Notes under the pieces: model-generated
What the model was told of the DNA's origin: nothing
What the model saw: the letters and a program-made list of their open reading frames with translations, nothing else
The model's database searches: none
Assembly: GCA_012270795.1 (NCBI GenBank)
Contig: JAAXHO010000206.1
Span: 124,001-188,000 of the forward strand
Source of the DNA: Candidatus Poribacteria bacterium
GTDB lineage: Bacteria; Poribacteria; WGA-4E; WGA-3G
Direction: 5' to 3'
Length of the DNA stretch: 64,000 nucleotides
Made by a program: the position numbers and the translations under genes
Shown here: positions 1-64,000 of the stretch, in pieces
Position numbering within the stretch: position 1 is the first letter of the stretch
Layout of the letters: every line of letters begins with the position of its first letter

Positions 1-133
1 GCATACCCGCACTAATTCCAGCGCGTTCCAAAAGAAGTCTTGTGGACTCCCCATAGATTCTTGATTGTTCAATCAGGCGTGTTGTTTCGTGTGATGTGCG
101 TCCTAAGGTATAGGTGGCATCACTATTTGACAT
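1..133 (-). CDS. SAM-dependent methyltransferase, N-terminal part (cut by window edge)
   Basis: Reading the minus strand from an ATG at 133 gives an open frame of 44 codons that runs off the window. It starts MSNSDATYTLGR and continues TTRLIEQSRIYGESTRLLLE and RAGISAGM. This matches the first ~45 residues of the intact methyltransferase at 1337-2173 almost position by position (TMGR, DRLIEQS, RRFLLRSGI, KGM). It is therefore a second copy of the same class I SAM methyltransferase family, whose catalytic Rossmann domain lies outside the window. Only two bases separate its start from the end of the DNA methyltransferase gene upstream in the transcription direction, so co-transcription is likely. 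The substrate is unknown. Confidence 0.75.
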   Translation of the reverse strand, partial: MSNSDATYTLGRTSHETTRLIEQSRIYGESTRLLLERAGISAGM

Positions 134-135
134 AA

Positions 136-1281
136 TTATGCAGATTTAATTTCTTGTGGATTTGATTGATTTTTCTCTTGAACTTGGTGAACACAGGGAT
201 TTTTTCTTTCGGAAACCACTCCACTTCCTATCGCTGAGTTTTCTAATTGTGTTTCCCTATTGCTGGGAAAAGCAACCTCGTAGCACCTATCTTTTTCAAA
301 ATTTGAAATAGTTTTTAATGCGGTTTCCACAGAATTTTTCTCTTTATCAATTCCAATATATTTTCTTCCTTGGCTCAGTGCCGCTATTGCTGTAGTCCCA
401 CTGCCAATAAAACAGTCAAGTACTGTTTCATTAGTTTCTGTAAGCAATTTTATGACTCTTCTCGGCAGTTCAACGGGGTACTTAGCATCGTGGTCCGCAT
501 TACTTCGTACAGAAGGAATTTGCCAAACCGCGCGTGAACCCCAATCAACCCACTCTTGTCTGGTAAGTCTTCCACGGTTTACCTTCGTTGTACCAGGTTT
601 CCAGAATATATATACGTATTCAAATTCATCAACAGCCCGATAAGAAATTGTGTGCCACTTTGAGTTTTCCCAAGCTGCATCTTTTATCCATACACGTCCA
701 TCGTACAAATAAAAACCTGCTTTACTTGCGATCTCTTGAATAAAACCTCCGACAAGGAATACTCTTGTCTGTGTTTGGTATTTCCCACCGCGAATGTTAT
801 TTCCATTCAAACGTCTATCAATTGTTTGTTCACTGCATCCGAAATATTCCGCGAGTTTGTGGCGATTCCATGTAGGGTGTGTTTTTTGAACCGATACAAT
901 CTGCTCTTTTGTCAGAGCTATTTTCCTTCTTGACACATTTTCAGCCATTATTTTAGGCATTGATATATCCTTAAAACATAATATATCGGCTGCGTTAATA
1001 GCTAAGAATCCGCCGGGTTTTATGAGTGGAAAATGAAGGGCAATAATCTGTCGCAAAAGAGCTTGCCAATCCTCAAAAGACATATCCTTTTCATAAGATT
1101 TGCCGACAAAATAAGGAGGTGACCAGACACTTAACGCGATAGATTCAGGCTTGACACGTTTCAAAAGGATTCGAGAATCCCCGTGATAAACGCGGTTTTC
1201 TGTGAGAAATTCTGAATCCAAAGTAGATGGATCTTTCTCATTCACAACTTTACCGATTTCATCAGAAAATTGCATAAACAT
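136..1281 (-). CDS. Beta-class DNA methyltransferase (N4-cytosine/N6-adenine) with internal helix-turn-helix
   Basis: The protein is a site-specific DNA amino-methyltransferase. The catalytic motif SPPY lies near residue 55. The SAM-binding motif I (FIGSGTT, followed by GIDKE) lies near residue 292. This catalytic-before-SAM order is the beta-class permutation. SPPY is common in N4-cytosine enzymes, although N6-adenine cannot be excluded. Between them, residues ~125-160 (TKEQIVSVQKTHPTWNRHKL, then SEQTIDRR) look like a helix-turn-helix, perhaps the target recognition part. An ATG at 1281 was chosen because AAGGTGG sits seven bases upstream; a GTG at 1284 is the alternative. No restriction endonuclease is adjacent, so it appears to be an orphan methylase. 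It lies between two paralogous small methyltransferase genes. Confidence 0.85.
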   Translation of the reverse strand: MFMQFSDEIGKVVNEKDPSTLDSEFLTENRVYHGDSRILLKRVKPESIALSVWSPPYFVGKSYEKDMSFEDWQALLRQIIALHFPLIKPGGFLAINAADILCFKDISMPKIMAENVSRRKIALTKEQIVSVQKTHPTWNRHKLAEYFGCSEQTIDRRLNGNNIRGGKYQTQTRVFLVGGFIQEIASKAGFYLYDGRVWIKDAAWENSKWHTISYRAVDEFEYVYIFWKPGTTKVNRGRLTRQEWVDWGSRAVWQIPSVRSNADHDAKYPVELPRRVIKLLTETNETVLDCFIGSGTTAIAALSQGRKYIGIDKEKNSVETALKTISNFEKDRCYEVAFPSNRETQLENSAIGSGVVSERKNPCVHQVQEKNQSNPQEIKSA

Positions 1282-1336
1282 CACAAAACCACCTTAGATC
1301 CTGTTTTCATACCGTAGGTTCTTTGCTATCCGATAA

Positions 1337-2173
1337 TTATGCTTCTAATGTCGTATGAGCAGTGACGTGTGGTGGTAACATTATGGGTCGTTTTGATGCA
1401 GCGACTTCAGCCTGTATCCGTGCTGCAAGTGTGTCTACACCTACCTCGTCAGCAGTAGCAATTTCGTAAACCTCTATTAACGGTAAGATGCTCCGAAAAC
1501 TATTTTCAAGATATGCGAACCCAGGCCAATCTTCAGGCCCGCCCATGGGTGCCTCAAAATGTAGTGCAGGTTCGGGTAAACCCGCGTCGACATAGGCCTT
1601 ATAGAGTTCCATCCCCATTTCAACATGTGCACCGGAACGTTCAAATACGGTACGTCCCCAGTCAACTAAATTATTTATCAAAGGTGTGTCTGGATGAATA
1701 GCAACAGTATAAGGGGAAAAGTCTACCTCTTGAAAAGCAACAATACCACCGGGACGTAAATGTGTTGCCAAATGTTTGAGTGCTTCTGCTGGATCCGCCA
1801 TATACATCAGTACAAGTCTACCTACAACGGCATCAAAGTCTGTTGGGAGTTCAAGGGTTCGGGTGTCACCTGCAATGAATTTAATGTTCTTAAAACCAAC
1901 TGCGTCAGCGCGAGTTCTCGCTGTTTCAAGAATATCTGCGTTGAGATCAACTCCAACAACTTCCCCTTCTGGACCGACAAATTCGGCAAGTGTAAGTGCC
2001 ACGTCACCTGCCCCACTGCCAACATCAAGAACTTTCATACCTTTAGTTATGCCGCTTCTCAATAGGAAGCGTCGCGTGACATCATCGTAAAGTACGGACT
2101 GTTCAATTAGTCGATCCGTTTCAGATTCGCTCCTACCCATTGTATATTCTGCATCTCTGTTTTGATTGCTCAT
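1337..2173 (-). CDS. Class I SAM-dependent methyltransferase (UbiE/Methyltransf_11-like)
   Basis: A 278-residue cytoplasmic methyltransferase. The SAM-binding glycine motif VLDVGSGAGD appears at about residues 48-57, followed by the acidic ribose-binding strand VVGVDLNADIL and the motif II/III region GDTRTLELPTDFDAVVGRLV. The C-terminal half (EVDFSPY, GMELYKAYVDAGL) is typical of small-molecule methyltransferases, but no substrate can be assigned. A paralogue begins at 133 on the same strand, so this is a tandem gene pair split by a DNA methyltransferase gene. The ATG at 2173 is preceded by AAAGGCAG. Confidence 0.85.
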   Translation of the reverse strand: MSNQNRDAEYTMGRSESETDRLIEQSVLYDDVTRRFLLRSGITKGMKVLDVGSGAGDVALTLAEFVGPEGEVVGVDLNADILETARTRADAVGFKNIKFIAGDTRTLELPTDFDAVVGRLVLMYMADPAEALKHLATHLRPGGIVAFQEVDFSPYTVAIHPDTPLINNLVDWGRTVFERSGAHVEMGMELYKAYVDAGLPEPALHFEAPMGGPEDWPGFAYLENSFRSILPLIEVYEIATADEVGVDTLAARIQAEVAASKRPIMLPPHVTAHTTLEA

Positions 2174-2237
2174 TTCAATTTATCTGCCTTTCAATAAAAT
2201 TATGAGGTGCGATACAAGTACCTCTAACTACGATAAA

Positions 2238-2346
2238 TGGTGGATTATACAATTAATTCTACATTCTGAGTTGTAGGAGCGACCTCCGGTCGCGACCGGA
2301 GGTCGCTCCTACAGAAGAGGTGTATAATTATTTCAATAATTCACCA
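2238..2346. repeat. MITE-like inverted-repeat element, family B, copy 1
   Basis: The outer ends are imperfect inverted repeats: TGGTGGATTATAC at the left, and TGGTGAATTATTG read from the right. The centre is a near-perfect hairpin of GTAGGAGCGACCTCCGGTCG and its complement. A second copy with the same ends and flanks but an expanded core is at 22422-22569. No coding capacity is visible. Confidence 0.75.
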
Positions 2347-2357
2347 AATAAGGAATA

Positions 2358-3563
2358 TTACGGTAAAATAGATTGATAGAATTGTATCCTTCCATCTTTA
2401 ATAGTATTAATAACTAAACTCTTGATAGCATGTCGATTTTGATCGAAATGGGACAGTGTTGTAGCACCGTTATAATTCTGTGTTGCTTCAATTTGGTCAC
2501 GAATTGCTGCAGGGGTTAAATCAGTTGTTCTATGCATCGCCTCAATTATAATAACCGTAGAATCATACCCGAGTGCTGCGGGACCATCAGGTGCAATGCC
2601 AAATTGTGCGGTATAAGCGGTAACAAATTGATGTCCTGTTTCGCTTAATTGACCATCCGCCGAAAAGTGATTCGCAAAGTAACTCCCTTCAACCGCTATG
2701 CCACCGATTTCAACTAAGTCGGGACGATCCCAACCGTCACCTCCGAGGAAGATCGCAGAAATGCCGAATTCATCAGATTTTGCCTGTTTCACCGCCAGCG
2801 GAAATTCAGCTCCCAAACCTGGCAAAAAGATAACATCTACATCAGGCTTAACTGCAGCAATTTCCATTAATTGCGTAGTAAAATCTGTTGTGCCAGTATC
2901 GTAAAATTGATGCGTTGCAATTGTGCCGCCTTGCGCTTTAAAATTCGCAATAAAAACTTCCGATAGTCCTTCCGAATAGGTGTTACCTGTTTCAGTGAGG
3001 ATTGCAGCTGTTACGGCTTTCAATTCCTGTATAGCAAAACCTGCCATGATGCCTGCTTGATACGGATCAATGAATGCACCCATGAACGAATAATTTCCAT
3101 GTTGAGTAACTTTCGGGTTTGTGGGATAGGTTGTCACCATTGGGACACCGGACACTTGGACAACCGCGCCCACTTCAGCAGCAAGATTAGAATAGTCGGG
3201 GCCAACAATTGCCAATACACCTGCAGCGATCAATTCTTTAGTGTGTTGAACACTGAGTGCAGCATCTCTGTTATCTTCTCTAACGAGAAGTTCTATCGGT
3301 AAGTCGTTGATACCGCCTGCCTCATTTGCGAGTGCGACCGCTATCTCAGCACCGTTCCGTGTTGTTCCTGGATCAGGTGGACTATAGATAAAACCGATTT
3401 TGGTTGTTGTTTCTGTGTCTTCTGTTGGGATAGTTTGTATTATTCTTTCACAACCTAACAAGAGTAGACTTATGATGAAGAATATGGTAACAGAAAGAAA
3501 AAATGGAATACGCCTATATGCTGTTCTACTCTTTAGAATCATAAAAACTGCCTTTATCTTCAA
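2358..3563 (-). CDS. Branched-chain amino acid-type ABC transporter substrate-binding lipoprotein
   Basis: A 401-residue periplasmic-binding-protein type 1 (Peripla_BP_6/LivK-like) protein. The N-terminus has a hydrophobic stretch ending in a lipobox (LLLLGC, Cys at ~38), so it is probably a lipid-anchored binding protein. The family signature is clear: KIGFIYSPPDPGTTRNGAEI at the start of the mature domain, then AIVGPDYSNLAAEVG and PMVTTYPTNPKVTQ. Residues near the C-terminus (IRDQIEATQNYNGATT) match the hinge and lid of LivK-like proteins. The ligand could be an amino acid, amide or small acid; it cannot be told from sequence. A paralogue lies at 15218-16375. Neither has permease or ATPase genes nearby, so both may serve transporters encoded elsewhere. 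Confidence 0.88.
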   Translation of the reverse strand: MKIKAVFMILKSRTAYRRIPFFLSVTIFFIISLLLLGCERIIQTIPTEDTETTTKIGFIYSPPDPGTTRNGAEIAVALANEAGGINDLPIELLVREDNRDAALSVQHTKELIAAGVLAIVGPDYSNLAAEVGAVVQVSGVPMVTTYPTNPKVTQHGNYSFMGAFIDPYQAGIMAGFAIQELKAVTAAILTETGNTYSEGLSEVFIANFKAQGGTIATHQFYDTGTTDFTTQLMEIAAVKPDVDVIFLPGLGAEFPLAVKQAKSDEFGISAIFLGGDGWDRPDLVEIGGIAVEGSYFANHFSADGQLSETGHQFVTAYTAQFGIAPDGPAALGYDSTVIIIEAMHRTTDLTPAAIRDQIEATQNYNGATTLSHFDQNRHAIKSLVINTIKDGRIQFYQSILP

Positions 3564-3576
3564 CTGTAGTATGTAA

Positions 3577-3728
3577 ACCCAAGTTGCTACCTATTATTTG
3601 TTGGAGGGGTTTCTAACCCCGATTGATAACAAAAAACATAAAAACAACGAATGCTGATGCGAACTGTCATAAATCGGGGTTAGAAACCCCTCCAACAAGA
3701 GTATTCTAAAGTAGGTGGCAACTTAGGT
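3577..3728. repeat. MITE-like inverted-repeat element, family A, copy 1
   Basis: The ends are inverted: ACCCAAGTTGCTACC at the left, and ACCTAAGTTGCCACC read from the right. Inside them is a long hairpin whose arms contain TTGTTGGAGGGGTTTCTAAC and its complement, separated by about 50 bases. Further copies lie at 15055-15178 and 21702-21825, and two variant members with other cores at 19152-19211 and 19221-19370. It sits downstream of a gene on one side and close to a receptor gene's 3' end on the other. Confidence 0.8.
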
Positions 3729-3730
3729 AT

Positions 3731-3765
3731 ATGTAAGGAAACGGTATTTATCCGTTTCCTTACAT
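3731..3765 (-). terminator. Terminator-like hairpin after the TonB receptor pseudogene
   Basis: A perfect 14-base stem (ATGTAAGGAAACGG and its complement) with a seven-base loop lies 12 bases beyond the stop of the gene at 3778-6385. There is no T-run on the minus strand, so it is a structural candidate rather than a classic intrinsic terminator. Confidence 0.5.
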
Positions 3766-3777
3766 GATGCTATAACA

Positions 3778-6385
3778 TTAGAAATTGTAACCGATTTTGG
3801 TATACCAGAATGCACCGCCAAACCCGAACGGACTATATTCGCCAAACGGTCTGCCAACGATTGAACCTGTAAAGTTTTCAATGTTCGGGTCTGCCCATTT
3901 TATTGTATCAGGCTCAACATTGAAAACATTATTCACACCTAATGTGAATCCCAAGTTATTTGCGAAAGCATAGTTTATTTCAAGATCAACTAAGAACACG
4001 TCGTCAAATATTTGTGCGCCAACAGCGTCTTCATACCAGGGCCCATAGTAATTGACACGTCCCAATACACCGAAGTTATCACGCACATTTTGTGTAACTG
4101 TAATGTTCCCCCGATGTTTTGGCAGTCCTTCCTCCAATAGGCGTACGCGTTGGTTATCCAAAATATCAGGATTATGTTCAGTAACCTCAGTAGCAGTATA
4201 ATTATATGCTAGACTCACAGTGCCTTTAGGAATGGGTGAAGTAAGGACGATGTCAATACCTTGCGTACTGGTTTCAAATTCGTTGGTGAAGAAACGGAAT
4301 TCTTGAAGGTTTTCAGCACTTGTTATGCCTTCATTGACAAGTTGCTTTATTTGTTCTTCAGTAATGTCGTCTCCGCGCTGGAAGTCTCTTGATGGTGCTA
4401 AACGGTCTTCAACGCGTATACTAAAATAATCTATTGTAACGCTAACAACACCGTCACTGAGAACAGTTCCAACGGAGATGTTTCTTGATTTTTCCGGTTC
4501 AAGAGCAGTGCCACCTACTAATTCCGCAGCGGCGTGAGTAGAAGGAATATACCCTTGTTCACCAATGTATTGTTTTCACCAAATTCTGTCGTTACGTTGA
4601 ACGCATTTTGTTGTCCTGGCGTTGGTGCTCGGAAGCCCGTACTATAACTGCCACGGACCCTCATGTCAAGTTCTGGATTAAGAGACAAGAATTCCATTAC
4701 TGTTTCATTGAAAGCATAACTTGTTGCGATTTTGTAGTTTATCGTACTACCAAAATCCTCAAAATCTTCTCCACGAATAGCAGCACTGACAGTCCATGGT
4801 TCTATGGGTGTCAATACAGTCTCCAAGTATCCGCCAAAATTGGAACGTGACCAGTTGCCTTCTGCGATATCACTGAAACCGGGAAAACCGTTTGATCCAG
4901 AACTAAAACCTTGGCTTGCCAGTGGTCCAATTATCCATGATTCTTCTTGACCCTGTACAATTTCAAATGTTTCTGTTCGATATTCGCCGCCAACGGCTAA
5001 GAAAACTTGGTCGGAAAGTGGATATGTCAGATCAAGGTTGAAGTTTGTATCTGCTTGGATATAGTCACCAGGGTCAAATTCAGTGGGTGTATCTGGACTT
5101 AGTGATGCATTGACGGTATTGTTGATGAAAAAATCAGATGCATGTCGTCCATAAGAAGCACTCAAATCCCATCCTAATTTCTCAACAAGAGTTCCTTTTA
5201 ACCCGACAACGAAAGAAGCATCTTGTGTGTCTGCTCCAAACCGTGGTGTAAACCCACCGGGAAAAAGTTCTTGGAAAGTGAAAAGATCGTCATCATCAAG
5301 GACTATTTGCAACGCCTCTGGGTCTGGCACATTATCCGTTATAGTTACAACTGGCACCTCACCTTCTCCTGCCACGCGTCCGACAAGTAAGGTTTCACCA
5401 TCATCAATACTAAATACACCCCCACGTGTATTCGGATTTCGGAAATAGAATCCACCTTCAACCTGCTTCTGCGCATAATTTCCGTGGCCATAAAGTTCTA
5501 TATTGTTTGCGATATTAAGTCCGTAGTTTGCAAAGAACTTAACATCATCTCTAATAATAGGATGTCCCCATGGTTGTGCTGGGTTGGCAACATGACTGTT
5601 TCCAGCATTGACAAGAGCTGTTGCATCGTCTCTTTGCACGGAACGGTCTGTTTCATCCATATTTCCGTATTCCAAACTGAGATTTGCCCAATAGTCTTCA
5701 GTTCCTAAACCGATATTACCAGCGATGGAGTACGTGAGACCGTCTCCCTCTTGAAATATACCGGGCTTTATTTCTAATGACCCGCCTTTGTAACTGTCTT
5801 TCAATTGCAGGTTCATCACCCCCGCGATAGCATCAGAACCGTATTGTGCAGATGCACCATCCCGAAGGACTTCCATCTGCTTGATAGCTATTGATGGGAT
5901 TGGAGACAGGTCTGCCCCTTGAGAACCGTCAGATAACCCGTTACCGAGCCAAGTAATCACTGAGGCGCGGTGTCTACGTTTTCCATTCACGAGCAAGAGT
6001 GTGTGATCTGGAGCTAACCCTCTGAGGTTAGCAGGTCGCACGATAGTCGCTGCATCCGCAATCGGTTGTGCGTTCACATTGTAAGACGGCACCAGATTTC
6101 TCAATAGGTCAGGTAAATCTGTTCCACCCTGTTTTACGAAGTCATCACTGAGAACGACATCGATAGGAACGGTAGATTCCAACACAGAACGTGGTTTTGC
6201 GCGCGTACCAACAATTACCATTTTTTAAGTTCTACGACTTCAGACTCAGATTCTGTTACGCTCGATTCAGTTTCAGCATCGCTTTCATGGTTGTCTGCTA
6301 CAACCACAGTTAAAAAACACATAGAAGCTGCTAATACTATGTAAAACGAGAACAGAAGTGGTTTAATAGATAATATACCTTTCAT
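3778..6385 (-). pseudogene. TonB-dependent receptor, interrupted by two frameshifts
   Basis: The minus strand encodes a close homologue of the intact receptor at 6500-9175, but in three frames. The signal peptide starts at the ATG at 6385 (MKGILSIKPLLFSFYIVLAA) and ends at a stop just after a six-A run (T6 at 6221-6226). The frame then resumes at MVIVGTRAKPRSVLES. One extra A would restore VELKKMVIVG. The plug and most of the barrel follow (RGLAPDHTLLLVNGKRRH, LRDGASAQYGSDAIAG). Near 4552-4554 the frame shifts again; a fourth G would restore VNKGYIPSTHAA. The C-terminal barrel then runs to FWYTKIGYNF at 3780, ending in the usual aromatic residue. If expressed, such proteins import siderophores, cobalamin, glycans or other ligands across the outer membrane. 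Both lesions are one-base homopolymer contractions, so sequencing error is a real alternative. Confidence 0.85.
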
Positions 6386-6445
6386 AATTTAATCTCCCCA
6401 AGTTGTATGAAAAATACCTATATTACGACAGAACTTACAAAGTAA

Positions 6446-6480
6446 GTAGGCGTGAATTGCAGATTTACAAACACGCCTAC
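6446..6480 (-). terminator. Terminator-like hairpin after the intact TonB receptor
   Basis: GTAGGCGTG and its perfect complement form a nine-base stem about 20 bases past the stop of the receptor at 6500-9175. No strong T-run follows on the minus strand. Confidence 0.45.
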
Positions 6481-6499
6481 AGGAATTTAGGTTATTGAT

Positions 6500-9175
6500 T
6501 TAGAAACTGTAACCAATTTTTGCATACCAGAATGCGCCATCAAAACCGAAGGGACTAAATTGTCCGTATTTGTTGCCAATATCAGGAGCTTTATAACCTT
6601 CATCCGGAATCGCTGGGCTATCTTCGTTATATGCTGGATTTTCATCTGGATAGGTGTCAAGTATATTCGTTCCACCTAAAGTGAAAGTAACACCACTGTC
6701 AGCAGTATATGTAACCTCAAGGTCTACAACAAACTTGCCAGTGTAAGTTGCATCATCTTCAGAATCATACCAGTCATCCCAGTAACTTCCTCGAGCAAGC
6801 ACACCGAAGTTTTCCAGGAATGGTTGCGCAACTGTCAGACTTGCACGATGTTTTGGTAGGTTTTCCTCTAACTCTTTGACTCGAACAGCGTCGATTGTCC
6901 GTTCATCGGCTTCAACAACCTCAGTCTGTGTGAAGTTATAAACAGCAATAACACTACCATCAAGAACCGGCACAGTGACAACAGCGTCAATTCCCTGGGT
7001 AATGGAATCAAAGTCGTTTGTAAAGAACCGGATCTTATCTAAGGTTGGATCATCAAGTTTATCCTTGTGCTCCTGTTCTAATGTGAACTCTTGAGATAGT
7101 GACAAACGATCCTTCATCCGAATATCAAACAGGTCTAAAGTGACATTCACGTCAAGGATTTCAACTGTAAATCCAAGAGTAAAGTTCTGTGATGTTTCGG
7201 GTTGAAGTGCTTCTCCACCAAATAATGCTGAAGCCTCATGTGTTGATGGGACAGTGGACGTATTCACCAAATCCCCTTTCTCAAAATCGAATTCTGTGGT
7301 AATGTTGAATGCGTTCTGTTGCCCCGGTGTTGGTGCACGGAATCCACTACTATAACTACCACGTAGTTTCATGGTTTCGGAGATACCGTAGTTGGTAGCG
7401 ACTTTGTAGTTGACTGTGCTACCGAAAATCTCGAAATCTTCACCGCGTACAGCAAGTGCGACAAACCAGTTTTCGAGGGGTGTGATTTCACCTTCAACAT
7501 AGGCTGCAACGTTATATCGGGTCCACACGCCAGCAGCATTAGGACCAAATCCTGAGAATCCGTTAGAAGCAGGGGTAAAACCTTGGGTGGCTAATGGTCC
7601 GATTTCCCATGATTCTTTTTGTCCCTCAGCTATCTCAAAGCCTTCATTCCGATATTCCAATCCAGCGGCAATGTCTACCATTTGATGCAATGGATAGGTC
7701 ACATCAAGGTTTAGGTTATAGTCGGTCTGAATGTAGTCACCTGGATTAAAGTCAGTGGGGGTGGCTGGCCCGAGTGATGCATTCACAGTGTTAAAGATAA
7801 AGTAATCGGCATGGTTGCGTCCAAAGTATCCGCTTAAATTCCATGCGAGTGGATTACCTAACGATTCTTCAAAGGCAGTACCTTTAATACCGAGAAGTAC
7901 TGCGCTATCAACCATGTTTGCACCAAATCGGGGCGTAAAACCGCCTGGAAACATTTCTTGGAATGTCCATAAATTGGGATCGTTTTTAACTTCGTCAAGG
8001 GCTGCTTTATCCGGTACATGGTTTACTATTGGAATATCGTCCGCATCAGTGGGATGTGGTTCGGTGAACTCTTCAGTGAACTCCTCACCTGCTTCTTCCG
8101 CCGCCATACGACGGTTTTCCCAATCATTACGAAGGGTTTCCCAAGCAGCAATTTCTTCTGTTAACCCCGACATATTTCCAACCAGCACAATATCCTTATC
8201 GCTCTTACTAAACACACCATTCCGAGTATTGGGATTTCTGAAATAGAAACCGCCTTCTACCCGTTTGCTTGCGTAGTTGGCATATCCATAGAAATCAAGA
8301 GAATCGTTAAGTGTGCTTCCGTAGTTAGCAAAGAATTTGAAATCGTTATCAACAATCGGTTGTCCCCAGATTTGTGCTGGGTCTCTGACATCCATATTAC
8401 CGGCGGCGAGTAACGAAGTCGCATCACGACGCTGGACTGAACGTATGGTGGGGTCTGCTGCGCCATATTCAACGCTTAGATTTGCCCATGTTTCAGGTGA
8501 ACCTAAACCGATGTTTCCTGCGACTGCAAATTGCCGTCCATCCCCGTATTGATAGATACCGGGTTTGAATTCAAGACTTCCACCTTGATTGCTATCTTTC
8601 AATTGGAAATTCATTACACCTGCAATTGCATCCGATCCGTATTGGGCAGATGCACCATCCCGCAGCACTTCAACTTGCTGCAATGCAATTGAGGGAATTG
8701 GAGACAGATCAGGACCTTGTGCCCCATCAGCCAATCCATTTCCAAGCCAGTGAATAACAGCAGCACGGTGCCGTCTCTTGTTGTTAATCAATACAAGCGT
8801 ATGGTCAGGTGCTAACCCACGCAAGTTTGCAGGACGCACAACTGTGCCTGCATCACTAATAGGTTGTGTGTTAACGTTATAGGATGGAACAAGCGTTCTT
8901 AATAAATTCGGTAAATCGGTTCCACCCTGTTTCTGGAAATCTTCATTTGAAACAATATCAATTGGTACTGCGGATTCAAGCACTGAACGTGGCTTTAATC
9001 GGTTACCGACAACTACAACATTCTCAACTTCAACAGCATCATCTTCAGCAGATTCTGCTTCAGTCTCTTCTGCACCTTCTTCTTGTGCAATTGTGTTTGG
9101 TAAATAGATTGAACCTACTGCTAAAGCAAATAACAAAGCCAGCAGAAAAGGTTTCAGAATAAGTTTGCCTTTCAT
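6500..9175 (-). CDS. TonB-dependent outer-membrane receptor (intact)
   Basis: An 891-residue TonB-dependent receptor. A signal peptide (MKGKLILKPFLLALLFALAV, cleavage after NTIAQ) is followed by an acidic stretch. VENVVVVGNR may be the TonB-box region. The plug domain is at ~60-200 (PIDIVSNEDFQKQGGTDLPN, RGLAPDHTLVLINNKRRHRA, VEVLRDGASAQYGSDAIAG). The 22-strand barrel ends in the aromatic C-terminus FWYAKIGYSF expected for BAM recognition. The length is normal for the family. The plug belongs to the RGLAPDHTL/NGKRRH subgroup; I cannot name the ligand. It sits downstream of an AT-rich promoter region and next to a frameshifted paralogue (3778-6385) on the same strand. It diverges from a ZIP-like metal transporter gene at 9365. 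Confidence 0.93.
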   Translation of the reverse strand: MKGKLILKPFLLALLFALAVGSIYLPNTIAQEEGAEETEAESAEDDAVEVENVVVVGNRLKPRSVLESAVPIDIVSNEDFQKQGGTDLPNLLRTLVPSYNVNTQPISDAGTVVRPANLRGLAPDHTLVLINNKRRHRAAVIHWLGNGLADGAQGPDLSPIPSIALQQVEVLRDGASAQYGSDAIAGVMNFQLKDSNQGGSLEFKPGIYQYGDGRQFAVAGNIGLGSPETWANLSVEYGAADPTIRSVQRRDATSLLAAGNMDVRDPAQIWGQPIVDNDFKFFANYGSTLNDSLDFYGYANYASKRVEGGFYFRNPNTRNGVFSKSDKDIVLVGNMSGLTEEIAAWETLRNDWENRRMAAEEAGEEFTEEFTEPHPTDADDIPIVNHVPDKAALDEVKNDPNLWTFQEMFPGGFTPRFGANMVDSAVLLGIKGTAFEESLGNPLAWNLSGYFGRNHADYFIFNTVNASLGPATPTDFNPGDYIQTDYNLNLDVTYPLHQMVDIAAGLEYRNEGFEIAEGQKESWEIGPLATQGFTPASNGFSGFGPNAAGVWTRYNVAAYVEGEITPLENWFVALAVRGEDFEIFGSTVNYKVATNYGISETMKLRGSYSSGFRAPTPGQQNAFNITTEFDFEKGDLVNTSTVPSTHEASALFGGEALQPETSQNFTLGFTVEILDVNVTLDLFDIRMKDRLSLSQEFTLEQEHKDKLDDPTLDKIRFFTNDFDSITQGIDAVVTVPVLDGSVIAVYNFTQTEVVEADERTIDAVRVKELEENLPKHRASLTVAQPFLENFGVLARGSYWDDWYDSEDDATYTGKFVVDLEVTYTADSGVTFTLGGTNILDTYPDENPAYNEDSPAIPDEGYKAPDIGNKYGQFSPFGFDGAFWYAKIGYSF

Positions 9176-9364
9176 AAAATCAGACTCCTTAGGTTTTTTA
9201 TTTGAGCGTGAATAATATTTGAATATAAAGAAACAAATTAACGCTAAATACTGATTAACTGAACAATTTTATATGTCAAGTTTGTGAACATATAAAATAA
9301 TATATATAAAGTATAACATAGATTATCTTGAAATCAAACAAAAAATTTGATAATATTTTATATT

Positions 9365-10132
9365 ATGCTTATATTTTACTTATTTATTGCAACTGTAACA
9401 GTATTGCTTGGTGCAATAATTGCTATTTATTATAGCAAAAAACAGAATGAATTCCGAATTATTTTTGGTTTCACTGCTGGAATTGTGCTGGGATTTGTTT
9501 TGTTATTGATATTCCATCATGCATTGAAAGAATGGCACCCGATCAAGGTTGACTATTTCATTATTTTATTAGTGTGGTGCGGGTTTCTGCTGATATGGTT
9601 GCTGGAACATATCACACATTGGGCCCAGGAACGTTTTGGAAATCGTGAAGAAACTGGGAAGCGTATCATTTGGGGCGTACACATTAGTCTTATAGGGTTA
9701 TCAATTCATGCAATTGTTGATGGCTTTACTCTCAGCGTTGCAGCAAAAGACCAAGAAGATGGTATTATACTTGTACTTGGGGTATTGTTACACCGTTTAC
9801 CAGTGGCAACAGTAATCACAGCAGCATTAAGAACAAGATACGGGATTTCACAATCATTGATGCAACTATCACCGCTTATGATAGCACCTATTATAGGTGC
9901 TGTGCTGGGTGAACGTTTACAACAAGGGATGTTTATAGAGTTTACAGACTATCTTACCGCTTTCGCTGCAGGGACATTAATACATGTTGTGATGGATGGA
10001 CTGCGGGGAGGGTGTATCCCATCAGATGACAAGATGAGTAACACGACTAAAATATCATTTGTTATTGGACTGATTCTAACATTATGCACACTGTTTTTTA
10101 TTCCTGGGTTAGGGCATGAACATGCACACTAA
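9365..10132 (+). CDS. ZIP-family-like metal cation transporter (inner membrane)
   Basis: A membrane protein of about 255 residues with about eight hydrophobic segments. It carries the paired ZIP metal-site motifs in consecutive helices: HAIVDGFTLSVAA (HxxxDG) and LLHRLPVATVI (HxxP). The histidine-containing C-terminus GLGHEHAH would suit metal binding. ZIP proteins move zinc, iron or manganese into the cytoplasm; the substrate here is unknown. The ATG at 9365 is preferred; an in-frame TTG at 9347 is possible, and neither has a convincing ribosome binding site. Divergent arrangement with a TonB receptor would suit joint metal or metallophore uptake, but that is inference. Confidence 0.75.
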   Translation: MLIFYLFIATVTVLLGAIIAIYYSKKQNEFRIIFGFTAGIVLGFVLLLIFHHALKEWHPIKVDYFIILLVWCGFLLIWLLEHITHWAQERFGNREETGKRIIWGVHISLIGLSIHAIVDGFTLSVAAKDQEDGIILVLGVLLHRLPVATVITAALRTRYGISQSLMQLSPLMIAPIIGAVLGERLQQGMFIEFTDYLTAFAAGTLIHVVMDGLRGGCIPSDDKMSNTTKISFVIGLILTLCTLFFIPGLGHEHAH

Positions 10133-10365
10133 TGTGAGTTGCTACGGATAAGATTTTAGACATGCAGACACTGCTTTTATAATGAAATTCAAATCCCTGT
10201 GTTTTCCGAAATACGAATTTGATCCGGATGATGACGCTGAGAAATGATACACCTTTCGTCCCGCTGTGGCTTTGTATGTAGTGTTGCGTTAGTTCTCTAT
10301 ACACCTTTCGCCCCGCTAGGGCTAAAGTCATTTCCAGTCCCACTCCAAGTCCCATAGGGGGAAAT
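10133..10365. repeat. Intergenic region with a 24-base direct repeat
   Basis: Two imperfect direct repeats, TACACCTTTCGTCCCGCT (10248-10271) and TACACCTTTCGCCCCGCT (10300-10323), each followed by a GGCT-type end, lie 52 bases apart. Otherwise no gene is seen. AGGGGG at 10354-10359 serves as ribosome binding site for the next gene. Confidence 0.5.
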
Positions 10366-12900
10366 GTGTTTAGCATGAGATTAAAAATGAAAATGAAAAG
10401 CATCACGACTCAAAAAACTGTCCAAACTATTGTGCAAATAACATTCTGTCTTTTAATATTAACTAAGCATACGGCTGCAGCGGAGATACCAATTGTTGTT
10501 TCAGGTCAACCGACTGCAACTGTGCAAATTGGTGCGAATGCGTCCCCTCAAGAAAAGTTTGCTGCATCTGAAATTCGCACCTTTATAGAAAAATTTACTG
10601 GGGTACGTCTACCTTTACACACCAACCGACAACCTACCACCACACAATCTGTGATTGTTTTAGGTACGCCTAACTCTAATCCCACAATTCGCGCACTTCA
10701 ATCTGAAGCAGGTTTGGATCTGCCGAATGAAATCGGTGATGAAGGTTACCAGATAAAATCCGTTGACCTTGGTACAGAGATTGTTATCATTGTGACAGCA
10801 CACACATCGCGTGGTGTGATATACGGTGCCTACGGGTTCATAGAGGCATGTATAACCGCATTGACAGGACTCACACTAGTCCATCCAAATATTGCAGTTA
10901 CACCTGCATCCTCTTTGCAAGTTCCCTTCATTGACGAGGCATCGCGCCCGTTTTTCCCTGTTCGTGCAGTATTAGAAATTGATGATCCCGATTGGCTTGC
11001 GAGGCAGCGTGTGAATATGAGTGGTGGGGAAGGGATCTGGACTGGAACCGGAATTGAAGATGGGTTCGGGACTGCATTCAAATACGTTGATTCACCTGCA
11101 TTTGCTGCATTTCAAGATGAACCGCGTGCCCAACGTTTGAATAGGATACAAACGCTCAAAAATCGCTTTAAGGCACTAAATGATCGGGGTATAGACGCAT
11201 ACCTATTCCTATATATTACAGGTGAACCGACAGAAGCACTAATTCAGACACGTCCAGAACTTTTGGGACCGGAGGTTTTGTATGGTGCTTCACGAAACGA
11301 AGTCTTTTATCGTCCGTTTTGTTGGACAAAGCCAGAATTTCATACATTAGCCCATCAATTGACACAGGAAATCGTTAAGACCTATCCTGCATTAGCTGGA
11401 TTTCATCTTCGGTCATGGGGATACGAAACCCGGGCATGCGATTGTGCGGAATGTGGTGATCGTTCCCCTGAAGGACAAGCAAAACTTTGGGAGGTCTACT
11501 TTACGATAATCAACGCTGCACGTGAGATACGACCCGATTTCAAGTTTTACATATCTGGATATAACAGAAGTTGGTTGCATGATCCCGACGGTGGTTATGC
11601 GCGACAGTTGCCTAAAGGCACGATTTTCTCGCAAAAATGGGGGGCGGACGGTGAACCTGTGGTAGATCCCAATATCTCTATTCCGCAGATGAATGCACTC
11701 AGAGAAATGGGACACCGATACATTGTGCTTTCTCATGACGTTGAGGAAGTGATGCCGTTCTGGATGATTGAGAGTGATCTGTTCGTACAAGGTGTGAGAC
11801 AACTTGCAACCTCAAATGATGTTTTTGGGTTAAATGGGTTTACTGTGCAAGGTGCTGCGGAAGGTTTGGGATACCTTGACAGAATCGTTAGTGCTCGTAT
11901 GAATTGGGATATTCAGACAGACTATTTACAACTCATGCAGAATGAATTAGTCACACGCTATGGGAACAAGGAAGCAGGCGAGTTGATGCTGAATGCCCTA
12001 CGTGTCAATGGTAACACATTGGCAAGCTATTTTTCTGATTACGCAAGTTCTATATCTATCGGCGGAAGCTACGGCACCGGTTCCGCTGGTTTAGCTACAA
12101 GGTTTTGGAATCTGATTGGTCCGAGTGCAATAGAAAATACTTTGGCAATACCGGAATTGAAAACAGCACAGGTTGCTGTGGGACGATTCACTGCACTGCT
12201 GGCACCGCAGCAACGCGCAGCGAATGAGATGTGGTTAGCACGGGAACTCGCTGAACCTGTTGATGTTGAAGCAGCACAGAACTTAAATGATGCGGTGCAT
12301 TTGATGAATCTGTGGATGCTACTGTTTCAAAGTCGTGAGAAATTGGTTGAAGCGGTTGCACTCGGCTATGAAGCCAACAAAGGTAATGCTGTTAATGCTA
12401 AACTTACCAGTGCTGCTGAGTTTTCAAGGTCAATGCAGCCAATAATAACTGAATTCGAGGAATTTGGCCCTTTATTTGGATATTCACACCAGACAAACGA
12501 AGTAGAATTGGTCAATACACTCAAAGCAGAGGTGGCATTATTATCCAGTTATGACTATAGATTACTGCTGAAACATGACGAAGGGTTTACACCAGAAGAA
12601 ACCGATTTTCGTATCAGTCAAGTCTATAACTTTCCGAATCCACTCAAGCGGAAAACGACCTTTACCTATCAGCTCTCACTTGATGCTGATGAGGTGAAAA
12701 TTACGATTTATACAGTCTCAGGCAGACGAATTCATGAATTAAAGAATATTTCTGCTAAAGAAGGATACAACGAGGCGGCATGGGATGCGGAAGATGCTGA
12801 AGGTGTACCACTTGCCAACGGTGTATATTTCTATAAAATACGCGCTGATCTTGGCGATGAAAAAAGTGAAAGTATCCACAAATTAGCAATTATAAGATAG
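10366..12900 (+). CDS. Secreted glycoside hydrolase-like protein (alpha-glucuronidase-type N-domain) with FlgD-like C-terminal domain
   Basis: An 844-residue exported protein. The signal peptide ends near HTAAA (residue ~38). Residues ~40-160 resemble the N-terminal domain found before GH67/GH115/GH20-type barrels (EKFAASEIRTFIEKFTGVRL, VIVLGTPNSNP, EGYQIKSVD). The middle part looks like a TIM barrel (DRGIDAYLFLYI, LAGFHLRSWGYETR, FKFYISGYNRSW) with a CDCAECGD cysteine cluster. The last ~85 residues (YNFPNPLKRKTTFTYQL to LANGVYFYKI) are a FlgD-like/secretion-associated Ig domain. It probably acts on glucuronate- or hexosamine-containing polysaccharide outside the cell, but the catalytic residues cannot be assigned. 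A GTG start at 10366 was chosen from the AGGGGG spacing; an ATG at 10375 is the alternative. Confidence 0.7.
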   Translation: MFSMRLKMKMKSITTQKTVQTIVQITFCLLILTKHTAAAEIPIVVSGQPTATVQIGANASPQEKFAASEIRTFIEKFTGVRLPLHTNRQPTTTQSVIVLGTPNSNPTIRALQSEAGLDLPNEIGDEGYQIKSVDLGTEIVIIVTAHTSRGVIYGAYGFIEACITALTGLTLVHPNIAVTPASSLQVPFIDEASRPFFPVRAVLEIDDPDWLARQRVNMSGGEGIWTGTGIEDGFGTAFKYVDSPAFAAFQDEPRAQRLNRIQTLKNRFKALNDRGIDAYLFLYITGEPTEALIQTRPELLGPEVLYGASRNEVFYRPFCWTKPEFHTLAHQLTQEIVKTYPALAGFHLRSWGYETRACDCAECGDRSPEGQAKLWEVYFTIINAAREIRPDFKFYISGYNRSWLHDPDGGYARQLPKGTIFSQKWGADGEPVVDPNISIPQMNALREMGHRYIVLSHDVEEVMPFWMIESDLFVQGVRQLATSNDVFGLNGFTVQGAAEGLGYLDRIVSARMNWDIQTDYLQLMQNELVTRYGNKEAGELMLNALRVNGNTLASYFSDYASSISIGGSYGTGSAGLATRFWNLIGPSAIENTLAIPELKTAQVAVGRFTALLAPQQRAANEMWLARELAEPVDVEAAQNLNDAVHLMNLWMLLFQSREKLVEAVALGYEANKGNAVNAKLTSAAEFSRSMQPIITEFEEFGPLFGYSHQTNEVELVNTLKAEVALLSSYDYRLLLKHDEGFTPEETDFRISQVYNFPNPLKRKTTFTYQLSLDADEVKITIYTVSGRRIHELKNISAKEGYNEAAWDAEDAEGVPLANGVYFYKIRADLGDEKSESIHKLAIIR

Positions 12901-12917
12901 ATTTTCTTCACATCAAG

Positions 12918-14033
12918 TTAGAATTTTAACACCTTACTTGCTTTTAAACCGCTACCGGTCAGAATTGAAACGGTTATATCGTTTTTGCTGATTATTCCCT
13001 GCTCTTGAAACTTTTCATACCCTTTAATAACAACTGCAGAGGTCGGTTCAACATAAATTCCTTTTTCAGTTAATGTTGTCAATCCATACTTAATATCTTC
13101 ATCACTAACAGTAGTAAAAGCACCGTTGGTATCACGGATTGCATCTAAGATCATCTTCCCTCGGATAGGGAGTTCAGCAGTGATACCTTCTGCAAGGGTT
13201 TTTCCTGCCTGATGCATTCTTGTGATTGTGTCTGTTTTGTTGATATAGGTGCGGTATATCGGACAACAGGTTTCAGGTTGAACACCCAGCAAACGTGGAA
13301 CACTGTCAATAATACCGGCATCACACATTTCCCGAAAACCAATATATAAGCCAAGGTAGATACTTCCAAATCCTACAGGACATATAATATGTGATGGTAC
13401 ATTTCCATGAAATTGATCTACGATTTCATAGGCAATTGTTTTTGTCCCTTCTAAGAAAACAGGATGCCAGTTATGGGAGGCATAACAGGTGTTTTCTGCT
13501 GTTTGTTTCACTGCTTCTGTTGTTGCCATTCGGTTTCCGGGTATCAGTTCTATTGCAGCACCGTAAGCTGCGATCTGTTTTAGTTTGCTTTCTGAAGTGG
13601 ATGCTGGACAGTAGATCGTGCAGTGGATACCTGCTCTTGCGCAGTAGGCAGCAATTGCAGCACCTGCATTCCCAGATGAGTCCTCAACAACTTCAGTGAC
13701 ACCAAGTGACTTGAGATATGTGATGAGAACAGATGCGCCACGGTCTTTGTAGGAACCGGTTGGGCAGAGGTAATCCAGTTTCACAAAGTGTTCTGAGTCG
13801 TCCGATGCGTCTAATGGAATGATAGGGGTAATGCCTTCTCCAAGTGTTACTATTTCTGTGTCTGGGGTAATCAGCAATGTATTACGGTAACGCCAAAGTG
13901 AGGTTGTGGAAGTATCCCATTTTTTTGGATATGAGGTGTTTTTTTGTAAGGTTAATGGGAAACCACAATCGCATTTGTACCGTAATGGTGTGACCTTGTA
14001 GGTGATGCTACATTGATTGCACTTGAATTGCAT
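12918..14033 (-). CDS. thrC: Threonine synthase-family PLP enzyme
   Basis: A 371-residue fold-type II PLP enzyme. An N-terminal zinc ribbon (Cys 5, 8, 21, 23) precedes the catalytic domain, as in many archaeal-type threonine synthases. The Schiff-base lysine is in TGSYKDRGA. The substrate loop EDSSGNAGAAIAAY and the PLP phosphate loop GFGSIYLG are intact, and a C-terminal SILTGSGLK is present. The usual reaction is O-phosphohomoserine to threonine. Its start lies two bases after the stop of the Ldh-family dehydrogenase gene, so the pair is an operon. That partnership is unusual for threonine synthesis and leaves room for another beta-replacement or elimination substrate. The family call is firm; the exact reaction is less sure. 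Confidence 0.8.
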   Translation of the reverse strand: MQFKCNQCSITYKVTPLRYKCDCGFPLTLQKNTSYPKKWDTSTTSLWRYRNTLLITPDTEIVTLGEGITPIIPLDASDDSEHFVKLDYLCPTGSYKDRGASVLITYLKSLGVTEVVEDSSGNAGAAIAAYCARAGIHCTIYCPASTSESKLKQIAAYGAAIELIPGNRMATTEAVKQTAENTCYASHNWHPVFLEGTKTIAYEIVDQFHGNVPSHIICPVGFGSIYLGLYIGFREMCDAGIIDSVPRLLGVQPETCCPIYRTYINKTDTITRMHQAGKTLAEGITAELPIRGKMILDAIRDTNGAFTTVSDEDIKYGLTTLTEKGIYVEPTSAVVIKGYEKFQEQGIISKNDITVSILTGSGLKASKVLKF

Positions 14034-14035
14034 GT

Positions 14036-15040
14036 TTATTCATCCCAAGGCAATGGAATACCGAGACGTTTGCTGACTGCCCTTGCAGATGACTGTTCCA
14101 TTTCACCGTAGCGTATACCGTTCTGACGATGCAGTTTTGTTCGTTCCTCTTCGATTGCGCCGGGTAAGAGTGCTTGATCTGTGCCTGGCATCGGTTCGTA
14201 GGTTTCACGGACATCGCGTACCAGGCGATCGACTTCTGCATGAAATAGATCAGGTGGCACGACAGATTCAATATGTATCGCGAGTACCATGCCGCCATGG
14301 CGAACACCAGACCATTTTGCGGTTTCTTCCGGTGCTGGTTCAGTGAACCCAGTTAATGCACCGCCGAGTAGGCACGCCACAGCAGTATATCCAATGCTTT
14401 TAAAGAAGGCAGCGGGAATCATTGAGAGGAGTTCATCAAATTCGGGACCGCGTTGGTAGTCTGCCATGATGCAAGTCGCTGCGTCAAGGACGACAGGAGG
14501 TTCATCACCTGATGTTATAGCAAAACATATCGGGGGGTTACCATAATAACCGAGTTGCGGTTTTTCGTCTCTATTTCCAGCGTTACCGTGGTTCTGATAC
14601 CCTTGTACAGAAAAACCGATACACCCCGCTTCATTACATATACGCGCGTAGTGTCCTGCTGAACCGTAGTGTCCGATGTAACGAACAAGTCCCATCCCGA
14701 TGCCGACCTCTTTTGCTTTGGCGATAGCATGTTCCGTTGCACGGACCATTGGAAGGTAACCGAGTGTACCATCTCCATTAAGCACAACAGCAGTTGGTGT
14801 TTCATGGATAACAGTGATATTTGGATTTGGATTGAGACTTCCGTTTTCAAAGCCGCTGCAGTAGCCGTTGACTGTACGCGTGCCGTGGCTCCGAACTCCG
14901 CGTAAGTCAGAATTCACGAGCAAACGGCTAATGAGTGCTGCGTGTTCATGGGTGAGACCTGCTTTCTCAAAGCATGTAGTGCTGAACTTAAGCAGTCGGT
15001 CTTCGTTTACACTTACAAACGCTTCTGGTGGTTTATTCAT
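14036..15040 (-). CDS. Ldh-family (malate/lactate/ureidoglycolate-type) NAD(P)-dependent dehydrogenase
   Basis: A 334-residue member of the LDH2/MDH2 oxidoreductase family, unrelated to classic Rossmann LDH. The family signatures are visible: SDLRGVRSHGT near residue 50, GMGLVRYIGHYGSAGHYA near 115, and GFTEPAPEETAKWSGVRHGG in the C-terminal half. Members oxidise 2-hydroxyacids or reduce imine substrates such as delta-1-piperideine-2-carboxylate; the substrate here is unknown. It is the upstream gene of a two-gene operon with the threonine synthase homologue, with a two-base gap. A family A inverted-repeat element lies just upstream of the start. Confidence 0.85.
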   Translation of the reverse strand: MNKPPEAFVSVNEDRLLKFSTTCFEKAGLTHEHAALISRLLVNSDLRGVRSHGTRTVNGYCSGFENGSLNPNPNITVIHETPTAVVLNGDGTLGYLPMVRATEHAIAKAKEVGIGMGLVRYIGHYGSAGHYARICNEAGCIGFSVQGYQNHGNAGNRDEKPQLGYYGNPPICFAITSGDEPPVVLDAATCIMADYQRGPEFDELLSMIPAAFFKSIGYTAVACLLGGALTGFTEPAPEETAKWSGVRHGGMVLAIHIESVVPPDLFHAEVDRLVRDVRETYEPMPGTDQALLPGAIEEERTKLHRQNGIRYGEMEQSSARAVSKRLGIPLPWDE

Positions 15041-15054
15041 GCTTTCTCCTTATA

Positions 15055-15178
15055 ACCTAAGTTGCCACCTACTTTAGAATACTCTTGTTGAAGGGTTTCT
15101 AACCCCGATTGGACAGGTTTAGGCTCAAGAAATCGGGATTAGAAACCCCTCCAAAAATAATAGGTGGCAACTTGGGTT
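15055..15178. repeat. MITE-like inverted-repeat element, family A, copy 2
   Basis: It has the same ends as the copy at 3577-3728: ACCTAAGTTGCCACCTACTT at the left, and AACCCAAGTTGCCACC read from the right. The TTTCTAACCCCGAT hairpin arms are also the same. The central spacer is shorter. It lies between the Ldh-family gene start and a solute-binding protein gene. Confidence 0.8.
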
Positions 15179-15217
15179 CCTATACTTTGTTTTGCTACCT
15201 TCTTATATGACTCTGTT

Positions 15218-16375
15218 CTAAGGATGAATTTGCTTATAGAAATGTTTTTCACCGTTTTTGATAGTGAAAATAACTGCACTTTTTGTCGGATGGCGGTTTT
15301 CGTTATAGCTGGAGATGCTTGTTGCTCCGACATAATTTTTGGTGGCAGCAAGTTCATCGCGTATCATCTCAGGGTCCAAACTTTCTGCACGTTCTATAGC
15401 TTCTATTAGCAATTTGACAGCATCGTAACTAACTGCCACCCCGCCAGTTGGTGTAAATTCATAGATAGCTTCGTAGGTTTCAACAAAAGCGCGGGCGTTC
15501 GGTTCATCCGTTTCAGGTGAAAAATGTCCACTGAAGAAACTGCCTTCTATTTCAGCATTTTCGTCGTCAAACAACAATGTGCTGTCCCATGAATCTGCTC
15601 CGAGGAAGATTGTCGGTGCCCCATCACCGTTTAGCAATGGTACTACACGTGCTTGTTGCGTAATATCAGCAATGTCTTGAACAAATCCTGCTGTGAAGAG
15701 TGCATCAGGCAGCAAGTCTGCAATTTGTGTTAATTGTTGTGTGTAATCCAGTGTTCCGCTATCAAAGAACACATGTGCGACTACGTTTCCACCAAGTGAA
15801 GTAAAGTTGGATTCAAAGAATTCAGATATACCTTCAGTATACAGGTCACCACTACGTGTGATGAGTGCAGCGTTAGAGATTCCGAGTTCATTCTTTGCGA
15901 ATTGTGCCATGACTGCACCTTGGAAACTATCGGTGAAGGAGGCCATAAACACAAAATCGCCAGCTTGTGTGACATTTGGATTTGTTGCGGTTGTGGTGAC
16001 CATTGGTATCCGATGTTTTTGTGCGATGGGACCTACGACTGCTGCATGTGAAGAACGGTTCGGTCCTATTAGCGCGACAACACCTTCTTCAAGGATCAAC
16101 GACTCCGCAAGTTGTACTGAGACATCCAATATTGCTTCATTGTTGATATGCCCGATTAATTCAACAGGCATCCCAAGCAGTCCGCCTTTTTCGTTGATTT
16201 CTGTGACAGCCATTTCTGCACCGTTCGGATAAGAAATACGTTCACCAGCAACGACGAAACCGATCTTTACAGTGGGTACAGTTTTGGCGTTATGTAGTAC
16301 TCTTTGGACGTTATCACATCCAATATTAGCAAATATCATCAGGCTTAAACATATTGAGAGTAAAGTTTTCTGCAT
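15218..16375 (-). CDS. Branched-chain amino acid-type ABC transporter substrate-binding lipoprotein (paralogue)
   Basis: A 385-residue LivK-like lipoprotein. The short signal ends in a lipobox with Cys at residue 20 (IFANIGC). The mature domain shows VKIGFVVAGERISYPNGAEM, VALIGPNRSSHAAVVGPIAQ and PMVTTTATNPNVTQAGD, which align with the paralogue at 2358-3563. The C-terminal IRDELAATKNYVGATSISSY also matches. It presumably delivers a small polar ligand to an inner-membrane ABC importer, but no permease genes are near. The gene diverges from a sulfotransferase gene, with ~210 bases of AT-rich sequence between the starts. Confidence 0.88.
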   Translation of the reverse strand: MQKTLLSICLSLMIFANIGCDNVQRVLHNAKTVPTVKIGFVVAGERISYPNGAEMAVTEINEKGGLLGMPVELIGHINNEAILDVSVQLAESLILEEGVVALIGPNRSSHAAVVGPIAQKHRIPMVTTTATNPNVTQAGDFVFMASFTDSFQGAVMAQFAKNELGISNAALITRSGDLYTEGISEFFESNFTSLGGNVVAHVFFDSGTLDYTQQLTQIADLLPDALFTAGFVQDIADITQQARVVPLLNGDGAPTIFLGADSWDSTLLFDDENAEIEGSFFSGHFSPETDEPNARAFVETYEAIYEFTPTGGVAVSYDAVKLLIEAIERAESLDPEMIRDELAATKNYVGATSISSYNENRHPTKSAVIFTIKNGEKHFYKQIHP

Positions 16376-16585
16376 ATAATGTTCCTTTAATCTAAAAAAT
16401 GACTTTTCTTTAGTTAAGAATTTTGTTAAAATAAGAGATATTTTCAGTTCACATTGTTCGATTTGTAGCAGATTTAATCATCAGCAGAGATTATATCTAT
16501 ACAAGTGAAACGAACAATTGTTATTATTCATTATTTTTTAAAAATACGCAAGGAATTTTTTGTCCATTCTTCAGTCTAAAAAAAC

Positions 16586-17311
16586 ATGGAAACCTTAATC
16601 ACAGTGATTGGTCGTGGTCATTCTGGGACTCGTGCCATTTCCCATACATTATATGCGAGTGGTGTCTATATGGGAAGTCAACTGAATCCATCGGGTGATA
16701 AAATACCGCCTCATGCAATGTATGATGCGTGTAGAGTCTTGGCAAAATATGTCAAATGGAATGGTGGATTGTCATGGGATTTTGAACCGTTGTTCACGAT
16801 GCCGATTGACCCTGCATTTGAGGACCTAATCAATACTTACTTGTCTGACGTACTGCGTGACAAATCAGAAAACAGAGGGTGGAAAATACCTGAAACAACG
16901 TTAGTTTATCCGTGGATAATTCGTATGTTTCCAGAGACCCGATTCATACATTGGATTCGTGATCCGCGAGATTGTATTCTGGGTAGTCACAAAACAGACA
17001 ATCTACGTGACTTTGGAATTGACTACCCGCAGACTGATAATATCTATGAAAGACGCGCAATTTCATGGTATTATCAATATCAGTTGATGAAAGCAACACC
17101 GAAACCCAAACATATCATTCATGTGCGTTTTGAGGATTTTGTGTTGAAACAGGAGGAAACACTTGAACGTCTTGAAGCGTTCTTGCGAATTCCGTTAGGA
17201 CAGATAGTTGTGCGTCCAGAAGCAGTTTTTCGTTGGAAACGACTTGATGAGCCTAATGAACTACCATTTGATTTTTTAAGAGAAGCAATTGCAGAAAACG
17301 GTTACGTTTGA
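16586..17311 (+). CDS. Sulfotransferase-family protein
   Basis: A 241-residue protein with the two PAPS-binding features of sulfotransferases. The 5'-phosphosulfate loop is VIGRGHSGTRAIS at residues ~7-19. The 3'-phosphate region is FIHWIRDPRDCILGSHKTD at ~127-145. The late segment HIIHVRFEDFVLKQEETLER is also typical. It would transfer sulfate from PAPS to a carbohydrate or other small acceptor in the cytoplasm. The start has no clear ribosome binding site. The downstream Gfo/Idh/MocA and HAD genes lie on the same strand with gaps of 38 and 78 bases, so the three may be co-expressed in sugar or metabolite modification. Confidence 0.75.
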   Translation: METLITVIGRGHSGTRAISHTLYASGVYMGSQLNPSGDKIPPHAMYDACRVLAKYVKWNGGLSWDFEPLFTMPIDPAFEDLINTYLSDVLRDKSENRGWKIPETTLVYPWIIRMFPETRFIHWIRDPRDCILGSHKTDNLRDFGIDYPQTDNIYERRAISWYYQYQLMKATPKPKHIIHVRFEDFVLKQEETLERLEAFLRIPLGQIVVRPEAVFRWKRLDEPNELPFDFLREAIAENGYV

Positions 17312-17349
17312 AAAAAACTTTATGAAAATCTACTGTAAGAGGAACAATT

Positions 17350-18375
17350 ATGCCAAAAAATGGAATTTACCAAGTTGGACTTGTAGGCACTGGTGGTATT
17401 GCGAATGCACATGGGAATGCGTGTCAGCAGGCACCAAGTGCCGAATTGGCTGCGATCTGTGATGTGTCCGAAGGTGCATTAAATGGTTTTGGTGAACGAT
17501 TTGGTGTGAAACCAGAAAACCGTTATCTCTCATTAGATGAGATGTTGGCATCTGAAGATTTGGATATTGCGGTCATCTGTACGTGGGGTGCGTTTCACGC
17601 AGAGGTTGGGATAAAGTTATCCGAATCACGCCAAGTGGAAGCGATTCTATGTGAGAAACCTTTTACATCAACTGCCGCTGAAGCTGAAGCATTTGTGGGT
17701 GCAGCCCAAGAGAACGGTATCCTTGTTGCTGAAGCATTTAAGTTTCGTCATCATCCGATGCACATCAAAGCCAAAGAACTTGTTGAATCTGGAGCAATCG
17801 GTGAGTTTAAGACGTTGCGTAGTACATTCTGCACTGGGGGTGGCGGTGGTGGTCCGGAGACCCGTCGTCCTGAAGCAAACTGGCGATTTAACAAAGCAAA
17901 GGGTGGTGGTAGTATCTACGATTTGGCGTGTTACAATATCCACCATGCGCGTTTTATGTTCGGTGCTGAACCGGTACGCGTATCGGGTGCGTCTCAGGCT
18001 GGCATGGAGGTGGACGATGCGTCATATCTGCTGCTGGTATTCCCGGATGAACGGACTGCTCAGATTTCTACCGGTTTTAATTGTGCTGGCGGACAATACG
18101 CTGAAATGGCTGGTTTAGGGGGTATGATGCGAATTGATAGGGCATGGAACAATGAAAACTCCGCTGTGAATATTGTTTTGCAGAACCGCGATGGACATCA
18201 AGTAATTGATTTTGAACCGTGTTTTCAGTTTGCCTTGCAGTTAGAGCACATGTGTGAATGTTTAGCAACTGGGAAACCGCACCGTATCTCACCGGAGAGT
18301 TGTGTCAATCAGATGCGTGTGATTGATGCTGCTTTTGAAGCAATGGCAACAGGGAAAACAGTTGAATTAGGTTAG
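17350..18375 (+). CDS. Gfo/Idh/MocA-family NAD(P)-dependent oxidoreductase
   Basis: A 341-residue sugar-dehydrogenase-type enzyme. The N-terminal Rossmann motif is VGLVGTGGIANAHGN (residues ~8-22). The family's conserved EKP motif is present as ILCEKPFTSTAAEAE near residue 102. The C-terminal alpha/beta domain carries GGGSIYDLACYNIHHARFM, matching the catalytic Asp/His region (GG..D...H). Members oxidise or reduce cyclic polyols and sugar derivatives; the substrate is unknown. AGAGGAACAATT precedes the ATG. It lies between a sulfotransferase and a HAD hydrolase. Confidence 0.88.
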   Translation: MPKNGIYQVGLVGTGGIANAHGNACQQAPSAELAAICDVSEGALNGFGERFGVKPENRYLSLDEMLASEDLDIAVICTWGAFHAEVGIKLSESRQVEAILCEKPFTSTAAEAEAFVGAAQENGILVAEAFKFRHHPMHIKAKELVESGAIGEFKTLRSTFCTGGGGGGPETRRPEANWRFNKAKGGGSIYDLACYNIHHARFMFGAEPVRVSGASQAGMEVDDASYLLLVFPDERTAQISTGFNCAGGQYAEMAGLGGMMRIDRAWNNENSAVNIVLQNRDGHQVIDFEPCFQFALQLEHMCECLATGKPHRISPESCVNQMRVIDAAFEAMATGKTVELG

Positions 18376-18453
18376 ATGAACTCTCCTAATTTTTTTATAT
18401 ATGTAAGAGAAATCAAAAAAATGGATTCCTTCCAATGACTCTAAGGAAATATC

Positions 18454-19152
18454 ATGACAGATTTTGTTGAAACGAAAGTACTTACCTTTGATCTATTTGG
18501 AACAATATTAGATTTAGGTAGTAGTCTTGTCCCTTACATCCGACAATCGTTGGATGTTCGCGATGTTGACAGTGTGACTGCTGATGCCTTCTGGGAACAG
18601 TGGCGTTACCGACAACGTATTGAGCAGTATCAGGACACGATGCTGCTGCTGGGGCATAGTGGTTATTTGCAAACGGTACGGCGTGCGTTAAATTACACGC
18701 TCAGACAGAACGGCATCAATGCTACATCGGATACAATAGATGAGTTTATGCATGGGTGGCGGTATCTCTCTGCATTTCCGGAGGTTTTGCCTGCGCTGAC
18801 TCGATTACAATCGCAGTTTAAGTTAGTGGTGTTATCTAATGGCGATCCAGATTTTTTGGATCAACTTGTCAAAGAACGTGTCGTATGGAATTTTGACGAT
18901 GTAGTTTCTGTTACTAATTTTGGTGCGTTTAAGCCGCATCCGGCAGTCTATCGTGGATTAGCAGGTAAATTGGAGATTGAAGTTAGTGAATGCATGATGG
19001 TATCTGCGAATTCATTTGACATTATGGGTGCGCGTGGGTGCGGATTTAGAGGTGCGTTTGTTAATCGCTATAATCTACCTTATGAAGACACGCGATATCA
19101 ACCTGATGTAACGGTGCGTGATTTTACGGAATTGGTAGCTGCGTTATTATGA
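18454..19152 (+). CDS. HAD-superfamily hydrolase, haloacid dehalogenase type II-like
   Basis: A 232-residue HAD hydrolase. Motif I is LTFDLFGTILDL with the nucleophilic Asp near residue 13. Motif II is VVLSNGDPDFLDQLV, the motif III lysine is in FGAFKPHPAVYRG, and motif IV is MMVSANSFDIMGARGCGFRG. The cap region and the SANSFDIMGA segment match L-2-haloacid dehalogenases. The real substrate could be a haloacid or a phosphorylated metabolite. AAGGAAATATC precedes the ATG. Its stop codon touches the left end of a repeat element. Confidence 0.85.
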   Translation: MTDFVETKVLTFDLFGTILDLGSSLVPYIRQSLDVRDVDSVTADAFWEQWRYRQRIEQYQDTMLLLGHSGYLQTVRRALNYTLRQNGINATSDTIDEFMHGWRYLSAFPEVLPALTRLQSQFKLVVLSNGDPDFLDQLVKERVVWNFDDVVSVTNFGAFKPHPAVYRGLAGKLEIEVSECMMVSANSFDIMGARGCGFRGAFVNRYNLPYEDTRYQPDVTVRDFTELVAALL

Positions 19153-19211
19153 CCTAAGTTTCCACATTAGTAGCACAAACTAAAAGTTCGTGCTACTATT
19201 TAGCAGCTTGG
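19152..19211. repeat. Family A inverted-repeat element, variant with different core (short)
   Basis: The outer end ACCTAAGTTTCCACA resembles the family A end, and the right end read backwards is CCAAGCTGCTA. The core is a small hairpin (TAGCACAAACT and AGTTCGTGCTA) unrelated to the GGGGTTTCTAACCCC core of the other copies. Confidence 0.6.
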
Positions 19212-19220
19212 ACTATTATA

Positions 19221-19370
19221 ACTTAAGTTACCACCTATGTAGCACAATCTTCCAGATTGTGTCATAAGGGGCGCAAACTGGAAGTTTACGCTACAAAATA
19301 TAGACTAATTATCAGCATTTTTCATTAAAGACGGTGTTTCCAGGTCTAAAACTTATAGGTAGCAGCTTGG
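19221..19370. repeat. Family A inverted-repeat element, variant with different core (long)
   Basis: The left end ACTTAAGTTACCACCTATG and the right end (CCAAGCTGCTACCTAT read backwards) match family A ends. Inside are short hairpins around CACAATCTTCCAGATTGTG and AAACTGGAAGTTT. The 20 bases TAGCAGCTTGGACTATTATA occur exactly at both 19201 and 19360, showing that the two neighbouring elements share a terminus and flank. Confidence 0.6.
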
Positions 19371-19416
19371 ACTATTATAGTGAAATCTAAAAATATGTGC
19401 ACACTCCCCGATAGGT

Positions 19417-19475
19417 GCGGTTTCCTAACCAATGCAGAATACCACACGCGTATTCTGCATTGGTTAGGAAACCGC
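19417..19475. repeat. Large perfect hairpin, loop CACACGC
   Basis: Two perfectly complementary 26-base arms (19417-19442 and 19450-19475) enclose the seven-base loop CACACGC. The stem ends GAATAC/GTATTC around the loop. The same GAATAC-CACACGC-GTATTC centre occurs, on the other strand, inside the repeat at 53424-53518. Confidence 0.8.
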
Positions 19476-19545
19476 AAATCAAGAAATCAACGGTATGAAT
19501 CATGGCGAATGCCATGCGCGCATTCGCCCAATGACATTCCCCGGG
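19476..19545. repeat. Interspersed repeat family C with small hairpin
   Basis: The segment AAATCAAGAAATCAACGGTA, then TGAATCATGGCGAAT and CATTCGCCCAATGACATTCC, recurs reverse-complemented at 53424-53518. Here it contains a nine-base stem GGCGAATGC/GCATTCGCC (19504-19528) with the seven-base loop CATGCGC, close to the CACACGC loop of the adjacent hairpin. Confidence 0.65.
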
Positions 19546-19624
19546 TATGAATGCTATATAGCATTCCCCGCCTACCGCAATGTAATAGTAATTTTAGATT
19601 TCAATATATAGGCACATTCATCCA

Positions 19625-21613
19625 CTATTTTGTGCCATCTGAACCAGCTATGTCCTATAAAAGCACCGTACCATCGGAACTTCCACTGGCAAGCATACTA
19701 CCGTCCGCACTGAAAATGACACTATTAACATTTCCTGTATGTCCCTTTAGCGTCTGAATGTGTTTACCTGTAGCAACATTCCAAAGACGAATAGTATTGT
19801 CCGCACTTCCGCTTGCAAGTGTGCTTCCATCTGGACTAAAAACAACGCAATAGACGCTACCTTTATGTCCCTTGAGTGTTTGCTTGTGTTTACCTGTCAC
19901 AGCATTCCACAAAAAAATATCAGAATCCACTTCTTGATACCGCGTCATTGCATCACACCCACCTGCGAGTATTTTTCCATCCGGACTGAACGCAACACTG
20001 TTGATGTCTCTCATATTTCCCGATAGTGTTTGCTTGTATTCACCCGTTACAGCATTCCAAAGACGAATTGCCTTATTACCAGGATTATCCTCTCCATTAT
20101 AGGCTGCTTTGCCTCCACCTGCAAGCGTTTTCCCATTTGGATTGAAATTAACACTCCTGAGTGTTAATTTCAGGGCTTCATCATCTTTATGTCCTTGGAG
20201 TTTTTGTTTTTGTTTGCCTGTAGCAACATCCCAAAAATATAAGGTTTTAAAACTTCCAATTGTTTTTAGTCCGCATCCTGCAAGCAAATTTTCAACAGGG
20301 CTGAAAGCAACGCTTGTGAACTTAACTCCAGATTCAGTAAGGATATGTTCAAGCTTAAAATTAGTAACGTTCCAGAGACATACAGTATCCCAACCTCCGC
20401 TTGCGAGCGTTGTTCCATCCGAATTGAACACCACGCTATAGACGGTTGACGTATGTGTAGCGAACGTCTGTTCAAGTTTACCTGTAGCAATATTCCAGAG
20501 ATTAATGGTGTCATCCGAACCTCCACTTACGAGTATTTTCCCATAAGGATCAAATGTAACACTATTAACCGTTCCAGTGTAACCCAAAAGTGTGTGTAGG
20601 GGCACCCGTAGCGATATTCCACACACGAATAGTGTTGTCGTAACTTGCACTTGCAAGCCTTTCTCCATTCGGACTAAAGGTAACACTTATGTTTTTCACA
20701 GTGTCTGTAAATATACGTGTCTGTTTACCGGTGGTAGTATCCCATAAGCGAATCCCATCCCAACTTCCGCTCGCGAGTGTACGGTCCTTAGTACTGTACG
20801 CAAGACTTTCTACCGAATGCGTATGTCCTGTGAGTGTGCGTGTATGTTTACCCGTGTCAACATCCCAGACTCGGATAGTATTGTCACTACTTGCACTTAC
20901 TACCGTTTCTTTATTTTGCCCGAATACAACACTGTTTACCCAACCTGTATGTCCTGTGAGCGTTTGTAGTTGCTTACCTGTGTCAGCATCCCATAATTGG
21001 ACAACGTGCCCGGGCCATCCTTCACCACTTGCGATTGTTTTTCCATCTGGACTGAACGCCAGAGAATTGACCTGCCCTTGTGCGGTTAGTGTGCGTATGT
21101 GTTTTCCCGTAGCGGTATCCCACATTAGGATTTGTGCACCAAATATTTGTCCTCCGCCACGTTCACCCGTACTTCCACTGATAAGGGTGCGACCATCAGG
21201 ACTGAACGCTATACTGCTATACTATAGATACCATACACATGTCCTGTGAGTATCTGCTTATGTTCACCTGTCTTCACATCCCAAAGACGTACGGTTTTGT
21301 CTCTACTGCCACTTGCGAGTGTCTTCCCATCAGGACTAAAAGCGATACGGTTAACATCCGCTAGATGCCCCGTGAGCAAGGTGATTTTTTTATAGGTTGC
21401 AGTATCATAAAGCCAAATTCCGATAGAACCAGCAACTGCAAGACGCTTTCCATCCGGTGAATATTGTATCTGGTTTAGTTTGCCTTTACCGAATCGCGCA
21501 ATGGCACCTTCAGGTAAACCAAATTGCGAAGAATCTTGGGCAAATGTTCTCTGAGAATATTGTATTGAAAGAATAAATAGAAGTGAAAGAATAAAAACAA
21601 AATATTTTTTCAT
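19625..21613 (-). pseudogene. Exported WD40-repeat protein (14 blades), inactivated by three lesions
   Basis: From the ATG at 21613 (AGGAGG upstream) the frame gives a signal peptide and LPEGAIARFGKGKLNQIQYS, then GIWLYD. This is the N-terminus shared by the WD40 proteins downstream. The gene is then broken. First, an exact eight-base tandem duplication (GCTATACT at 21208-21215 and 21216-21223) shifts frame inside a blade; removing one copy restores YSIAFSPDGRTL. Second, near 20590 an (AC) run is one unit short of THTLLGYTG. Third, the last blade's TGG is TAG at 19655, giving VLL-stop-DIAGSDGTK before a final stop at 19625. Counting W or equivalent positions gives 14 blades, i.e. two seven-bladed propellers. 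No sorting domain follows. A consensus promoter lies at 22213-22241. Confidence 0.85.
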
Positions 21614-21701
21614 GAGGTGATCCTCCTATGTGGAATTGGTTATGTATTTAAAAGGATTTAGTCGTTTTGGGATTAAGGGTTTTGGTCATTCATCAAAATT
21701 A

Positions 21702-21825
21702 ACCCAAGTTGCTACCCGTTATTTGTTGGAGGGGTTTCTAACCCCGATTTTACGCCGTTCTATTCTGCTATCGGGGTTAGAAACCCCTCCAACAAGAGTG
21801 TTTTGAAGTAGGTGGCAACTTAGGT
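21702..21825. repeat. MITE-like inverted-repeat element, family A, copy 3
   Basis: The ends ACCCAAGTTGCTACC and (read backwards) ACCTAAGTTGCCACCTACTT enclose the TTGTTGGAGGGGTTTCTAAC hairpin. It lies between the conserved leader element and the start codon of the broken WD40 gene, so it probably inserted into that gene's 5' untranslated region. Confidence 0.8.
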
Positions 21826-21945
21826 AAAATTAAAGAAAATGCTTAATCCCAAGACTACTAATTCCCTATTTAAATGTTAGATTTCTAATTATTTTTGAAT
21901 GGGTGTAATTTGTATCATCATGTCTGTTATTTTTACTTTTTTTTG

Positions 21946-22168
21946 GACGATTCATTCTTAAAATGTTACCAAATGGACACTTTTTTCGTTTTTTTGGTAA
22001 CATTTTTTAATTTGATGTAAATCCAGTATTAGTAAGGGTTTACAGGTGTTTTTTTTGTGAATTTTTGCGAATTTAAAAAATATTTTTAGGAATGTGTAAC
22101 ATTTTGTAATTCTTGTTTTTGAATGCGTAAATTCTTGTTTTTGAATGCGTAAAATGTGTCAGTTTTAT
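21946..22168 (-). promoter_or_regulatory. Conserved structured leader element, copy A (upstream of WD40 gene)
   Basis: Read on the minus strand, this region shares ordered blocks with 31468-31659. These are ATAAAACTGACACAT (22168-22154), AAAATGTTACAC (22105-22094) and a GTAAACC/GG-TTTAC hairpin around 22050-22017. A 14-base inverted repeat AAAATGTTACCAAA/TTTGGTAACATTTT (21960-22006) follows, then AAGAATGAATCGTCC. The inverted-repeat arms differ from the other copy at two positions, and both are compensated on the other arm. It follows a consensus promoter and lies in the transcript of the gene starting at 21613. This is inferred to be a cis-regulatory RNA or operator; it matches no class I recognise. 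Confidence 0.6.
22108..22151. repeat. Perfect 22-base tandem duplication inside leader copy A
   Basis: Two identical 22-base units of AATTCTTGTTTTTGAATGCG followed by TA lie head to tail between two conserved blocks of the leader. They are absent from the other leader copy, so this is a local expansion. Confidence 0.85.
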
Positions 22169-22212
22169 AAGTTCTGTTTAATGCTTTGTAATACAATCGT
22201 TGTGTAATATGT

Positions 22213-22241
22213 ATTATAACGTATTTAATAAGATGTGTCAA
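22213..22241 (-). promoter_or_regulatory. Consensus sigma-70-type promoter of the broken WD40 gene
   Basis: On the minus strand, TTGACA (22241-22236) is separated by exactly 17 bases from TATAAT (22218-22213). Both hexamers are perfect consensus. The start of transcription would be near 22206, giving a ~590-base leader before the ATG at 21613. Confidence 0.75.
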
Positions 22242-22344
22242 GTTTTTTTGAAAAATTTTCTGAATTTTTGGTTTTATAGTAAATTTTAGAATTTCCTGAA
22301 CACTTCGATCTATGCGTTAAGCAAACCTAACGGATTGCGTGTAT

Positions 22345-22403
22345 TGTAGCACAACCTGTTAGGTTGTGTTCTGTTTCTGCACAACCTAACAGGTTGTGCT
22401 ACA
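22345..22403. repeat. Perfect 24-base-arm hairpin
   Basis: TGTAGCACAACCTGTTAGGT and the next four bases (22345-22368) are exactly complementary to 22380-22403, with an 11-base loop. It lies upstream of the promoter at 22213-22241 and is not part of a gene. Confidence 0.8.
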
Positions 22404-22421
22404 GAAATGCCCAAGTAATTA

Positions 22422-22569
22422 TGGTAAATTATACAATTAATTCTACATTTTGAGTTGTAGGAGCGACCTTGGGTCGCGACCGGGGGTCGTTCCTAAAGAA
22501 GAGACTGCACGGTCGCGACCCAAGGTCGCTCCTACAGAAGAGGTGTATAATTATTTCAATAATTCACCA
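22422..22569. repeat. MITE-like inverted-repeat element, family B, copy 2 (expanded core)
   Basis: The ends (TGGTAAATTATACAATTAAT on the left, and GAAGAGGTGTATAATTATTT near the right) match the copy at 2238-2346. The core holds the GTAGGAGCGACC hairpin twice: once degraded (CGGGGGTCGTTCC) and once intact (GGTCGCTCCTAC). It abuts the 3' end of a WD40 gene. Confidence 0.75.
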
Positions 22570-22583
22570 TAAATGAATGGTCG

Positions 22584-25151
22584 TTATTTTCGTATTAACA
22601 TTTTGCGGGTTGCGGTGAATTGTCCTGCTGTTAGTGTGTAAAAATATACGCCGCTTGCGACTGTTTCCCCAAGTTCGTTTTCACCGTTCCAATATGCAGC
22701 CTTTTCTTGGTCTAAGTAGAGTCCAACGGGTTGATGTCCGAATTTTAATGTTCGGATCAATCGTCCTTCAGCGGAATAGATTCGGATTGACACATCTGCT
22801 GATCTTGCCAGTTGGTATGGAATCCATGTTTCTGGGTTGAATGGATTTGGATAGTTCGGTAGCAAAGCAGTTTGCAATGGATATAAAGCGACAATGAGTT
22901 CTTTGAGGAATTGAACACCGAGTTGAGAGATATAATCTGTTTTTTCCAAATGTAGTACTTTGTACAACCATGTTTTCGCCGTTTCTCTTGTAGGTGCAAT
23001 GTCCTTACCTTGGCGGACAGCGTCAAGTACTGCATCAGGATTTCTAAACGTTCCAATAGCCCTGATCAAGTCTTCAATATTGACGATACCGTCTTTGTTA
23101 ACATCTGCGACATTATAACCAGTTTTTCCAAAGTTTTCTGCAATTATCATTACATCATGCATACCTTCTCTACCATCGTTATTTAAATCTGCAATTTGAT
23201 GAGATGGATCGGTAATGGATTTTACGTCCCACAAAAGGATTGTACCTCCGGAGCTTGCTGTAGCGAGTGTATTACCATCTGGACTAAATGCAATCACATC
23301 AACTTCATCCGGTTTTGTTTGTAGTGTGATTGCCGCTTCACCTTCAATGGGGTCCATTAACTTAATTTTATCGTTTTCCCAATAACCAGCAGTAATTGGG
23401 GTGTATTCTTCTGGATTGTTTCCGAATCTGACGAAGTTCGTTGTGTGAGGCAGTAAGTTCTGTGTTCTCTCATTTGCAGGTATGTTCCACAAACGCACGT
23501 CGTTATTTTCCAAGATAACAGTCAGGGTATTACAGTTAGGGCTAAACACACTCAACGGATCTTCTATTGTCATTCCAGTGTATGTGCCTATCTGCTGCCT
23601 GCTTGCGAAATCCCAAACGTATATACCTGTGGAATCACCATTTGCAACTCTTTGTCCGTCAGGACTAAACGTTAACCCTCCAATACTTTTTCTTTTTTCA
23701 TTTTGTGCTTTTAATTCGCCTCTATCCCCATTGATAGTCCATATAGGATGTCCTGTTTCGGTATCCCAAAAGATTGCCTTTCCCTCCCATCCGCAACTTG
23801 CGACCAAACTTCCATCAGGACTAAAAGTTACGTGATAGACAGTACTGTGATGTCCGAGTAAGACAGCTTTTTGGGTCTGTGTCGTAACATCCCATAGTCG
23901 AACGGTGTAGTCATCCGCGAACCATGCGTTATCAAGGGAAGAACCAGCACCGCTTGCGATGGTTTTACCATCGGGACTGAACGCCACCGTTTGAACATCT
24001 GCGATATGTCCTAAGAAGGTAATTGTGTTTTCGCCAGTATTTGTATTCCAAACACGTACGGTGGTGTCATAGCTGCCGGTTACAATTTTATCTCCACTTG
24101 GACTGAAAGCAATGCTTCTGAATCCGTAGGCGTGTCCAGTTATTCTGCCAATCTGCAGAAAACTATCGGTATCCCACAAGATGATAGTGCCATCTCGACT
24201 ACCACTTACCAGCGTTTTCCCATCCGGACTAAATGCGATACTTACTACGAAATCCGTATGTTCAATAAGCGTTTTTTTATAGCTCTGTGTAGCAACATCC
24301 CAGAGGATGATGGTTTCATCATCACCACCACTTGCAAGTGTCTTACCGTCTGGACTGAATGCCATAGTTTTTATACCTTCTGCATGTCCTCTAAGAGAGT
24401 TATGCATGTCAGTCGTTACATCCCATAGATGTATTATACTGTCCAACCATCCACCCTGGATTGCAATGGTGTTGCCATCTGGACTAAATACTACTTTTTC
24501 GATATCGTTGGCATCTATCATGTCTATTGTCGTTAGAATTGTTCCAGTAGAAACATCTCTTATGTTTACTTTATCAGAATCAAGGTGAAAAACACTTGCG
24601 AGTAATTTTCCATCGGGGCTGAATGTGATGTAGTTAACATTATTTTCCTGAATAGCAAACGTTTTTTCTAATGTGCCAGTGGATACATCCCAAAATTTTA
24701 TCTGATCACCACCCCGACCACGTGTTGCTAAAGTATTACCATTTGTGAGAAATTCTATACTTGAAATATCCTTTGCATGCGCTTGAACTTTGTACTTGAG
24801 ATTACCCGTTTCTAACTCCCAGATATATAAATCGTTAGCACTACTACAAACGATTGTTTTTCCATCCGGACTGAATGCGACACTTGTGGTATAACCTTCG
24901 TGTATGTCAAGCAGAGCAAGTTCCTTCCCTGTGTGTACATCGTAAATCCAAATTCCAATTGAACTTGAAACAGCAAGGTGTGAACTATCTGGTGAAAATT
25001 CTATATTTGCAGATATTTCTCCTTTACCGATTCGCATTTTCGCGCCCTTCGGCAATCCCCATCTTGTATAATCTTCAGCATAGGCAGAGGGTTGATATAG
25101 GATTAAGAATAACAACAGAATTGAAATGGTTGACCGAATTTTAATACTCAT
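22584..25151 (-). CDS. Exported 14-blade WD40 protein with dockerin-like repeats and PNPFNPE sorting domain
   Basis: An 855-residue exported protein. A signal peptide (ISILLLFLILYQPSAYA) precedes the shared start LPKGAKMRIGKGEISANIEF. Fourteen WD40 blades can be counted by their W-D/W-N ends (IWIYD to ILLWD, ~55-655), consistent with two seven-bladed propellers. Next come two EF-hand/dockerin-like loops (DLNNDGREGMHD and DVNKDGIVNIED). The C-terminal ~85 residues are a FlgD-like/sorting domain (PNYPNPFNPETWIPYQL to SGVYFYTLTAG). The protein is probably exported and held on or released from the cell surface; WD40 propellers usually bind partners. It is translated from an ATG eight bases after the stop of the upstream WD40 gene, with the ribosome binding site overlapping that stop. 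Confidence 0.9.
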   Translation of the reverse strand: MSIKIRSTISILLLFLILYQPSAYAEDYTRWGLPKGAKMRIGKGEISANIEFSPDSSHLAVSSSIGIWIYDVHTGKELALLDIHEGYTTSVAFSPDGKTIVCSSANDLYIWELETGNLKYKVQAHAKDISSIEFLTNGNTLATRGRGGDQIKFWDVSTGTLEKTFAIQENNVNYITFSPDGKLLASVFHLDSDKVNIRDVSTGTILTTIDMIDANDIEKVVFSPDGNTIAIQGGWLDSIIHLWDVTTDMHNSLRGHAEGIKTMAFSPDGKTLASGGDDETIILWDVATQSYKKTLIEHTDFVVSIAFSPDGKTLVSGSRDGTIILWDTDSFLQIGRITGHAYGFRSIAFSPSGDKIVTGSYDTTVRVWNTNTGENTITFLGHIADVQTVAFSPDGKTIASGAGSSLDNAWFADDYTVRLWDVTTQTQKAVLLGHHSTVYHVTFSPDGSLVASCGWEGKAIFWDTETGHPIWTINGDRGELKAQNEKRKSIGGLTFSPDGQRVANGDSTGIYVWDFASRQQIGTYTGMTIEDPLSVFSPNCNTLTVILENNDVRLWNIPANERTQNLLPHTTNFVRFGNNPEEYTPITAGYWENDKIKLMDPIEGEAAITLQTKPDEVDVIAFSPDGNTLATASSGGTILLWDVKSITDPSHQIADLNNDGREGMHDVMIIAENFGKTGYNVADVNKDGIVNIEDLIRAIGTFRNPDAVLDAVRQGKDIAPTRETAKTWLYKVLHLEKTDYISQLGVQFLKELIVALYPLQTALLPNYPNPFNPETWIPYQLARSADVSIRIYSAEGRLIRTLKFGHQPVGLYLDQEKAAYWNGENELGETVASGVYFYTLTAGQFTATRKMLIRK

Positions 25152-25159
25152 AACTCCTC

Positions 25160-27415
25160 CTATTTTCGTATTACCATTCGTTGTATTGCTGTATAGTTTC
25201 CAGCAGACAACCTATAGAAATAGATTCCACTTGCTACCGGTTCACCGAGTTCATTTTTTCCGTCCCAATGCGCTGCTCTACTTCTATTTTGATATATCCC
25301 TGCAGGTTTGTTCCCTAAGTCTAACGTACGAATTAATTGTCCATTAGATGTATAGATGTTTATTTTAACATTTTCTGTTTGAGCTAAATGATACGGTATC
25401 CATGTTTCAGGATTGAATGGGTTTGGATAGTTTTTGAGGAGTGCGGTCTTTTTTGGAGTCAATGATTTCAATACTTGAAGGTCAACATTTTTGCCATTAT
25501 TTGCATCTTTGGAGAGTTGATTTCGTATGGTGTTTGCACTCAAATAAGGTGTAAAATCCCATAGTAGTACGGATCCGTCACTACCTGATGTTATAAGTGT
25601 TGTCCCATCTGATGTAAAATCGAGATTGGATATACCGCTTGTATGTCCTGTAAGAGTTGTTATCAGGTTTCCAGTCGGGACATCCCAAAGTTTTACTTTA
25701 TTGTCATTCCATCGTGAACGACAACTGACTAATGTTTTGCCATCGGAACTGAAATGTAATTTACTCACGCCATTGGGATGTCCTGAATAAATAACTTTCA
25801 TATCTCCTGTAGCGATATCCCATATCATTATCGTTTCATCTTCGCCGCCGCACGCGACCATACTGGCATCTGGATTGAATGCGACAGTAGTAATGTTGCC
25901 CGAATAATCAGAGAGTGTCTTTATTTTGGATTGTGTTTCAACATCCCACAATCGAACAGTAGCGTCTTCGCTTCCACTTGCGAGAATGCTTCCATCGTTA
26001 CTGAAAGCAACTGAAGTAATTTCCCCTTGATGTCCTGAGAGATCGCCTATGTAGGTGCGTCCTTTATACCATAGGTGAATTGTCTTATCTTTGTTGGCTG
26101 CAGCGAGGATATCACCATTTGGACTGTAGGCAAAGGAATTATAACCAGATTTTGTATAAGTTCCACTTCTACTTCCCTGAACCCGCTTAATTAAGTTAGT
26201 TATCGGTGCAATTTTTTGAACATCCCATAGAATAATTTCTAAACCTTCAATGTAAGCGAGTGTGTATCCATCTGGACTGAATATCAAATTTGTAGGATGT
26301 GACCAGAATCCAGCATGAATAGACTTGATAGGTTTACCTGTTTTTGTGTCCCACAGATACATTTTTTCATAGGTAGAGGTTGCGATGATGTTGTCGTTTG
26401 GACTGATTGTCATTGAAGTAAACAGGGCTGCATGTCCACCGATAGACATAATGCGTGCACCACTATCAATATCCCAAATAAACAATTCATCAGCACCGCC
26501 ACTTGTCAGTGTTCTTCCATCTGGACTAAACGCGACAGATTTTACAGTTCTTATATGTCCACCGAGTTGAGTGATGTGTTTGTTGTTGACAATATCCCAT
26601 AGATGCATTTCGTCGCTGCCCCCTATTGCCAGGGTTTTTCTATCAGGACTTAATGCAAGACTATTGGGATTGGTAAATGTGAAAGTTGTTTTCACCATAC
26701 CAGTCTCAACATCCCATGTTGTGACACTATCTTCGTTAAAACTTGAACTAACAAGTGTTTTTCCATCAGGTCCAATAATAATATCAGAGGTACTAATGGC
26801 AAGTTCTGTATAGGTCGATTTATGGGTAGTTGAAGAAATGTCCCATAATTTCACAGAATCCTCCCACGTGCCGCTGAGGAGGGTCTTACCATCAGGACTG
26901 AAAACAATAAAGCTGATCCAACTTGTATGTCCATCAAGAGTGTCTATAAGTTCTCCATCTGTGAGATCCCAAAGCAATATCTCATCTTTATTTGTTAATG
27001 CAAGTTTCTTTCCGTTAGGACCGAACACAACATGTCGAATATATTCAGTATTCGTTTTCAATGAAAATTTGATTCTCCCACTGGGATAGTCTCGTACGGT
27101 GATTTCTTCTTCGGAATCTATTTGAACATACAGACTCAAGTTTTGATTGAAACCCAGTATGTCCTGAGAATGTTCAGCGATAAAGTCCAGTTCCTTACCT
27201 GTATGAGCGTCATAAATCCAAAATCCTATGGTTGTATCCACTACTAATCGCTTTCCGTCCGATGAATACACTACATCTTCTACACTCCCCTTTCCGATGC
27301 GTAGTTTTGCACCTTCAGGTAATGACCATCTTGTATAATCTTGAGCAGAAGTGCTTTGTAGAAAAACAGAAGAAACGAATGCAATTACTAATATGGAATA
27401 TTTGACTACTCTCAT
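25160..27415 (-). CDS. Exported 14-blade WD40 protein with PNPFNPE sorting domain
   Basis: A 751-residue protein with a signal peptide (SILVIAFVSSVFLQSTSAQ) and the shared start LPEGAKLRIGKGSVEDVVYS, then GFWIYD. About 14 blades follow (for example AFSPDGRTLTSGG, LFIWD; VRLWDVETQS), the second being degenerate. There is no dockerin. The C-terminal sorting domain begins KNYPNPFNPETWIPYHL and ends YRLSAGNYTAIQRMVIRK. AGGAGG lies upstream of the ATG. The stop codon TAG is part of the downstream gene's AGGAGGAG ribosome binding site, so translation of the pair is likely coupled. The 340 bases before the start (27416-27755) contain no gene I can support, only a hairpin near the next gene's end. 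Confidence 0.9.
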   Translation of the reverse strand: MRVVKYSILVIAFVSSVFLQSTSAQDYTRWSLPEGAKLRIGKGSVEDVVYSSDGKRLVVDTTIGFWIYDAHTGKELDFIAEHSQDILGFNQNLSLYVQIDSEEEITVRDYPSGRIKFSLKTNTEYIRHVVFGPNGKKLALTNKDEILLWDLTDGELIDTLDGHTSWISFIVFSPDGKTLLSGTWEDSVKLWDISSTTHKSTYTELAISTSDIIIGPDGKTLVSSSFNEDSVTTWDVETGMVKTTFTFTNPNSLALSPDRKTLAIGGSDEMHLWDIVNNKHITQLGGHIRTVKSVAFSPDGRTLTSGGADELFIWDIDSGARIMSIGGHAALFTSMTISPNDNIIATSTYEKMYLWDTKTGKPIKSIHAGFWSHPTNLIFSPDGYTLAYIEGLEIILWDVQKIAPITNLIKRVQGSRSGTYTKSGYNSFAYSPNGDILAAANKDKTIHLWYKGRTYIGDLSGHQGEITSVAFSNDGSILASGSEDATVRLWDVETQSKIKTLSDYSGNITTVAFNPDASMVACGGEDETIMIWDIATGDMKVIYSGHPNGVSKLHFSSDGKTLVSCRSRWNDNKVKLWDVPTGNLITTLTGHTSGISNLDFTSDGTTLITSGSDGSVLLWDFTPYLSANTIRNQLSKDANNGKNVDLQVLKSLTPKKTALLKNYPNPFNPETWIPYHLAQTENVKINIYTSNGQLIRTLDLGNKPAGIYQNRSRAAHWDGKNELGEPVASGIYFYRLSAGNYTAIQRMVIRK

Positions 27416-27706
27416 TGGTGTAGCCTCCTATTGGATTCGGAAGTATTCTACACCTTTTGAGCAAATTTGATGCCAATTTGGTTATATCTTTGTACTGCCT
27501 TTATTATGGTTTCTGCGGAGTGTGAGCTTGTCAATATCTAATTCAATTGTCCAAGAAATGACATTATTGTCCACAAACTGAACACTTATATCGGCAAGAT
27601 AAAGATATATCCTATTGTAAGATCGGGGTTTAGAAACCCAGCCAATAAAATAAACTGGATTTAGGTCGTATGAAGGTTTTAGAAACGGTTGGATAATAGG
27701 GTGAAC

Positions 27707-27741
27707 ATAAGGCAAGGTATCTGAATGGCATCTTGCCTTAT
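27707..27741 (-). terminator. Terminator-like hairpin after the cohesin/dockerin WD40 gene
   Basis: ATAAGGCAAG and its perfect complement CTTGCCTTAT, with a 15-base loop, lie 15 bases after the stop at 27756. There is no long T-run. Confidence 0.45.
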
Positions 27742-27755
27742 GATATGGTTTGAGT

Positions 27756-30644
27756 TTACTTTAAGATAAGCATTTTTCGTGTTGCATTGAATTGTCCTGC
27801 TGTGAGTGTATAGTAGTAGACACCGCTTGCGACTGTTTCCCCGAGTTCGTTTTTCCCATCCCAATAGGCTGCAGAACCTTTATTTTCATATAATCCTGCA
27901 GGTTTATGTCCTAATGTTATGGTTCGGATGAGTTGTCCTTTTGCGGAATGTATGGTGAGAGTAACATCAGCAGGTTGTGCAAGATGATACGGTATCCATG
28001 TTTCTGGGTTGAATGGATTGGGGAAGTTGGATAAGAGTGCGGTTTTTTGCGGAGTCAATGCTTGAAGTAGTTGTGTCAATACAAAGATGCCGCGCTGCAT
28101 TTTAGGATCGGTTAGGTCTAATTTGTTTGCTGCATCTAACCAATTTTGTACATCGGTTCTTGAAAGAGAAGCAGAAAGGTTATTTTTGCTGAATGCTGGG
28201 GAGGAATTGGAGGTGTCACCGAATGCAGCTGCAACTAAAGTAAGGTCAATGATGTCAACAATTTCATCACCGTTGACATCTGCATGGTTTTCGCCTTCAG
28301 TGCCGAAGTTTGAAGCGACTATGGTAAGATCTTGTATATTAACGACACCGTCCCCATTGAGATCGCCTTGTTGGAGCATAGGTGCAACGATACTTCCCGA
28401 TTGGACTCGTGCGTAAGAGACGTTTCCTGCATTATCTGTCAATCGGACATTAGAAATAGTTATGGACGATGCTTTTGGTGCAACGATCTCAAATGTCAAA
28501 GTCGCGAGTGTGCCGTTTCCGGTGCTTGCACCAGAAAAAGATACAGCTGCAATTGTGATAGTGTTTTCATCAATTATGGTAGGAATTGCGTAAGCCCCCG
28601 TTGGGAGAAAATCACCAATAGCAGTTTCAACATAACTCAGAGCAGATGCGTCGTATCTAATGGTTGCCTGATATCCAACAATACTACCTGAGTTTTCAAT
28701 TCCGAGCGAGAGAGTCAGTTGTTCACCGATAGCGGATGACTCAACTGGAGAGGGAGATATTCGGACAGTAGCATAAGAAGTCATTGGTGGTGTATAGTTC
28801 CACACTAGGACAGTGCCATCAGTGCTGCTGCTTGCGATTGTACTTCTAACTGGATTAAAATCAACATCAAGAACTAGGCCGGTATGTCCGGTAAATGTTT
28901 GAATATTCTGTCCAGAAATAGTATCCCAGAGTCGGACTGTGCCATCACTACTTCCACTTGTAAGTAATTCTCCATTTTCGTTGAAATCTAAACTCCAAAT
29001 TATTCCTGTGTGTTCAGTAAAGTTTTGTAGTTCTACCCCAAAGACGACATCCCATAATTTGACAGTACCGTCGTCGCTGCTGGTTGCAAGGACATTACCA
29101 TTTGGACTAAATTGTACACTTCCAACAGCATCTGTGTGTCCTTCAAGCGTCTGAATATGCTCGCCTGAAAGTGCGTCCCAAAGTTGGACGGTTCCATCTC
29201 CGCCGCCACTGGCTATCATATTACCGTCTGGGCTGAATGCAACGCTTAACACTGAAAAAATATGTCCTGTGTAGGTATGGATTATTTCACCGTCTGTACT
29301 ATCCCATAATATGGCTGTCCCATCTGCGCTACCGCTTGCCATTTTTAATCCATCTGGACTAAAGGCAACACTCCAAACCCGGGCTGTGTGTCCGTTGAAT
29401 GCCTCTAATACTTCTCCTGTAGTACTGTTCCATAGTCTAGGTATGTTATCATCACCACCACTTATGAGTCTATTTCCATCAGGGCTGAAATTTATGTCCC
29501 AAACCCAATTCGTATGTCCTGTCAATCGTTGCTGGTGTTCTCCTGTGGTTGCATTCCAAAAATTGATCTCATTATCTGATCCGCTGGTTGCAATGATAGT
29601 TCCATTATGATTAAATGTTACACCAAGTATAAAGTTTGAATATCCTGCTATGACTTGCCGTTGTCCACCAAAGACGGCGTCCCATATTCGTACGGTTCCA
29701 TCTGAGCTTGCGCTTGCGATGGTTCCTCCCGTGTTGTTGTAATCTACACTTATAACACTATTTGTATGTCCGATAAGTGCTTGCTGCGATTGTCCGTTAA
29801 CTGTGTCCCACAATAAAATTGTTCCATCAGCACTTGCACTTGAAATTGTAGCACCATTTGGACTGTATGCTATACTATAAACAGAAGCGTCATGTCCGGG
29901 TAAGGTTTGCTTGATGACACCGAAAGCGGGATACCATAAACGAATAGTTCCGTCAGCACCACTACTTGCAAGCGTGCCGTCAGACGGACTGAATGCTAAA
30001 GTATAGACAGCGTCATCGTGTTCAAGGAGTATATGTTGTTGTTCCCCCGTTGCTACCTCCCACAGTTGAACGGATGTGTCTAAACTGGCACTTGCTAAGG
30101 TTGCGCCGGATTCACTAAATGCAACTGCGGTTACAGCATCAAAATGTCCGGTAAGTTCCCTCAGGTGTTCACCTGTTGTGTAATTCCATAAACGGACTGT
30201 CGTATCAGCAGCACCACTTGCGAGTGTTGTTCCATCCGAACTAAATGCGACACTGTAAACCACATTTGTATGTCCAATGAGTTTTCTTTGAAAAGTGCCG
30301 GTTGCAGTATTCCATAGGTATATAGTCCCGTCAACACTCCCGCCTGCAATGATAGCACCATCTTCACTAAATGCGGTGCAGAAAATTTCGACATTATCCT
30401 TTGTTAGCAATGAAATTTCTGTATTGGATGATGTGTCATACAACCAAATACCGATACTACTTACAACTGCAAGTCGAGTGCTGTCAGGAGAGTATTTTAT
30501 TTCATGCAATCTACCTTTACCGAGCCGTGCTGTTGCATCGTCGGGCAGGCTCAATTGCATTTCGCCTTGGGAATATGTGGTGGATTGGTAGAACGTTGGT
30601 AACAATAGTAGTGATAAGATAAACAGAATATACGATTTTTTCAT
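27756..30644 (-). CDS. Exported 14-blade WD40 protein with cohesin-like and dockerin-like domains and sorting domain
   Basis: A 962-residue exported protein. The signal peptide (SLLLLPTFYQSTTYSQ) and LPDDATARLGKGRLHEIKYS precede 14 WD40 blades (IWLYD to VLVWN, ~55-640). Residues ~645-775 form a cohesin-like beta-sandwich (SSAIGEQLTLSLGIENSG, YQATIRYDASALSYVE, TGNGTLATLTFEIV). Two dockerin-like calcium loops follow (DLNGDGVVNIQD, DVNGDEIVDIID). The last ~85 residues are the PNPFNPETWIPYHL sorting domain. Cohesin-dockerin pairs are the joints of cellulosomes and related scaffolds. The combination here suggests homotypic or neighbour assembly of propeller proteins outside the cell, which is inference. 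AAGGAG precedes the ATG. On the minus strand, TGCTATACT upstream is a possible extended -10. Confidence 0.9.
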   Translation of the reverse strand: MKKSYILFILSLLLLPTFYQSTTYSQGEMQLSLPDDATARLGKGRLHEIKYSPDSTRLAVVSSIGIWLYDTSSNTEISLLTKDNVEIFCTAFSEDGAIIAGGSVDGTIYLWNTATGTFQRKLIGHTNVVYSVAFSSDGTTLASGAADTTVRLWNYTTGEHLRELTGHFDAVTAVAFSESGATLASASLDTSVQLWEVATGEQQHILLEHDDAVYTLAFSPSDGTLASSGADGTIRLWYPAFGVIKQTLPGHDASVYSIAYSPNGATISSASADGTILLWDTVNGQSQQALIGHTNSVISVDYNNTGGTIASASSDGTVRIWDAVFGGQRQVIAGYSNFILGVTFNHNGTIIATSGSDNEINFWNATTGEHQQRLTGHTNWVWDINFSPDGNRLISGGDDNIPRLWNSTTGEVLEAFNGHTARVWSVAFSPDGLKMASGSADGTAILWDSTDGEIIHTYTGHIFSVLSVAFSPDGNMIASGGGDGTVQLWDALSGEHIQTLEGHTDAVGSVQFSPNGNVLATSSDDGTVKLWDVVFGVELQNFTEHTGIIWSLDFNENGELLTSGSSDGTVRLWDTISGQNIQTFTGHTGLVLDVDFNPVRSTIASSSTDGTVLVWNYTPPMTSYATVRISPSPVESSAIGEQLTLSLGIENSGSIVGYQATIRYDASALSYVETAIGDFLPTGAYAIPTIIDENTITIAAVSFSGASTGNGTLATLTFEIVAPKASSITISNVRLTDNAGNVSYARVQSGSIVAPMLQQGDLNGDGVVNIQDLTIVASNFGTEGENHADVNGDEIVDIIDLTLVAAAFGDTSNSSPAFSKNNLSASLSRTDVQNWLDAANKLDLTDPKMQRGIFVLTQLLQALTPQKTALLSNFPNPFNPETWIPYHLAQPADVTLTIHSAKGQLIRTITLGHKPAGLYENKGSAAYWDGKNELGETVASGVYYYTLTAGQFNATRKMLILK

Positions 30645-31394
30645 TGCAATAATACTCCTTGAACGGAATTGAGTTTATAATTCATTTCTGGACATTCTGA
30701 TTTTTTAATTAGTATAGCACAAAATTACAGGATATGCATTCTTTTTTTGACATGTTTTAGAATATAAGCTATATAACTGAAAACGTCCAATAATCAATGT
30801 GATGCCACACGAGGTATCATCTGTGGATGTGCATAGACAGCAGCATCAAAACTTTTTTGCATCAGTTCCCACTTGATGTTTTGAAAATCAGCATGAAGGG
30901 TGTCTTTTCCGCGCCTTCCGTGTACTCCGCGCCTTCCGTGATTCTGAAGCACACCGTGAAATCCGCGATTCTGTACCTAAATCCGCGCTATCAACCGATA
31001 GCCGACTGCTGAAGCCATTGGATATATATTGGAAATCCCAATAAACAGACACACAAAAAACTACAAAACGCATTAAAAATCACTTATAATATATATAAAA
31101 ATAAGCACACAACAAGAACGCTATGCAAAACCAAAAACCGAACAAAAAACACCAACAAAAAACCGTCCCGAAATCCGACAATAATTTTACCAAAAAAACA
31201 CTACAAAAACTCCCATGAAGCTTTATGAAAACTGGACGCATAACGAATTAACAAAACCGTACCGTAAACCGAAAAAACCGTACCGTACGGTTTTAAAAGT
31301 AGAAATTTCTTATGAAAACTAAAAAAATACACAAAAATTTTGCAGCTATTCCACACACAAAAAGGAGTAAAACATAAACAAACGTTAAAAATAC
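30645..31394. other. 750-base intergenic region, no gene supported
   Basis: The region separates the divergent WD40 gene (30644) and propeller gene (31714). It holds a 13-base direct repeat CGCGCCTTCCGTG at 30910 and 30928, a motif echoed near 53277-53316. It also holds a palindrome AAAACCGTAC-C-GTACGGTTTT at 31274-31294, preceded by related ACCGTACCGTAAACC. A plus-strand TTGACA-17-TATATA at 30747-30775 could be a promoter but has no gene after it. The rest is AT-rich and low complexity. Confidence 0.5.
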
Positions 31395-31423
31395 TTGACA
31401 CACATTATTATGTGTGTTATAAT
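31395..31423 (+). promoter_or_regulatory. Consensus sigma-70-type promoter of the metallopeptidase/propeller gene
   Basis: TTGACA (31395-31400), a 17-base spacer and TATAAT (31418-31423), all perfect consensus. The start of transcription would be near 31430, giving a leader of about 285 bases before the ATG at 31714. Confidence 0.8.
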
Positions 31424-31467
31424 ATACTTCACATATTAAACTTATGATAAATATTATGACCACATCT

Positions 31468-31659
31468 ATAAAACTGACACATGCTGCTCCTAAAAGGACA
31501 ACAAACTTCAAAATGTTACACTTTCCAAAAAAACATTTTTTTCAATTCACAAGAAAACACCCGTAAACCTTTGCTACTACTGGGTTTACGCCACATTTAA
31601 AATGTTTTCAAAAAAACGAAATTTGTTTTCATTTGAAAACATTTTAAGGACGAATCGCC
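31468..31659 (+). promoter_or_regulatory. Conserved structured leader element, copy B
   Basis: It contains, in the same order as copy A, ATAAAACTGACACAT (31468), AAAATGTTACAC (31510-31521) and the hairpin CGTAAACC/GGTTTACG (~31562-31590). The 14-base inverted repeat AAAATGTTTTCAAA/TTTGAAAACATTTT (31599-31645) and AAGGACGAATCGCC follow. Relative to copy A, two stem positions in the large repeat and the outermost pair of the small hairpin change on both arms. It lies fully inside the predicted 5' leader of the gene at 31714. Confidence 0.6.
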
Positions 31660-31713
31660 TAATAAAAACGCATAAATAAACACAACTCTTACCAACATAT
31701 TGGATGAACTGAA

Positions 31714-34700
31714 ATGTTTAATAACATAAGATGGTATACACAGATTCCAAATAGATTCAAAAAATTTTCAGGTTACTGCCTGATCTTTCTGGTTGCATGG
31801 TTCTGTGGTCTAAACCTGAAATTATTTGCAGAACCTTGGAAATGTGGAACACCGTTATTATGCGAAAAACACCTACCTATTCAAGACATCAGTATTGTAA
31901 ACAGCAGCAATATGTATGCTATTCCCGCAGCTCCCGCACAACCTGGACAAATTGATAAATTCTTTATTCACATACCTGAAGAATCTATCAATGCTACTTG
32001 TGTTGCTGTAGGAATAAATTGCTATATCTATATTGAAGAAAAATATCAGCACATGCTAACCGTAACACAAGCAAAATCAATCGCTAATACATTTGATACA
32101 AGAATTTATCCAGAAGTTCACCATTGGATAGGAAAGGAAAATCAACCCGGTTTAGATAGAGATAATAGAATTACTATCCTATTTCACGATGTAGGTATAA
32201 ATGAATCAGGACGAGGCTATGGAGGGTATTTCTCTCCTATTGACCAGTATCCAACTTTACCCACAAGCAACCGACGTGATATATTGTATATGGATATTTT
32301 TCAATACAAGGAGCGATCTCAACATACATTCTACAGTAGTCTTGCACACGAATTCGCACATCTCGTGAACTGGTATCAGAACGGGGGAACAACCGATCAA
32401 CGTTGGTTAGAGGAAGGTATCGCATCTTTTACAGAATGGGGAGTTTACGGCACTGTTCACAACCTGTTTGTTGATGGCTATCTTGATGAACCAAGTATGT
32501 CATTAACTACTGCAAATAATAATGAAATTTATTATGGTGCCGCTTTTATGTTAATGCTCTATCTATATGAAAACCACGGTGGAATTAATTTCATTCGCAA
32601 CATCGCTGCTGAAGATAAACTCGGAATTCCTGCAATTGATACGACTTTAGGTGAAAACAAAAACTACGTAGATGTCTTCCTAAACTGGGGAATAGCAAAT
32701 TGGTTCAATAATAAAGCACGCGGACGTGTCTTCAGTTATCAGAATCTACCTAATCGGAAAATCACAGCACAAACTTCACAAATAAAACGTTTCCCCACAA
32801 CTTCAAACGAAATGCCAATTGAAAGTTGGGGTACAAAATATATACTTTTTCAAAACCTTCCTGAGACTTTTGAACTCACATTAACAGCAAGCAGCCCCGC
32901 AAAACTACACGCGAATATTGCTTATTTCTCAACAAATACCGACATCCCAAAAGTCATTCCGATTCCGACTGTATCAAATCTGAATAATCCTAATACAAAT
33001 TCTGTGAACAATATAGCAATCGGAAATATCAGTCAAACTGCACAAATTCTCTTAATCGTTACATCAGAATATCCTCAACAGTTCCGCTATGAAGCAAAAC
33101 TTGGAACTGGAAATGATTGGATTGACATTGGAAATATTCCAAACACATCTACAAGGATTATTGATCCTCTTGACAATCATTGGTTAATTGATGACATCTC
33201 TCATCCTACATTCTCAAATTCACAGTCAATCTATGAAGGACGAACTGAAGGAAAAACACTAATAACACAAAACGTCTATCCTCAACTACATCCAATGAAT
33301 CAAATTCATCTCTCAAGCAAATATAATGAGATTATAGTACAAGAAAAGATGCTTTTCGCTGCAAGTGGTTGGGGACTTGAATTATTCTCTCTAAACCCAT
33401 TACCAACATTAATGGGAGAAATTGGCACGCCAGGTACTGCTTATGCAATCACAACAATTGACGATTATGTTTATATTGCTGATGGTGAATTCGGTGTACA
33501 TCTGATTGATGTGTCCACACCCGATGCACCTATGATTATTAAAACGCTTGGGGGGATTCAAGATGCTGTAGATGTTTATTATGCTGATGAAGAACTATAT
33601 ACGCTTGATAGAATACGAGGTCTATTAGTATACAACCATCAGGATAACCTCAATAACGATAATCCACTACCGCGTCGCTCTTTTCAAATCGCAGGAACAC
33701 CATTCAAAGTATCCAAAAGCAGCGATGGAAAAATATATTTAAGCGATGATACACAAGGTCTTTACATCCTAACAGCTGCTCCACTTGGGGGTTACAATGT
33801 TATTGACACTATTCCTTTTTTGGCACTTGACTTTGAAATTTTCGGTCAATACGCGCTTGTTGCTTCAAGTAATTTTCGCATTTTTGATATTGAACCACCT
33901 TCAACAACTCAACTGATTTCACGTATAAATACTCCCGGTCAACTCTCAAGCCTAAAATATTTTCAAGGATTGCTATACCTTACTGACAAACAATCTGGTT
34001 TGCACATTGCCAAACTTGATAATATTCACATGCCTCAATTGATATCTTCCCACCCAACAATAGGAAATGCAGAAGATGTTGCATTAATGCATTCATTTAC
34101 TGATGAAAAAACCTATGCCTATGTCGCAGATGGGAAAAGTGGTATACAAACCTTGGATGTAACCAGCCCCAATAAACCTATTTGGATAAATCACTACAAT
34201 TCCACTGGACACGCACACGCGGTTGATGTCCTATCACAAAACGGAACTACTACAATTGCTATTGCCAATGGACGCAGTGGACTAAAATTGATTGAACTGA
34301 CAAATCCCTATTCAGGCAAAATTACAAAAGAACTCCGTAAGTTTTCAGGTGAACAAGGGGCGTTGAGTGTAAAATTACACAGAAATTATGCTTTTGTCGG
34401 AACAGATACCGGTATGGATGTCGTCAATATCGATTCAAGTGTTATGCTAACACATATCCCTACGAACAGTCCTGTATGGGATATTGACATAATAAGAGAC
34501 CACGCATATCTGTGTGCAAAATCGCTTTATGTTGTAGACATAACATCACCGGAACGTAGTCTTATTGTATCAAATAGAAGACTATCAGGTACTGCATATA
34601 AAATGGTTCAGAGCGACACCCATGCTTATATTGCATCCCTTGAAGGGGGTGTCCACATTTTGGATATATCAACACCCGCACTGCCACGTCCTATTTCAAA

Positions 34701-35388
34701 CTACAAAACTGTTGGTACAGCAACAAACGTAGCACTTGATGAAAAGAACTTATATATTCTGGATAATCGTATAGGTGTGCTAAAATTAGATATAAAAAAC
34801 CAAACACAACCGACTTTATTGTCAGAATTCACAGATACCAAGATACCAATTCACGCAGTCGTTCAAGGGGATTATCTTTACCTATTGGATATTGATACGA
34901 TCCAAATTATTGACACCCGAACAATGCACCGTCAAGCTCGCTATCCACAAGCATATCCTCCTACCAGTCTTGCAGCAACCCATTCTGCACTTTATGTTAC
35001 AAATCAATACCAACTCAATATGTATAGAATTCGAACTGACGCATCAAACCTTGCAGTTGAAGAACCCCCACAGGAATTCCGACAGAATACTTCACTATTG
35101 GTTGAACAATCTCATAATCAACTACTTCAAAACTACCCAAACCCATTCAATCCCGAAACGTGGATTCCTTATTCACTTACCAAAGGTATTGAAGTTTCTC
35201 TATCAATTTTTGATGCAAATGGGCACACTATCCTACAAAAATCGTTGGGTTATCAACCATCTGGAAAGCATATTACCTTCTGGGATGGACGCAATTCAAT
35301 GGGAGAACCCGTTGCAAGTGGAATATATTTTTATACACTCTCTACAGGTAATTTCACATCAACCCGAAAAATGATCCTACAACGATAG
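31714..35388 (+). CDS. Exported metallopeptidase-like protein with LVIVD beta-propeller and PNPFNPE sorting domain
   Basis: A 1224-residue protein. The N-terminus is a signal peptide or anchor (YCLIFLVAWFCGLNLKLFA). Residues ~70-330 resemble a secreted M6/M30-type metallopeptidase. The zinc motif HEFAH is at ~212-216, followed by LVNWYQNGGTTDQRWLEEGI, whose WLEEG glutamate fits the third ligand. From ~535 to 1090 there are repeated LVIVD-type blades (YVYIADGEFGVHLIDVSTPD; TYAYVADGKSGIQTLDVTSP). The C-terminal ~85 residues are the sorting domain QNYPNPFNPETWIPYSL. It is likely a surface-exposed or released protease. Its promoter and leader match those of the broken WD40 gene at 19625-21613, so the two may be co-regulated. 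Confidence 0.85.
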   Translation: MFNNIRWYTQIPNRFKKFSGYCLIFLVAWFCGLNLKLFAEPWKCGTPLLCEKHLPIQDISIVNSSNMYAIPAAPAQPGQIDKFFIHIPEESINATCVAVGINCYIYIEEKYQHMLTVTQAKSIANTFDTRIYPEVHHWIGKENQPGLDRDNRITILFHDVGINESGRGYGGYFSPIDQYPTLPTSNRRDILYMDIFQYKERSQHTFYSSLAHEFAHLVNWYQNGGTTDQRWLEEGIASFTEWGVYGTVHNLFVDGYLDEPSMSLTTANNNEIYYGAAFMLMLYLYENHGGINFIRNIAAEDKLGIPAIDTTLGENKNYVDVFLNWGIANWFNNKARGRVFSYQNLPNRKITAQTSQIKRFPTTSNEMPIESWGTKYILFQNLPETFELTLTASSPAKLHANIAYFSTNTDIPKVIPIPTVSNLNNPNTNSVNNIAIGNISQTAQILLIVTSEYPQQFRYEAKLGTGNDWIDIGNIPNTSTRIIDPLDNHWLIDDISHPTFSNSQSIYEGRTEGKTLITQNVYPQLHPMNQIHLSSKYNEIIVQEKMLFAASGWGLELFSLNPLPTLMGEIGTPGTAYAITTIDDYVYIADGEFGVHLIDVSTPDAPMIIKTLGGIQDAVDVYYADEELYTLDRIRGLLVYNHQDNLNNDNPLPRRSFQIAGTPFKVSKSSDGKIYLSDDTQGLYILTAAPLGGYNVIDTIPFLALDFEIFGQYALVASSNFRIFDIEPPSTTQLISRINTPGQLSSLKYFQGLLYLTDKQSGLHIAKLDNIHMPQLISSHPTIGNAEDVALMHSFTDEKTYAYVADGKSGIQTLDVTSPNKPIWINHYNSTGHAHAVDVLSQNGTTTIAIANGRSGLKLIELTNPYSGKITKELRKFSGEQGALSVKLHRNYAFVGTDTGMDVVNIDSSVMLTHIPTNSPVWDIDIIRDHAYLCAKSLYVVDITSPERSLIVSNRRLSGTAYKMVQSDTHAYIASLEGGVHILDISTPALPRPISNYKTVGTATNVALDEKNLYILDNRIGVLKLDIKNQTQPTLLSEFTDTKIPIHAVVQGDYLYLLDIDTIQIIDTRTMHRQARYPQAYPPTSLAATHSALYVTNQYQLNMYRIRTDASNLAVEEPPQEFRQNTSLLVEQSHNQLLQNYPNPFNPETWIPYSLTKGIEVSLSIFDANGHTILQKSLGYQPSGKHITFWDGRNSMGEPVASGIYFYTLSTGNFTSTRKMILQR

Positions 35389-35534
35389 CAAGGTATACCT
35401 ATTTTCAAACTTCACCATAAACAACCCTCCAACAATAGCGTTTCTGTAACCTATAAATAGATGTTTACGTTAAAATGCTTAGGATAGTTATAATACAATG
35501 TGCCAACATATTAATTTCATAAGGAGACTAACGG

Positions 35535-37175
35535 ATGGCAGCCAACAGTGTATCTGGAAGCTTTCGGGGAATAGAGGTAAGTTTTTCATACAACGGCCCC
35601 CATATAGTCATGAGCGTTTTAAATACAAAAGAAGTAGGTAGACAGTTACGCGTGATGTACCAACATCAACCACCAAGTGGACGAGTCAATTGGACCTCTT
35701 TACAACTAACAGGACAAAAACAAAATGTTGTCGTTCCTCCTGAAGTAATTAATGCACACAAATTAGCATTCTATGTTGACGATCATGAACCAATTGCAAC
35801 CTATATGGAAAGTATATTGAATGAACTTCAACATTTACAAGTTCCAGAAAATGAGATACCAGAAACTACATCTGATGAGTTAGAGAATAATACAGAAGAA
35901 AATACCACTGAATCAAATGAAGAAATTGGTGTACAGGACAAGGATAACAGTACAAAGGACAGTCAAATTGAAAACTCACAGACTGACGAATTACAATCAG
36001 CAAATAAGGTAGAGGATAAAATATCTAAACAAGATATAATAAAGGAAACCGCAAATGGGTATGATTCAGACAACAAATTAGATAATTCTAAATTTAAGTT
36101 GGAAGACTCAACTCCAATTCAACCACAAAGTACAAACACTAAACCGAAGGATACGAAGAGTCAACAAAATGGGCAGAAGGATACAATTCCGAATCAAATA
36201 CCCAATGAACAATCTATACCAAAACGAAAAACACAATATGTTGGACGATATGTCCCTGATGTTAGTACTGAATTACAGTTTAATATCAAAGTACCAACTA
36301 TACCCAAAAGTGCTTCTAAACAAGAAGTAACTTTTATCCCTCCACGCCCGGCATTAACTCCAAAATCAAATTCCAAAAAATTTGGAATCTTTGGTCAATT
36401 GGCCGGAGCTATCGGTTTAAACGTTCCTAAGAAGAAAATGTATTACATGCAGGAAAACCGGCATTTATATGAGAAATTCCACGCAAACTTAGAAAAAATG
36501 GAACGTGATTACAACGATGGATGTGGTATTCCGTTAGATAATTGGGACCTTGAGTCTCTAAGTGAACAGCAGACAGCAGTTCTACTATTGAATCTCATGG
36601 TTAACGAATTAGAAGCATGGAAAAAGGAAGCGAAAAAAGCCAGTACCACGGAAGATACGCTTGCAAAGTCACTTGAAAAAATAGAGAAAGAACTTAAACA
36701 AACTCTAAAACAGACAAGAGGTATTGATGCACCAGCACCCACACTGTTCCCAGATAGAACTGCCGCATCCGACCAAGATTTAATGCGTATACAGAAAAAC
36801 TGTGATGTCTACCTTGAACGTTTTTCTGAAAAACTTGCTGCACTTGAGCAAAAACATGCAGAAAAAGTTCGCGTCTCAGCATTCAAAAAATTCTTGTTGG
36901 AATTTATACGAGACAAACTTTTCCCAAAAGTCGCTGAGTTTAGTTCCCTAAAGTTCGTTCAAAAAAGATTAAATTGGTTTCTTAATTTAGTTGATTATGA
37001 ATTGATACCAATCGAACCCGGAAAAACAAAGTTTTCCCCAGAACTTCATAAAGTGAAAGGAAAACGCCGTACCGATCTCGAATCTAATACGATTGTTGAG
37101 GTGGTCTCTCCCGGTCTACAGACTAAAGACGGTAAGAGAATTATTCAGAATGCTGTTGTGATTCAAGCGGAGTAG
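35535..37175 (+). CDS. Hypothetical protein with disordered middle, coiled coil and GrpE-like C-terminus
   Basis: A 546-residue cytoplasmic protein without signal peptide. Residues 1-100 form a small unknown domain (SGSFRGIEVSFSYNGPHIVM). Residues ~105-230 are rich in Glu, Asn, Gln, Ser and Thr and look disordered. Residues ~300-450 look helical or coiled (AWKKEAKKASTTEDTLAKSL). The last ~60 residues resemble the GrpE beta-domain: LIPIEPGKTKFSPELHKVKG, then NTIVEVVSPG and AVVIQAE. GrpE is the nucleotide exchange factor of DnaK; no dnaK is adjacent, so this may be a specialised co-chaperone. The resemblance is by eye only. AAGGAG lies upstream of the ATG. The next gene starts four bases after its stop, so they are co-transcribed. 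Confidence 0.55.
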   Translation: MAANSVSGSFRGIEVSFSYNGPHIVMSVLNTKEVGRQLRVMYQHQPPSGRVNWTSLQLTGQKQNVVVPPEVINAHKLAFYVDDHEPIATYMESILNELQHLQVPENEIPETTSDELENNTEENTTESNEEIGVQDKDNSTKDSQIENSQTDELQSANKVEDKISKQDIIKETANGYDSDNKLDNSKFKLEDSTPIQPQSTNTKPKDTKSQQNGQKDTIPNQIPNEQSIPKRKTQYVGRYVPDVSTELQFNIKVPTIPKSASKQEVTFIPPRPALTPKSNSKKFGIFGQLAGAIGLNVPKKKMYYMQENRHLYEKFHANLEKMERDYNDGCGIPLDNWDLESLSEQQTAVLLLNLMVNELEAWKKEAKKASTTEDTLAKSLEKIEKELKQTLKQTRGIDAPAPTLFPDRTAASDQDLMRIQKNCDVYLERFSEKLAALEQKHAEKVRVSAFKKFLLEFIRDKLFPKVAEFSSLKFVQKRLNWFLNLVDYELIPIEPGKTKFSPELHKVKGKRRTDLESNTIVEVVSPGLQTKDGKRIIQNAVVIQAE

Positions 37176-37178
37176 TAT

Positions 37179-38192
37179 GTGGTAACCCAAGATAGCCTTA
37201 TACAAAAAATTGCAGAAATACCACAAGTAAAAATAGGGCACTTCCCAACACCACTTGAGGAATGCCCAAGACTGACCCAAGCACTTGGCGGTCCCCGTAT
37301 TTTCATAAAACGTGAAGATTGTTCCGGATTAGCAATCGGTGGAAACAAAGTTAGACAATTGACTTTTACGATTGGCGAAGCCGTAGCTCAAAATGCAGAT
37401 ACAATCGTTCACGGGGCCGCATCGCAATCAAATCATTGTAGACAAGCTGCCGCTGCATATAGTAAACTCGGATTAAATTGCTATATACGTCTGGCAAAAG
37501 ATCACAAAAGTATTGTACAAGGCAATCTACTTTTAGACCACATAGCAGGTGCTGATGTTGAAATCGTTGATATACCATTCGGTCCTGAATTAGAAGAATT
37601 CAAGTTTAATCTGGCAAAGAAACTACATGCTGATGGACTAAAACCCTATGTTGTCGCATCACCGCGTTCAACTGCTCTTGCAGCAGCAGCTTTCACTTGG
37701 TGCATCGCCGAACTACACAAACAACAGAAACAACTTGGAATTGACGCTGACTGGATATATACCTCCTCTGTAGGCGGAACACAGGCAGGTTTAGTACTCG
37801 GCACGAAAGCATTGGGTATGAAACTAAAACCTTATGCAATCGCACCAATTCATTGGGAAGGGAAAACGGATAGAATCCGGGACGCTGCAAATTCCGCCGC
37901 AGCCATCTTACAACTTGACACTCAAATCGTAGATACAGATATTCTCAATACGGATGATTATATTGGCGAAGGTTATGGATATCTTACACCAGAAGGGGTT
38001 GCTGCACTAAAACTATTGGCAAGAACTGAAGGTATAATACTCGATCCCGTTTATATTTCAAAAGCAATGGCATGTCTAATTGATCATATCAAACAGGGAA
38101 AATTCCAAAAAGACGATATAGTCATATTCCTGCATACGGGTGGCACACCTGCACTGTTTGCGTATCATGAAGAAATATATGAAAATCTTTGA
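37179..38192 (+). CDS. D-cysteine desulfhydrase / ACC deaminase family PLP enzyme
   Basis: A 337-residue fold-type II PLP enzyme. The PLP lysine is in the family motif LAIGGNKVRQL (~50-60), preceded by IFIKREDCSG. The loop HGAASQSNHCRQAAAA matches the substrate-carboxylate loop of D-cysteine desulfhydrase and ACC deaminase, and TSSVGGTQAGLVLG is the phosphate loop. Such enzymes release ammonia from D-cysteine or 1-aminocyclopropane-1-carboxylate; sequence alone does not decide which. The start is GTG at 37179; the overlapping ATG at 37177 is immediately stopped. It is coupled to the GrpE-like gene by a four-base gap and converges on the nitroreductase gene. Confidence 0.85.
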   Translation: MVTQDSLIQKIAEIPQVKIGHFPTPLEECPRLTQALGGPRIFIKREDCSGLAIGGNKVRQLTFTIGEAVAQNADTIVHGAASQSNHCRQAAAAYSKLGLNCYIRLAKDHKSIVQGNLLLDHIAGADVEIVDIPFGPELEEFKFNLAKKLHADGLKPYVVASPRSTALAAAAFTWCIAELHKQQKQLGIDADWIYTSSVGGTQAGLVLGTKALGMKLKPYAIAPIHWEGKTDRIRDAANSAAAILQLDTQIVDTDILNTDDYIGEGYGYLTPEGVAALKLLARTEGIILDPVYISKAMACLIDHIKQGKFQKDDIVIFLHTGGTPALFAYHEEIYENL

Positions 38193-38218
38193 GAAAAACC
38201 AAATTTATATTCTAAAGA

Positions 38219-39013
38219 TTATTCTTTCTTAATCTGAAACTTTTCGTAATGCACAATTTCTGTCGGTTTCAGTCTAACTGAACTTCCGCTCTCCGTATCT
38301 TCATAACCCATCCTTAAGAGTGTGATCACCTCATGATGATGTGGAATATGAAATAGATGTCGTATTTTATCTCTATCTGTTTCATGCTCTAACGGAGCAC
38401 TGACAAATTGCACGCCAATACCAAGTGAAGTTGCTGTCAATAACATATTTTGTACCAGCATCCCTATACTTAATAGCATCCATCGGGTTGCACCTTCACC
38501 GGGTGGACGGCACTCGGTATCCATTGTAACTATCACTAATAACGGTGCTTCGCGGACTTTAGTAGCAATCTCTTTTGCTGGTTCTTTGCCACCCCCGAGA
38601 TGACCTATTATAGATAAAACTTTCCTATTATTTAACATTCCTTTTAAAATCTTACCTGTTACACCATCGGAGGATTTCTCTATAAACTTAGGAATTGAGA
38701 CATGGTCTGTAAGAAGGACACCATCCCCATATTCTTGCCATTCCGCTTCATTTATTCGCATCCATTGACTATTATCTTCCAAAAACTGAGTGTCTTTGAA
38801 CTGCGCAAGGATAACTTGTTCTGTCATATCTGCAAGGATGTCTTTACCTTCAGATTCTTGTATAAAAATTATTGACCAAGGTTGAACATTAAAGGGGGAC
38901 GGTGCCCAACGCGCAGCTTCAATTAACATACTCAGATCATTTTCTTCTATTGCCCGATCTTGATATTCATGACGATGGCTGCGACGTCGTGTTATTGCCT
39001 CAATTACATTCAT
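38219..39013 (-). CDS. Nitroreductase-family flavoprotein
   Basis: A 264-residue protein of the FMN-dependent nitroreductase fold. Typical segments are EAITRRRSHRHEYQDRAI at the N-terminus with the arginine/serine FMN contacts, IEAARWAPSPFNVQPWSIIF, and the late QNMLLTATSLGIGVQFVS. It would reduce quinones, nitro compounds or other electron acceptors with NAD(P)H. The middle (~100-150) is longer than in minimal nitroreductases. It converges with the PLP enzyme gene across 26 bases. The upstream region borders the broken-gene island. Confidence 0.85.
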   Translation of the reverse strand: MNVIEAITRRRSHRHEYQDRAIEENDLSMLIEAARWAPSPFNVQPWSIIFIQESEGKDILADMTEQVILAQFKDTQFLEDNSQWMRINEAEWQEYGDGVLLTDHVSIPKFIEKSSDGVTGKILKGMLNNRKVLSIIGHLGGGKEPAKEIATKVREAPLLVIVTMDTECRPPGEGATRWMLLSIGMLVQNMLLTATSLGIGVQFVSAPLEHETDRDKIRHLFHIPHHHEVITLLRMGYEDTESGSSVRLKPTEIVHYEKFQIKKE

Positions 39014-39252
39014 TCAGTTATCAATACCTTTCTATCATCACCTATGTTGACGGAATACCTATCGGATTGAATAATTATACCATTTCTAATTGATAATGTC
39101 TCTTTTTAGTAGCATAAACTTCCAGTTTGGATTTCCATTCTCCGTTTCATTTCTAACAGCCGGTAATGAGAGAAAATTTAATAGAAATGGTATTTATATC
39201 TTTAGGGTCTCTCGGAAGTCGTGAAAAGAGACTGCAAGTGAAGCATTAAGGT

Positions 39253-39360
39253 TTATTCGCTTGAGTTGGTTGAGGTCAACGATGGCTTCAATGCTAACAT
39301 TGCCAACGGATGGGGGAACTCCACTGTAACATGCTTGAAAATTTCATCATAGTACGGCAT
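39253..39360 (-). pseudogene. Short remnant, possibly start of a Rpn/YhgA-like recombination nuclease
   Basis: Within the otherwise gene-free 39014-39423, an ATG at 39360 opens MPYYDEIFKHVTVEFPHPLA followed by MLAL, which resembles by eye the start of YhgA-like/Rpn-family proteins. It stops after 35 codons. The resemblance is weak and the call is tentative. Confidence 0.25.
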
Positions 39361-39423
39361 AGAAATATTATAACTGCTTTTATCAAAAAATGTCAAGATT
39401 TTTTACAGGCATCTTAGGGTTAT

Positions 39424-39789
39424 TCAGTTTTTAATTTTTTCACAAATGTTTATTTTTTTGTATAACAGATAATGCGTGATTTGTGTCCATGTATTTTCCG
39501 GAACTTTTCCTTGTTCCTCACAAACTTCAAGAGGTATCTGCATTTCCTTCCGAAGTTCAGCTACAGATGCACCGTAGAACGTGATTACATCATGTGTATT
39601 TGTTACTGTTCCGTGAAAGAGGTCTATTTCTGGATCGAAATCAACAATTCCGATATATTCTTTGTGTTTGATGCATGGTATAATTCCTGCCTTTTGAAGA
39701 AATCTACGCAGGTCCCTAACCGCACCTTTTTCCATATTTGGACTCGGATGCGGACGATGGAACACTGCGACACAATCGTTTAATGACAA
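39424..39789 (-). pseudogene. HicA-HicB toxin-antitoxin remnant fused into one reading frame
   Basis: The first ~37 residues (FHRPHPSPNMEKGAVRDLRR, then FLQKAGIIP) match the C-terminal half of HicA mRNA interferases. From residue ~38 on, IKHKEYIGIVDFDPEIDLFH, DVITFYGASVAELRKEM and CEEQGKVPE match the first ~60 residues of HicB antitoxins. HicA lacks its N-terminus, and the frame begins at a TTG without a ribosome binding site. HicB lacks its DNA-binding C-terminus, replaced by NTWTQITHYLLYKK. At the junction the bases ATGCATC replace what would read ATGATC, as though one inserted C destroyed an ATGA stop/start overlap and fused the two. Not expected to work as a toxin-antitoxin pair. Confidence 0.65.
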
Positions 39790-39806
39790 TGATTTTTCAC
39801 TTTATA

Positions 39807-40329
39807 CTACTCTAAACCGTCTAATGAGCTCAAATCACCATCATGCAAATTTCTTAAAGCCGCAACAGTGATTTTAGTAAATCGTTAATCTGAAGTGCTA
39901 ATTTTTCCGTATCCTTAGTTTTCACCAAGGGATTTAAAACCGATTGCCGTGACAGAACCTTTTTTTAATTGATTTGTAGTTTAACACTGGGGTTTCAAGC
40001 TCTTCAAACTCATGGATAAGTTCATAGAAGATTGGCAACAGTTCCGAGAGTCCTTTAACCCCAAACCTGCGATATTTTACACGCTTGTCGTAAAAAGTTA
40101 CACCAAACCATGATATGATATGCTCCCAGAGACCACTTGGGGCACGCTCCACTGTTGTCCGCTTGATTCCGGTATTTTCTCTGACTTTATCAGCGATTTC
40201 TAAACCGTCCCCATGCAAATCCATCCAAGTCTCTTCGTCAACAGAATAGTGGTTGCAAAGAATTGTAATAAGTATTATTACATAAATCTCAATCTCCTGT
40301 GGATTATCCCCGCTCATTAACATAATCAT
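39807..40329 (-). pseudogene. Broken gene of unknown function with two A-run frameshifts
   Basis: The frame from 40329 (MLMSGDNPQEIEIYVIILIT, CNHYSVDEETW) stops after YKSIKKRFCHGNRF. A one-base shift at the seven-A run (T7 at 39960-39966) continues VLSRQSVLNPLVKTKDTEKL and ALQINDLLK. A second one-base shift at a four-A run continues ITVAALRNLHDGDLSSLDGL to a stop at 39807. Read together these make a plausible protein C-terminus. I do not recognise the family. It may be the tail of the truncated P-loop gene upstream (40392-40649), but no overlap proves this. Confidence 0.5.
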
Positions 40330-40391
40330 TGCCAGAGGATTGCTTATTTCGGTAACAACAAATGAACATCTGTCAATCTTGCTAACTTGAT

Positions 40392-40649
40392 TCAGTGATT
40401 ATTGATTAACGCAGATTTTCCAGTTGATGTTTCCCCAACTAAAACAATTCGGGGAGCAGTACCATCTCCCTTTTGTAATCTGTGTAGAGCTTTAGAGACA
40501 ACCTTCCCCTCATCTTGCTCTGCAACATTTAAAAGTTCCGGATCATTTTGTGTACGATCCATAATTTTATCAACGAAACCTGCCAAGCCCATTGAGGTTT
40601 CAAGAATACCCTTAATGATTGCGTACATTTCCAAAATACCCATAACCAT
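40392..40649 (-). pseudogene. Truncated P-loop GTPase (dynamin-like) N-terminus
   Basis: From an ATG at 40649, preceded by AAAGGGGAA, 85 residues end RIVLVGETSTGKSALINNH and a stop. GETSTGKS is a complete Walker A motif of a GTPase, and helices like those before it occur in dynamin-like or ribosome-associated GTPases. The frame ends immediately after Walker A, so switch and Walker B motifs are missing and the product cannot hydrolyse GTP. It lies between other broken genes. Confidence 0.6.
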
Positions 40650-40800
40650 TTCCCCTTTCGTGTATACTACGATTAAGTTTAAAAAATTACCACTTTTTTA
40701 TTCTCAAGTAGGTTCGTTATAGAATTTTATAATAAATGACAAAATTTGTCAACATTAATAATTTTGTTATTACAGCGACATTCAATTGTCGGTATTGCTC

Positions 40801-41036
40801 CTAAAAGTACCAATATTTCTTTAGGTCTTGCAGCAAAATAGAGGTCCCGGATTCAAATACCTTGTGAATATCTTCTAAAAGTTTGTGTTGGTTCTCTTTG
40901 ACAGACATGGCATAATCCACATCTGCATCACATAAGTCTTGACAGAACTTGCGTTGTGTAAGAAGCGCATCTGTTGTCACCACTTTTCCTGCGACATCAA
41001 ATGCTTCAAGGATGTGTGAAGCAATCGGGATTTTTT
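40801..41036 (-). mobile_element. ISAs1-family transposase remnant
   Basis: The open frame from about 41036 reads KIPIASHILEAFDVAGKVVT, then TDALLTQRKFCQDLCDADVD and YAMSVKENQHKLLEDI. This is the central catalytic region of ISAs1 (H-repeat) transposases, including the VVTTDALLTQ Asp motif and VKENQ. Both ends of the transposase are missing and the frame drifts off after KVFESG. No terminal inverted repeats are seen. Confidence 0.7.
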
Positions 41037-41106
41037 ATGTTTTGTCAGGCATAGGACGCTGTGTGAGGGTTATACTGAGTTGATGTGTTATAACAGATGT
41101 GTGATG

Positions 41107-41187
41107 TCATTGTTGTTCGTATTGCTGTAACGCGGTGTAGTAGTCGCGTATCGATTTATGGTTCGGTTTTAGGTTGAGTTGTGGCAT
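41107..41187 (-). pseudogene. N-terminal remnant of a type ISP-like restriction-modification enzyme
   Basis: Translation of the minus strand gives LYPKPVITPYMPQLNLKPNH, then KSIRDYYTALQQYEQQ and a stop at 41107. The stretch KSIRDYYTALQQYEQQ closely resembles the first residues of large single-chain restriction-methylase (type ISP/DNA methylase) proteins (KPIRDYYAALQQY is the usual pattern). The rest of the gene is absent. Confidence 0.4.
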
Positions 41188-41358
41188 GTAGGGTGTGATA
41201 ACAGGTTTCGGGTAGAGGTCAAAAGAAAATGGTTGAATCAGGATTTTCGGGATTGGGTGAGGTGGGTGAGCTTGTCTGAAAAATGAGGGACGATAACGGT
41301 ATTATAGTGATGGTTCAACATTGCTAAACAACCAAATGACGCAACTTTGCAATAAAAA

Positions 41359-41434
41359 TGGTGGAGGATACCAGACTTGAACTGGTGACCCCTTGCATGC
41401 CATGCAAGTGCTCTCCCAACTGAGCTAATCCCCC
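41359..41434 (-). tRNA. tRNA-Ala (anticodon GGC)
   Basis: Read on the minus strand it starts GGGGGATTAGCTCAGTTGGG and ends ATCCTCCACCA with an encoded CCA. The acceptor stem pairs GGGGGAT with ATCCTCC and contains the G3-T70 wobble that identifies alanine tRNAs. The anticodon stem CTTGC/GCAAG carries the loop ATGGCAT, anticodon GGC. The D-stem (GCTC/GAGC) and T-loop GTTCAAGTC are normal. It borders the broken-gene island at 39250-41190, a usual site for integration of mobile DNA. Confidence 0.95.
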
Positions 41435-41512
41435 ACTTTATCCATACCTTAATAATAACATATCTCCAACCGAAAAGCAAATATATTTTCAATTCGCAAA
41501 TTCATAATAATC

Positions 41513-41541
41513 TTGACTTTTTATTCTGAACATGTTAAAGT
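41513..41541 (+). promoter_or_regulatory. Likely sigma-70-type promoter of the lipid enzyme gene
   Basis: TTGACT, a 17-base spacer and TAAAGT lie about 100 bases before the start of the large fusion gene, between it and the divergent tRNA. Confidence 0.5.
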
Positions 41542-41640
41542 ATTTCAGTACTTAAAAGACTTCCATAAAATTACATACGATGTGAACAAACAAAGCAGAC
41601 GTGTTTTATTGTCCTATCGGTGAAATCAACAAAGGAAATT

Positions 41641-44600
41641 ATGTCAATAACCGATTTTTTTCGTGGGAAGGTCTTACTGATTACAGGTGGAACCGCCTTC
41701 CTTGGGCAACCGATGGTTGCGAAGATATTAACTTCTCTCCCCGACGTACAGCAAATTTATCTCCTTATTAGAAGTCGGATTGATTCCAATGGTAAAGTCA
41801 CTTCTGCACAAGAACGTTTTGAAAAGGAGTTGTTAACCTCTGATGTTTTTGGGAAGTTGCGCCAGTCGCACGGTGCGAAGTTTGAGGAGTGGACGAAGGA
41901 GAAAGTTACTGCTATTGAAGGAGAACTTACAGATGAACGTCTCGGATTTAGCGATGCAGACTATGATCGCCTCCAAGGTGAAATAGACGTATTTATTAAC
42001 ATTGCGGGGCTTGTTGATTTTGACCCGCCTTTTGATGCTTCACTAAAAGGGAACGCGCTTGCTGCCAAACATGTGGTGACGTTTGCGAAAGGGTGTTCCA
42101 AAGTCATTTTTTTGCATGTTTCTACTGCCTATGTTTGTGGGGATAAACCGGGACATGTTCCAGAAGAACTGCCCCCACCTTATGAGCAGTTTGCACAACA
42201 ACATAACGAAAAAAACGAAAACACGATCCCCGCAACACTCTCGGATGAAATTGACTATCTCCTTAAATTAAGTCAATCTATTAGAGAAGAAGCAGACACA
42301 CCAGAAGAAAATACCCACTTTCAGCAAATTGCACAGAAACAGTTAGACGCAGACAAACGCTCCAGCAGGAAAACAGTTGAAACTCTTACTGAAGAAGTTA
42401 AAGCAGAATGGCTTGAAACTCAACTTGTTGAGGCAGGACTTCAACATGCGCGATCGCGCGGCTGGAACGATACTTATACATATATGAAATTCCTTGCAGA
42501 GCAAGTTGTGATGGAGATGCGAGGTGACCTACCCACTGCAATTATTCGTCCATCCATTATAGAAAGTAGTTTTGCCGAACCACATCCTGGCTGGCTCGGA
42601 AAGTATCGTATGTCTGAACCGTTGATTGTCGGTTTCGCGAAAGGACGTATCCCTGACTTTCCCGCAAATCCTGACATTATATTAGATATTATACCTGTTG
42701 ATTTTGTTGTAAATGCAATGTTAGCCGCTGCCGAGGCAATAGCAAAAAGGGGTGGAATTGAAGTTTATCATGTGGCAACAGGCACACAGAACCCGTTGTA
42801 TTTTCGCGGTATTGTGGACGCAACTTCAGGGTATTTTACTGAACATCCGATGCTGGAAAATGGAAAACCCATTGCAGTACCAGTCTGGACATTTCCTAGT
42901 TTAGAGAATTTTCAAAAGAAGGTAGAAGCTAAGATGCGGATGCTTGATCGAGCAATTAGAGTCCTTACAATGCTACCTCTAAAATCAGCGAAACGCCACC
43001 GACGAAGATTGGCAATCAAACAGAGTGGTATAAAAGCACTTCTCCATTACATTCGGATTTACGCCCCTTACACGCGAACGAACTTTGAATTTGAAACAGA
43101 TAAGATGCAGGCACTTTATGACTCTCTCTCTCCTGATGAACAGAAACATTTTTGCTTTGATGTATCGCAAATTCAGTGGCAGCAATATTTTCAAGAGATA
43201 CACATTCCCGGCATCAAACGACATGTGTTAAAACTCGAAGATAGAACAGCGAATACAGAAGAACAGAAAGAGGAGGTAGACGAACTGCCTGATCCCGCCC
43301 CTAACCCGATTGATAGTATTTCACCTAAAACAGTAGTAGATTTAATAGAGATTCAGGCAAAACGGATTCCCGATAAAATTGCACTCCAGATGGTTACCGA
43401 AGGAGAATGGGAGCGATATACCTACGCTGAAACCTATACCCGTTCACGGCAAGCAGCATTCCAATTATGGAAGAGTGGCATACGTGAAGGGAATCGGGTT
43501 GTGTTGGTATCGGAAAATCAACCGGAATGGTGCATTGCTTACCTTGCAGTCTCACAAATTGGTTGTGCAGTTGTACCCCTTGACGCACAAACACCAACAC
43601 AAGAAATCCTTGCCATAACTAAATTCACCGATGCGAAAGCAATCCTTGCATCTGATTATGTATTAACTCAGTCAGGTACAGAATTGGCTGAAACTAATTT
43701 ACTTGTGCAAAATATAAATCAATTCCATGAAAACGCAGATGCAATTAAAGACATCCCATCAGATTTTCCGGATGTAGAGGTTAAACCTGATACCGTGGCA
43801 TCTATTATTTTCACAATGGGAACGACAGTAGATGCGAAAGGTGCAATGCTAACGCATGGGGGGTTCATCTCCAACGTAAAAGCAGTCGCAAAAGCACTAC
43901 CACCAACAGACGAGGAACGTATCTTGTCTGCATTACCCCTATATCATGCACTTAGCTTTTCATGCAGCCTGTTGATGGCACTCTATAGCGGCACCACTGC
44001 AACTTTTGTTAACGCATTTCGTCCGACAACACTTCTAAGAACGATGCGTGAGGATAAAACGACCGCATTTATCAGTGTGCCACGGCTTTTTCAGATGCTG
44101 CAAAGCACCATTGAACGACAGGCATTGCGTGATGACACACCGGGAGAAACTTTGGCAGAAAAAGCACAAGTGATTATGGGCGGACACATTCGAGTCCTTG
44201 TCAGTGGTGGGGCTGCGCTCGGTGATGCAATATATGATGGTTTCAAAAAATTGGGTTTGACACTTTATCAAGGTTACGGAATGACCGAAACGGCTCCAGT
44301 TCTTAGTGTCAATCCATATCAGAACAGTAAACGCGGATCCGTTGGTCCCCCAGTGGAAGGTGTGGAATTTCAGATCGTAGATCCAGATAGTGACGGTATC
44401 GGTGAAATAATTGCTAAAGGTCCCAGTAATATGAAAGGGTACTATAATAATCAAAATGCTACGGAGAAAGCAATTCGTGACGGATGGCTGTACACAGGTG
44501 ATCTTGGGTATATTGATGATGACGGTTATCTCTATATCACTGGACATTGTAAGGACATCATCGTACCTGCCTCTGGCAAAAACATCTACCCCGTTGAAAT

Positions 44601-45891
44601 GGAGGCACTCTATCAGAATAGTCCTGCAATTGCTGAAATGTGTGTCGTTGGTATCCCTGACGAAGACGGTTCTGACACTGCAATCCATGCAGTGATTGTC
44701 TCAACAAAAAACGATGAAACGACTGAAGCAGAAATCCATAGTCACCTACAGAGTGTCGCAAAGCAGCTACCGAGTTACCAGCAATTTCATAAATCGCATC
44801 TGTTTCCAGAATCTTTGCCAAAGACCGAAGATGGGGAAATTGATAGAGTACGAGTCAAAGAACAATTAGTTGAATTTCTTGCTAACGAACAAACCTTATT
44901 GGCAGATGAAGCTAAACAGCAAAACGAAAAATCTGACGCACGACCAACTGAAAACATACTAGAAGATATTTTACAACCGCTTGCAAAATTAGCACGTATG
45001 CCTGTGAACAAGATTTATCTTGATAGTAATTTGGACATAGACCTCGGACTTGATTCACTGACACGACTTGATTTACTCATGCTACTTGAATCACGACTTG
45101 GTCACACAATTCCTGACTCAATGCTTGCTAATTTGCAGACAGTCAAAGATGTCGTTGAGTTATCGCAGACTTTTGAGAAATCGGAGCGTGTGGAAACAAC
45201 GACGACAGTAAAACCGTTACAGTTGCGTGAAAAACCGCATTGGTATGCACGTGCACTTCGCGCTTGTGTCCGCAGCTTATACCGTCACCGCTTTTCGTTT
45301 GAATGTTTCGGTATAGAAAATATTCCTCAGGATAAACCTTATATTATTACACCGAACCACACGAGTCATTTAGACACATTGACAGTGATAACCGCGCTGG
45401 GACATGATTCACATCGCCTGTGGACGCTCGCTGCAAGGGATTACTGGTTCGGTAATAAGATTCAAGGTTGGTTCGCGCACAACTGCCTCAATGCACTACC
45501 GATTGAACGTGATGGTAATTTCACACAGTTTCTACAGGATTTACGAATGGCTAATGAAGTGACAGAACAAAATAACGGTTTACTGATTTTTCCGGAAGGC
45601 ACGCGATCACTTGATGGAAAACTGCAGCCTTTCAAACCTGGGATACTTAGTTTGCTGATCTATGGGAAGCAAGTTCCGATCATTCCTACGTATATTAAAG
45701 GAGCTTATGAAGTCCTTCCGAAAGGACAAGGTATCCCGAAAAAACACCCAATTCAGATTGTTTTTGGGGAACCGCTTCTTTTTGAAGTATCACAGAATCC
45801 GGGGGACATCACAGAGAACTCGGATATCTATCAGAAATTCTTGACAGAACTTGAAAGTCGTGTCGCAAGACTCGGTGAGACACTCGGTTAG
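41641..45891 (+). CDS. Four-domain lipid enzyme: fatty acyl reductase, acyl-AMP ligase, acyl carrier, PlsC acyltransferase
   Basis: A ~1416-residue cytoplasmic fusion. Residues ~8-500 are a male-sterility/fatty acyl reductase-type SDR: LLITGGTAFLGQP for NAD(P), HVSTAYVCG, and the catalytic YTYMK. Residues ~560-1090 are an AMP-forming ligase: IIFTMGTTVDAKGAML (a diverged P-loop), YQGYGMTETAPVLSV, YTGDLGYIDDDGYLYITG and PASGKNIYPVEME. Residues ~1110-1190 are an acyl carrier domain with DLGLDSLTRLDLL, whose Ser would carry phosphopantetheine. Residues ~1220-1410 are PlsC: NHTSHLD (HX4D) and LLIFPEGTRS. It probably activates an acyl chain, reduces it to aldehyde or alcohol and/or transfers it to a lipid acceptor. 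The ATG at 41641, seven bases after AAAGGA, is preferred to a GTG at 41620. Confidence 0.88.
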   Translation: MSITDFFRGKVLLITGGTAFLGQPMVAKILTSLPDVQQIYLLIRSRIDSNGKVTSAQERFEKELLTSDVFGKLRQSHGAKFEEWTKEKVTAIEGELTDERLGFSDADYDRLQGEIDVFINIAGLVDFDPPFDASLKGNALAAKHVVTFAKGCSKVIFLHVSTAYVCGDKPGHVPEELPPPYEQFAQQHNEKNENTIPATLSDEIDYLLKLSQSIREEADTPEENTHFQQIAQKQLDADKRSSRKTVETLTEEVKAEWLETQLVEAGLQHARSRGWNDTYTYMKFLAEQVVMEMRGDLPTAIIRPSIIESSFAEPHPGWLGKYRMSEPLIVGFAKGRIPDFPANPDIILDIIPVDFVVNAMLAAAEAIAKRGGIEVYHVATGTQNPLYFRGIVDATSGYFTEHPMLENGKPIAVPVWTFPSLENFQKKVEAKMRMLDRAIRVLTMLPLKSAKRHRRRLAIKQSGIKALLHYIRIYAPYTRTNFEFETDKMQALYDSLSPDEQKHFCFDVSQIQWQQYFQEIHIPGIKRHVLKLEDRTANTEEQKEEVDELPDPAPNPIDSISPKTVVDLIEIQAKRIPDKIALQMVTEGEWERYTYAETYTRSRQAAFQLWKSGIREGNRVVLVSENQPEWCIAYLAVSQIGCAVVPLDAQTPTQEILAITKFTDAKAILASDYVLTQSGTELAETNLLVQNINQFHENADAIKDIPSDFPDVEVKPDTVASIIFTMGTTVDAKGAMLTHGGFISNVKAVAKALPPTDEERILSALPLYHALSFSCSLLMALYSGTTATFVNAFRPTTLLRTMREDKTTAFISVPRLFQMLQSTIERQALRDDTPGETLAEKAQVIMGGHIRVLVSGGAALGDAIYDGFKKLGLTLYQGYGMTETAPVLSVNPYQNSKRGSVGPPVEGVEFQIVDPDSDGIGEIIAKGPSNMKGYYNNQNATEKAIRDGWLYTGDLGYIDDDGYLYITGHCKDIIVPASGKNIYPVEMEALYQNSPAIAEMCVVGIPDEDGSDTAIHAVIVSTKNDETTEAEIHSHLQSVAKQLPSYQQFHKSHLFPESLPKTEDGEIDRVRVKEQLVEFLANEQTLLADEAKQQNEKSDARPTENILEDILQPLAKLARMPVNKIYLDSNLDIDLGLDSLTRLDLLMLLESRLGHTIPDSMLANLQTVKDVVELSQTFEKSERVETTTTVKPLQLREKPHWYARALRACVRSLYRHRFSFECFGIENIPQDKPYIITPNHTSHLDTLTVITALGHDSHRLWTLAARDYWFGNKIQGWFAHNCLNALPIERDGNFTQFLQDLRMANEVTEQNNGLLIFPEGTRSLDGKLQPFKPGILSLLIYGKQVPIIPTYIKGAYEVLPKGQGIPKKHPIQIVFGEPLLFEVSQNPGDITENSDIYQKFLTELESRVARLGETLG

Positions 45892-45899
45892 GAAATAAG

Positions 45900-46586
45900 A
45901 TGGAAACGTTTCAAAAAAAAGCCATCGCCTTTTTTGATGTAGACGGGACGTTGTTGAGTTCAACGATTGTGCATTGCTACTTATGGTTGCGAACCTCCTC
46001 AATGTTTTCTATTCAGAAACTTTTCTGGATCATCGGGTTTCTCCCGAAGATCGTATACTACCTAATTCTTGACAAGATTAGCAGGGTACGATTTAATCAG
46101 GTTTTCTATCGGAATTATCGTGGGATGGATGCAACACAAGTAAAAACGTTAGCATCTGATATGTTTGCAAACTATCTCAGCCAGAAAATCTTTCCCGAAG
46201 CCATTTCGCAGATAGAGGAACACAAGGCACAAGGTGACTATGTCGTGCTATTGACAGGTTCGTTAGATTTTATTGTGCGTCCTATCGCGGAACATTTCGG
46301 TGTAGATGCTGTTTTAGCTGCCAAACTTTCGGAGCATGCTGGAAAGTTCACAGGAGAACTCACAACTGAACCGCTTATCGGTGAACAAAAAGCAATTGCT
46401 ATGAAAAAATTTGCTAAACAAGCAGGTATATCTCTTGATGTCTGCTATGCTTATAGCGATAGCAAGTCCGATCTGCCGATGTTAGATTGTGTTGGTAATC
46501 CGATAGCGGTGAACCCCAGCAAAGCGTTGCGTAAACTTGCACTTGAAACAGATTGGGAAATCCATGAATGGATGAAAGCAACATAA
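45900..46586 (+). CDS. HAD-IB family phosphatase (SerB/PSPase-like)
   Basis: A 228-residue hydrolase of the HAD IB subfamily. Motif I is AFFDVDGTLLSS with the Asp pair at ~14 and 16. A hydrophobic stretch at ~30-65 (FWIIGFLPKIVYYLIL) suggests membrane association. Motif II is VVLLTGSLDF, motif IV is YAYSDSKSDLPMLDCVG, and a final NPSKALRKLA is typical of HAD-IB proteins. It starts eight bases after the lipid fusion gene stops, so it is in the same operon. HAD-IB phosphatases often sit beside PlsC acyltransferases and probably dephosphorylate a phospholipid intermediate such as phosphatidate or lysophosphatidate; that role is inference. Confidence 0.85.
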   Translation: METFQKKAIAFFDVDGTLLSSTIVHCYLWLRTSSMFSIQKLFWIIGFLPKIVYYLILDKISRVRFNQVFYRNYRGMDATQVKTLASDMFANYLSQKIFPEAISQIEEHKAQGDYVVLLTGSLDFIVRPIAEHFGVDAVLAAKLSEHAGKFTGELTTEPLIGEQKAIAMKKFAKQAGISLDVCYAYSDSKSDLPMLDCVGNPIAVNPSKALRKLALETDWEIHEWMKAT

Positions 46587-46603
46587 CCTTATGAGGAGAA
46601 CAA

Positions 46604-46819
46604 ATGGAAGTTAAACGTTATTTAGAATCAATGTCTGAACCGAATGATACCATGTTTATTGAATTTTCGGATATGTACCGCTTCACACGACGTGGTCAAG
46701 ATTGGGAAAAATTTCGACAAGATATAATTGAAGTTCTTGAACAAACGGTTTCTGAAGAACTGTCAAAAGAATTCGCTGAATCTACAGAGGACTGGGTTTC
46801 GGAGGATACACCTGAATAG
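46604..46819 (+). CDS. Small acidic hypothetical protein
   Basis: A 71-residue protein, strongly acidic at the C-terminus (SEDTPE), beginning MEVKRYLESMSEPNDTMFIE. AGGAGAACAA precedes the ATG, supporting translation. It lies 17 bases after the HAD-IB phosphatase gene and probably shares its transcript. No domain is recognised. The 205 bases after it hold no gene. Confidence 0.6.
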   Translation: MEVKRYLESMSEPNDTMFIEFSDMYRFTRRGQDWEKFRQDIIEVLEQTVSEELSKEFAESTEDWVSEDTPE

Positions 46820-47024
46820 ATTGACTCGGAATCAGTTAATCGTGCTAACAATATTTTTGTATTCGGTAATACGAAACATGTAAGTTGGGTTGAACATATT
46901 ATATCTATGTAGGAGCAACTTAGCGTGTCAGATGTATCCTGAATCCTTCCAAGAAACCCTTGACAAACAGACTTCGTTAGGATAAAATTTGAATTGTTTT
47001 GTATCACATACCCAAGAGGAATTG

Positions 47025-47288
47025 ATGAACCGTACAAGAATGCCACAGACAGACTCAATTCAAGAACTTGCACATTTTTGGGACACGCATGACTTAACCG
47101 ATTTTGAGAATGAACTTGAAGAAGTGGATGAACCTATCTTTGAACTCCTAACCGAGTTGATCGTCCCCTTGCAACCTAAAGAGTTGGAAGCTCTGATGAT
47201 ACTTGCCAAGACGCGTGATACTTCACCTGTCAATCTTATTCGAGAATGGGTCCTTGAACATATTGATACACCGACGACAGTCGGGTGA
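47025..47288 (+). CDS. CopG-family antitoxin-like protein
   Basis: An 87-residue protein. The segment SIQELAHFWDTHDLTDFENE matches the start of the CopG antitoxin family (FWDTHDLTD-E pattern), and KELEALMILAKTRDTSPVNL with REWVLEHI resembles the ribbon-helix-helix part. The ATG at 47025 is preceded by AAGAGGAATTG; a TTG 36 bases earlier is less likely. Such proteins repress their own operon and neutralise a toxin, usually BrnT-like. No toxin gene is next to it on either side; the downstream gene encodes a DNA methyltransferase. Confidence 0.7.
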   Translation: MNRTRMPQTDSIQELAHFWDTHDLTDFENELEEVDEPIFELLTELIVPLQPKELEALMILAKTRDTSPVNLIREWVLEHIDTPTTVG

Positions 47289-47410
47289 TATTGTCGGATA
47301 TACGCTATTCTATGTAGTGGAGACGTGCAACAGATACAACTATCGTGAACTCATATTTTTTAGAGTTTCTAAAGATGTGCAGGTGTTTCTGAATCAAAAG
47401 GAAGCCAACT

Positions 47411-48121
47411 ATGTTGTTTACAGATTTTACCGTCAAGGTAGCTGATTATCAAGAATTTATGGCTTCATTGCCTACAGGATCAGTGGATCTTATCTTGACG
47501 GATCCCCCATACTGTATCAGCAAGAAAACTGGATTTTCGGATGTTGTGAACGGTGTAAAGAGATTTGCTGTTAGCATGGACTTTGGTCCCTGGGATCATG
47601 TTGAGATAAATCTTGACGCTATGGCAAAGGTGTTTTATCAATCCTTACGCCGAGGCGGTACTGCTATTGTCTGGTATGACCTTTGGAAAATAGGTAAGGT
47701 GAAGGATGCAATGGAATCGGCAGGTTTCAAAATGCTCCGTCAGATTATATGGCAAAAGACTAATCCTGTACCATTAAATATGCGTGCAACCTATCTCTCT
47801 AATAGTCGAGAAATGGCTGTTGTCGGTGTCAAAGTTGGCAAACCTACTTTCAATAGTCAGTATGACTCTGGTATCTATGAGTATCCGATACCTCGACACA
47901 AAGGTAAAAGACAACATCCGACACAAAAACCGTTGTTATTGTTTGAGGATTTAGCCCGTAAACATAGCAACCAAGGGGATCTTGTTATAGACCCATTCGT
48001 TGGATCTGGCACGACCGGCGTTGCAGCATTGAGAAATTTTAGACACTTTTCCGGTTGTGATATAGACGATAATTATGTGAGAATTACACAAAAAAGAATG
48101 GAAGATTCACAGAAAAATTAA
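47411..48121 (+). CDS. Beta-class DNA methyltransferase (DPPY type)
   Basis: A 236-residue site-specific DNA methyltransferase. The catalytic motif DLILTDPPYCIS is at ~27-38, and the SAM motif DPFVGSGTTGVAAL follows at ~196, the beta order. DPPY favours N6-adenine. HPTQKPLLLFEDL, before motif I, is the conserved region usually written HPTEKP. No endonuclease lies beside it, so it may be a regulatory orphan or a remnant of a restriction system. AAAAGGAAGCCAACT precedes the ATG. It is followed after four bases by the methionyl-tRNA synthetase gene. Confidence 0.9.
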   Translation: MLFTDFTVKVADYQEFMASLPTGSVDLILTDPPYCISKKTGFSDVVNGVKRFAVSMDFGPWDHVEINLDAMAKVFYQSLRRGGTAIVWYDLWKIGKVKDAMESAGFKMLRQIIWQKTNPVPLNMRATYLSNSREMAVVGVKVGKPTFNSQYDSGIYEYPIPRHKGKRQHPTQKPLLLFEDLARKHSNQGDLVIDPFVGSGTTGVAALRNFRHFSGCDIDDNYVRITQKRMEDSQKN

Positions 48122-48125
48122 ATAT

Positions 48126-50018
48126 ATGAAAACATTTTACGTTACTACTCCTATCTATTACGCCAATGGTGAACCCCATGCGGGACACGCCTACACGACC
48201 ATCGCTGCTGATGCATTAGCCCGTTATCACCGCATCAAAGGTAATGAAGTATTTTTTCTAACTGGCGTTGATGAACACGGGGCAAACATTGATAAGACAG
48301 CTGAAACCGAAGGTCTTTCGCCACAAGCATTTTGCGACAAGTTAGCACCAATTTTCACTAAATTGTGGGAACGATTAAATATATCAAATGACATCTTTCT
48401 CCGAACAACAAGCGAACTCCACAAACGCGGCATAAAAAAGTTTCTTACTGCCCTATATGAGAGCGGAGATGTCTACAAAGCACCTTATGAAGGGTATTAC
48501 TGTCGTCCATGCGAACGTTTTTTCCCAGAGAAAGAGTTAGCCGATGATAAAATTTGTCCGATTCATAAATTGCCGTTAGAATGGGTGAAAGAGGAAAACT
48601 ATTTTTTTCGTCTCTCCAAGTATCAGGACCGTTTGATACAACATTACAATGAAAATCCCGATTTTGTGTATCCTGAAAGCCGAAGGAATGAGCTCTTAAA
48701 CGTGTTGGAATCAGGATTAGAAGATACAAGCATTTCACGTTCCTCTGTCTCGTGGGGAATACCTTTACCGTTTGACCCCGAACACATTGCTTATGTCTGG
48801 ATAGATGCACTTCCGAACTATATAACCGCATTGGGTTATGATGCCGATAGCGAAAGGTATCATAAATTTTGGCCTGCTGATGTACACATGATGGCAAAGG
48901 AGATCACCCGTTTTCACGCGCTGCTTTGGCCCGCGATGTTGATGGCAGCGAACCTACCACTTCCCAAACAGATTGTCGCACACGGTTGGTTGACGAAGGA
49001 TGGCGAAGCGTTGAGCAAAACACGGGGCATCTTTATTGATATGGATGGGGATATCGGCACTTATGGTGTTGATGCGTTTCGTTATTACCTTCTACGTGAA
49101 TTTAGTTTCGGGAATGATGGTGACTATCGTCCTGCACGTTTGCATGCACGTTATAACGCTGATCTCGCAAACGATCTGGGCAATTTGCTCAACCGTGTCC
49201 TCGGATTGGTGAACAAGAACTTTGATGAAATACCTGTCCCCACAACACCCGATGACATTGACGAAGAAATCAAGGGGATGGCACAAACCACGGTGGATCA
49301 ATTGGACGCGCAAATGGAGACGTTGGCTTTTGACACTGCATTGGAAACGATATGGGAATTTGTGCGGCGCGTCAACCGTTATATCCAACAAACTGAAGTC
49401 TGGACACTGACTAAACCAGAAACAAAACCGAGAATGGGAACTATCCTTTACAATAGTTTAGAAGCACTACGATTCATCTCTGTGCTGGTATCACCTTTTA
49501 TACCGGATACTGCAGAGAAGATACAGAAACAGATCGGTTTGACCGAATTTGATACCGTCGCAGAGTGGGGACGTTTACCTGCTGCCCTGAAGGTTAGCAA
49601 AGGCGAACCTATCTTCCCGCGTGTTGATCTAAAAAAAGAAAAAGCTCCGAAATCAGATGCAGTTAAACCTAAACAGAAGTCAGACAAGAAAACGACTGAT
49701 CTTATCTCCTTTGCTGATTTCCAGAAATTGGATTTACAGGTCGGTAACGTTATCTCTGCTGAGCCAATTGAAGGTGCTGATCGTCTTCTCAAACTACAGG
49801 TTGACCTCGGGACGGAGAAACGACAAGTAGTCGCAGGCATAGCAGAACACTATAAACCGGATATCCTAATCGGCAAACAGGTCATCGTCGTTGTAAATTT
49901 AGAACCCGCGACGATCCGTAATGTTGAATCACAAGGTATGATTCTCGCGGCAAGTGGTGATTCTGTCGTCTTAGCAACGCCTGAAACAGAAGTACCACTT
50001 GGCACAAAAGTTCGGTGA
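48126..50018 (+). CDS. metG: Methionyl-tRNA synthetase with C-terminal tRNA-binding domain
   Basis: A 630-residue class I synthetase. The HIGH-type signature is GEPHAGHAYTTIAADALARY near residue 16. The zinc-knuckle region is YYCRPCERFFPEKELADDK with a later ICPIH. The second signature reads EALSKTRG, a diverged KMSKS lacking the first lysine. The anticodon-binding helices (~380-510) are followed by a lysine-rich linker. An OB-fold tRNA-binding domain (ISFADFQKLDLQVGNVISAE, RQVVAGIAEHY) occupies ~535-630, as in dimeric bacterial MetRS. It charges tRNA-Met in the cytoplasm. It begins four bases after an orphan DNA methyltransferase and precedes a nuclease gene. Confidence 0.95.
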   Translation: MKTFYVTTPIYYANGEPHAGHAYTTIAADALARYHRIKGNEVFFLTGVDEHGANIDKTAETEGLSPQAFCDKLAPIFTKLWERLNISNDIFLRTTSELHKRGIKKFLTALYESGDVYKAPYEGYYCRPCERFFPEKELADDKICPIHKLPLEWVKEENYFFRLSKYQDRLIQHYNENPDFVYPESRRNELLNVLESGLEDTSISRSSVSWGIPLPFDPEHIAYVWIDALPNYITALGYDADSERYHKFWPADVHMMAKEITRFHALLWPAMLMAANLPLPKQIVAHGWLTKDGEALSKTRGIFIDMDGDIGTYGVDAFRYYLLREFSFGNDGDYRPARLHARYNADLANDLGNLLNRVLGLVNKNFDEIPVPTTPDDIDEEIKGMAQTTVDQLDAQMETLAFDTALETIWEFVRRVNRYIQQTEVWTLTKPETKPRMGTILYNSLEALRFISVLVSPFIPDTAEKIQKQIGLTEFDTVAEWGRLPAALKVSKGEPIFPRVDLKKEKAPKSDAVKPKQKSDKKTTDLISFADFQKLDLQVGNVISAEPIEGADRLLKLQVDLGTEKRQVVAGIAEHYKPDILIGKQVIVVVNLEPATIRNVESQGMILAASGDSVVLATPETEVPLGTKVR

Positions 50019-50042
50019 CAAAAACCGCTGTAATTTCCCAAG

Positions 50043-53000
50043 ATGCATGATATAGAAAACACCATCAAAACGCGTATTCGTGACGATAAGGCAGAAACCT
50101 GTGTTATCATTGTGCCTAACGATGCTGCACGCTTAAAGCGACAACGCGAGTTGATTGCATATCATCCAAACCGTGCTGTCGCCAATATGCAGGTATATGA
50201 CATTGAGAACTTTGTCCAAAGGTTATACAACCAAGTTCGTCCTCAACGAGCACATATATCATCAGGAATCCAAAGCCTTTGGCTGCACGAAATAGTTAAT
50301 TCAAACTTAGATAGTCCCAATTCCTACACATATAATGCATTTCGTCCAAATCCCGATGTTGCTGTCCCCGATAGCACACTCTCTCTCATCACTGACACTA
50401 TAAATAACCTCAAAGAACGTGGAGAGGCTGCTCAAAACATTGAGGCAAATACACCCACTAAGACTGAACTATCTCATATCTATACCAAATATGAGGATAA
50501 ACTTCACGAACATTGGATAGATGACAGAGGCAAACATCTCTACCTTGCAAACAACTTTGAACATGACTACTTTAACAGTGTATTTCCCCAAACGGACCTT
50601 GTTGTTGTGGAGGGTTTTACAGTGCTGACAAAAGCTGACATCAAACTCTTGAAAGGTATTGCTGGAATACCTGATTTAGAGATGTGGTTCCGCACGGACT
50701 GTTTTCCAGAAAATGAACACCTCTATAAGAATATCACTGACCTTGTCAGAGAATTTGAAGAGGTAGGAGTTTCCATTGATTCCGATTATGAGCGCGATTC
50801 TGACACTCACAACCATTTCGCAAAAAACCTGTTCCAAACTATGCCTGCTACAAACAACCAAATTGACCTAACGGATCAAATTAGAATTTTAAAACCATCT
50901 AATCGGACTGAAGAAATAGAGCAAATTGCACACCTAATTCATAAACATGTGTCAGAAGGTAAGTGTCAATTGAGTGAAATCTGTGTAACGTTCTACAATA
51001 TCAGCAATTATCAACAGCGAATTGCAGAGATTTTTCCTGCTTTTGGAATACCATACTCACTTGCAGAAAGTATCCCGCTAACAAAATCAGAAGTTGTCAA
51101 AGAGATCTTTTCTCGACTTTCACCAAACCGACAACCTTTAGGCAATATCTATTTTGAAGATGTTGATACTCCACCAACTAATCAAAACTTACATCCTGAT
51201 GATTTTCAGGAATATGTTGAAGAACTGCTAAAAACGGGTGAAGTTCTTCAGCGTATTCTAAACCCAATGCTACGAAAGAATACCGAAATTGCTGAGAATG
51301 AAATAAACACATTGCAGCAATTCAGAAGGATTGTCAAAGAACTGTGTGCTGTCCTTAAATCTGAGAATAATAGACATCACAATCTGAATGAATATGTAAG
51401 ACAACTCACCTACATGGCAAGGCACACACACTATCAAAATAGGGCACAGACAAAAGCAGGAGCAGTCAAAATTGCCACCCTCGGAGAACTCAGAAGTTCG
51501 GAGTATAGAATCGTCTTTTTAGGAGATTTTGTAGATGGTGGATTCCCGCCACATTATCGTCCCGACCCATTACTCCCAGACACACCCTATCGCACTGAAG
51601 ACGAATTATTGCACGATAATCGTTTCCTTTTTTATCGTGTGCTAAAGTCCTTTAGCACACGGTTATATCTCCTTATGCCAAAACGCGAAAATGTAGCGGA
51701 ACTCATCCCATCCTTATTCCTAACGCAATTAGAAGCAATCACGAAAATCGGAAAGGATGAAATTGCTAACCCTACAGAGAGAAGCGTTCCCGGTTTCCTT
51801 AGTGCTTACGGTGAATATGTGTGGAAAGTAGATGAACCTTCTGATGTGAAATTCCCATCCGATGTCACAGATATGCAACACCTCATAAATCATGTCGTTA
51901 AAGTAGAAAAGAGTCGCGAAGAAACACACGACAAATTAGCGTATGAAGGAATATTGACAAAAGAAGAACTCTCTTCTCAGAGCCATTCCGTTTTGGATAA
52001 TTTACGGAATCAACCTTATTCAGTGACGGATTTGGAAACTTACGCGAAATGCCCATTTCAGTACTTTACCTCCAAAGTACTGAAATCCAAACCGAAAGAG
52101 GAAGAGGAAGAAGTGGAACCATCAAGTCTTGAGAAAGGAGATTTAGTACATAAAATTCTTTGCAGATTCTATATGGAACGTAGGGAAAATGAAGGTTTAC
52201 CCATTAGACAATGTAGTGATGACAGCTTTGAACAGGCAAAACAGCAATTAGATGCAATTCTAAATCGCGTATCTGAAGAAAAACGCAATGAACGCAAGGA
52301 AATTAACGAAAACAATCTTTTTTGGAAAATAGAAATAGAAAAATTACAGACTGCACTACATAATTGGCTTGAGGCAGAACGCACTTATGAATTTCCTGTT
52401 ATTCCGCACTTCTTTGAAGTTAATATTGGGCATACAGATCAACCAGGGGATCCTAAATTGACCTGCCCTGAACCGTTACCAATAGGTAGCGTAAAAATAC
52501 AAGGTAGAATTGATCGTATAGACATCGGTAAAGGCAGTTTTAATATCGTTGATTATAAAACCGGCAGTTCAACAGTGAGAAAACAAGATATACTTGAGGG
52601 GCGGAGTCTGCAACTCCCCATCTATCTACAAATCGCAAGCCAATTGCTTGAACAGAATGGTTACTCTGGCTTAGAAACCGCGGCAGGACTCTATCACAAA
52701 ATTAGACTGGACGAATGCACAGTTGAACTCGGCATCGGTGCAGAAGCATTAAATGACATTGCTTATGGAACTTACAACGGTCAAGAGTGGAAAAAAGCGG
52801 GTAAAAGTGGTCAATTATTAGAAGATACAACTTTTAGCACACTCCTTGAACGCGTCAATGGTTATGTTGAGCAGTATGTTGATAGTATTACAAACGGTAT
52901 ATTCCCCCTTATCAACCGTGTTGATACTTATGTAGAATCGGAAGATGAGGGGGACACACCTCTCAAACCTAAAGAGATTAACGCACCATGCAATTACTGC

Positions 53001-53060
53001 GCTTACAAACGGGTATGTCGTGTTGGAGCATTTGTAGAAGCAAGCCAAACTGAAGAATAG
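50043..53060 (+). CDS. AddB/RexB-like nuclease-helicase subunit with PD-(D/E)XK domain
   Basis: A 1005-residue protein. The C-terminal region is a RecB-type nuclease: YSVTDLETYAKCPFQYFTSK (first Cys of an iron-sulfur site), GDLVHKILCRFYMERR, the catalytic FNIVDYKTGSS, QLPIYLQIAS, and the closing cysteines in CNYCAYKRVCR. A 4Fe-4S staple of this form is typical of AddB. The N-terminal half resembles an inactive helicase (IVPNDAARLKRQRELIAYHP in place of a clean Walker A). The segment RIVFLGDFVDGGFPPHYRPD fits helicase motifs of AddB-like proteins. It probably processes DNA ends for recombination with an AddA partner encoded elsewhere. The start is the ATG at 50043, 24 bases after metG. Confidence 0.8.
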   Translation: MHDIENTIKTRIRDDKAETCVIIVPNDAARLKRQRELIAYHPNRAVANMQVYDIENFVQRLYNQVRPQRAHISSGIQSLWLHEIVNSNLDSPNSYTYNAFRPNPDVAVPDSTLSLITDTINNLKERGEAAQNIEANTPTKTELSHIYTKYEDKLHEHWIDDRGKHLYLANNFEHDYFNSVFPQTDLVVVEGFTVLTKADIKLLKGIAGIPDLEMWFRTDCFPENEHLYKNITDLVREFEEVGVSIDSDYERDSDTHNHFAKNLFQTMPATNNQIDLTDQIRILKPSNRTEEIEQIAHLIHKHVSEGKCQLSEICVTFYNISNYQQRIAEIFPAFGIPYSLAESIPLTKSEVVKEIFSRLSPNRQPLGNIYFEDVDTPPTNQNLHPDDFQEYVEELLKTGEVLQRILNPMLRKNTEIAENEINTLQQFRRIVKELCAVLKSENNRHHNLNEYVRQLTYMARHTHYQNRAQTKAGAVKIATLGELRSSEYRIVFLGDFVDGGFPPHYRPDPLLPDTPYRTEDELLHDNRFLFYRVLKSFSTRLYLLMPKRENVAELIPSLFLTQLEAITKIGKDEIANPTERSVPGFLSAYGEYVWKVDEPSDVKFPSDVTDMQHLINHVVKVEKSREETHDKLAYEGILTKEELSSQSHSVLDNLRNQPYSVTDLETYAKCPFQYFTSKVLKSKPKEEEEEVEPSSLEKGDLVHKILCRFYMERRENEGLPIRQCSDDSFEQAKQQLDAILNRVSEEKRNERKEINENNLFWKIEIEKLQTALHNWLEAERTYEFPVIPHFFEVNIGHTDQPGDPKLTCPEPLPIGSVKIQGRIDRIDIGKGSFNIVDYKTGSSTVRKQDILEGRSLQLPIYLQIASQLLEQNGYSGLETAAGLYHKIRLDECTVELGIGAEALNDIAYGTYNGQEWKKAGKSGQLLEDTTFSTLLERVNGYVEQYVDSITNGIFPLINRVDTYVESEDEGDTPLKPKEINAPCNYCAYKRVCRVGAFVEASQTEE

Positions 53061-53592
53061 CTGCTACTTATATGTCAACTGATTAGATGCTTGTTGGATG
53101 TGTAAAATTTTTGTCACTCTTTTTGTCTAAATCACCAAATCAACGGTATGTATGCCTTACGGAATTCCCCGGATTTTTCGGAAGGCGCGGAGGACGCAGA
53201 AAAGATCGCTGCATCATAATTTTTGCTTAGAATAACTATTATCCTTATCAAGACGGTTTATTGTGGGTATCTTTCCGCGTCTTCCGTGTCCTCCGCGCCT
53301 TCCGCGATCCTGTCTGAACCAGGATTTTCAGGATTTCCAGATTACCAGGATTACCTCATCAATAGTTTTTGATACAGATTTATGCCAACTTATGAATAGT
53401 ACGTAATACCTCAAAATCATAATCCCGGGGAATGCCATTGGGCGAATGCGCTTGGTAGAATACGCGTGTGGTATTCCACATGATTCGCCATGATTCACAC
53501 CGTTGATTTCTTGATTTGAAAATCTGATAATCCTGAAAACCCTGGTTCAGACAAGTGACAAAAACGTTATACACACCGACATAATTTTTAAC
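53061..53592. repeat. Repeat-rich intergenic region including family C element
   Basis: No gene is seen. At 53424-53518 lies a reverse-complement copy of the family C repeat of 19476-19545. On the minus strand it folds as a nested hairpin with GGCGAAT outside and GAATAC-CACACGC-GTATTC at its centre. Around 53135-53200 is a partial copy (AAATCAACGGTATG, GGAATTCCCCGG). At 53277-53316 is a run of TCCGCGTCTTCCGTGTCCTC then CGCGCCTTCCGCG, like the repeat at 30910. CAGGATTTTCAGGATTTCCA near 53320 is another short direct repeat. Confidence 0.6.
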
Positions 53593-53620
53593 TTGACATT
53601 TTGGAAACCTATGTTATAAT
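53593..53620 (+). promoter_or_regulatory. Consensus sigma-70-type promoter with long leader
   Basis: TTGACA, a 16-base spacer and TATAAT precede a ~460-base leader (about 53627-54084). The leader contains possible stems such as GGGGGGTGAACGTGC with GCGCACCAACCCC (53835-53875) and CCCCTTGCCTGAAGGGG (53922-53938). No known riboswitch was recognised. Confidence 0.7.
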
Positions 53621-54011
53621 AATTAGTGACATTAGTTTAAGAATACAACATTCGGTTTAGCATAAATATAAGGGATTTAGGACATGGTAAGGTTTTCAAT
53701 CCCAAGCACACAAACCGAATTCCAAATGCAATGGATCTGAGCATCGGCAAAATGCATGGATCCGACACTTTTAGATTAGTTGAATAGTCCCCTTCGGAAC
53801 CCTGAATCTGCAACATATTTTACATTGGATTACTATGGGGGGTGAACGTGCAATATAACGCGCACCAACCCCGCAAAGTTAACGTAATATCAACATAACT
53901 CTTGTTATTCAGGATGTATTCCCCTTGCCTGAAGGGGTAAAATAGTACGATATTTCGGTGTTTTTTAGTCTTTTTACTCCCCTTATCAAGGGGACTTTGT
54001 AAGAGGAAATG

Positions 54012-54083
54012 CGTAAGTTCTGGTTAATATAAAATAAGGAGCTTCGTCGTAAGTTCTGGTTAATATAAAATAAGGAGCTTCGT
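54012..54083. repeat. Perfect 36-base tandem duplication carrying two ribosome binding sites
   Basis: Two identical 36-base units (54012-54047 and 54048-54083) contain GTAAGTTCTGGTTAATATAA followed by AATAAGGAGCTTCGT. Each holds an AAGGAG; only the second is correctly placed for the ATG at 54085. Confidence 0.9.
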
Positions 54084-54084
54084 T

Positions 54085-54825
54085 ATGAAAAGTAAAATTT
54101 ATTGGGGATTAGGTATAATCTTTTTCCTTGTAATCGCTGCTGCAACATTTAAGATGATAAAAAATGAATTAGAATTAGCGGCTATTGAAAAGCTATTAGC
54201 ATCATTCCCAAAAATGTCAACTAAACAACAATCAACAGAAGTAACCCCCAACACTACGGAAACAACAAAAGTAGAGAACACATCAACAACTACAACACTG
54301 GATAACGAACCCACAACTGAAAACGAACCTACAACTAATGAAAGCCCAAAACAAGATAACAAACCAACCATGCCAACACAAGATAACGACATGATTTCAG
54401 ATATACAAACCGAACCTGAATCTACAGGCATGTCCCCACATGGATTTGGTGCTTACCCAAAAGTACCAGAGGGAACACTGATCGGAACTTTTGATGAAAC
54501 CCAAAGCGTGCAACAAGAACTGCTCGGTAGAGTCCTTGTAAAACTTTGGAATGACGGCGACAGGCACGTTGGAGGTTGGATCTGCGGAGAAACAGGTAAG
54601 GTATACCCTAATTACGATGATGTTATCTATGTAAAATACGAAACTGAATTCAACGTGTTAACAGGTGAAGACGAAACAAAAATCACGGAAGCAACCAGCC
54701 CCCCATCAATAAATCCTGATGTTCTAACATCTCTCCTTGACGGGAAAATCCCCTCAGGATATAAACTGATTGATGTTGATGATGCAGGTATAAATCCGTA
54801 TGAATTTTTAGACCTCTCTAAATAA
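54085..54825 (+). CDS. Membrane-anchored protein with Thr/Glu-rich linker, unknown function
   Basis: A 246-residue protein. A single N-terminal membrane segment (IYWGLGIIFFLVIAAATF) is followed by a disordered linker rich in Thr, Glu, Asn and Pro (~50-120). A folded C-terminal part of ~115 residues (GTLIGTFDETQSVQQELLGR, WNDGDRHVGGWICGETGKVY) lies outside the inner membrane. The family is unknown. It has its own strong promoter and a duplicated ribosome-binding region, and is followed by a second small exported protein 14 bases later, so the two probably act together. Confidence 0.7.
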   Translation: MKSKIYWGLGIIFFLVIAAATFKMIKNELELAAIEKLLASFPKMSTKQQSTEVTPNTTETTKVENTSTTTTLDNEPTTENEPTTNESPKQDNKPTMPTQDNDMISDIQTEPESTGMSPHGFGAYPKVPEGTLIGTFDETQSVQQELLGRVLVKLWNDGDRHVGGWICGETGKVYPNYDDVIYVKYETEFNVLTGEDETKITEATSPPSINPDVLTSLLDGKIPSGYKLIDVDDAGINPYEFLDLSK

Positions 54826-54838
54826 GAAAGAGGAAACT

Positions 54839-55404
54839 ATGTTAAGTCAAAAAAGATTAGCAATCACATGTATTTTAGCACTTTCATGCGTTTTAGCACT
54901 CACAATAAGTTTCTTTAACGTTAAGCCCACCAAGCAGCCGACCCTGGCCCAAACATAATTAAAGGTGACGCGGCAAACCAAGCTGATGCAAAAGGTGTTG
55001 AACCAGGATATGAGTGGAAGTATTGGAGCATTTTCGAAAAATCCGTTGACGCACAAAATAACGGAAAGATTGTAGCTTATTCTTGGTTACAAAAACAACT
55101 TTATAGCGGCAAAAACGGAGTGCGTTTTGCGACAGGTGGAACTGCATACGCAAGAGTTTTTGCAGTGAAAGACGTTTCTGGAATAATCACAAAAGGTGAT
55201 TATTATATAAAAGCGAAAGCCAAAGGCAAATGGTGGTGGGGCAGTAAAAAGTTAAAAAATTCCTATCGTGGTGGAATATCTAAACAGATTTCAAAAGGTG
55301 CAGCACGCCTGCACGGAAATCCAACTTGGAGCGGTGTCCACCTTCGCGGAATAGCAAAAATTGATCAGTGGGACGAAGTAGAAGTTGATTATGAATGGTT
55401 GTAA
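54839..55404 (+). pseudogene. Small exported protein with a frameshift after the signal peptide
   Basis: From an ATG at 54839 (AGAGGAAACT upstream) the frame encodes a signal peptide (RLAITCILALSCVLALTISF) and then stops at 54958. In the +1-shifted frame, from about 54934, AADPGPNIIKGDAANQADAK runs without stops to 55404. It ends HLRGIAKIDQWDEVEVDYEW and L. One missing base near 54932-54934 (CCAAGCA) explains the break, and the joined protein would be ~188 residues. The mature part has a basic Trp-rich stretch (KAKGKWWWGSKKLKNSYRGG). The family is unknown. An internal ATG at 55120 could give a 94-residue product but has no ribosome binding site. Confidence 0.65.
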
Positions 55405-55420
55405 GTGCTTTTTCAAAAAC

Positions 55421-55466
55421 AAGGGACAAGGTATGTAGTTGACAACGTTACCTAACCTTGTCCCTT
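55421..55466 (+). terminator. Terminator-like hairpin after the small exported protein gene
   Basis: AAGGGACAAGG and its perfect complement CCTTGTCCCTT lie 17 bases past the stop, with a 24-base loop. There is a short TTT only. Confidence 0.55.
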
Positions 55467-55572
55467 TACAAACTCCTAAACCGAAAATTCACCCAATTTT
55501 ACAAAATAATTTGCGTAATTACATAAACTGCCATAAAACAAGGCAATTTTTGTGCATTTTTGTATTTTCCCC

Positions 55573-55601
55573 TTGACATAGGGATTTTAATAAGATATAA
55601 T
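55573..55601 (+). promoter_or_regulatory. Consensus sigma-70-type promoter of the DUF1501 gene cluster
   Basis: TTGACA (55573-55578), a 17-base spacer and TATAAT (55596-55601) are perfect consensus. A leader of ~240 bases follows. It contains a nested hairpin, TCTCAT...ATGAGA outside and GTGTGTT-GTT-AACACAC inside (55786-55802), and ends with AGGAGAACAACT before the ATG at 55851. Confidence 0.8.
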
Positions 55602-55850
55602 TAAACTAAATTCTCATCGTGAAGTGCGGTTAGGAAGGTTTTCCGCTCCGAAACTCGCATTATTACCAAGGTAAAACCCTCCGATGTAATATGCAAAAAT
55701 GTTGTAAAAAAAGAAAGTTCAACTCGTCCTTATGCCGGTAAGTTTACCGAACAAATAGGAATTTATCAGAACTAATCTCATAAATGTGTGTTGTTAACAC
55801 ACGCATCAGAACTATGAGAGAACAACTAACCAAACTTTAGGAGAACAACT

Positions 55851-57164
55851 ATGTCCCAAAAAGACTGCACAAAAACAGACTGCGAAGGATTTTATCGTAG
55901 AGATCTGATTAAGGCTGGTGTCTTAGGGTTATTTGGTTTTGGTCTTACGGACTTTTTCCGTCTAAAAGCTGTAGCAAAAGCGACAGCTAAACCCGCTACC
56001 GCAAAATCAGTTATTTTGGTATGGTTAGGCGGCGGTCCGAGCCACCTTGATATGTGGGACCTCAAACCCAATGCACCAGAAGAGATCCGTGGTTTGTTCA
56101 AACCGATATCCACAAACGCTGACGGTGTTCAAATCAGTGAACACATGCCGAAACTTGCACAACATGCAGATAAAATGTGTGTCATCCGTTCAATGACTTC
56201 TCCCGAAGGTGCTCATGAACGTGGAACACATTATATGATCACAGGTTATCAACCATTGCCTGGTTTTGCCGTTCCTGGACATGGTGCTGTTGTCGCAAAA
56301 CTCAATGAACAACGTAGCGCGTTACCGCCTTACATTGCAATCCCCTCACCAGTGGCTTATGCTGGTGGTGGTTTCTTAGGCGCATCACTGGATCCGTTTT
56401 CACCAGATGGCAATCCAGCAAGTAATAATTTCAAAGTCCGCGATTTAGAACCACCGAATGGTGTCTCTTATGAACGGGTTGAAAACAGAAAGGACCTACG
56501 GGCAGCCGTGGATAACGCCTTCAAAAAATACGAGGCAGGGAATCCAAGGGTTGAAGCCATGGATAATTTCTACAATGCAGCCTACAACCTCATGAGTTCA
56601 GAAGACGCACGCGCCGCATTCGACCTGTCAAAAGAACCTAAGAATATGCGCGACGCATACCGACGTGATACATTCGGACAAAGCTGCCTCCTTGCACGCA
56701 GGCTTGTTGAAGCTGGTGTCAATTTTGTCACTGTCAGCAATGGCGGTTGGGACAATCACAACAACATCTTCTCATCTCTGCCAGGCAAACTCAGAAGCTT
56801 TGACCAGACAGTGGCAACCCTGATTAGTGACCTTTCACAACGGGGACTGCTTGAAAGCACTCTCGTCGTCACTATGGGTGAATTCGGAAGAACACCTGTC
56901 ATCAACCGAAACGGTGGACGTGATCACCACCCACGTGTCTTCTCTATCATGTTAGCTGGTGGCGGCGTTAAAGGTGGACAGGTTGTCGGCGCATCCGATC
57001 CATTTGGAATGGAACCTGCCGAAACACCCGTCCGACCCGAAGACTTGTCTGCTACTATCTATCAGAGTCTCGGTATTGATTATAATACGAGCATTGAATC
57101 ACCTGATGGTGTCCGTATTGTCCTTTCACGGGGCGGACAACCAATCCGAGGTGTCTTGACTTAA
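55851..57164 (+). CDS. DUF1501-family exported protein
   Basis: A 437-residue protein of the DUF1501 (sulfatase-like alkaline-phosphatase fold) family. The N-terminus has a twin-arginine-like signal, RRDLIKAGVLGLFGFG. Family signatures are VILVWLGGGPSHLDMWDLKP, EHMPKLAQHADKMCVIRSMT, HERGTHYMITGYQP and VVTMGEFGRTPVINRNGGRD. These proteins are abundant in Planctomycetes, usually next to cytochrome-c/PSD1 proteins, and their activity is not established. Here it opens a run with a WD40 protein and a heme/PPC protein on the same strand, behind a consensus promoter. Confidence 0.9.
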   Translation: MSQKDCTKTDCEGFYRRDLIKAGVLGLFGFGLTDFFRLKAVAKATAKPATAKSVILVWLGGGPSHLDMWDLKPNAPEEIRGLFKPISTNADGVQISEHMPKLAQHADKMCVIRSMTSPEGAHERGTHYMITGYQPLPGFAVPGHGAVVAKLNEQRSALPPYIAIPSPVAYAGGGFLGASLDPFSPDGNPASNNFKVRDLEPPNGVSYERVENRKDLRAAVDNAFKKYEAGNPRVEAMDNFYNAAYNLMSSEDARAAFDLSKEPKNMRDAYRRDTFGQSCLLARRLVEAGVNFVTVSNGGWDNHNNIFSSLPGKLRSFDQTVATLISDLSQRGLLESTLVVTMGEFGRTPVINRNGGRDHHPRVFSIMLAGGGVKGGQVVGASDPFGMEPAETPVRPEDLSATIYQSLGIDYNTSIESPDGVRIVLSRGGQPIRGVLT

Positions 57165-57191
57165 GCAGAAAAACATGCTGTTATCTAATGT

Positions 57192-57227
57192 AACATAAGG
57201 TCAGCTGTCTAACGTTGGCCTTATGTT
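57192..57227 (+). terminator. Terminator-like hairpin after the DUF1501 gene
   Basis: AACATAAGGTC and GGCCTTATGTT pair nearly perfectly with a 14-base loop, 28 bases after the stop. There is no strong T-run, so downstream genes may still be read through. Confidence 0.5.
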
Positions 57228-57384
57228 ATCTGCTGCTAACTGAGGTTGAGACATTAAGTTAATTGGGGATAAGGTGACCTGTAGTAGCAGGTTAATGTGC
57301 GTTCTATTGCAAGGTGCGCCTCTACAACATTTCTACAATTCTCTCATCAATAATGTCCCACCCTCATTACATACAATTGAGATT

Positions 57385-58428
57385 ATGAAAAACCGCATAT
57401 ACACCATACTTGTTGTCCTATCAACCTTTACCTTTATTATACTTTTTGGAAACATAATAAACGCAGATGAACCGGGACAGAAGAATGAAAAGATCCTATC
57501 TCCTATCTGGGCACTCAAATTTAGTCCTGATGGAAAAACACTCGCCGTTGGAAGATACCAGTGGGTAGAACTCTGGGATCTTGAGACCCAAGAAACGATT
57601 CATGCTTATGAACCGCACATCGGTCGAGTCCGATGTATCACGTTCTCACCGGACGGTAAAATGCTATACGCAGGTGGGGGTGAGGCAGCCCGAAGCGGTG
57701 AAATCCGTTTATGGAATGTGGAATCAGAAGTACTTATCAAAACATTTGAGATACACGGTGATACCATTGAATCTATCGCTATCAGTCCTGATCATAAAAA
57801 ATTACTCACCGCAAGCATGGACGAATATAGTACTGTCATTGACTTAGAGAACCTTGATGATGGCATGCCATTAGGGGATCAGGCAAAATGGTTAACACAG
57901 CACGTCGGTAGGGTACTTTGCACTTTATATCACCCTAACGGCGACTACTATGTCACCGGAAGTGAAGATAAGACCTTAAAGATTTGGAATCCTGAAGATA
58001 ATGCAGTCCTCGTCAGTCTTGATGGCAACGATGACGCAGTTTATTCGCTTGCTTATGCAACGCGAGAAAATCTTATTGTTTCTGGTGCCGCTGATAATGT
58101 CGTCCGAACTTGGAGAATTACAGAAGACAATAACGGTAATACACGTGGGACACTTGTACGACAATTCAACGGACATCAAGGACCCGTTTATAGTGTTGAT
58201 TGCGGTATCGCGAACAACCAAGAATATATCGTCTCTGGCAGTGCCGACACATCAGTGATTGTATGGAATATCCAAACTGGTGGGCGACGCCGAACTTTTA
58301 ACGACTCTCCAGAACCGGTCTATGCCGTTCAGATAAACCTTGACGGTAATCTTGTCGCCGCAGGTGGACGTGACGGAAAAGTGCGAATCTGGAATATCCG
58401 AAATAATAGATTGATCCACGAATTCTAA
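57385..58428 (+). CDS. Exported seven-blade WD40 protein
   Basis: A 347-residue protein from the ATG at 57385, chosen because it opens a clean signal peptide (MKNRIYTILVVLSTFTFIIL). A longer frame from 57274 has no such feature. Seven blades are visible by their ends VELWD, IRLWN, STVIDLE, LKIWN, VRTWR, VIVWN and VRIWN, enough for one propeller. There is no sorting domain or dockerin, unlike the 14-blade proteins at 22584-30644. It lies between DUF1501 and heme/PPC genes, where it may be a binding partner in the same periplasmic system. Confidence 0.85.
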   Translation: MKNRIYTILVVLSTFTFIILFGNIINADEPGQKNEKILSPIWALKFSPDGKTLAVGRYQWVELWDLETQETIHAYEPHIGRVRCITFSPDGKMLYAGGGEAARSGEIRLWNVESEVLIKTFEIHGDTIESIAISPDHKKLLTASMDEYSTVIDLENLDDGMPLGDQAKWLTQHVGRVLCTLYHPNGDYYVTGSEDKTLKIWNPEDNAVLVSLDGNDDAVYSLAYATRENLIVSGAADNVVRTWRITEDNNGNTRGTLVRQFNGHQGPVYSVDCGIANNQEYIVSGSADTSVIVWNIQTGGRRRTFNDSPEPVYAVQINLDGNLVAAGGRDGKVRIWNIRNNRLIHEF

Positions 58429-58559
58429 TGCTGTTTTTGTAGGAACGAATGCCCGAATTCTACCGATTTTAGCCGTTCTTAATCGGTTTTCGGTCATGAA
58501 AAATGCCCTTAAACTGGCAGCCGATAACTGAATGTTGAAAGCTACTTTGGAGGTAAATT

Positions 58560-61500
58560 ATGATGCGCGTCAAAAAAAAATATACGCTTTCATGTCTAAA
58601 TCAACACCTCAATTCGCGAGCAAGATGGAGTTGGAAACCGTTGCTGCTCGTACTGCTACTTGTAACAATGTCCGCTCCGAATTCTATTTTTGCCCAAGCG
58701 GCACCACGTCTGAATTCTCTTTTTCCCGCTGGAGCACAAATCGGAAAAACAGTTGAGGTAAAAATTCAAGGTTCAGATTTGGATGGAGCACACACACTCA
58801 TTGTTGAAGGTGAACCCGGCATTACTGGCAAACTCAACGCCGGCGGCGGAAAAGTTGACGAAACCCATAAACCTGTTTTTGAAGCAAATTGCGGACAGTG
58901 CCATGAACTTCGGTCACCAAGCAACCGTTCTATGACCGGCACACAATGGGCAGCCGTTGTGAAACGCATGGTGGAAGACAAAGGTGCCGATATCAGTGAC
59001 GACGACCAAACGAAAATCATTGACTATCTAAAATCCGCTGCACGGGCGGCTGGTGGCATGACTGCCGAGTTAGTTATCGCTCCCGACGCACCCATCGGTG
59101 TACGTGAAATACGTATTGTCGGTAGAAATGGCGCATCAACTGCATGGCCCTTTGAAATCACTAATGTACCAGACACTGTTGAAACTGAATCAAACAACAA
59201 TACAGACTCCGCTACTTCCGTCGAATTACCAACCATCGTCAATGGTGTCATCAATTATGGCGGGGATGAAGATTATTTCACTTTTAAGGGAACAAAAGGG
59301 GATCGTTGTGTCTTCAACGTCAAAGCATATAGATATAACCACATTAGCCAGCAATTCTTCAATCCAACGATCTCACTTTTCAACGCCAAAGGTAAAGAAT
59401 TAGCACGAAGTAATGGATTCTATAGCCTTGATCCGCTTATTGACCATACGCTATCTGAAGATGGCACCTATTATCTCCGCATCCGTGACCTACTCTATCG
59501 TGGAAATCCGGATTCTGTTTACCGTTTGACAATAGGTGTAGTGCCATACAATACCTATATCTTCCCAACAGGTGGGGAAATTGGGAGCGTCATACAAACG
59601 ACTATTGGCGGCGAGAATCTCCCCGAAACTAACTTTGAAGTTAAACTACCGAAAGATCAACAACCTGGTGTTACACTTGTCCGCACTCAGTACGGTATCT
59701 TTCCATTTATTGCAAACAAATTTGGGGAAGATATTGAAAAGTTAACAGAAAAAAATGTAGATCCGGCAACTGAAAATGGTTCTGGGGAAAACGAAAAACA
59801 TGCAAAGAGTGTGGAAACTGAAATCCTTTTCCAAACGAAGTGTACGGCTTGCCACGAACTTCGATCACCAGAGAATCGCGCGCTAACCGCTCAGCAGTGG
59901 GAAAATACTATCACACGCATGGCAGCGAAGGAAAACTCTGATATTACAGACACTGAACGTGACAAAATTATCACATTTGTTGGTGAAGAAGTTGTCCGTA
60001 TGGGACAACTGATTGCAAAACAGATTGAGAATGCCCAACACATCGCAACCCCTGGCGCAATAAGTGGTCGTATTTCTCAACCCGGAGAGGTAGACTATTA
60101 TCGCTTTACGATCGAAGAAGGTTCTCGTCTCGGACCTTGGTGGGTCATCCATCCTTTTGATAACGCAGACGAAAAAGGATTTGACACCGTCTATCCACCT
60201 GAAGTTGAAATTGATCTTGAAAAAGAATATACAGGCAAAAACGGACGGAAAATTAAATGGTATAGGACCAATCGTAGAGGGGAAAGCGTTTTCTCTGACG
60301 TGGCAGAAGACGATGTTACAGGATACGCCTTAACCTACTTCAAATCTCAACGGGATCAAAAGTACATCTTGTCACTCGGTTCAGATGATACGATTAAGAT
60401 CTGGGTGAACGATAAACTGGTCTTCAGTAAATACGTCCATAGACCTCTCAACCGTGGTGATGATGTCATCGAGTTACCAGTAACTAAAGGCGAAAACAAA
60501 ATTCTCGTTAAGATTACAAACGGATACGGTCCTTGGGGATTTTTCGCTGATATTGGTGGGTACTCCATTGATTTGTCCGCAGAAAAACTGAATTCCCCAT
60601 TAAGTCCTTCCCTAACTTTATTAAATTCAGAAGGGCGGGTTTTAAGAAATAACGCAGGCAGAGGTGGCGCACGTAATGCTATTATTGATTATAGTTTTGC
60701 TCAACCGGGTGAATATGCGCTCCGTGTAGAAGATGTCTCAGGGAAAGGGGGAGCAGGCTACGTCTACCACTTAGACATCCGACCTACAGTCCCAAACTTT
60801 GCACTATCGGTGACACCCGATAACCCGAACATTGGACGTGGCGGTACAGTCCTTCTGGATGTAACGCTACAGCGTCGAGTCGGATTTACAGAACCTATAT
60901 TACTCTCTGTTGAGAATCTACCGCCTGGTATCACAGCAAGTCAAAGTGCTATCCTCTCCGCAGGTGGTAACAACCAAGGATATCTCACACTGACCGCAGC
61001 TCCAGATGCCGAATTAACACATAGCGTTGTACAGGTTGTCGGTACCGTTACAACCGCATCTGGTAATCAGATACGACGTGCCGCAACACCGGTGGAAATA
61101 TACCGAATACGGAACAATGACCAGACCGTTCAGCGAAAAAATGTTGTTGTAAGTATAACAGATGCGTCACCTATTACCGTATCTGCTGTCCCCAATGAAG
61201 TCGTGGTAACTCCAGAAGGTCCAGTGGATATTACCGTGAAAGTTGATCGCAAGAGAGGAAACCGACAAAACATGAACTTGACTGTGGTTGGATTACCTTC
61301 CGGTGTTAGGGTTCAAAGACAAACAACTGTACTCCAAAGAGGCAAATCCGAGGCAACAATTACACTTGTACCTGATATTGTCAGTGGAGGCAATAACGAA
61401 ATACGACGAAACCCATTCATCGGAAACCAACAGACAAGACCGCATACCTTTGTCGTCATTGCATCAGTTGGCAATCGACGCATTGCCAGCAGTCCAGCAG

Positions 61501-61562
61501 TAAAACTCTGGCTCAGAAACTCATCAAATTCTGATAGTCAAGCAATGTTAGAGGACAATTAA
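58560..61562 (+). CDS. Exported protein with two c-type heme motifs, PPC-like and sugar-binding-like domains
   Basis: A 1000-residue exported protein. After the signal peptide (LLLVLLLVTMSAPNSIFAQ) comes an Ig-like segment. Two matching mini-cytochrome cassettes follow: CGQCHELRSPSNR at ~111 and CTACHELRSPENR at ~428, each followed by W, RM and an acidic helix. PPC (pre-peptidase C-terminal) beta-domains lie after each (ESNNNTDSATSVELPTIVNG; ISQPGEVDYYRFTIEEGSRL). Residues ~600-680 (LSLGSDDTIKIWVNDKLVFS) resemble a PA14-like carbohydrate module. CxxCH motifs bind covalent heme in the periplasm. GGAGGT precedes the ATG. The gene follows DUF1501 and WD40 genes, a grouping typical of Planctomycete-type degradation clusters. 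Confidence 0.82.
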   Translation: MMRVKKKYTLSCLNQHLNSRARWSWKPLLLVLLLVTMSAPNSIFAQAAPRLNSLFPAGAQIGKTVEVKIQGSDLDGAHTLIVEGEPGITGKLNAGGGKVDETHKPVFEANCGQCHELRSPSNRSMTGTQWAAVVKRMVEDKGADISDDDQTKIIDYLKSAARAAGGMTAELVIAPDAPIGVREIRIVGRNGASTAWPFEITNVPDTVETESNNNTDSATSVELPTIVNGVINYGGDEDYFTFKGTKGDRCVFNVKAYRYNHISQQFFNPTISLFNAKGKELARSNGFYSLDPLIDHTLSEDGTYYLRIRDLLYRGNPDSVYRLTIGVVPYNTYIFPTGGEIGSVIQTTIGGENLPETNFEVKLPKDQQPGVTLVRTQYGIFPFIANKFGEDIEKLTEKNVDPATENGSGENEKHAKSVETEILFQTKCTACHELRSPENRALTAQQWENTITRMAAKENSDITDTERDKIITFVGEEVVRMGQLIAKQIENAQHIATPGAISGRISQPGEVDYYRFTIEEGSRLGPWWVIHPFDNADEKGFDTVYPPEVEIDLEKEYTGKNGRKIKWYRTNRRGESVFSDVAEDDVTGYALTYFKSQRDQKYILSLGSDDTIKIWVNDKLVFSKYVHRPLNRGDDVIELPVTKGENKILVKITNGYGPWGFFADIGGYSIDLSAEKLNSPLSPSLTLLNSEGRVLRNNAGRGGARNAIIDYSFAQPGEYALRVEDVSGKGGAGYVYHLDIRPTVPNFALSVTPDNPNIGRGGTVLLDVTLQRRVGFTEPILLSVENLPPGITASQSAILSAGGNNQGYLTLTAAPDAELTHSVVQVVGTVTTASGNQIRRAATPVEIYRIRNNDQTVQRKNVVVSITDASPITVSAVPNEVVVTPEGPVDITVKVDRKRGNRQNMNLTVVGLPSGVRVQRQTTVLQRGKSEATITLVPDIVSGGNNEIRRNPFIGNQQTRPHTFVVIASVGNRRIASSPAVKLWLRNSSNSDSQAMLEDN

Positions 61563-61771
61563 TTTGCCTCTATTTTCCGTAATGCTACGAAAACGCTAAG
61601 ACGTAATTCTTTCGCCTTAGCGTCAAATCTATAGGGCGAGGTCTCCAACGAATCATGGCATAAGTCATGTGTGCTTATGCCACTTGCCGTTGATGCGGTT
61701 TGGTGCCTCGCCTTTCATATTTTCTTAACCCTGTTTTCAACATAATACTAATTCCTTCTATGGAGGTGTAA
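61563..61771. other. Intergenic region with two hairpins
   Basis: ACGCTAAG/CTTAGCGT at 61593-61623 extends to a longer imperfect stem. GGCATAAG/CTTATGCC at 61657-61681 is nested inside GGCGAGG...CCTCGCC (about 61634-61711). Either may end transcription of the heme/PPC gene. GGAGGT for the next gene is at 61762-61767. Confidence 0.5.
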
Positions 61772-64000
61772 ATGTCAGGATACTATCGATTTCCAACTAT
61801 TTCAAATGACACCATTGTTTTTGTTTGTGAAGACGACTTATGGACAGTCCCAATCAGAGGAGGTATAGCACGTAGACTCACATCAAATTTAGGCGCAACC
61901 AGTTCCCCGCAGTTATCACCAAACGGTGAACATCTTGCATTTGCAGGACGTGAAGAAGGTCCCGCAGAAGTATATATTATGCCCGCACTCGGAGGAGAAG
62001 CAATACGACTCACCTACCAAGGAAGCAATGCCAGTATTGTCGGTTGGGATGCGGATGGAGAAAACATCCTCTATTCCAGCGGTGCAGGCTCCGCATTTGG
62101 CGCATGGTTATGGAGCATCTCGCCTGATGGTGGTGAACCGAAACGACTTCCTTACGGTCCAGCTAATCACATTGCATTCGGGAGTGATGGCGGCGTTGTT
62201 CTTGGTAGGTTGACACGAGAACCCGCACGGTGGAAACGCTACCGTGGCGGGACCGCAGGACAACTCTGGATTGATACAAATGGAGATGGGGAATTTGAAC
62301 CTTTTGCCCCTGTTGAAAGTAATTTCACGACTCCCTTATGGATTGGGAATCGTATCTACTTTATCTCTGACCACGAAGGCGTTGGAAATATCTATTCCTG
62401 CCTAACCTCTGGCGAAGATATACAACGGCACACACATCAAGAAACCTACTACGCCCGTTCAGCACAAACTGATGGTGACCATATAGTTTACCATGCAGGG
62501 GCAGATTTATGGATATATGATATTGAAGAAGATACAAACCATCAAGTTGACGTGGAATTCTGCAGTCCGCGCATCCAACGCCAACGCAAATTCGTCAACG
62601 CCTCACAGTACCTTCAAGATTATGCACCATCCGCAGACGGTCGGTCTATAACGTTTACTTCCCGTGGTAAACTTTTTACGATGGCAAATTGGGACGGTGC
62701 TGTTCTCCAACACGGAGAACGCAACGGCACACGGTATCGTATGCCGAGATGGCTAAATGATGGAAAACGTATCTTGACGCTTTCAGATGCTGGTGGAGAA
62801 GAGGCATTAGAAATTCATACATGCGATGGAAGTGAAGAAGTAAAACGTCTTGACGAACTGGACATAGGACATGTGCGACAACTTGCTGTCTGCCCGAAAG
62901 GGGATGACCTGAAAGACCAACTCCTCATCGTCAACCAACGTTTTGAATTGCTGCACATTGAACTTGAAAAACTTGAAATGCGTGTGCTTGACAAAAGCCT
63001 ATATAACCGCATCCAAAGCGCAAAATGGTCACCTGATGGAAAATGGATCGCATACAGTTTCCCCGCCACTGAGACCACATCGTCAATCAAACTGTGCAAC
63101 GTTGAAACAGGAGAAACTACCTATATCACGAAAACTGAATTCAGTGATTATGCTCCCGCTTGGGATCCTGATGGAAAGTACCTCTATTTTCTTTCCCATC
63201 GCGAATTTGACCCTGTCGGTGATGCGTTACAATTTGAGCTTAGTTTTCCTATTGCCACACGCCCGTTACTTGTGACTTTGCAGAAAGAACTACCGAACCC
63301 GTTTCTTCCTGCGACACCGCCACCTGAAGATGAAAAGGAAAAAGATAAAAAGGAAAATGGCGACAAAGATACGGAAGAAAAACCTGATGAAAAAGATGGT
63401 GATTCTAAAAAGAAAAAGGATGAGAAAAAGAAAAAACCCATCAAAATTGAGTTAGACGGTATTGAACAACGCGTTGTTGCCTTTCCCTATTCACACGGAC
63501 TTTACAGACAGATTGCTGGCATTGAAGGTAAAGCAATATTTACATCTTTTCCTATTCAACACGCGCAAAATACACCTGAAGGCGATGGTTCAAGTGCTAA
63601 AGGTAAACTCCATGCTTACGATTTTAAAGAGCAAAAAAAAGAGGTACTCGTCCCAGATATTGACTCCTTCCAACTTTCACGAGATTACAAAAGCCTATTA
63701 TATCGGACAGGAAATCGTTTGCGTATCATAAAGGCAGGCAGAAAAGCTGAGGGTGACCAAAAACAGGATAACAAAGGGGGGAACCCCCGACATAACGGTT
63801 GGATAGAGATCAATCGCGCCAGACCCTCTGTTATACCCGCTGCCGAATGGAAACAGATGTATCGTGAAGCATGGCGACTGCAGCGTGATTATTTCTGGAC
63901 AGAGGACATGTCCGATGTTGATTGGGAAAATGTGTATCAACGTTACCTGCCACAACTGGAAAGAATTGCCACCCGCGCCGAATTCTCTGACCTCATGTGG
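61772..64000 (+). CDS. Tricorn protease homologue (N-terminal part, cut by window edge)
   Basis: At least 743 residues, continuing past the window. It has no signal peptide. The N-terminal beta-propeller of tricorn proteases is clear (DTIVFVCEDDLWTVPIRGG, SPQLSPNGEHLAFAGREEGP, GGEPKRLPYGPANHIAF). A second propeller follows (SPDGKWIAYSFPATETTSSI, PAWDPDGKYLYFLSHREFD). Between them, residues ~525-560 are a lysine/glutamate/aspartate-rich insertion. WKQMYREAWRLQRDYFWTED and MSDVDWENVYQRY start the C1 helical domain. The PDZ and serine-protease (S41) domains would lie beyond 64000. Tricorn cuts peptides released by the proteasome or other proteases. GGAGGT sits four bases before the ATG. Confidence 0.92.
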   Translation, partial: MSGYYRFPTISNDTIVFVCEDDLWTVPIRGGIARRLTSNLGATSSPQLSPNGEHLAFAGREEGPAEVYIMPALGGEAIRLTYQGSNASIVGWDADGENILYSSGAGSAFGAWLWSISPDGGEPKRLPYGPANHIAFGSDGGVVLGRLTREPARWKRYRGGTAGQLWIDTNGDGEFEPFAPVESNFTTPLWIGNRIYFISDHEGVGNIYSCLTSGEDIQRHTHQETYYARSAQTDGDHIVYHAGADLWIYDIEEDTNHQVDVEFCSPRIQRQRKFVNASQYLQDYAPSADGRSITFTSRGKLFTMANWDGAVLQHGERNGTRYRMPRWLNDGKRILTLSDAGGEEALEIHTCDGSEEVKRLDELDIGHVRQLAVCPKGDDLKDQLLIVNQRFELLHIELEKLEMRVLDKSLYNRIQSAKWSPDGKWIAYSFPATETTSSIKLCNVETGETTYITKTEFSDYAPAWDPDGKYLYFLSHREFDPVGDALQFELSFPIATRPLLVTLQKELPNPFLPATPPPEDEKEKDKKENGDKDTEEKPDEKDGDSKKKKDEKKKKPIKIELDGIEQRVVAFPYSHGLYRQIAGIEGKAIFTSFPIQHAQNTPEGDGSSAKGKLHAYDFKEQKKEVLVPDIDSFQLSRDYKSLLYRTGNRLRIIKAGRKAEGDQKQDNKGGNPRHNGWIEINRARPSVIPAAEWKQMYREAWRLQRDYFWTEDMSDVDWENVYQRYLPQLERIATRAEFSDLMW

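Follow-up and report, generated by a model that had tools for sequence, protein, structure and literature searches.

The window analysed here is a 64,000-nt stretch of a contig of Candidatus Poribacteria bacterium (GCA_012270795.1, JAAXHO010000206.1, positions 124,001-188,000, forward strand), a sponge-symbiont-type bacterium of the phylum Poribacteria. It holds two close copies of a promoter with a structured leader, copy A on the minus strand and copy B on the plus strand, together with a third, divergent copy. A sequence-only reading had described in A and B a series of blocks that follows TTGACA-17-TATAAT in fixed order, and all of these blocks are present where it placed them, correct to the base. 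The features are as follows.

19655-21613, minus strand: WD40 gene 3' of copy A, broken into different frames by frameshifts
21960-22006, minus strand: copy A large hairpin, allele GTTACC/GTGTCC/GGTAAC
21960-22107, minus strand: copy A core, match to covariance model R1 (128.6 bits)
22017-22043, minus strand: copy A H1 motif AACCC-TAC-nnnn-ACTGG (sequence conserved; imperfect stem)
22094-22105, minus strand: copy A 5' box "L", AAAATGTTACAC, then a U-rich block
22108-22151, minus strand: 22-nt tandem duplication, private to copy A
22154-22168, minus strand: copy A block ATAAAACTGACACAT
22213-22241, minus strand: copy A promoter TTGACA-17-TATAAT, 12/12 sigma-70 match
31158-31294, plus strand: third element, divergent, with a CCGTACC-type hairpin (33.6 bits with the covariance model; type as L071/L073)
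31395-31423, plus strand: copy B promoter TTGACA-17-TATAAT, extended -10 (TG), 12/12
31468-31482, plus strand: copy B block ATAAAACTGACACAT
31508-31645, plus strand: copy B core, match to covariance model R1 (142.6 bits)
31510-31521, plus strand: copy B 5' box "L"
31563-31589, plus strand: copy B H1 motif/small stem
31599-31645, plus strand: copy B large hairpin, allele GTTTTC/GTTTTC/GAAAAC
31714-35388, plus strand: gene after copy B, 1224 aa, with LVIVD repeats and an FlgD-like/C-terminal sorting domain

The two promoters are the only 12/12 sigma-70 matches within 20500-32500, and within the window ATAAAACTGACACAT occurs at copies A and B only. In copy A the small stem consists of GTAAACCC..GGATTTAC (22043-22017, minus strand) with a C-A mismatch inside, the arms of the large hairpin are AAAATGTTACCAAA (22006-21993) and TTTGGTAACATTTT (21973-21960), and AAGAATGAATCG at 21959-21948 is the last block; in copy B the arms lie at 31599-31612 and 31632-31645 on the plus strand and AAGGACGAATCG (31646-31657) is the last block. 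The third element is directly 5' of the copy B promoter, placing two different leaders in tandem. Around copy A there are three further perfect long inverted repeats (22345-22403, 22456-22536 and 21723-21795), with arms of 24-27 nt and unrelated to the leader. The hairpin of copy B is 68 nt from the downstream ATG. The WD40 gene is apparently a pseudogene; its first ORF (21209-21613, minus strand) encodes a signal-like N-terminus and starts 346 nt past the copy A hairpin.

A DNA search of the source genome returned nine copies at 85-100% identity, copy B itself counted, as well as divergent ones, and with E-values down to 1e-111 the likeness of A and B is not due to chance. The sequence-only description of a leader shared by two genes proved too narrow, because a covariance model (R1) built from 20 copies matches 20 strong (110-156 bits) and about 30 weaker (37-63 bits) copies in this genome; there are dozens of copies of this control region per genome. 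The weaker copies have the middle motif in common and a different hairpin, for example of the CATACC or CCGTACC type. One additional match (36286-36392, plus strand; 19.5 bits, E 0.37), within a gene region, is likely a chance match. Among 40 relatives, the covariance-model search that had been suggested for related genomes gave matches only in the genus of the source genome (g1) and in a second genus of its family (g2); the element was absent from the other Poribacterial families tested, and several element loci are common to different species. Comparison across the family confirmed that promoter and leader form one conserved unit with its block order kept, and the large hairpin keeps its pairing through sequence change. 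In agreement with the earlier view that no described leader class has these blocks, no Rfam 15 family matched the element at or above the gathering threshold; the sub-threshold matches were weak, mostly to eukaryotic families, and some lay on other repeats.

The identity of this family is well supported, and so is its home: the element belongs upstream of a Poribacterial DUF2280-like (phage-like) gene, as its 5' leader. In several copies, AAGGAGG and a small gene stand immediately 3' of the element. Among the matches listed, the encoded protein scores 22.5 and 21.0 bits against PF10045 (DUF2280), the better of these being below the Pfam cut-off of 24, and we therefore call it DUF2280-like. Its likeness to the DUF2280 proteins of phages lies in 8 of 14 family members that match PF10045 at E<=0.01, whereas the Poribacterial proteins are longer, do not reach the cut-off and were not matched by tblastn in any of 50,697 phage records. 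A PDB profile search found nothing significant, and the AlphaFold model of the protein from G013, made from a single sequence, is all-helical with a mean pLDDT of 44. Literature searches on Poribacterial repeats and RNA motifs and on DUF2280 returned nothing relevant except one phage annotation, in which the DUF2280 gene adjoins the terminase large subunit gene (PMC7760358).

The association between leader and gene is near-universal in the full-length DUF2280-like genes examined in g1 and g2, which have a leader of the same kind whose hairpin ends a few bases before the Shine-Dalgarno sequence. The leader abuts the Shine-Dalgarno sequence of a full-length gene in g1 genomes G016, G005, G013, G000, G014, G008, G003, G015, G017, G006, G002 and G009, as well as in G018 and further g2 genomes; the leader match is looser in G076 and G082 (g2), and the leader of G012 is cut by a contig edge. 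The L box and the U-rich block are likewise found in the g2 leaders. Of 85 Poribacterial genomes, 42 encode the protein, and these all belong to g1 or g2, which is the range of the element itself. In G007 (a tandem pair) and G011 the element is 3' rather than 5' of a DUF2280-like gene (L268, L269). G002, G008, G009 and G014 contain stray gene fragments that cover only profile positions 1-24 to 1-32, so that many dispersed copies consist of the leader and a gene stub. In the window genome, the single copy of the gene that was found has three TGA and one TAA internal stops and is a pseudogene, and its own hairpin is imperfect (GTTGCC/AGTAAC).

Away from home, the copies are solo leaders, some with the first 24-32 codons of the gene and some within an element of about 0.55 kb (0.53-0.58) bounded by terminal inverted repeats (TIRs), CAGAGGCATTCAATTGTC. 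Direct repeats of 8-10 bp, read by eye, flank this element at three loci in other genomes (L120, CTGCGAAAT; L147, CCTATTTTG; L225, CAACTTAA). At least one recognisable TIR end is near 38 of 150 copies and both ends are near few; neither copy A nor copy B has TIR ends. The insertion at L120 is missing at the corresponding place in G000, where the flanks are rearranged and a clean empty site was not obtained.

The genes downstream of the copies are diverse and unrelated, which removes the link to secreted beta-propeller genes proposed from copies A and B. What they have in common is orientation: copies are kept almost only in the sense direction upstream of other genes. With genes called by ORF length (at least 100 aa) and copies taken as a model-selected sample rather than a census, the next downstream gene is co-directional at 125 of 138 loci (125:13, p=4e-24) and, when one locus per downstream protein cluster is counted, at 86 of 97 (86:11, p=1e-15), while the upstream neighbours used as a control show no bias (59:72). 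A median of 283 nt separates the hairpin from the downstream gene. The promoter is conserved as well, with a perfect TTGACA-17/18-TATAAT in 16 of the 20 strong copies of the source genome. A match of at least 11/12 is reached by 89% of the 19 strong copies scored, compared to 0.5% of shuffled sequences, and by 88% of the copies in G013; in other genomes, the divergent copies mostly have non-consensus promoters (7% reach 11/12). In the promoter spacer of copy B (31398-31417), the inverted repeat ACACACAT-TATT-ATGTGTGT, partly kept in other copies, is a possible candidate operator.

The comparison of many copies shows selection for pairing in the large inverted repeat, with many arm sequences used and their complementarity kept. 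Complementarity of arm c to the hairpin sequence on its 5' side extends over 10.7 nt on average, compared to 6.3 nt with c from another genome, and that of the L box to the arm over 8.0 nt, compared to 6.4 nt with swapped partners, a modest difference outside the lineages in which L and the hairpin arm change together; relatedness inflates tests of this kind, the allele comparison below included, as they apply no correction for a tree. The hairpin region folds with a mean z of -4.4. Among 34 copies from the source genome (G000) and G013, 30 show perfect pairing of c with a or b (with c shuffled, the mean is 15.2 and the maximum 24), and in 4 c is unpaired in the 6-nt core. Core arms in these copies are recurrent alleles that switch as blocks. 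The paired differences between A and B, read earlier as a mark of selection, therefore do not represent two independent compensatory events, even though the underlying idea of selection on arm complementarity held up. Read by eye in two copies, the compensatory change was thus a true sign of structural selection, but misleading on the owner of the leader. The covariation reported for the small hairpin was not reproduced: AACCC and ACTGG of H1 are kept in sequence, while H1 as a paired structure is unsupported (61.6% standard pairs, compared to 58.3% in shuffled sequences). The loop of the large hairpin varies from 2 nt in g2 (GTTACAC-CA-GTGTAAC) to some 19-20 nt in copies A and B with pairing kept, and a hairpin thus fits better than an operator for a dimer. 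The large stem, which is AT-rich and followed by 4-5 U, was not called as an intrinsic terminator at the level of a simple consensus, and no conserved reading frame for a leader peptide was seen by eye in the few copies inspected, in which the frames looked broken by indels.

On this evidence, we consider it probable that the element is a dispersed cis-regulatory 5' leader of the DUF2280-like gene family, solo copies of which are kept in sense before other genes. In this leader, a sigma-70 promoter is followed after about 85 nt by the L box and the U-rich block, then by the H1 motif, the long hairpin and the Shine-Dalgarno sequence. In our model, it would have spread as solo copies partly by means of the 0.55-kb TIR element and partly along with initial codons of the DUF2280-like gene. 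Most likely it is a mobile promoter-leader in sense orientation, with a hairpin that adjusts expression at the RNA level: transcription would start at the leader promoter and run into the next gene, and the hairpin may function as a weak transcription attenuator or may shield or stabilise the 5' side of the ribosome-binding site. The position of the home-gene hairpin right before the Shine-Dalgarno sequence points to attenuation or to an effect on translation or stability, although the stem is not a consensus terminator. L can, in several lineages, pair with the 3' arm of this hairpin and may be a competing partner. Several observations count against this model, namely that 283 nt is long for a translational leader, that the AT-rich stem is not called as an intrinsic terminator, that c is unpaired in 4 of 34 copies, that divergent copies mostly have non-consensus promoters and that L matches the arm only modestly in lineages where the two do not change together.

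The same repeats might instead be read at the DNA level, with L, a, b and c as sites for a DNA-binding protein such as the product of the DUF2280-like gene, in an autoregulatory circuit whose regulon is the set of solo copies. The units are direct and inverted repeats that form a palindrome in g2, joint changes affect L, a and c in G014/G008 (CGTACC, CGTACACA, CGAACC), and the protein family and the terminase neighbourhood of its phage relative fit such a role. We nevertheless regard this reading as rather unlikely, given that the N-terminal regions of the G003, G017 and G014 proteins are near-identical while their units differ (GTTACC, CATACC, CCGTACC), that arm spacing ranges from 2 to about 20 nt and that the leaders of the window genome are still intact although the only gene copy found there has four stop codons.

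That the element is a neutral, MITE-like mobile repeat carrying an old gene leader, with hairpins as by-products of transposition and gene conversion, is improbable. The sequence-only reading had named a plain mobile repeat as the finding that would overturn it, and the unit is indeed dispersed, partly in a TIR element with flanking repeats; near-identical copies are multiple, hairpin alleles switch as blocks and the L120 insertion was not found at its counterpart in G000. Neutrality is strained, however, by the 125 of 138 copies that point into the next gene and by the perfect promoters kept in the strong copies; moreover, TIR ends are infrequent and several loci are shared between species. 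A promoter, a length of about 220 nt and a hairpin with a short U run would also suit free-standing small RNA genes with a terminator-like end, an explanation that we hold to be very improbable in view of the strong sense coupling to the next gene, the Shine-Dalgarno sequence directly 3' in the home gene and the weakness of the terminator.

Bacterial MITEs with outward promoters, such as the Correia elements of Neisseria, are short intergenic TIR repeats that carry promoters. The cis-regulatory leader described here resembles them in being a short repeat with a promoter between genes, in part with TIRs, but what it carries is the leader belonging to one definite gene family, TIRs are missing from most copies and the sense bias is strong. 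With Rfam-type cis-regulatory leader motifs it shares conserved blocks and a hairpin directly before one gene family in two genera, whereas it matches no Rfam family, its arms are replaced wholesale with pairing kept, and solo copies occur genome-wide. Hairpin leaders and promoter-carrying MITEs are known kinds; as far as we have searched, in literature that excludes most subscription journals, an element that unites the two with wholesale replacement of arms and with solo copies biased towards sense is undescribed. The family offers a natural series for following the spread of regulatory leaders and their rewiring of gene expression, with a single home gene and numerous solo copies, a strong sense bias and hairpins replaced in sequence with complementarity kept.

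We speculate, with considerable doubt, that the DUF2280-like protein or another factor might recognise L/H1 of its own leader and set hairpin formation; leader copies lying in sense before tens of genes per genome would then constitute a new regulon that arose by duplication, in which the arms could drift freely if they stay paired. Finally, we note that the element and its DUF2280-like gene lie within a CRISPR-Cas locus in G016 (L247, 4263-10067) and in G005 (L248, 714-5694), between cas3 and either cas10/csm1 (G016) or cas4-cas1 (G005), with the cas families confirmed by NCBIfam.
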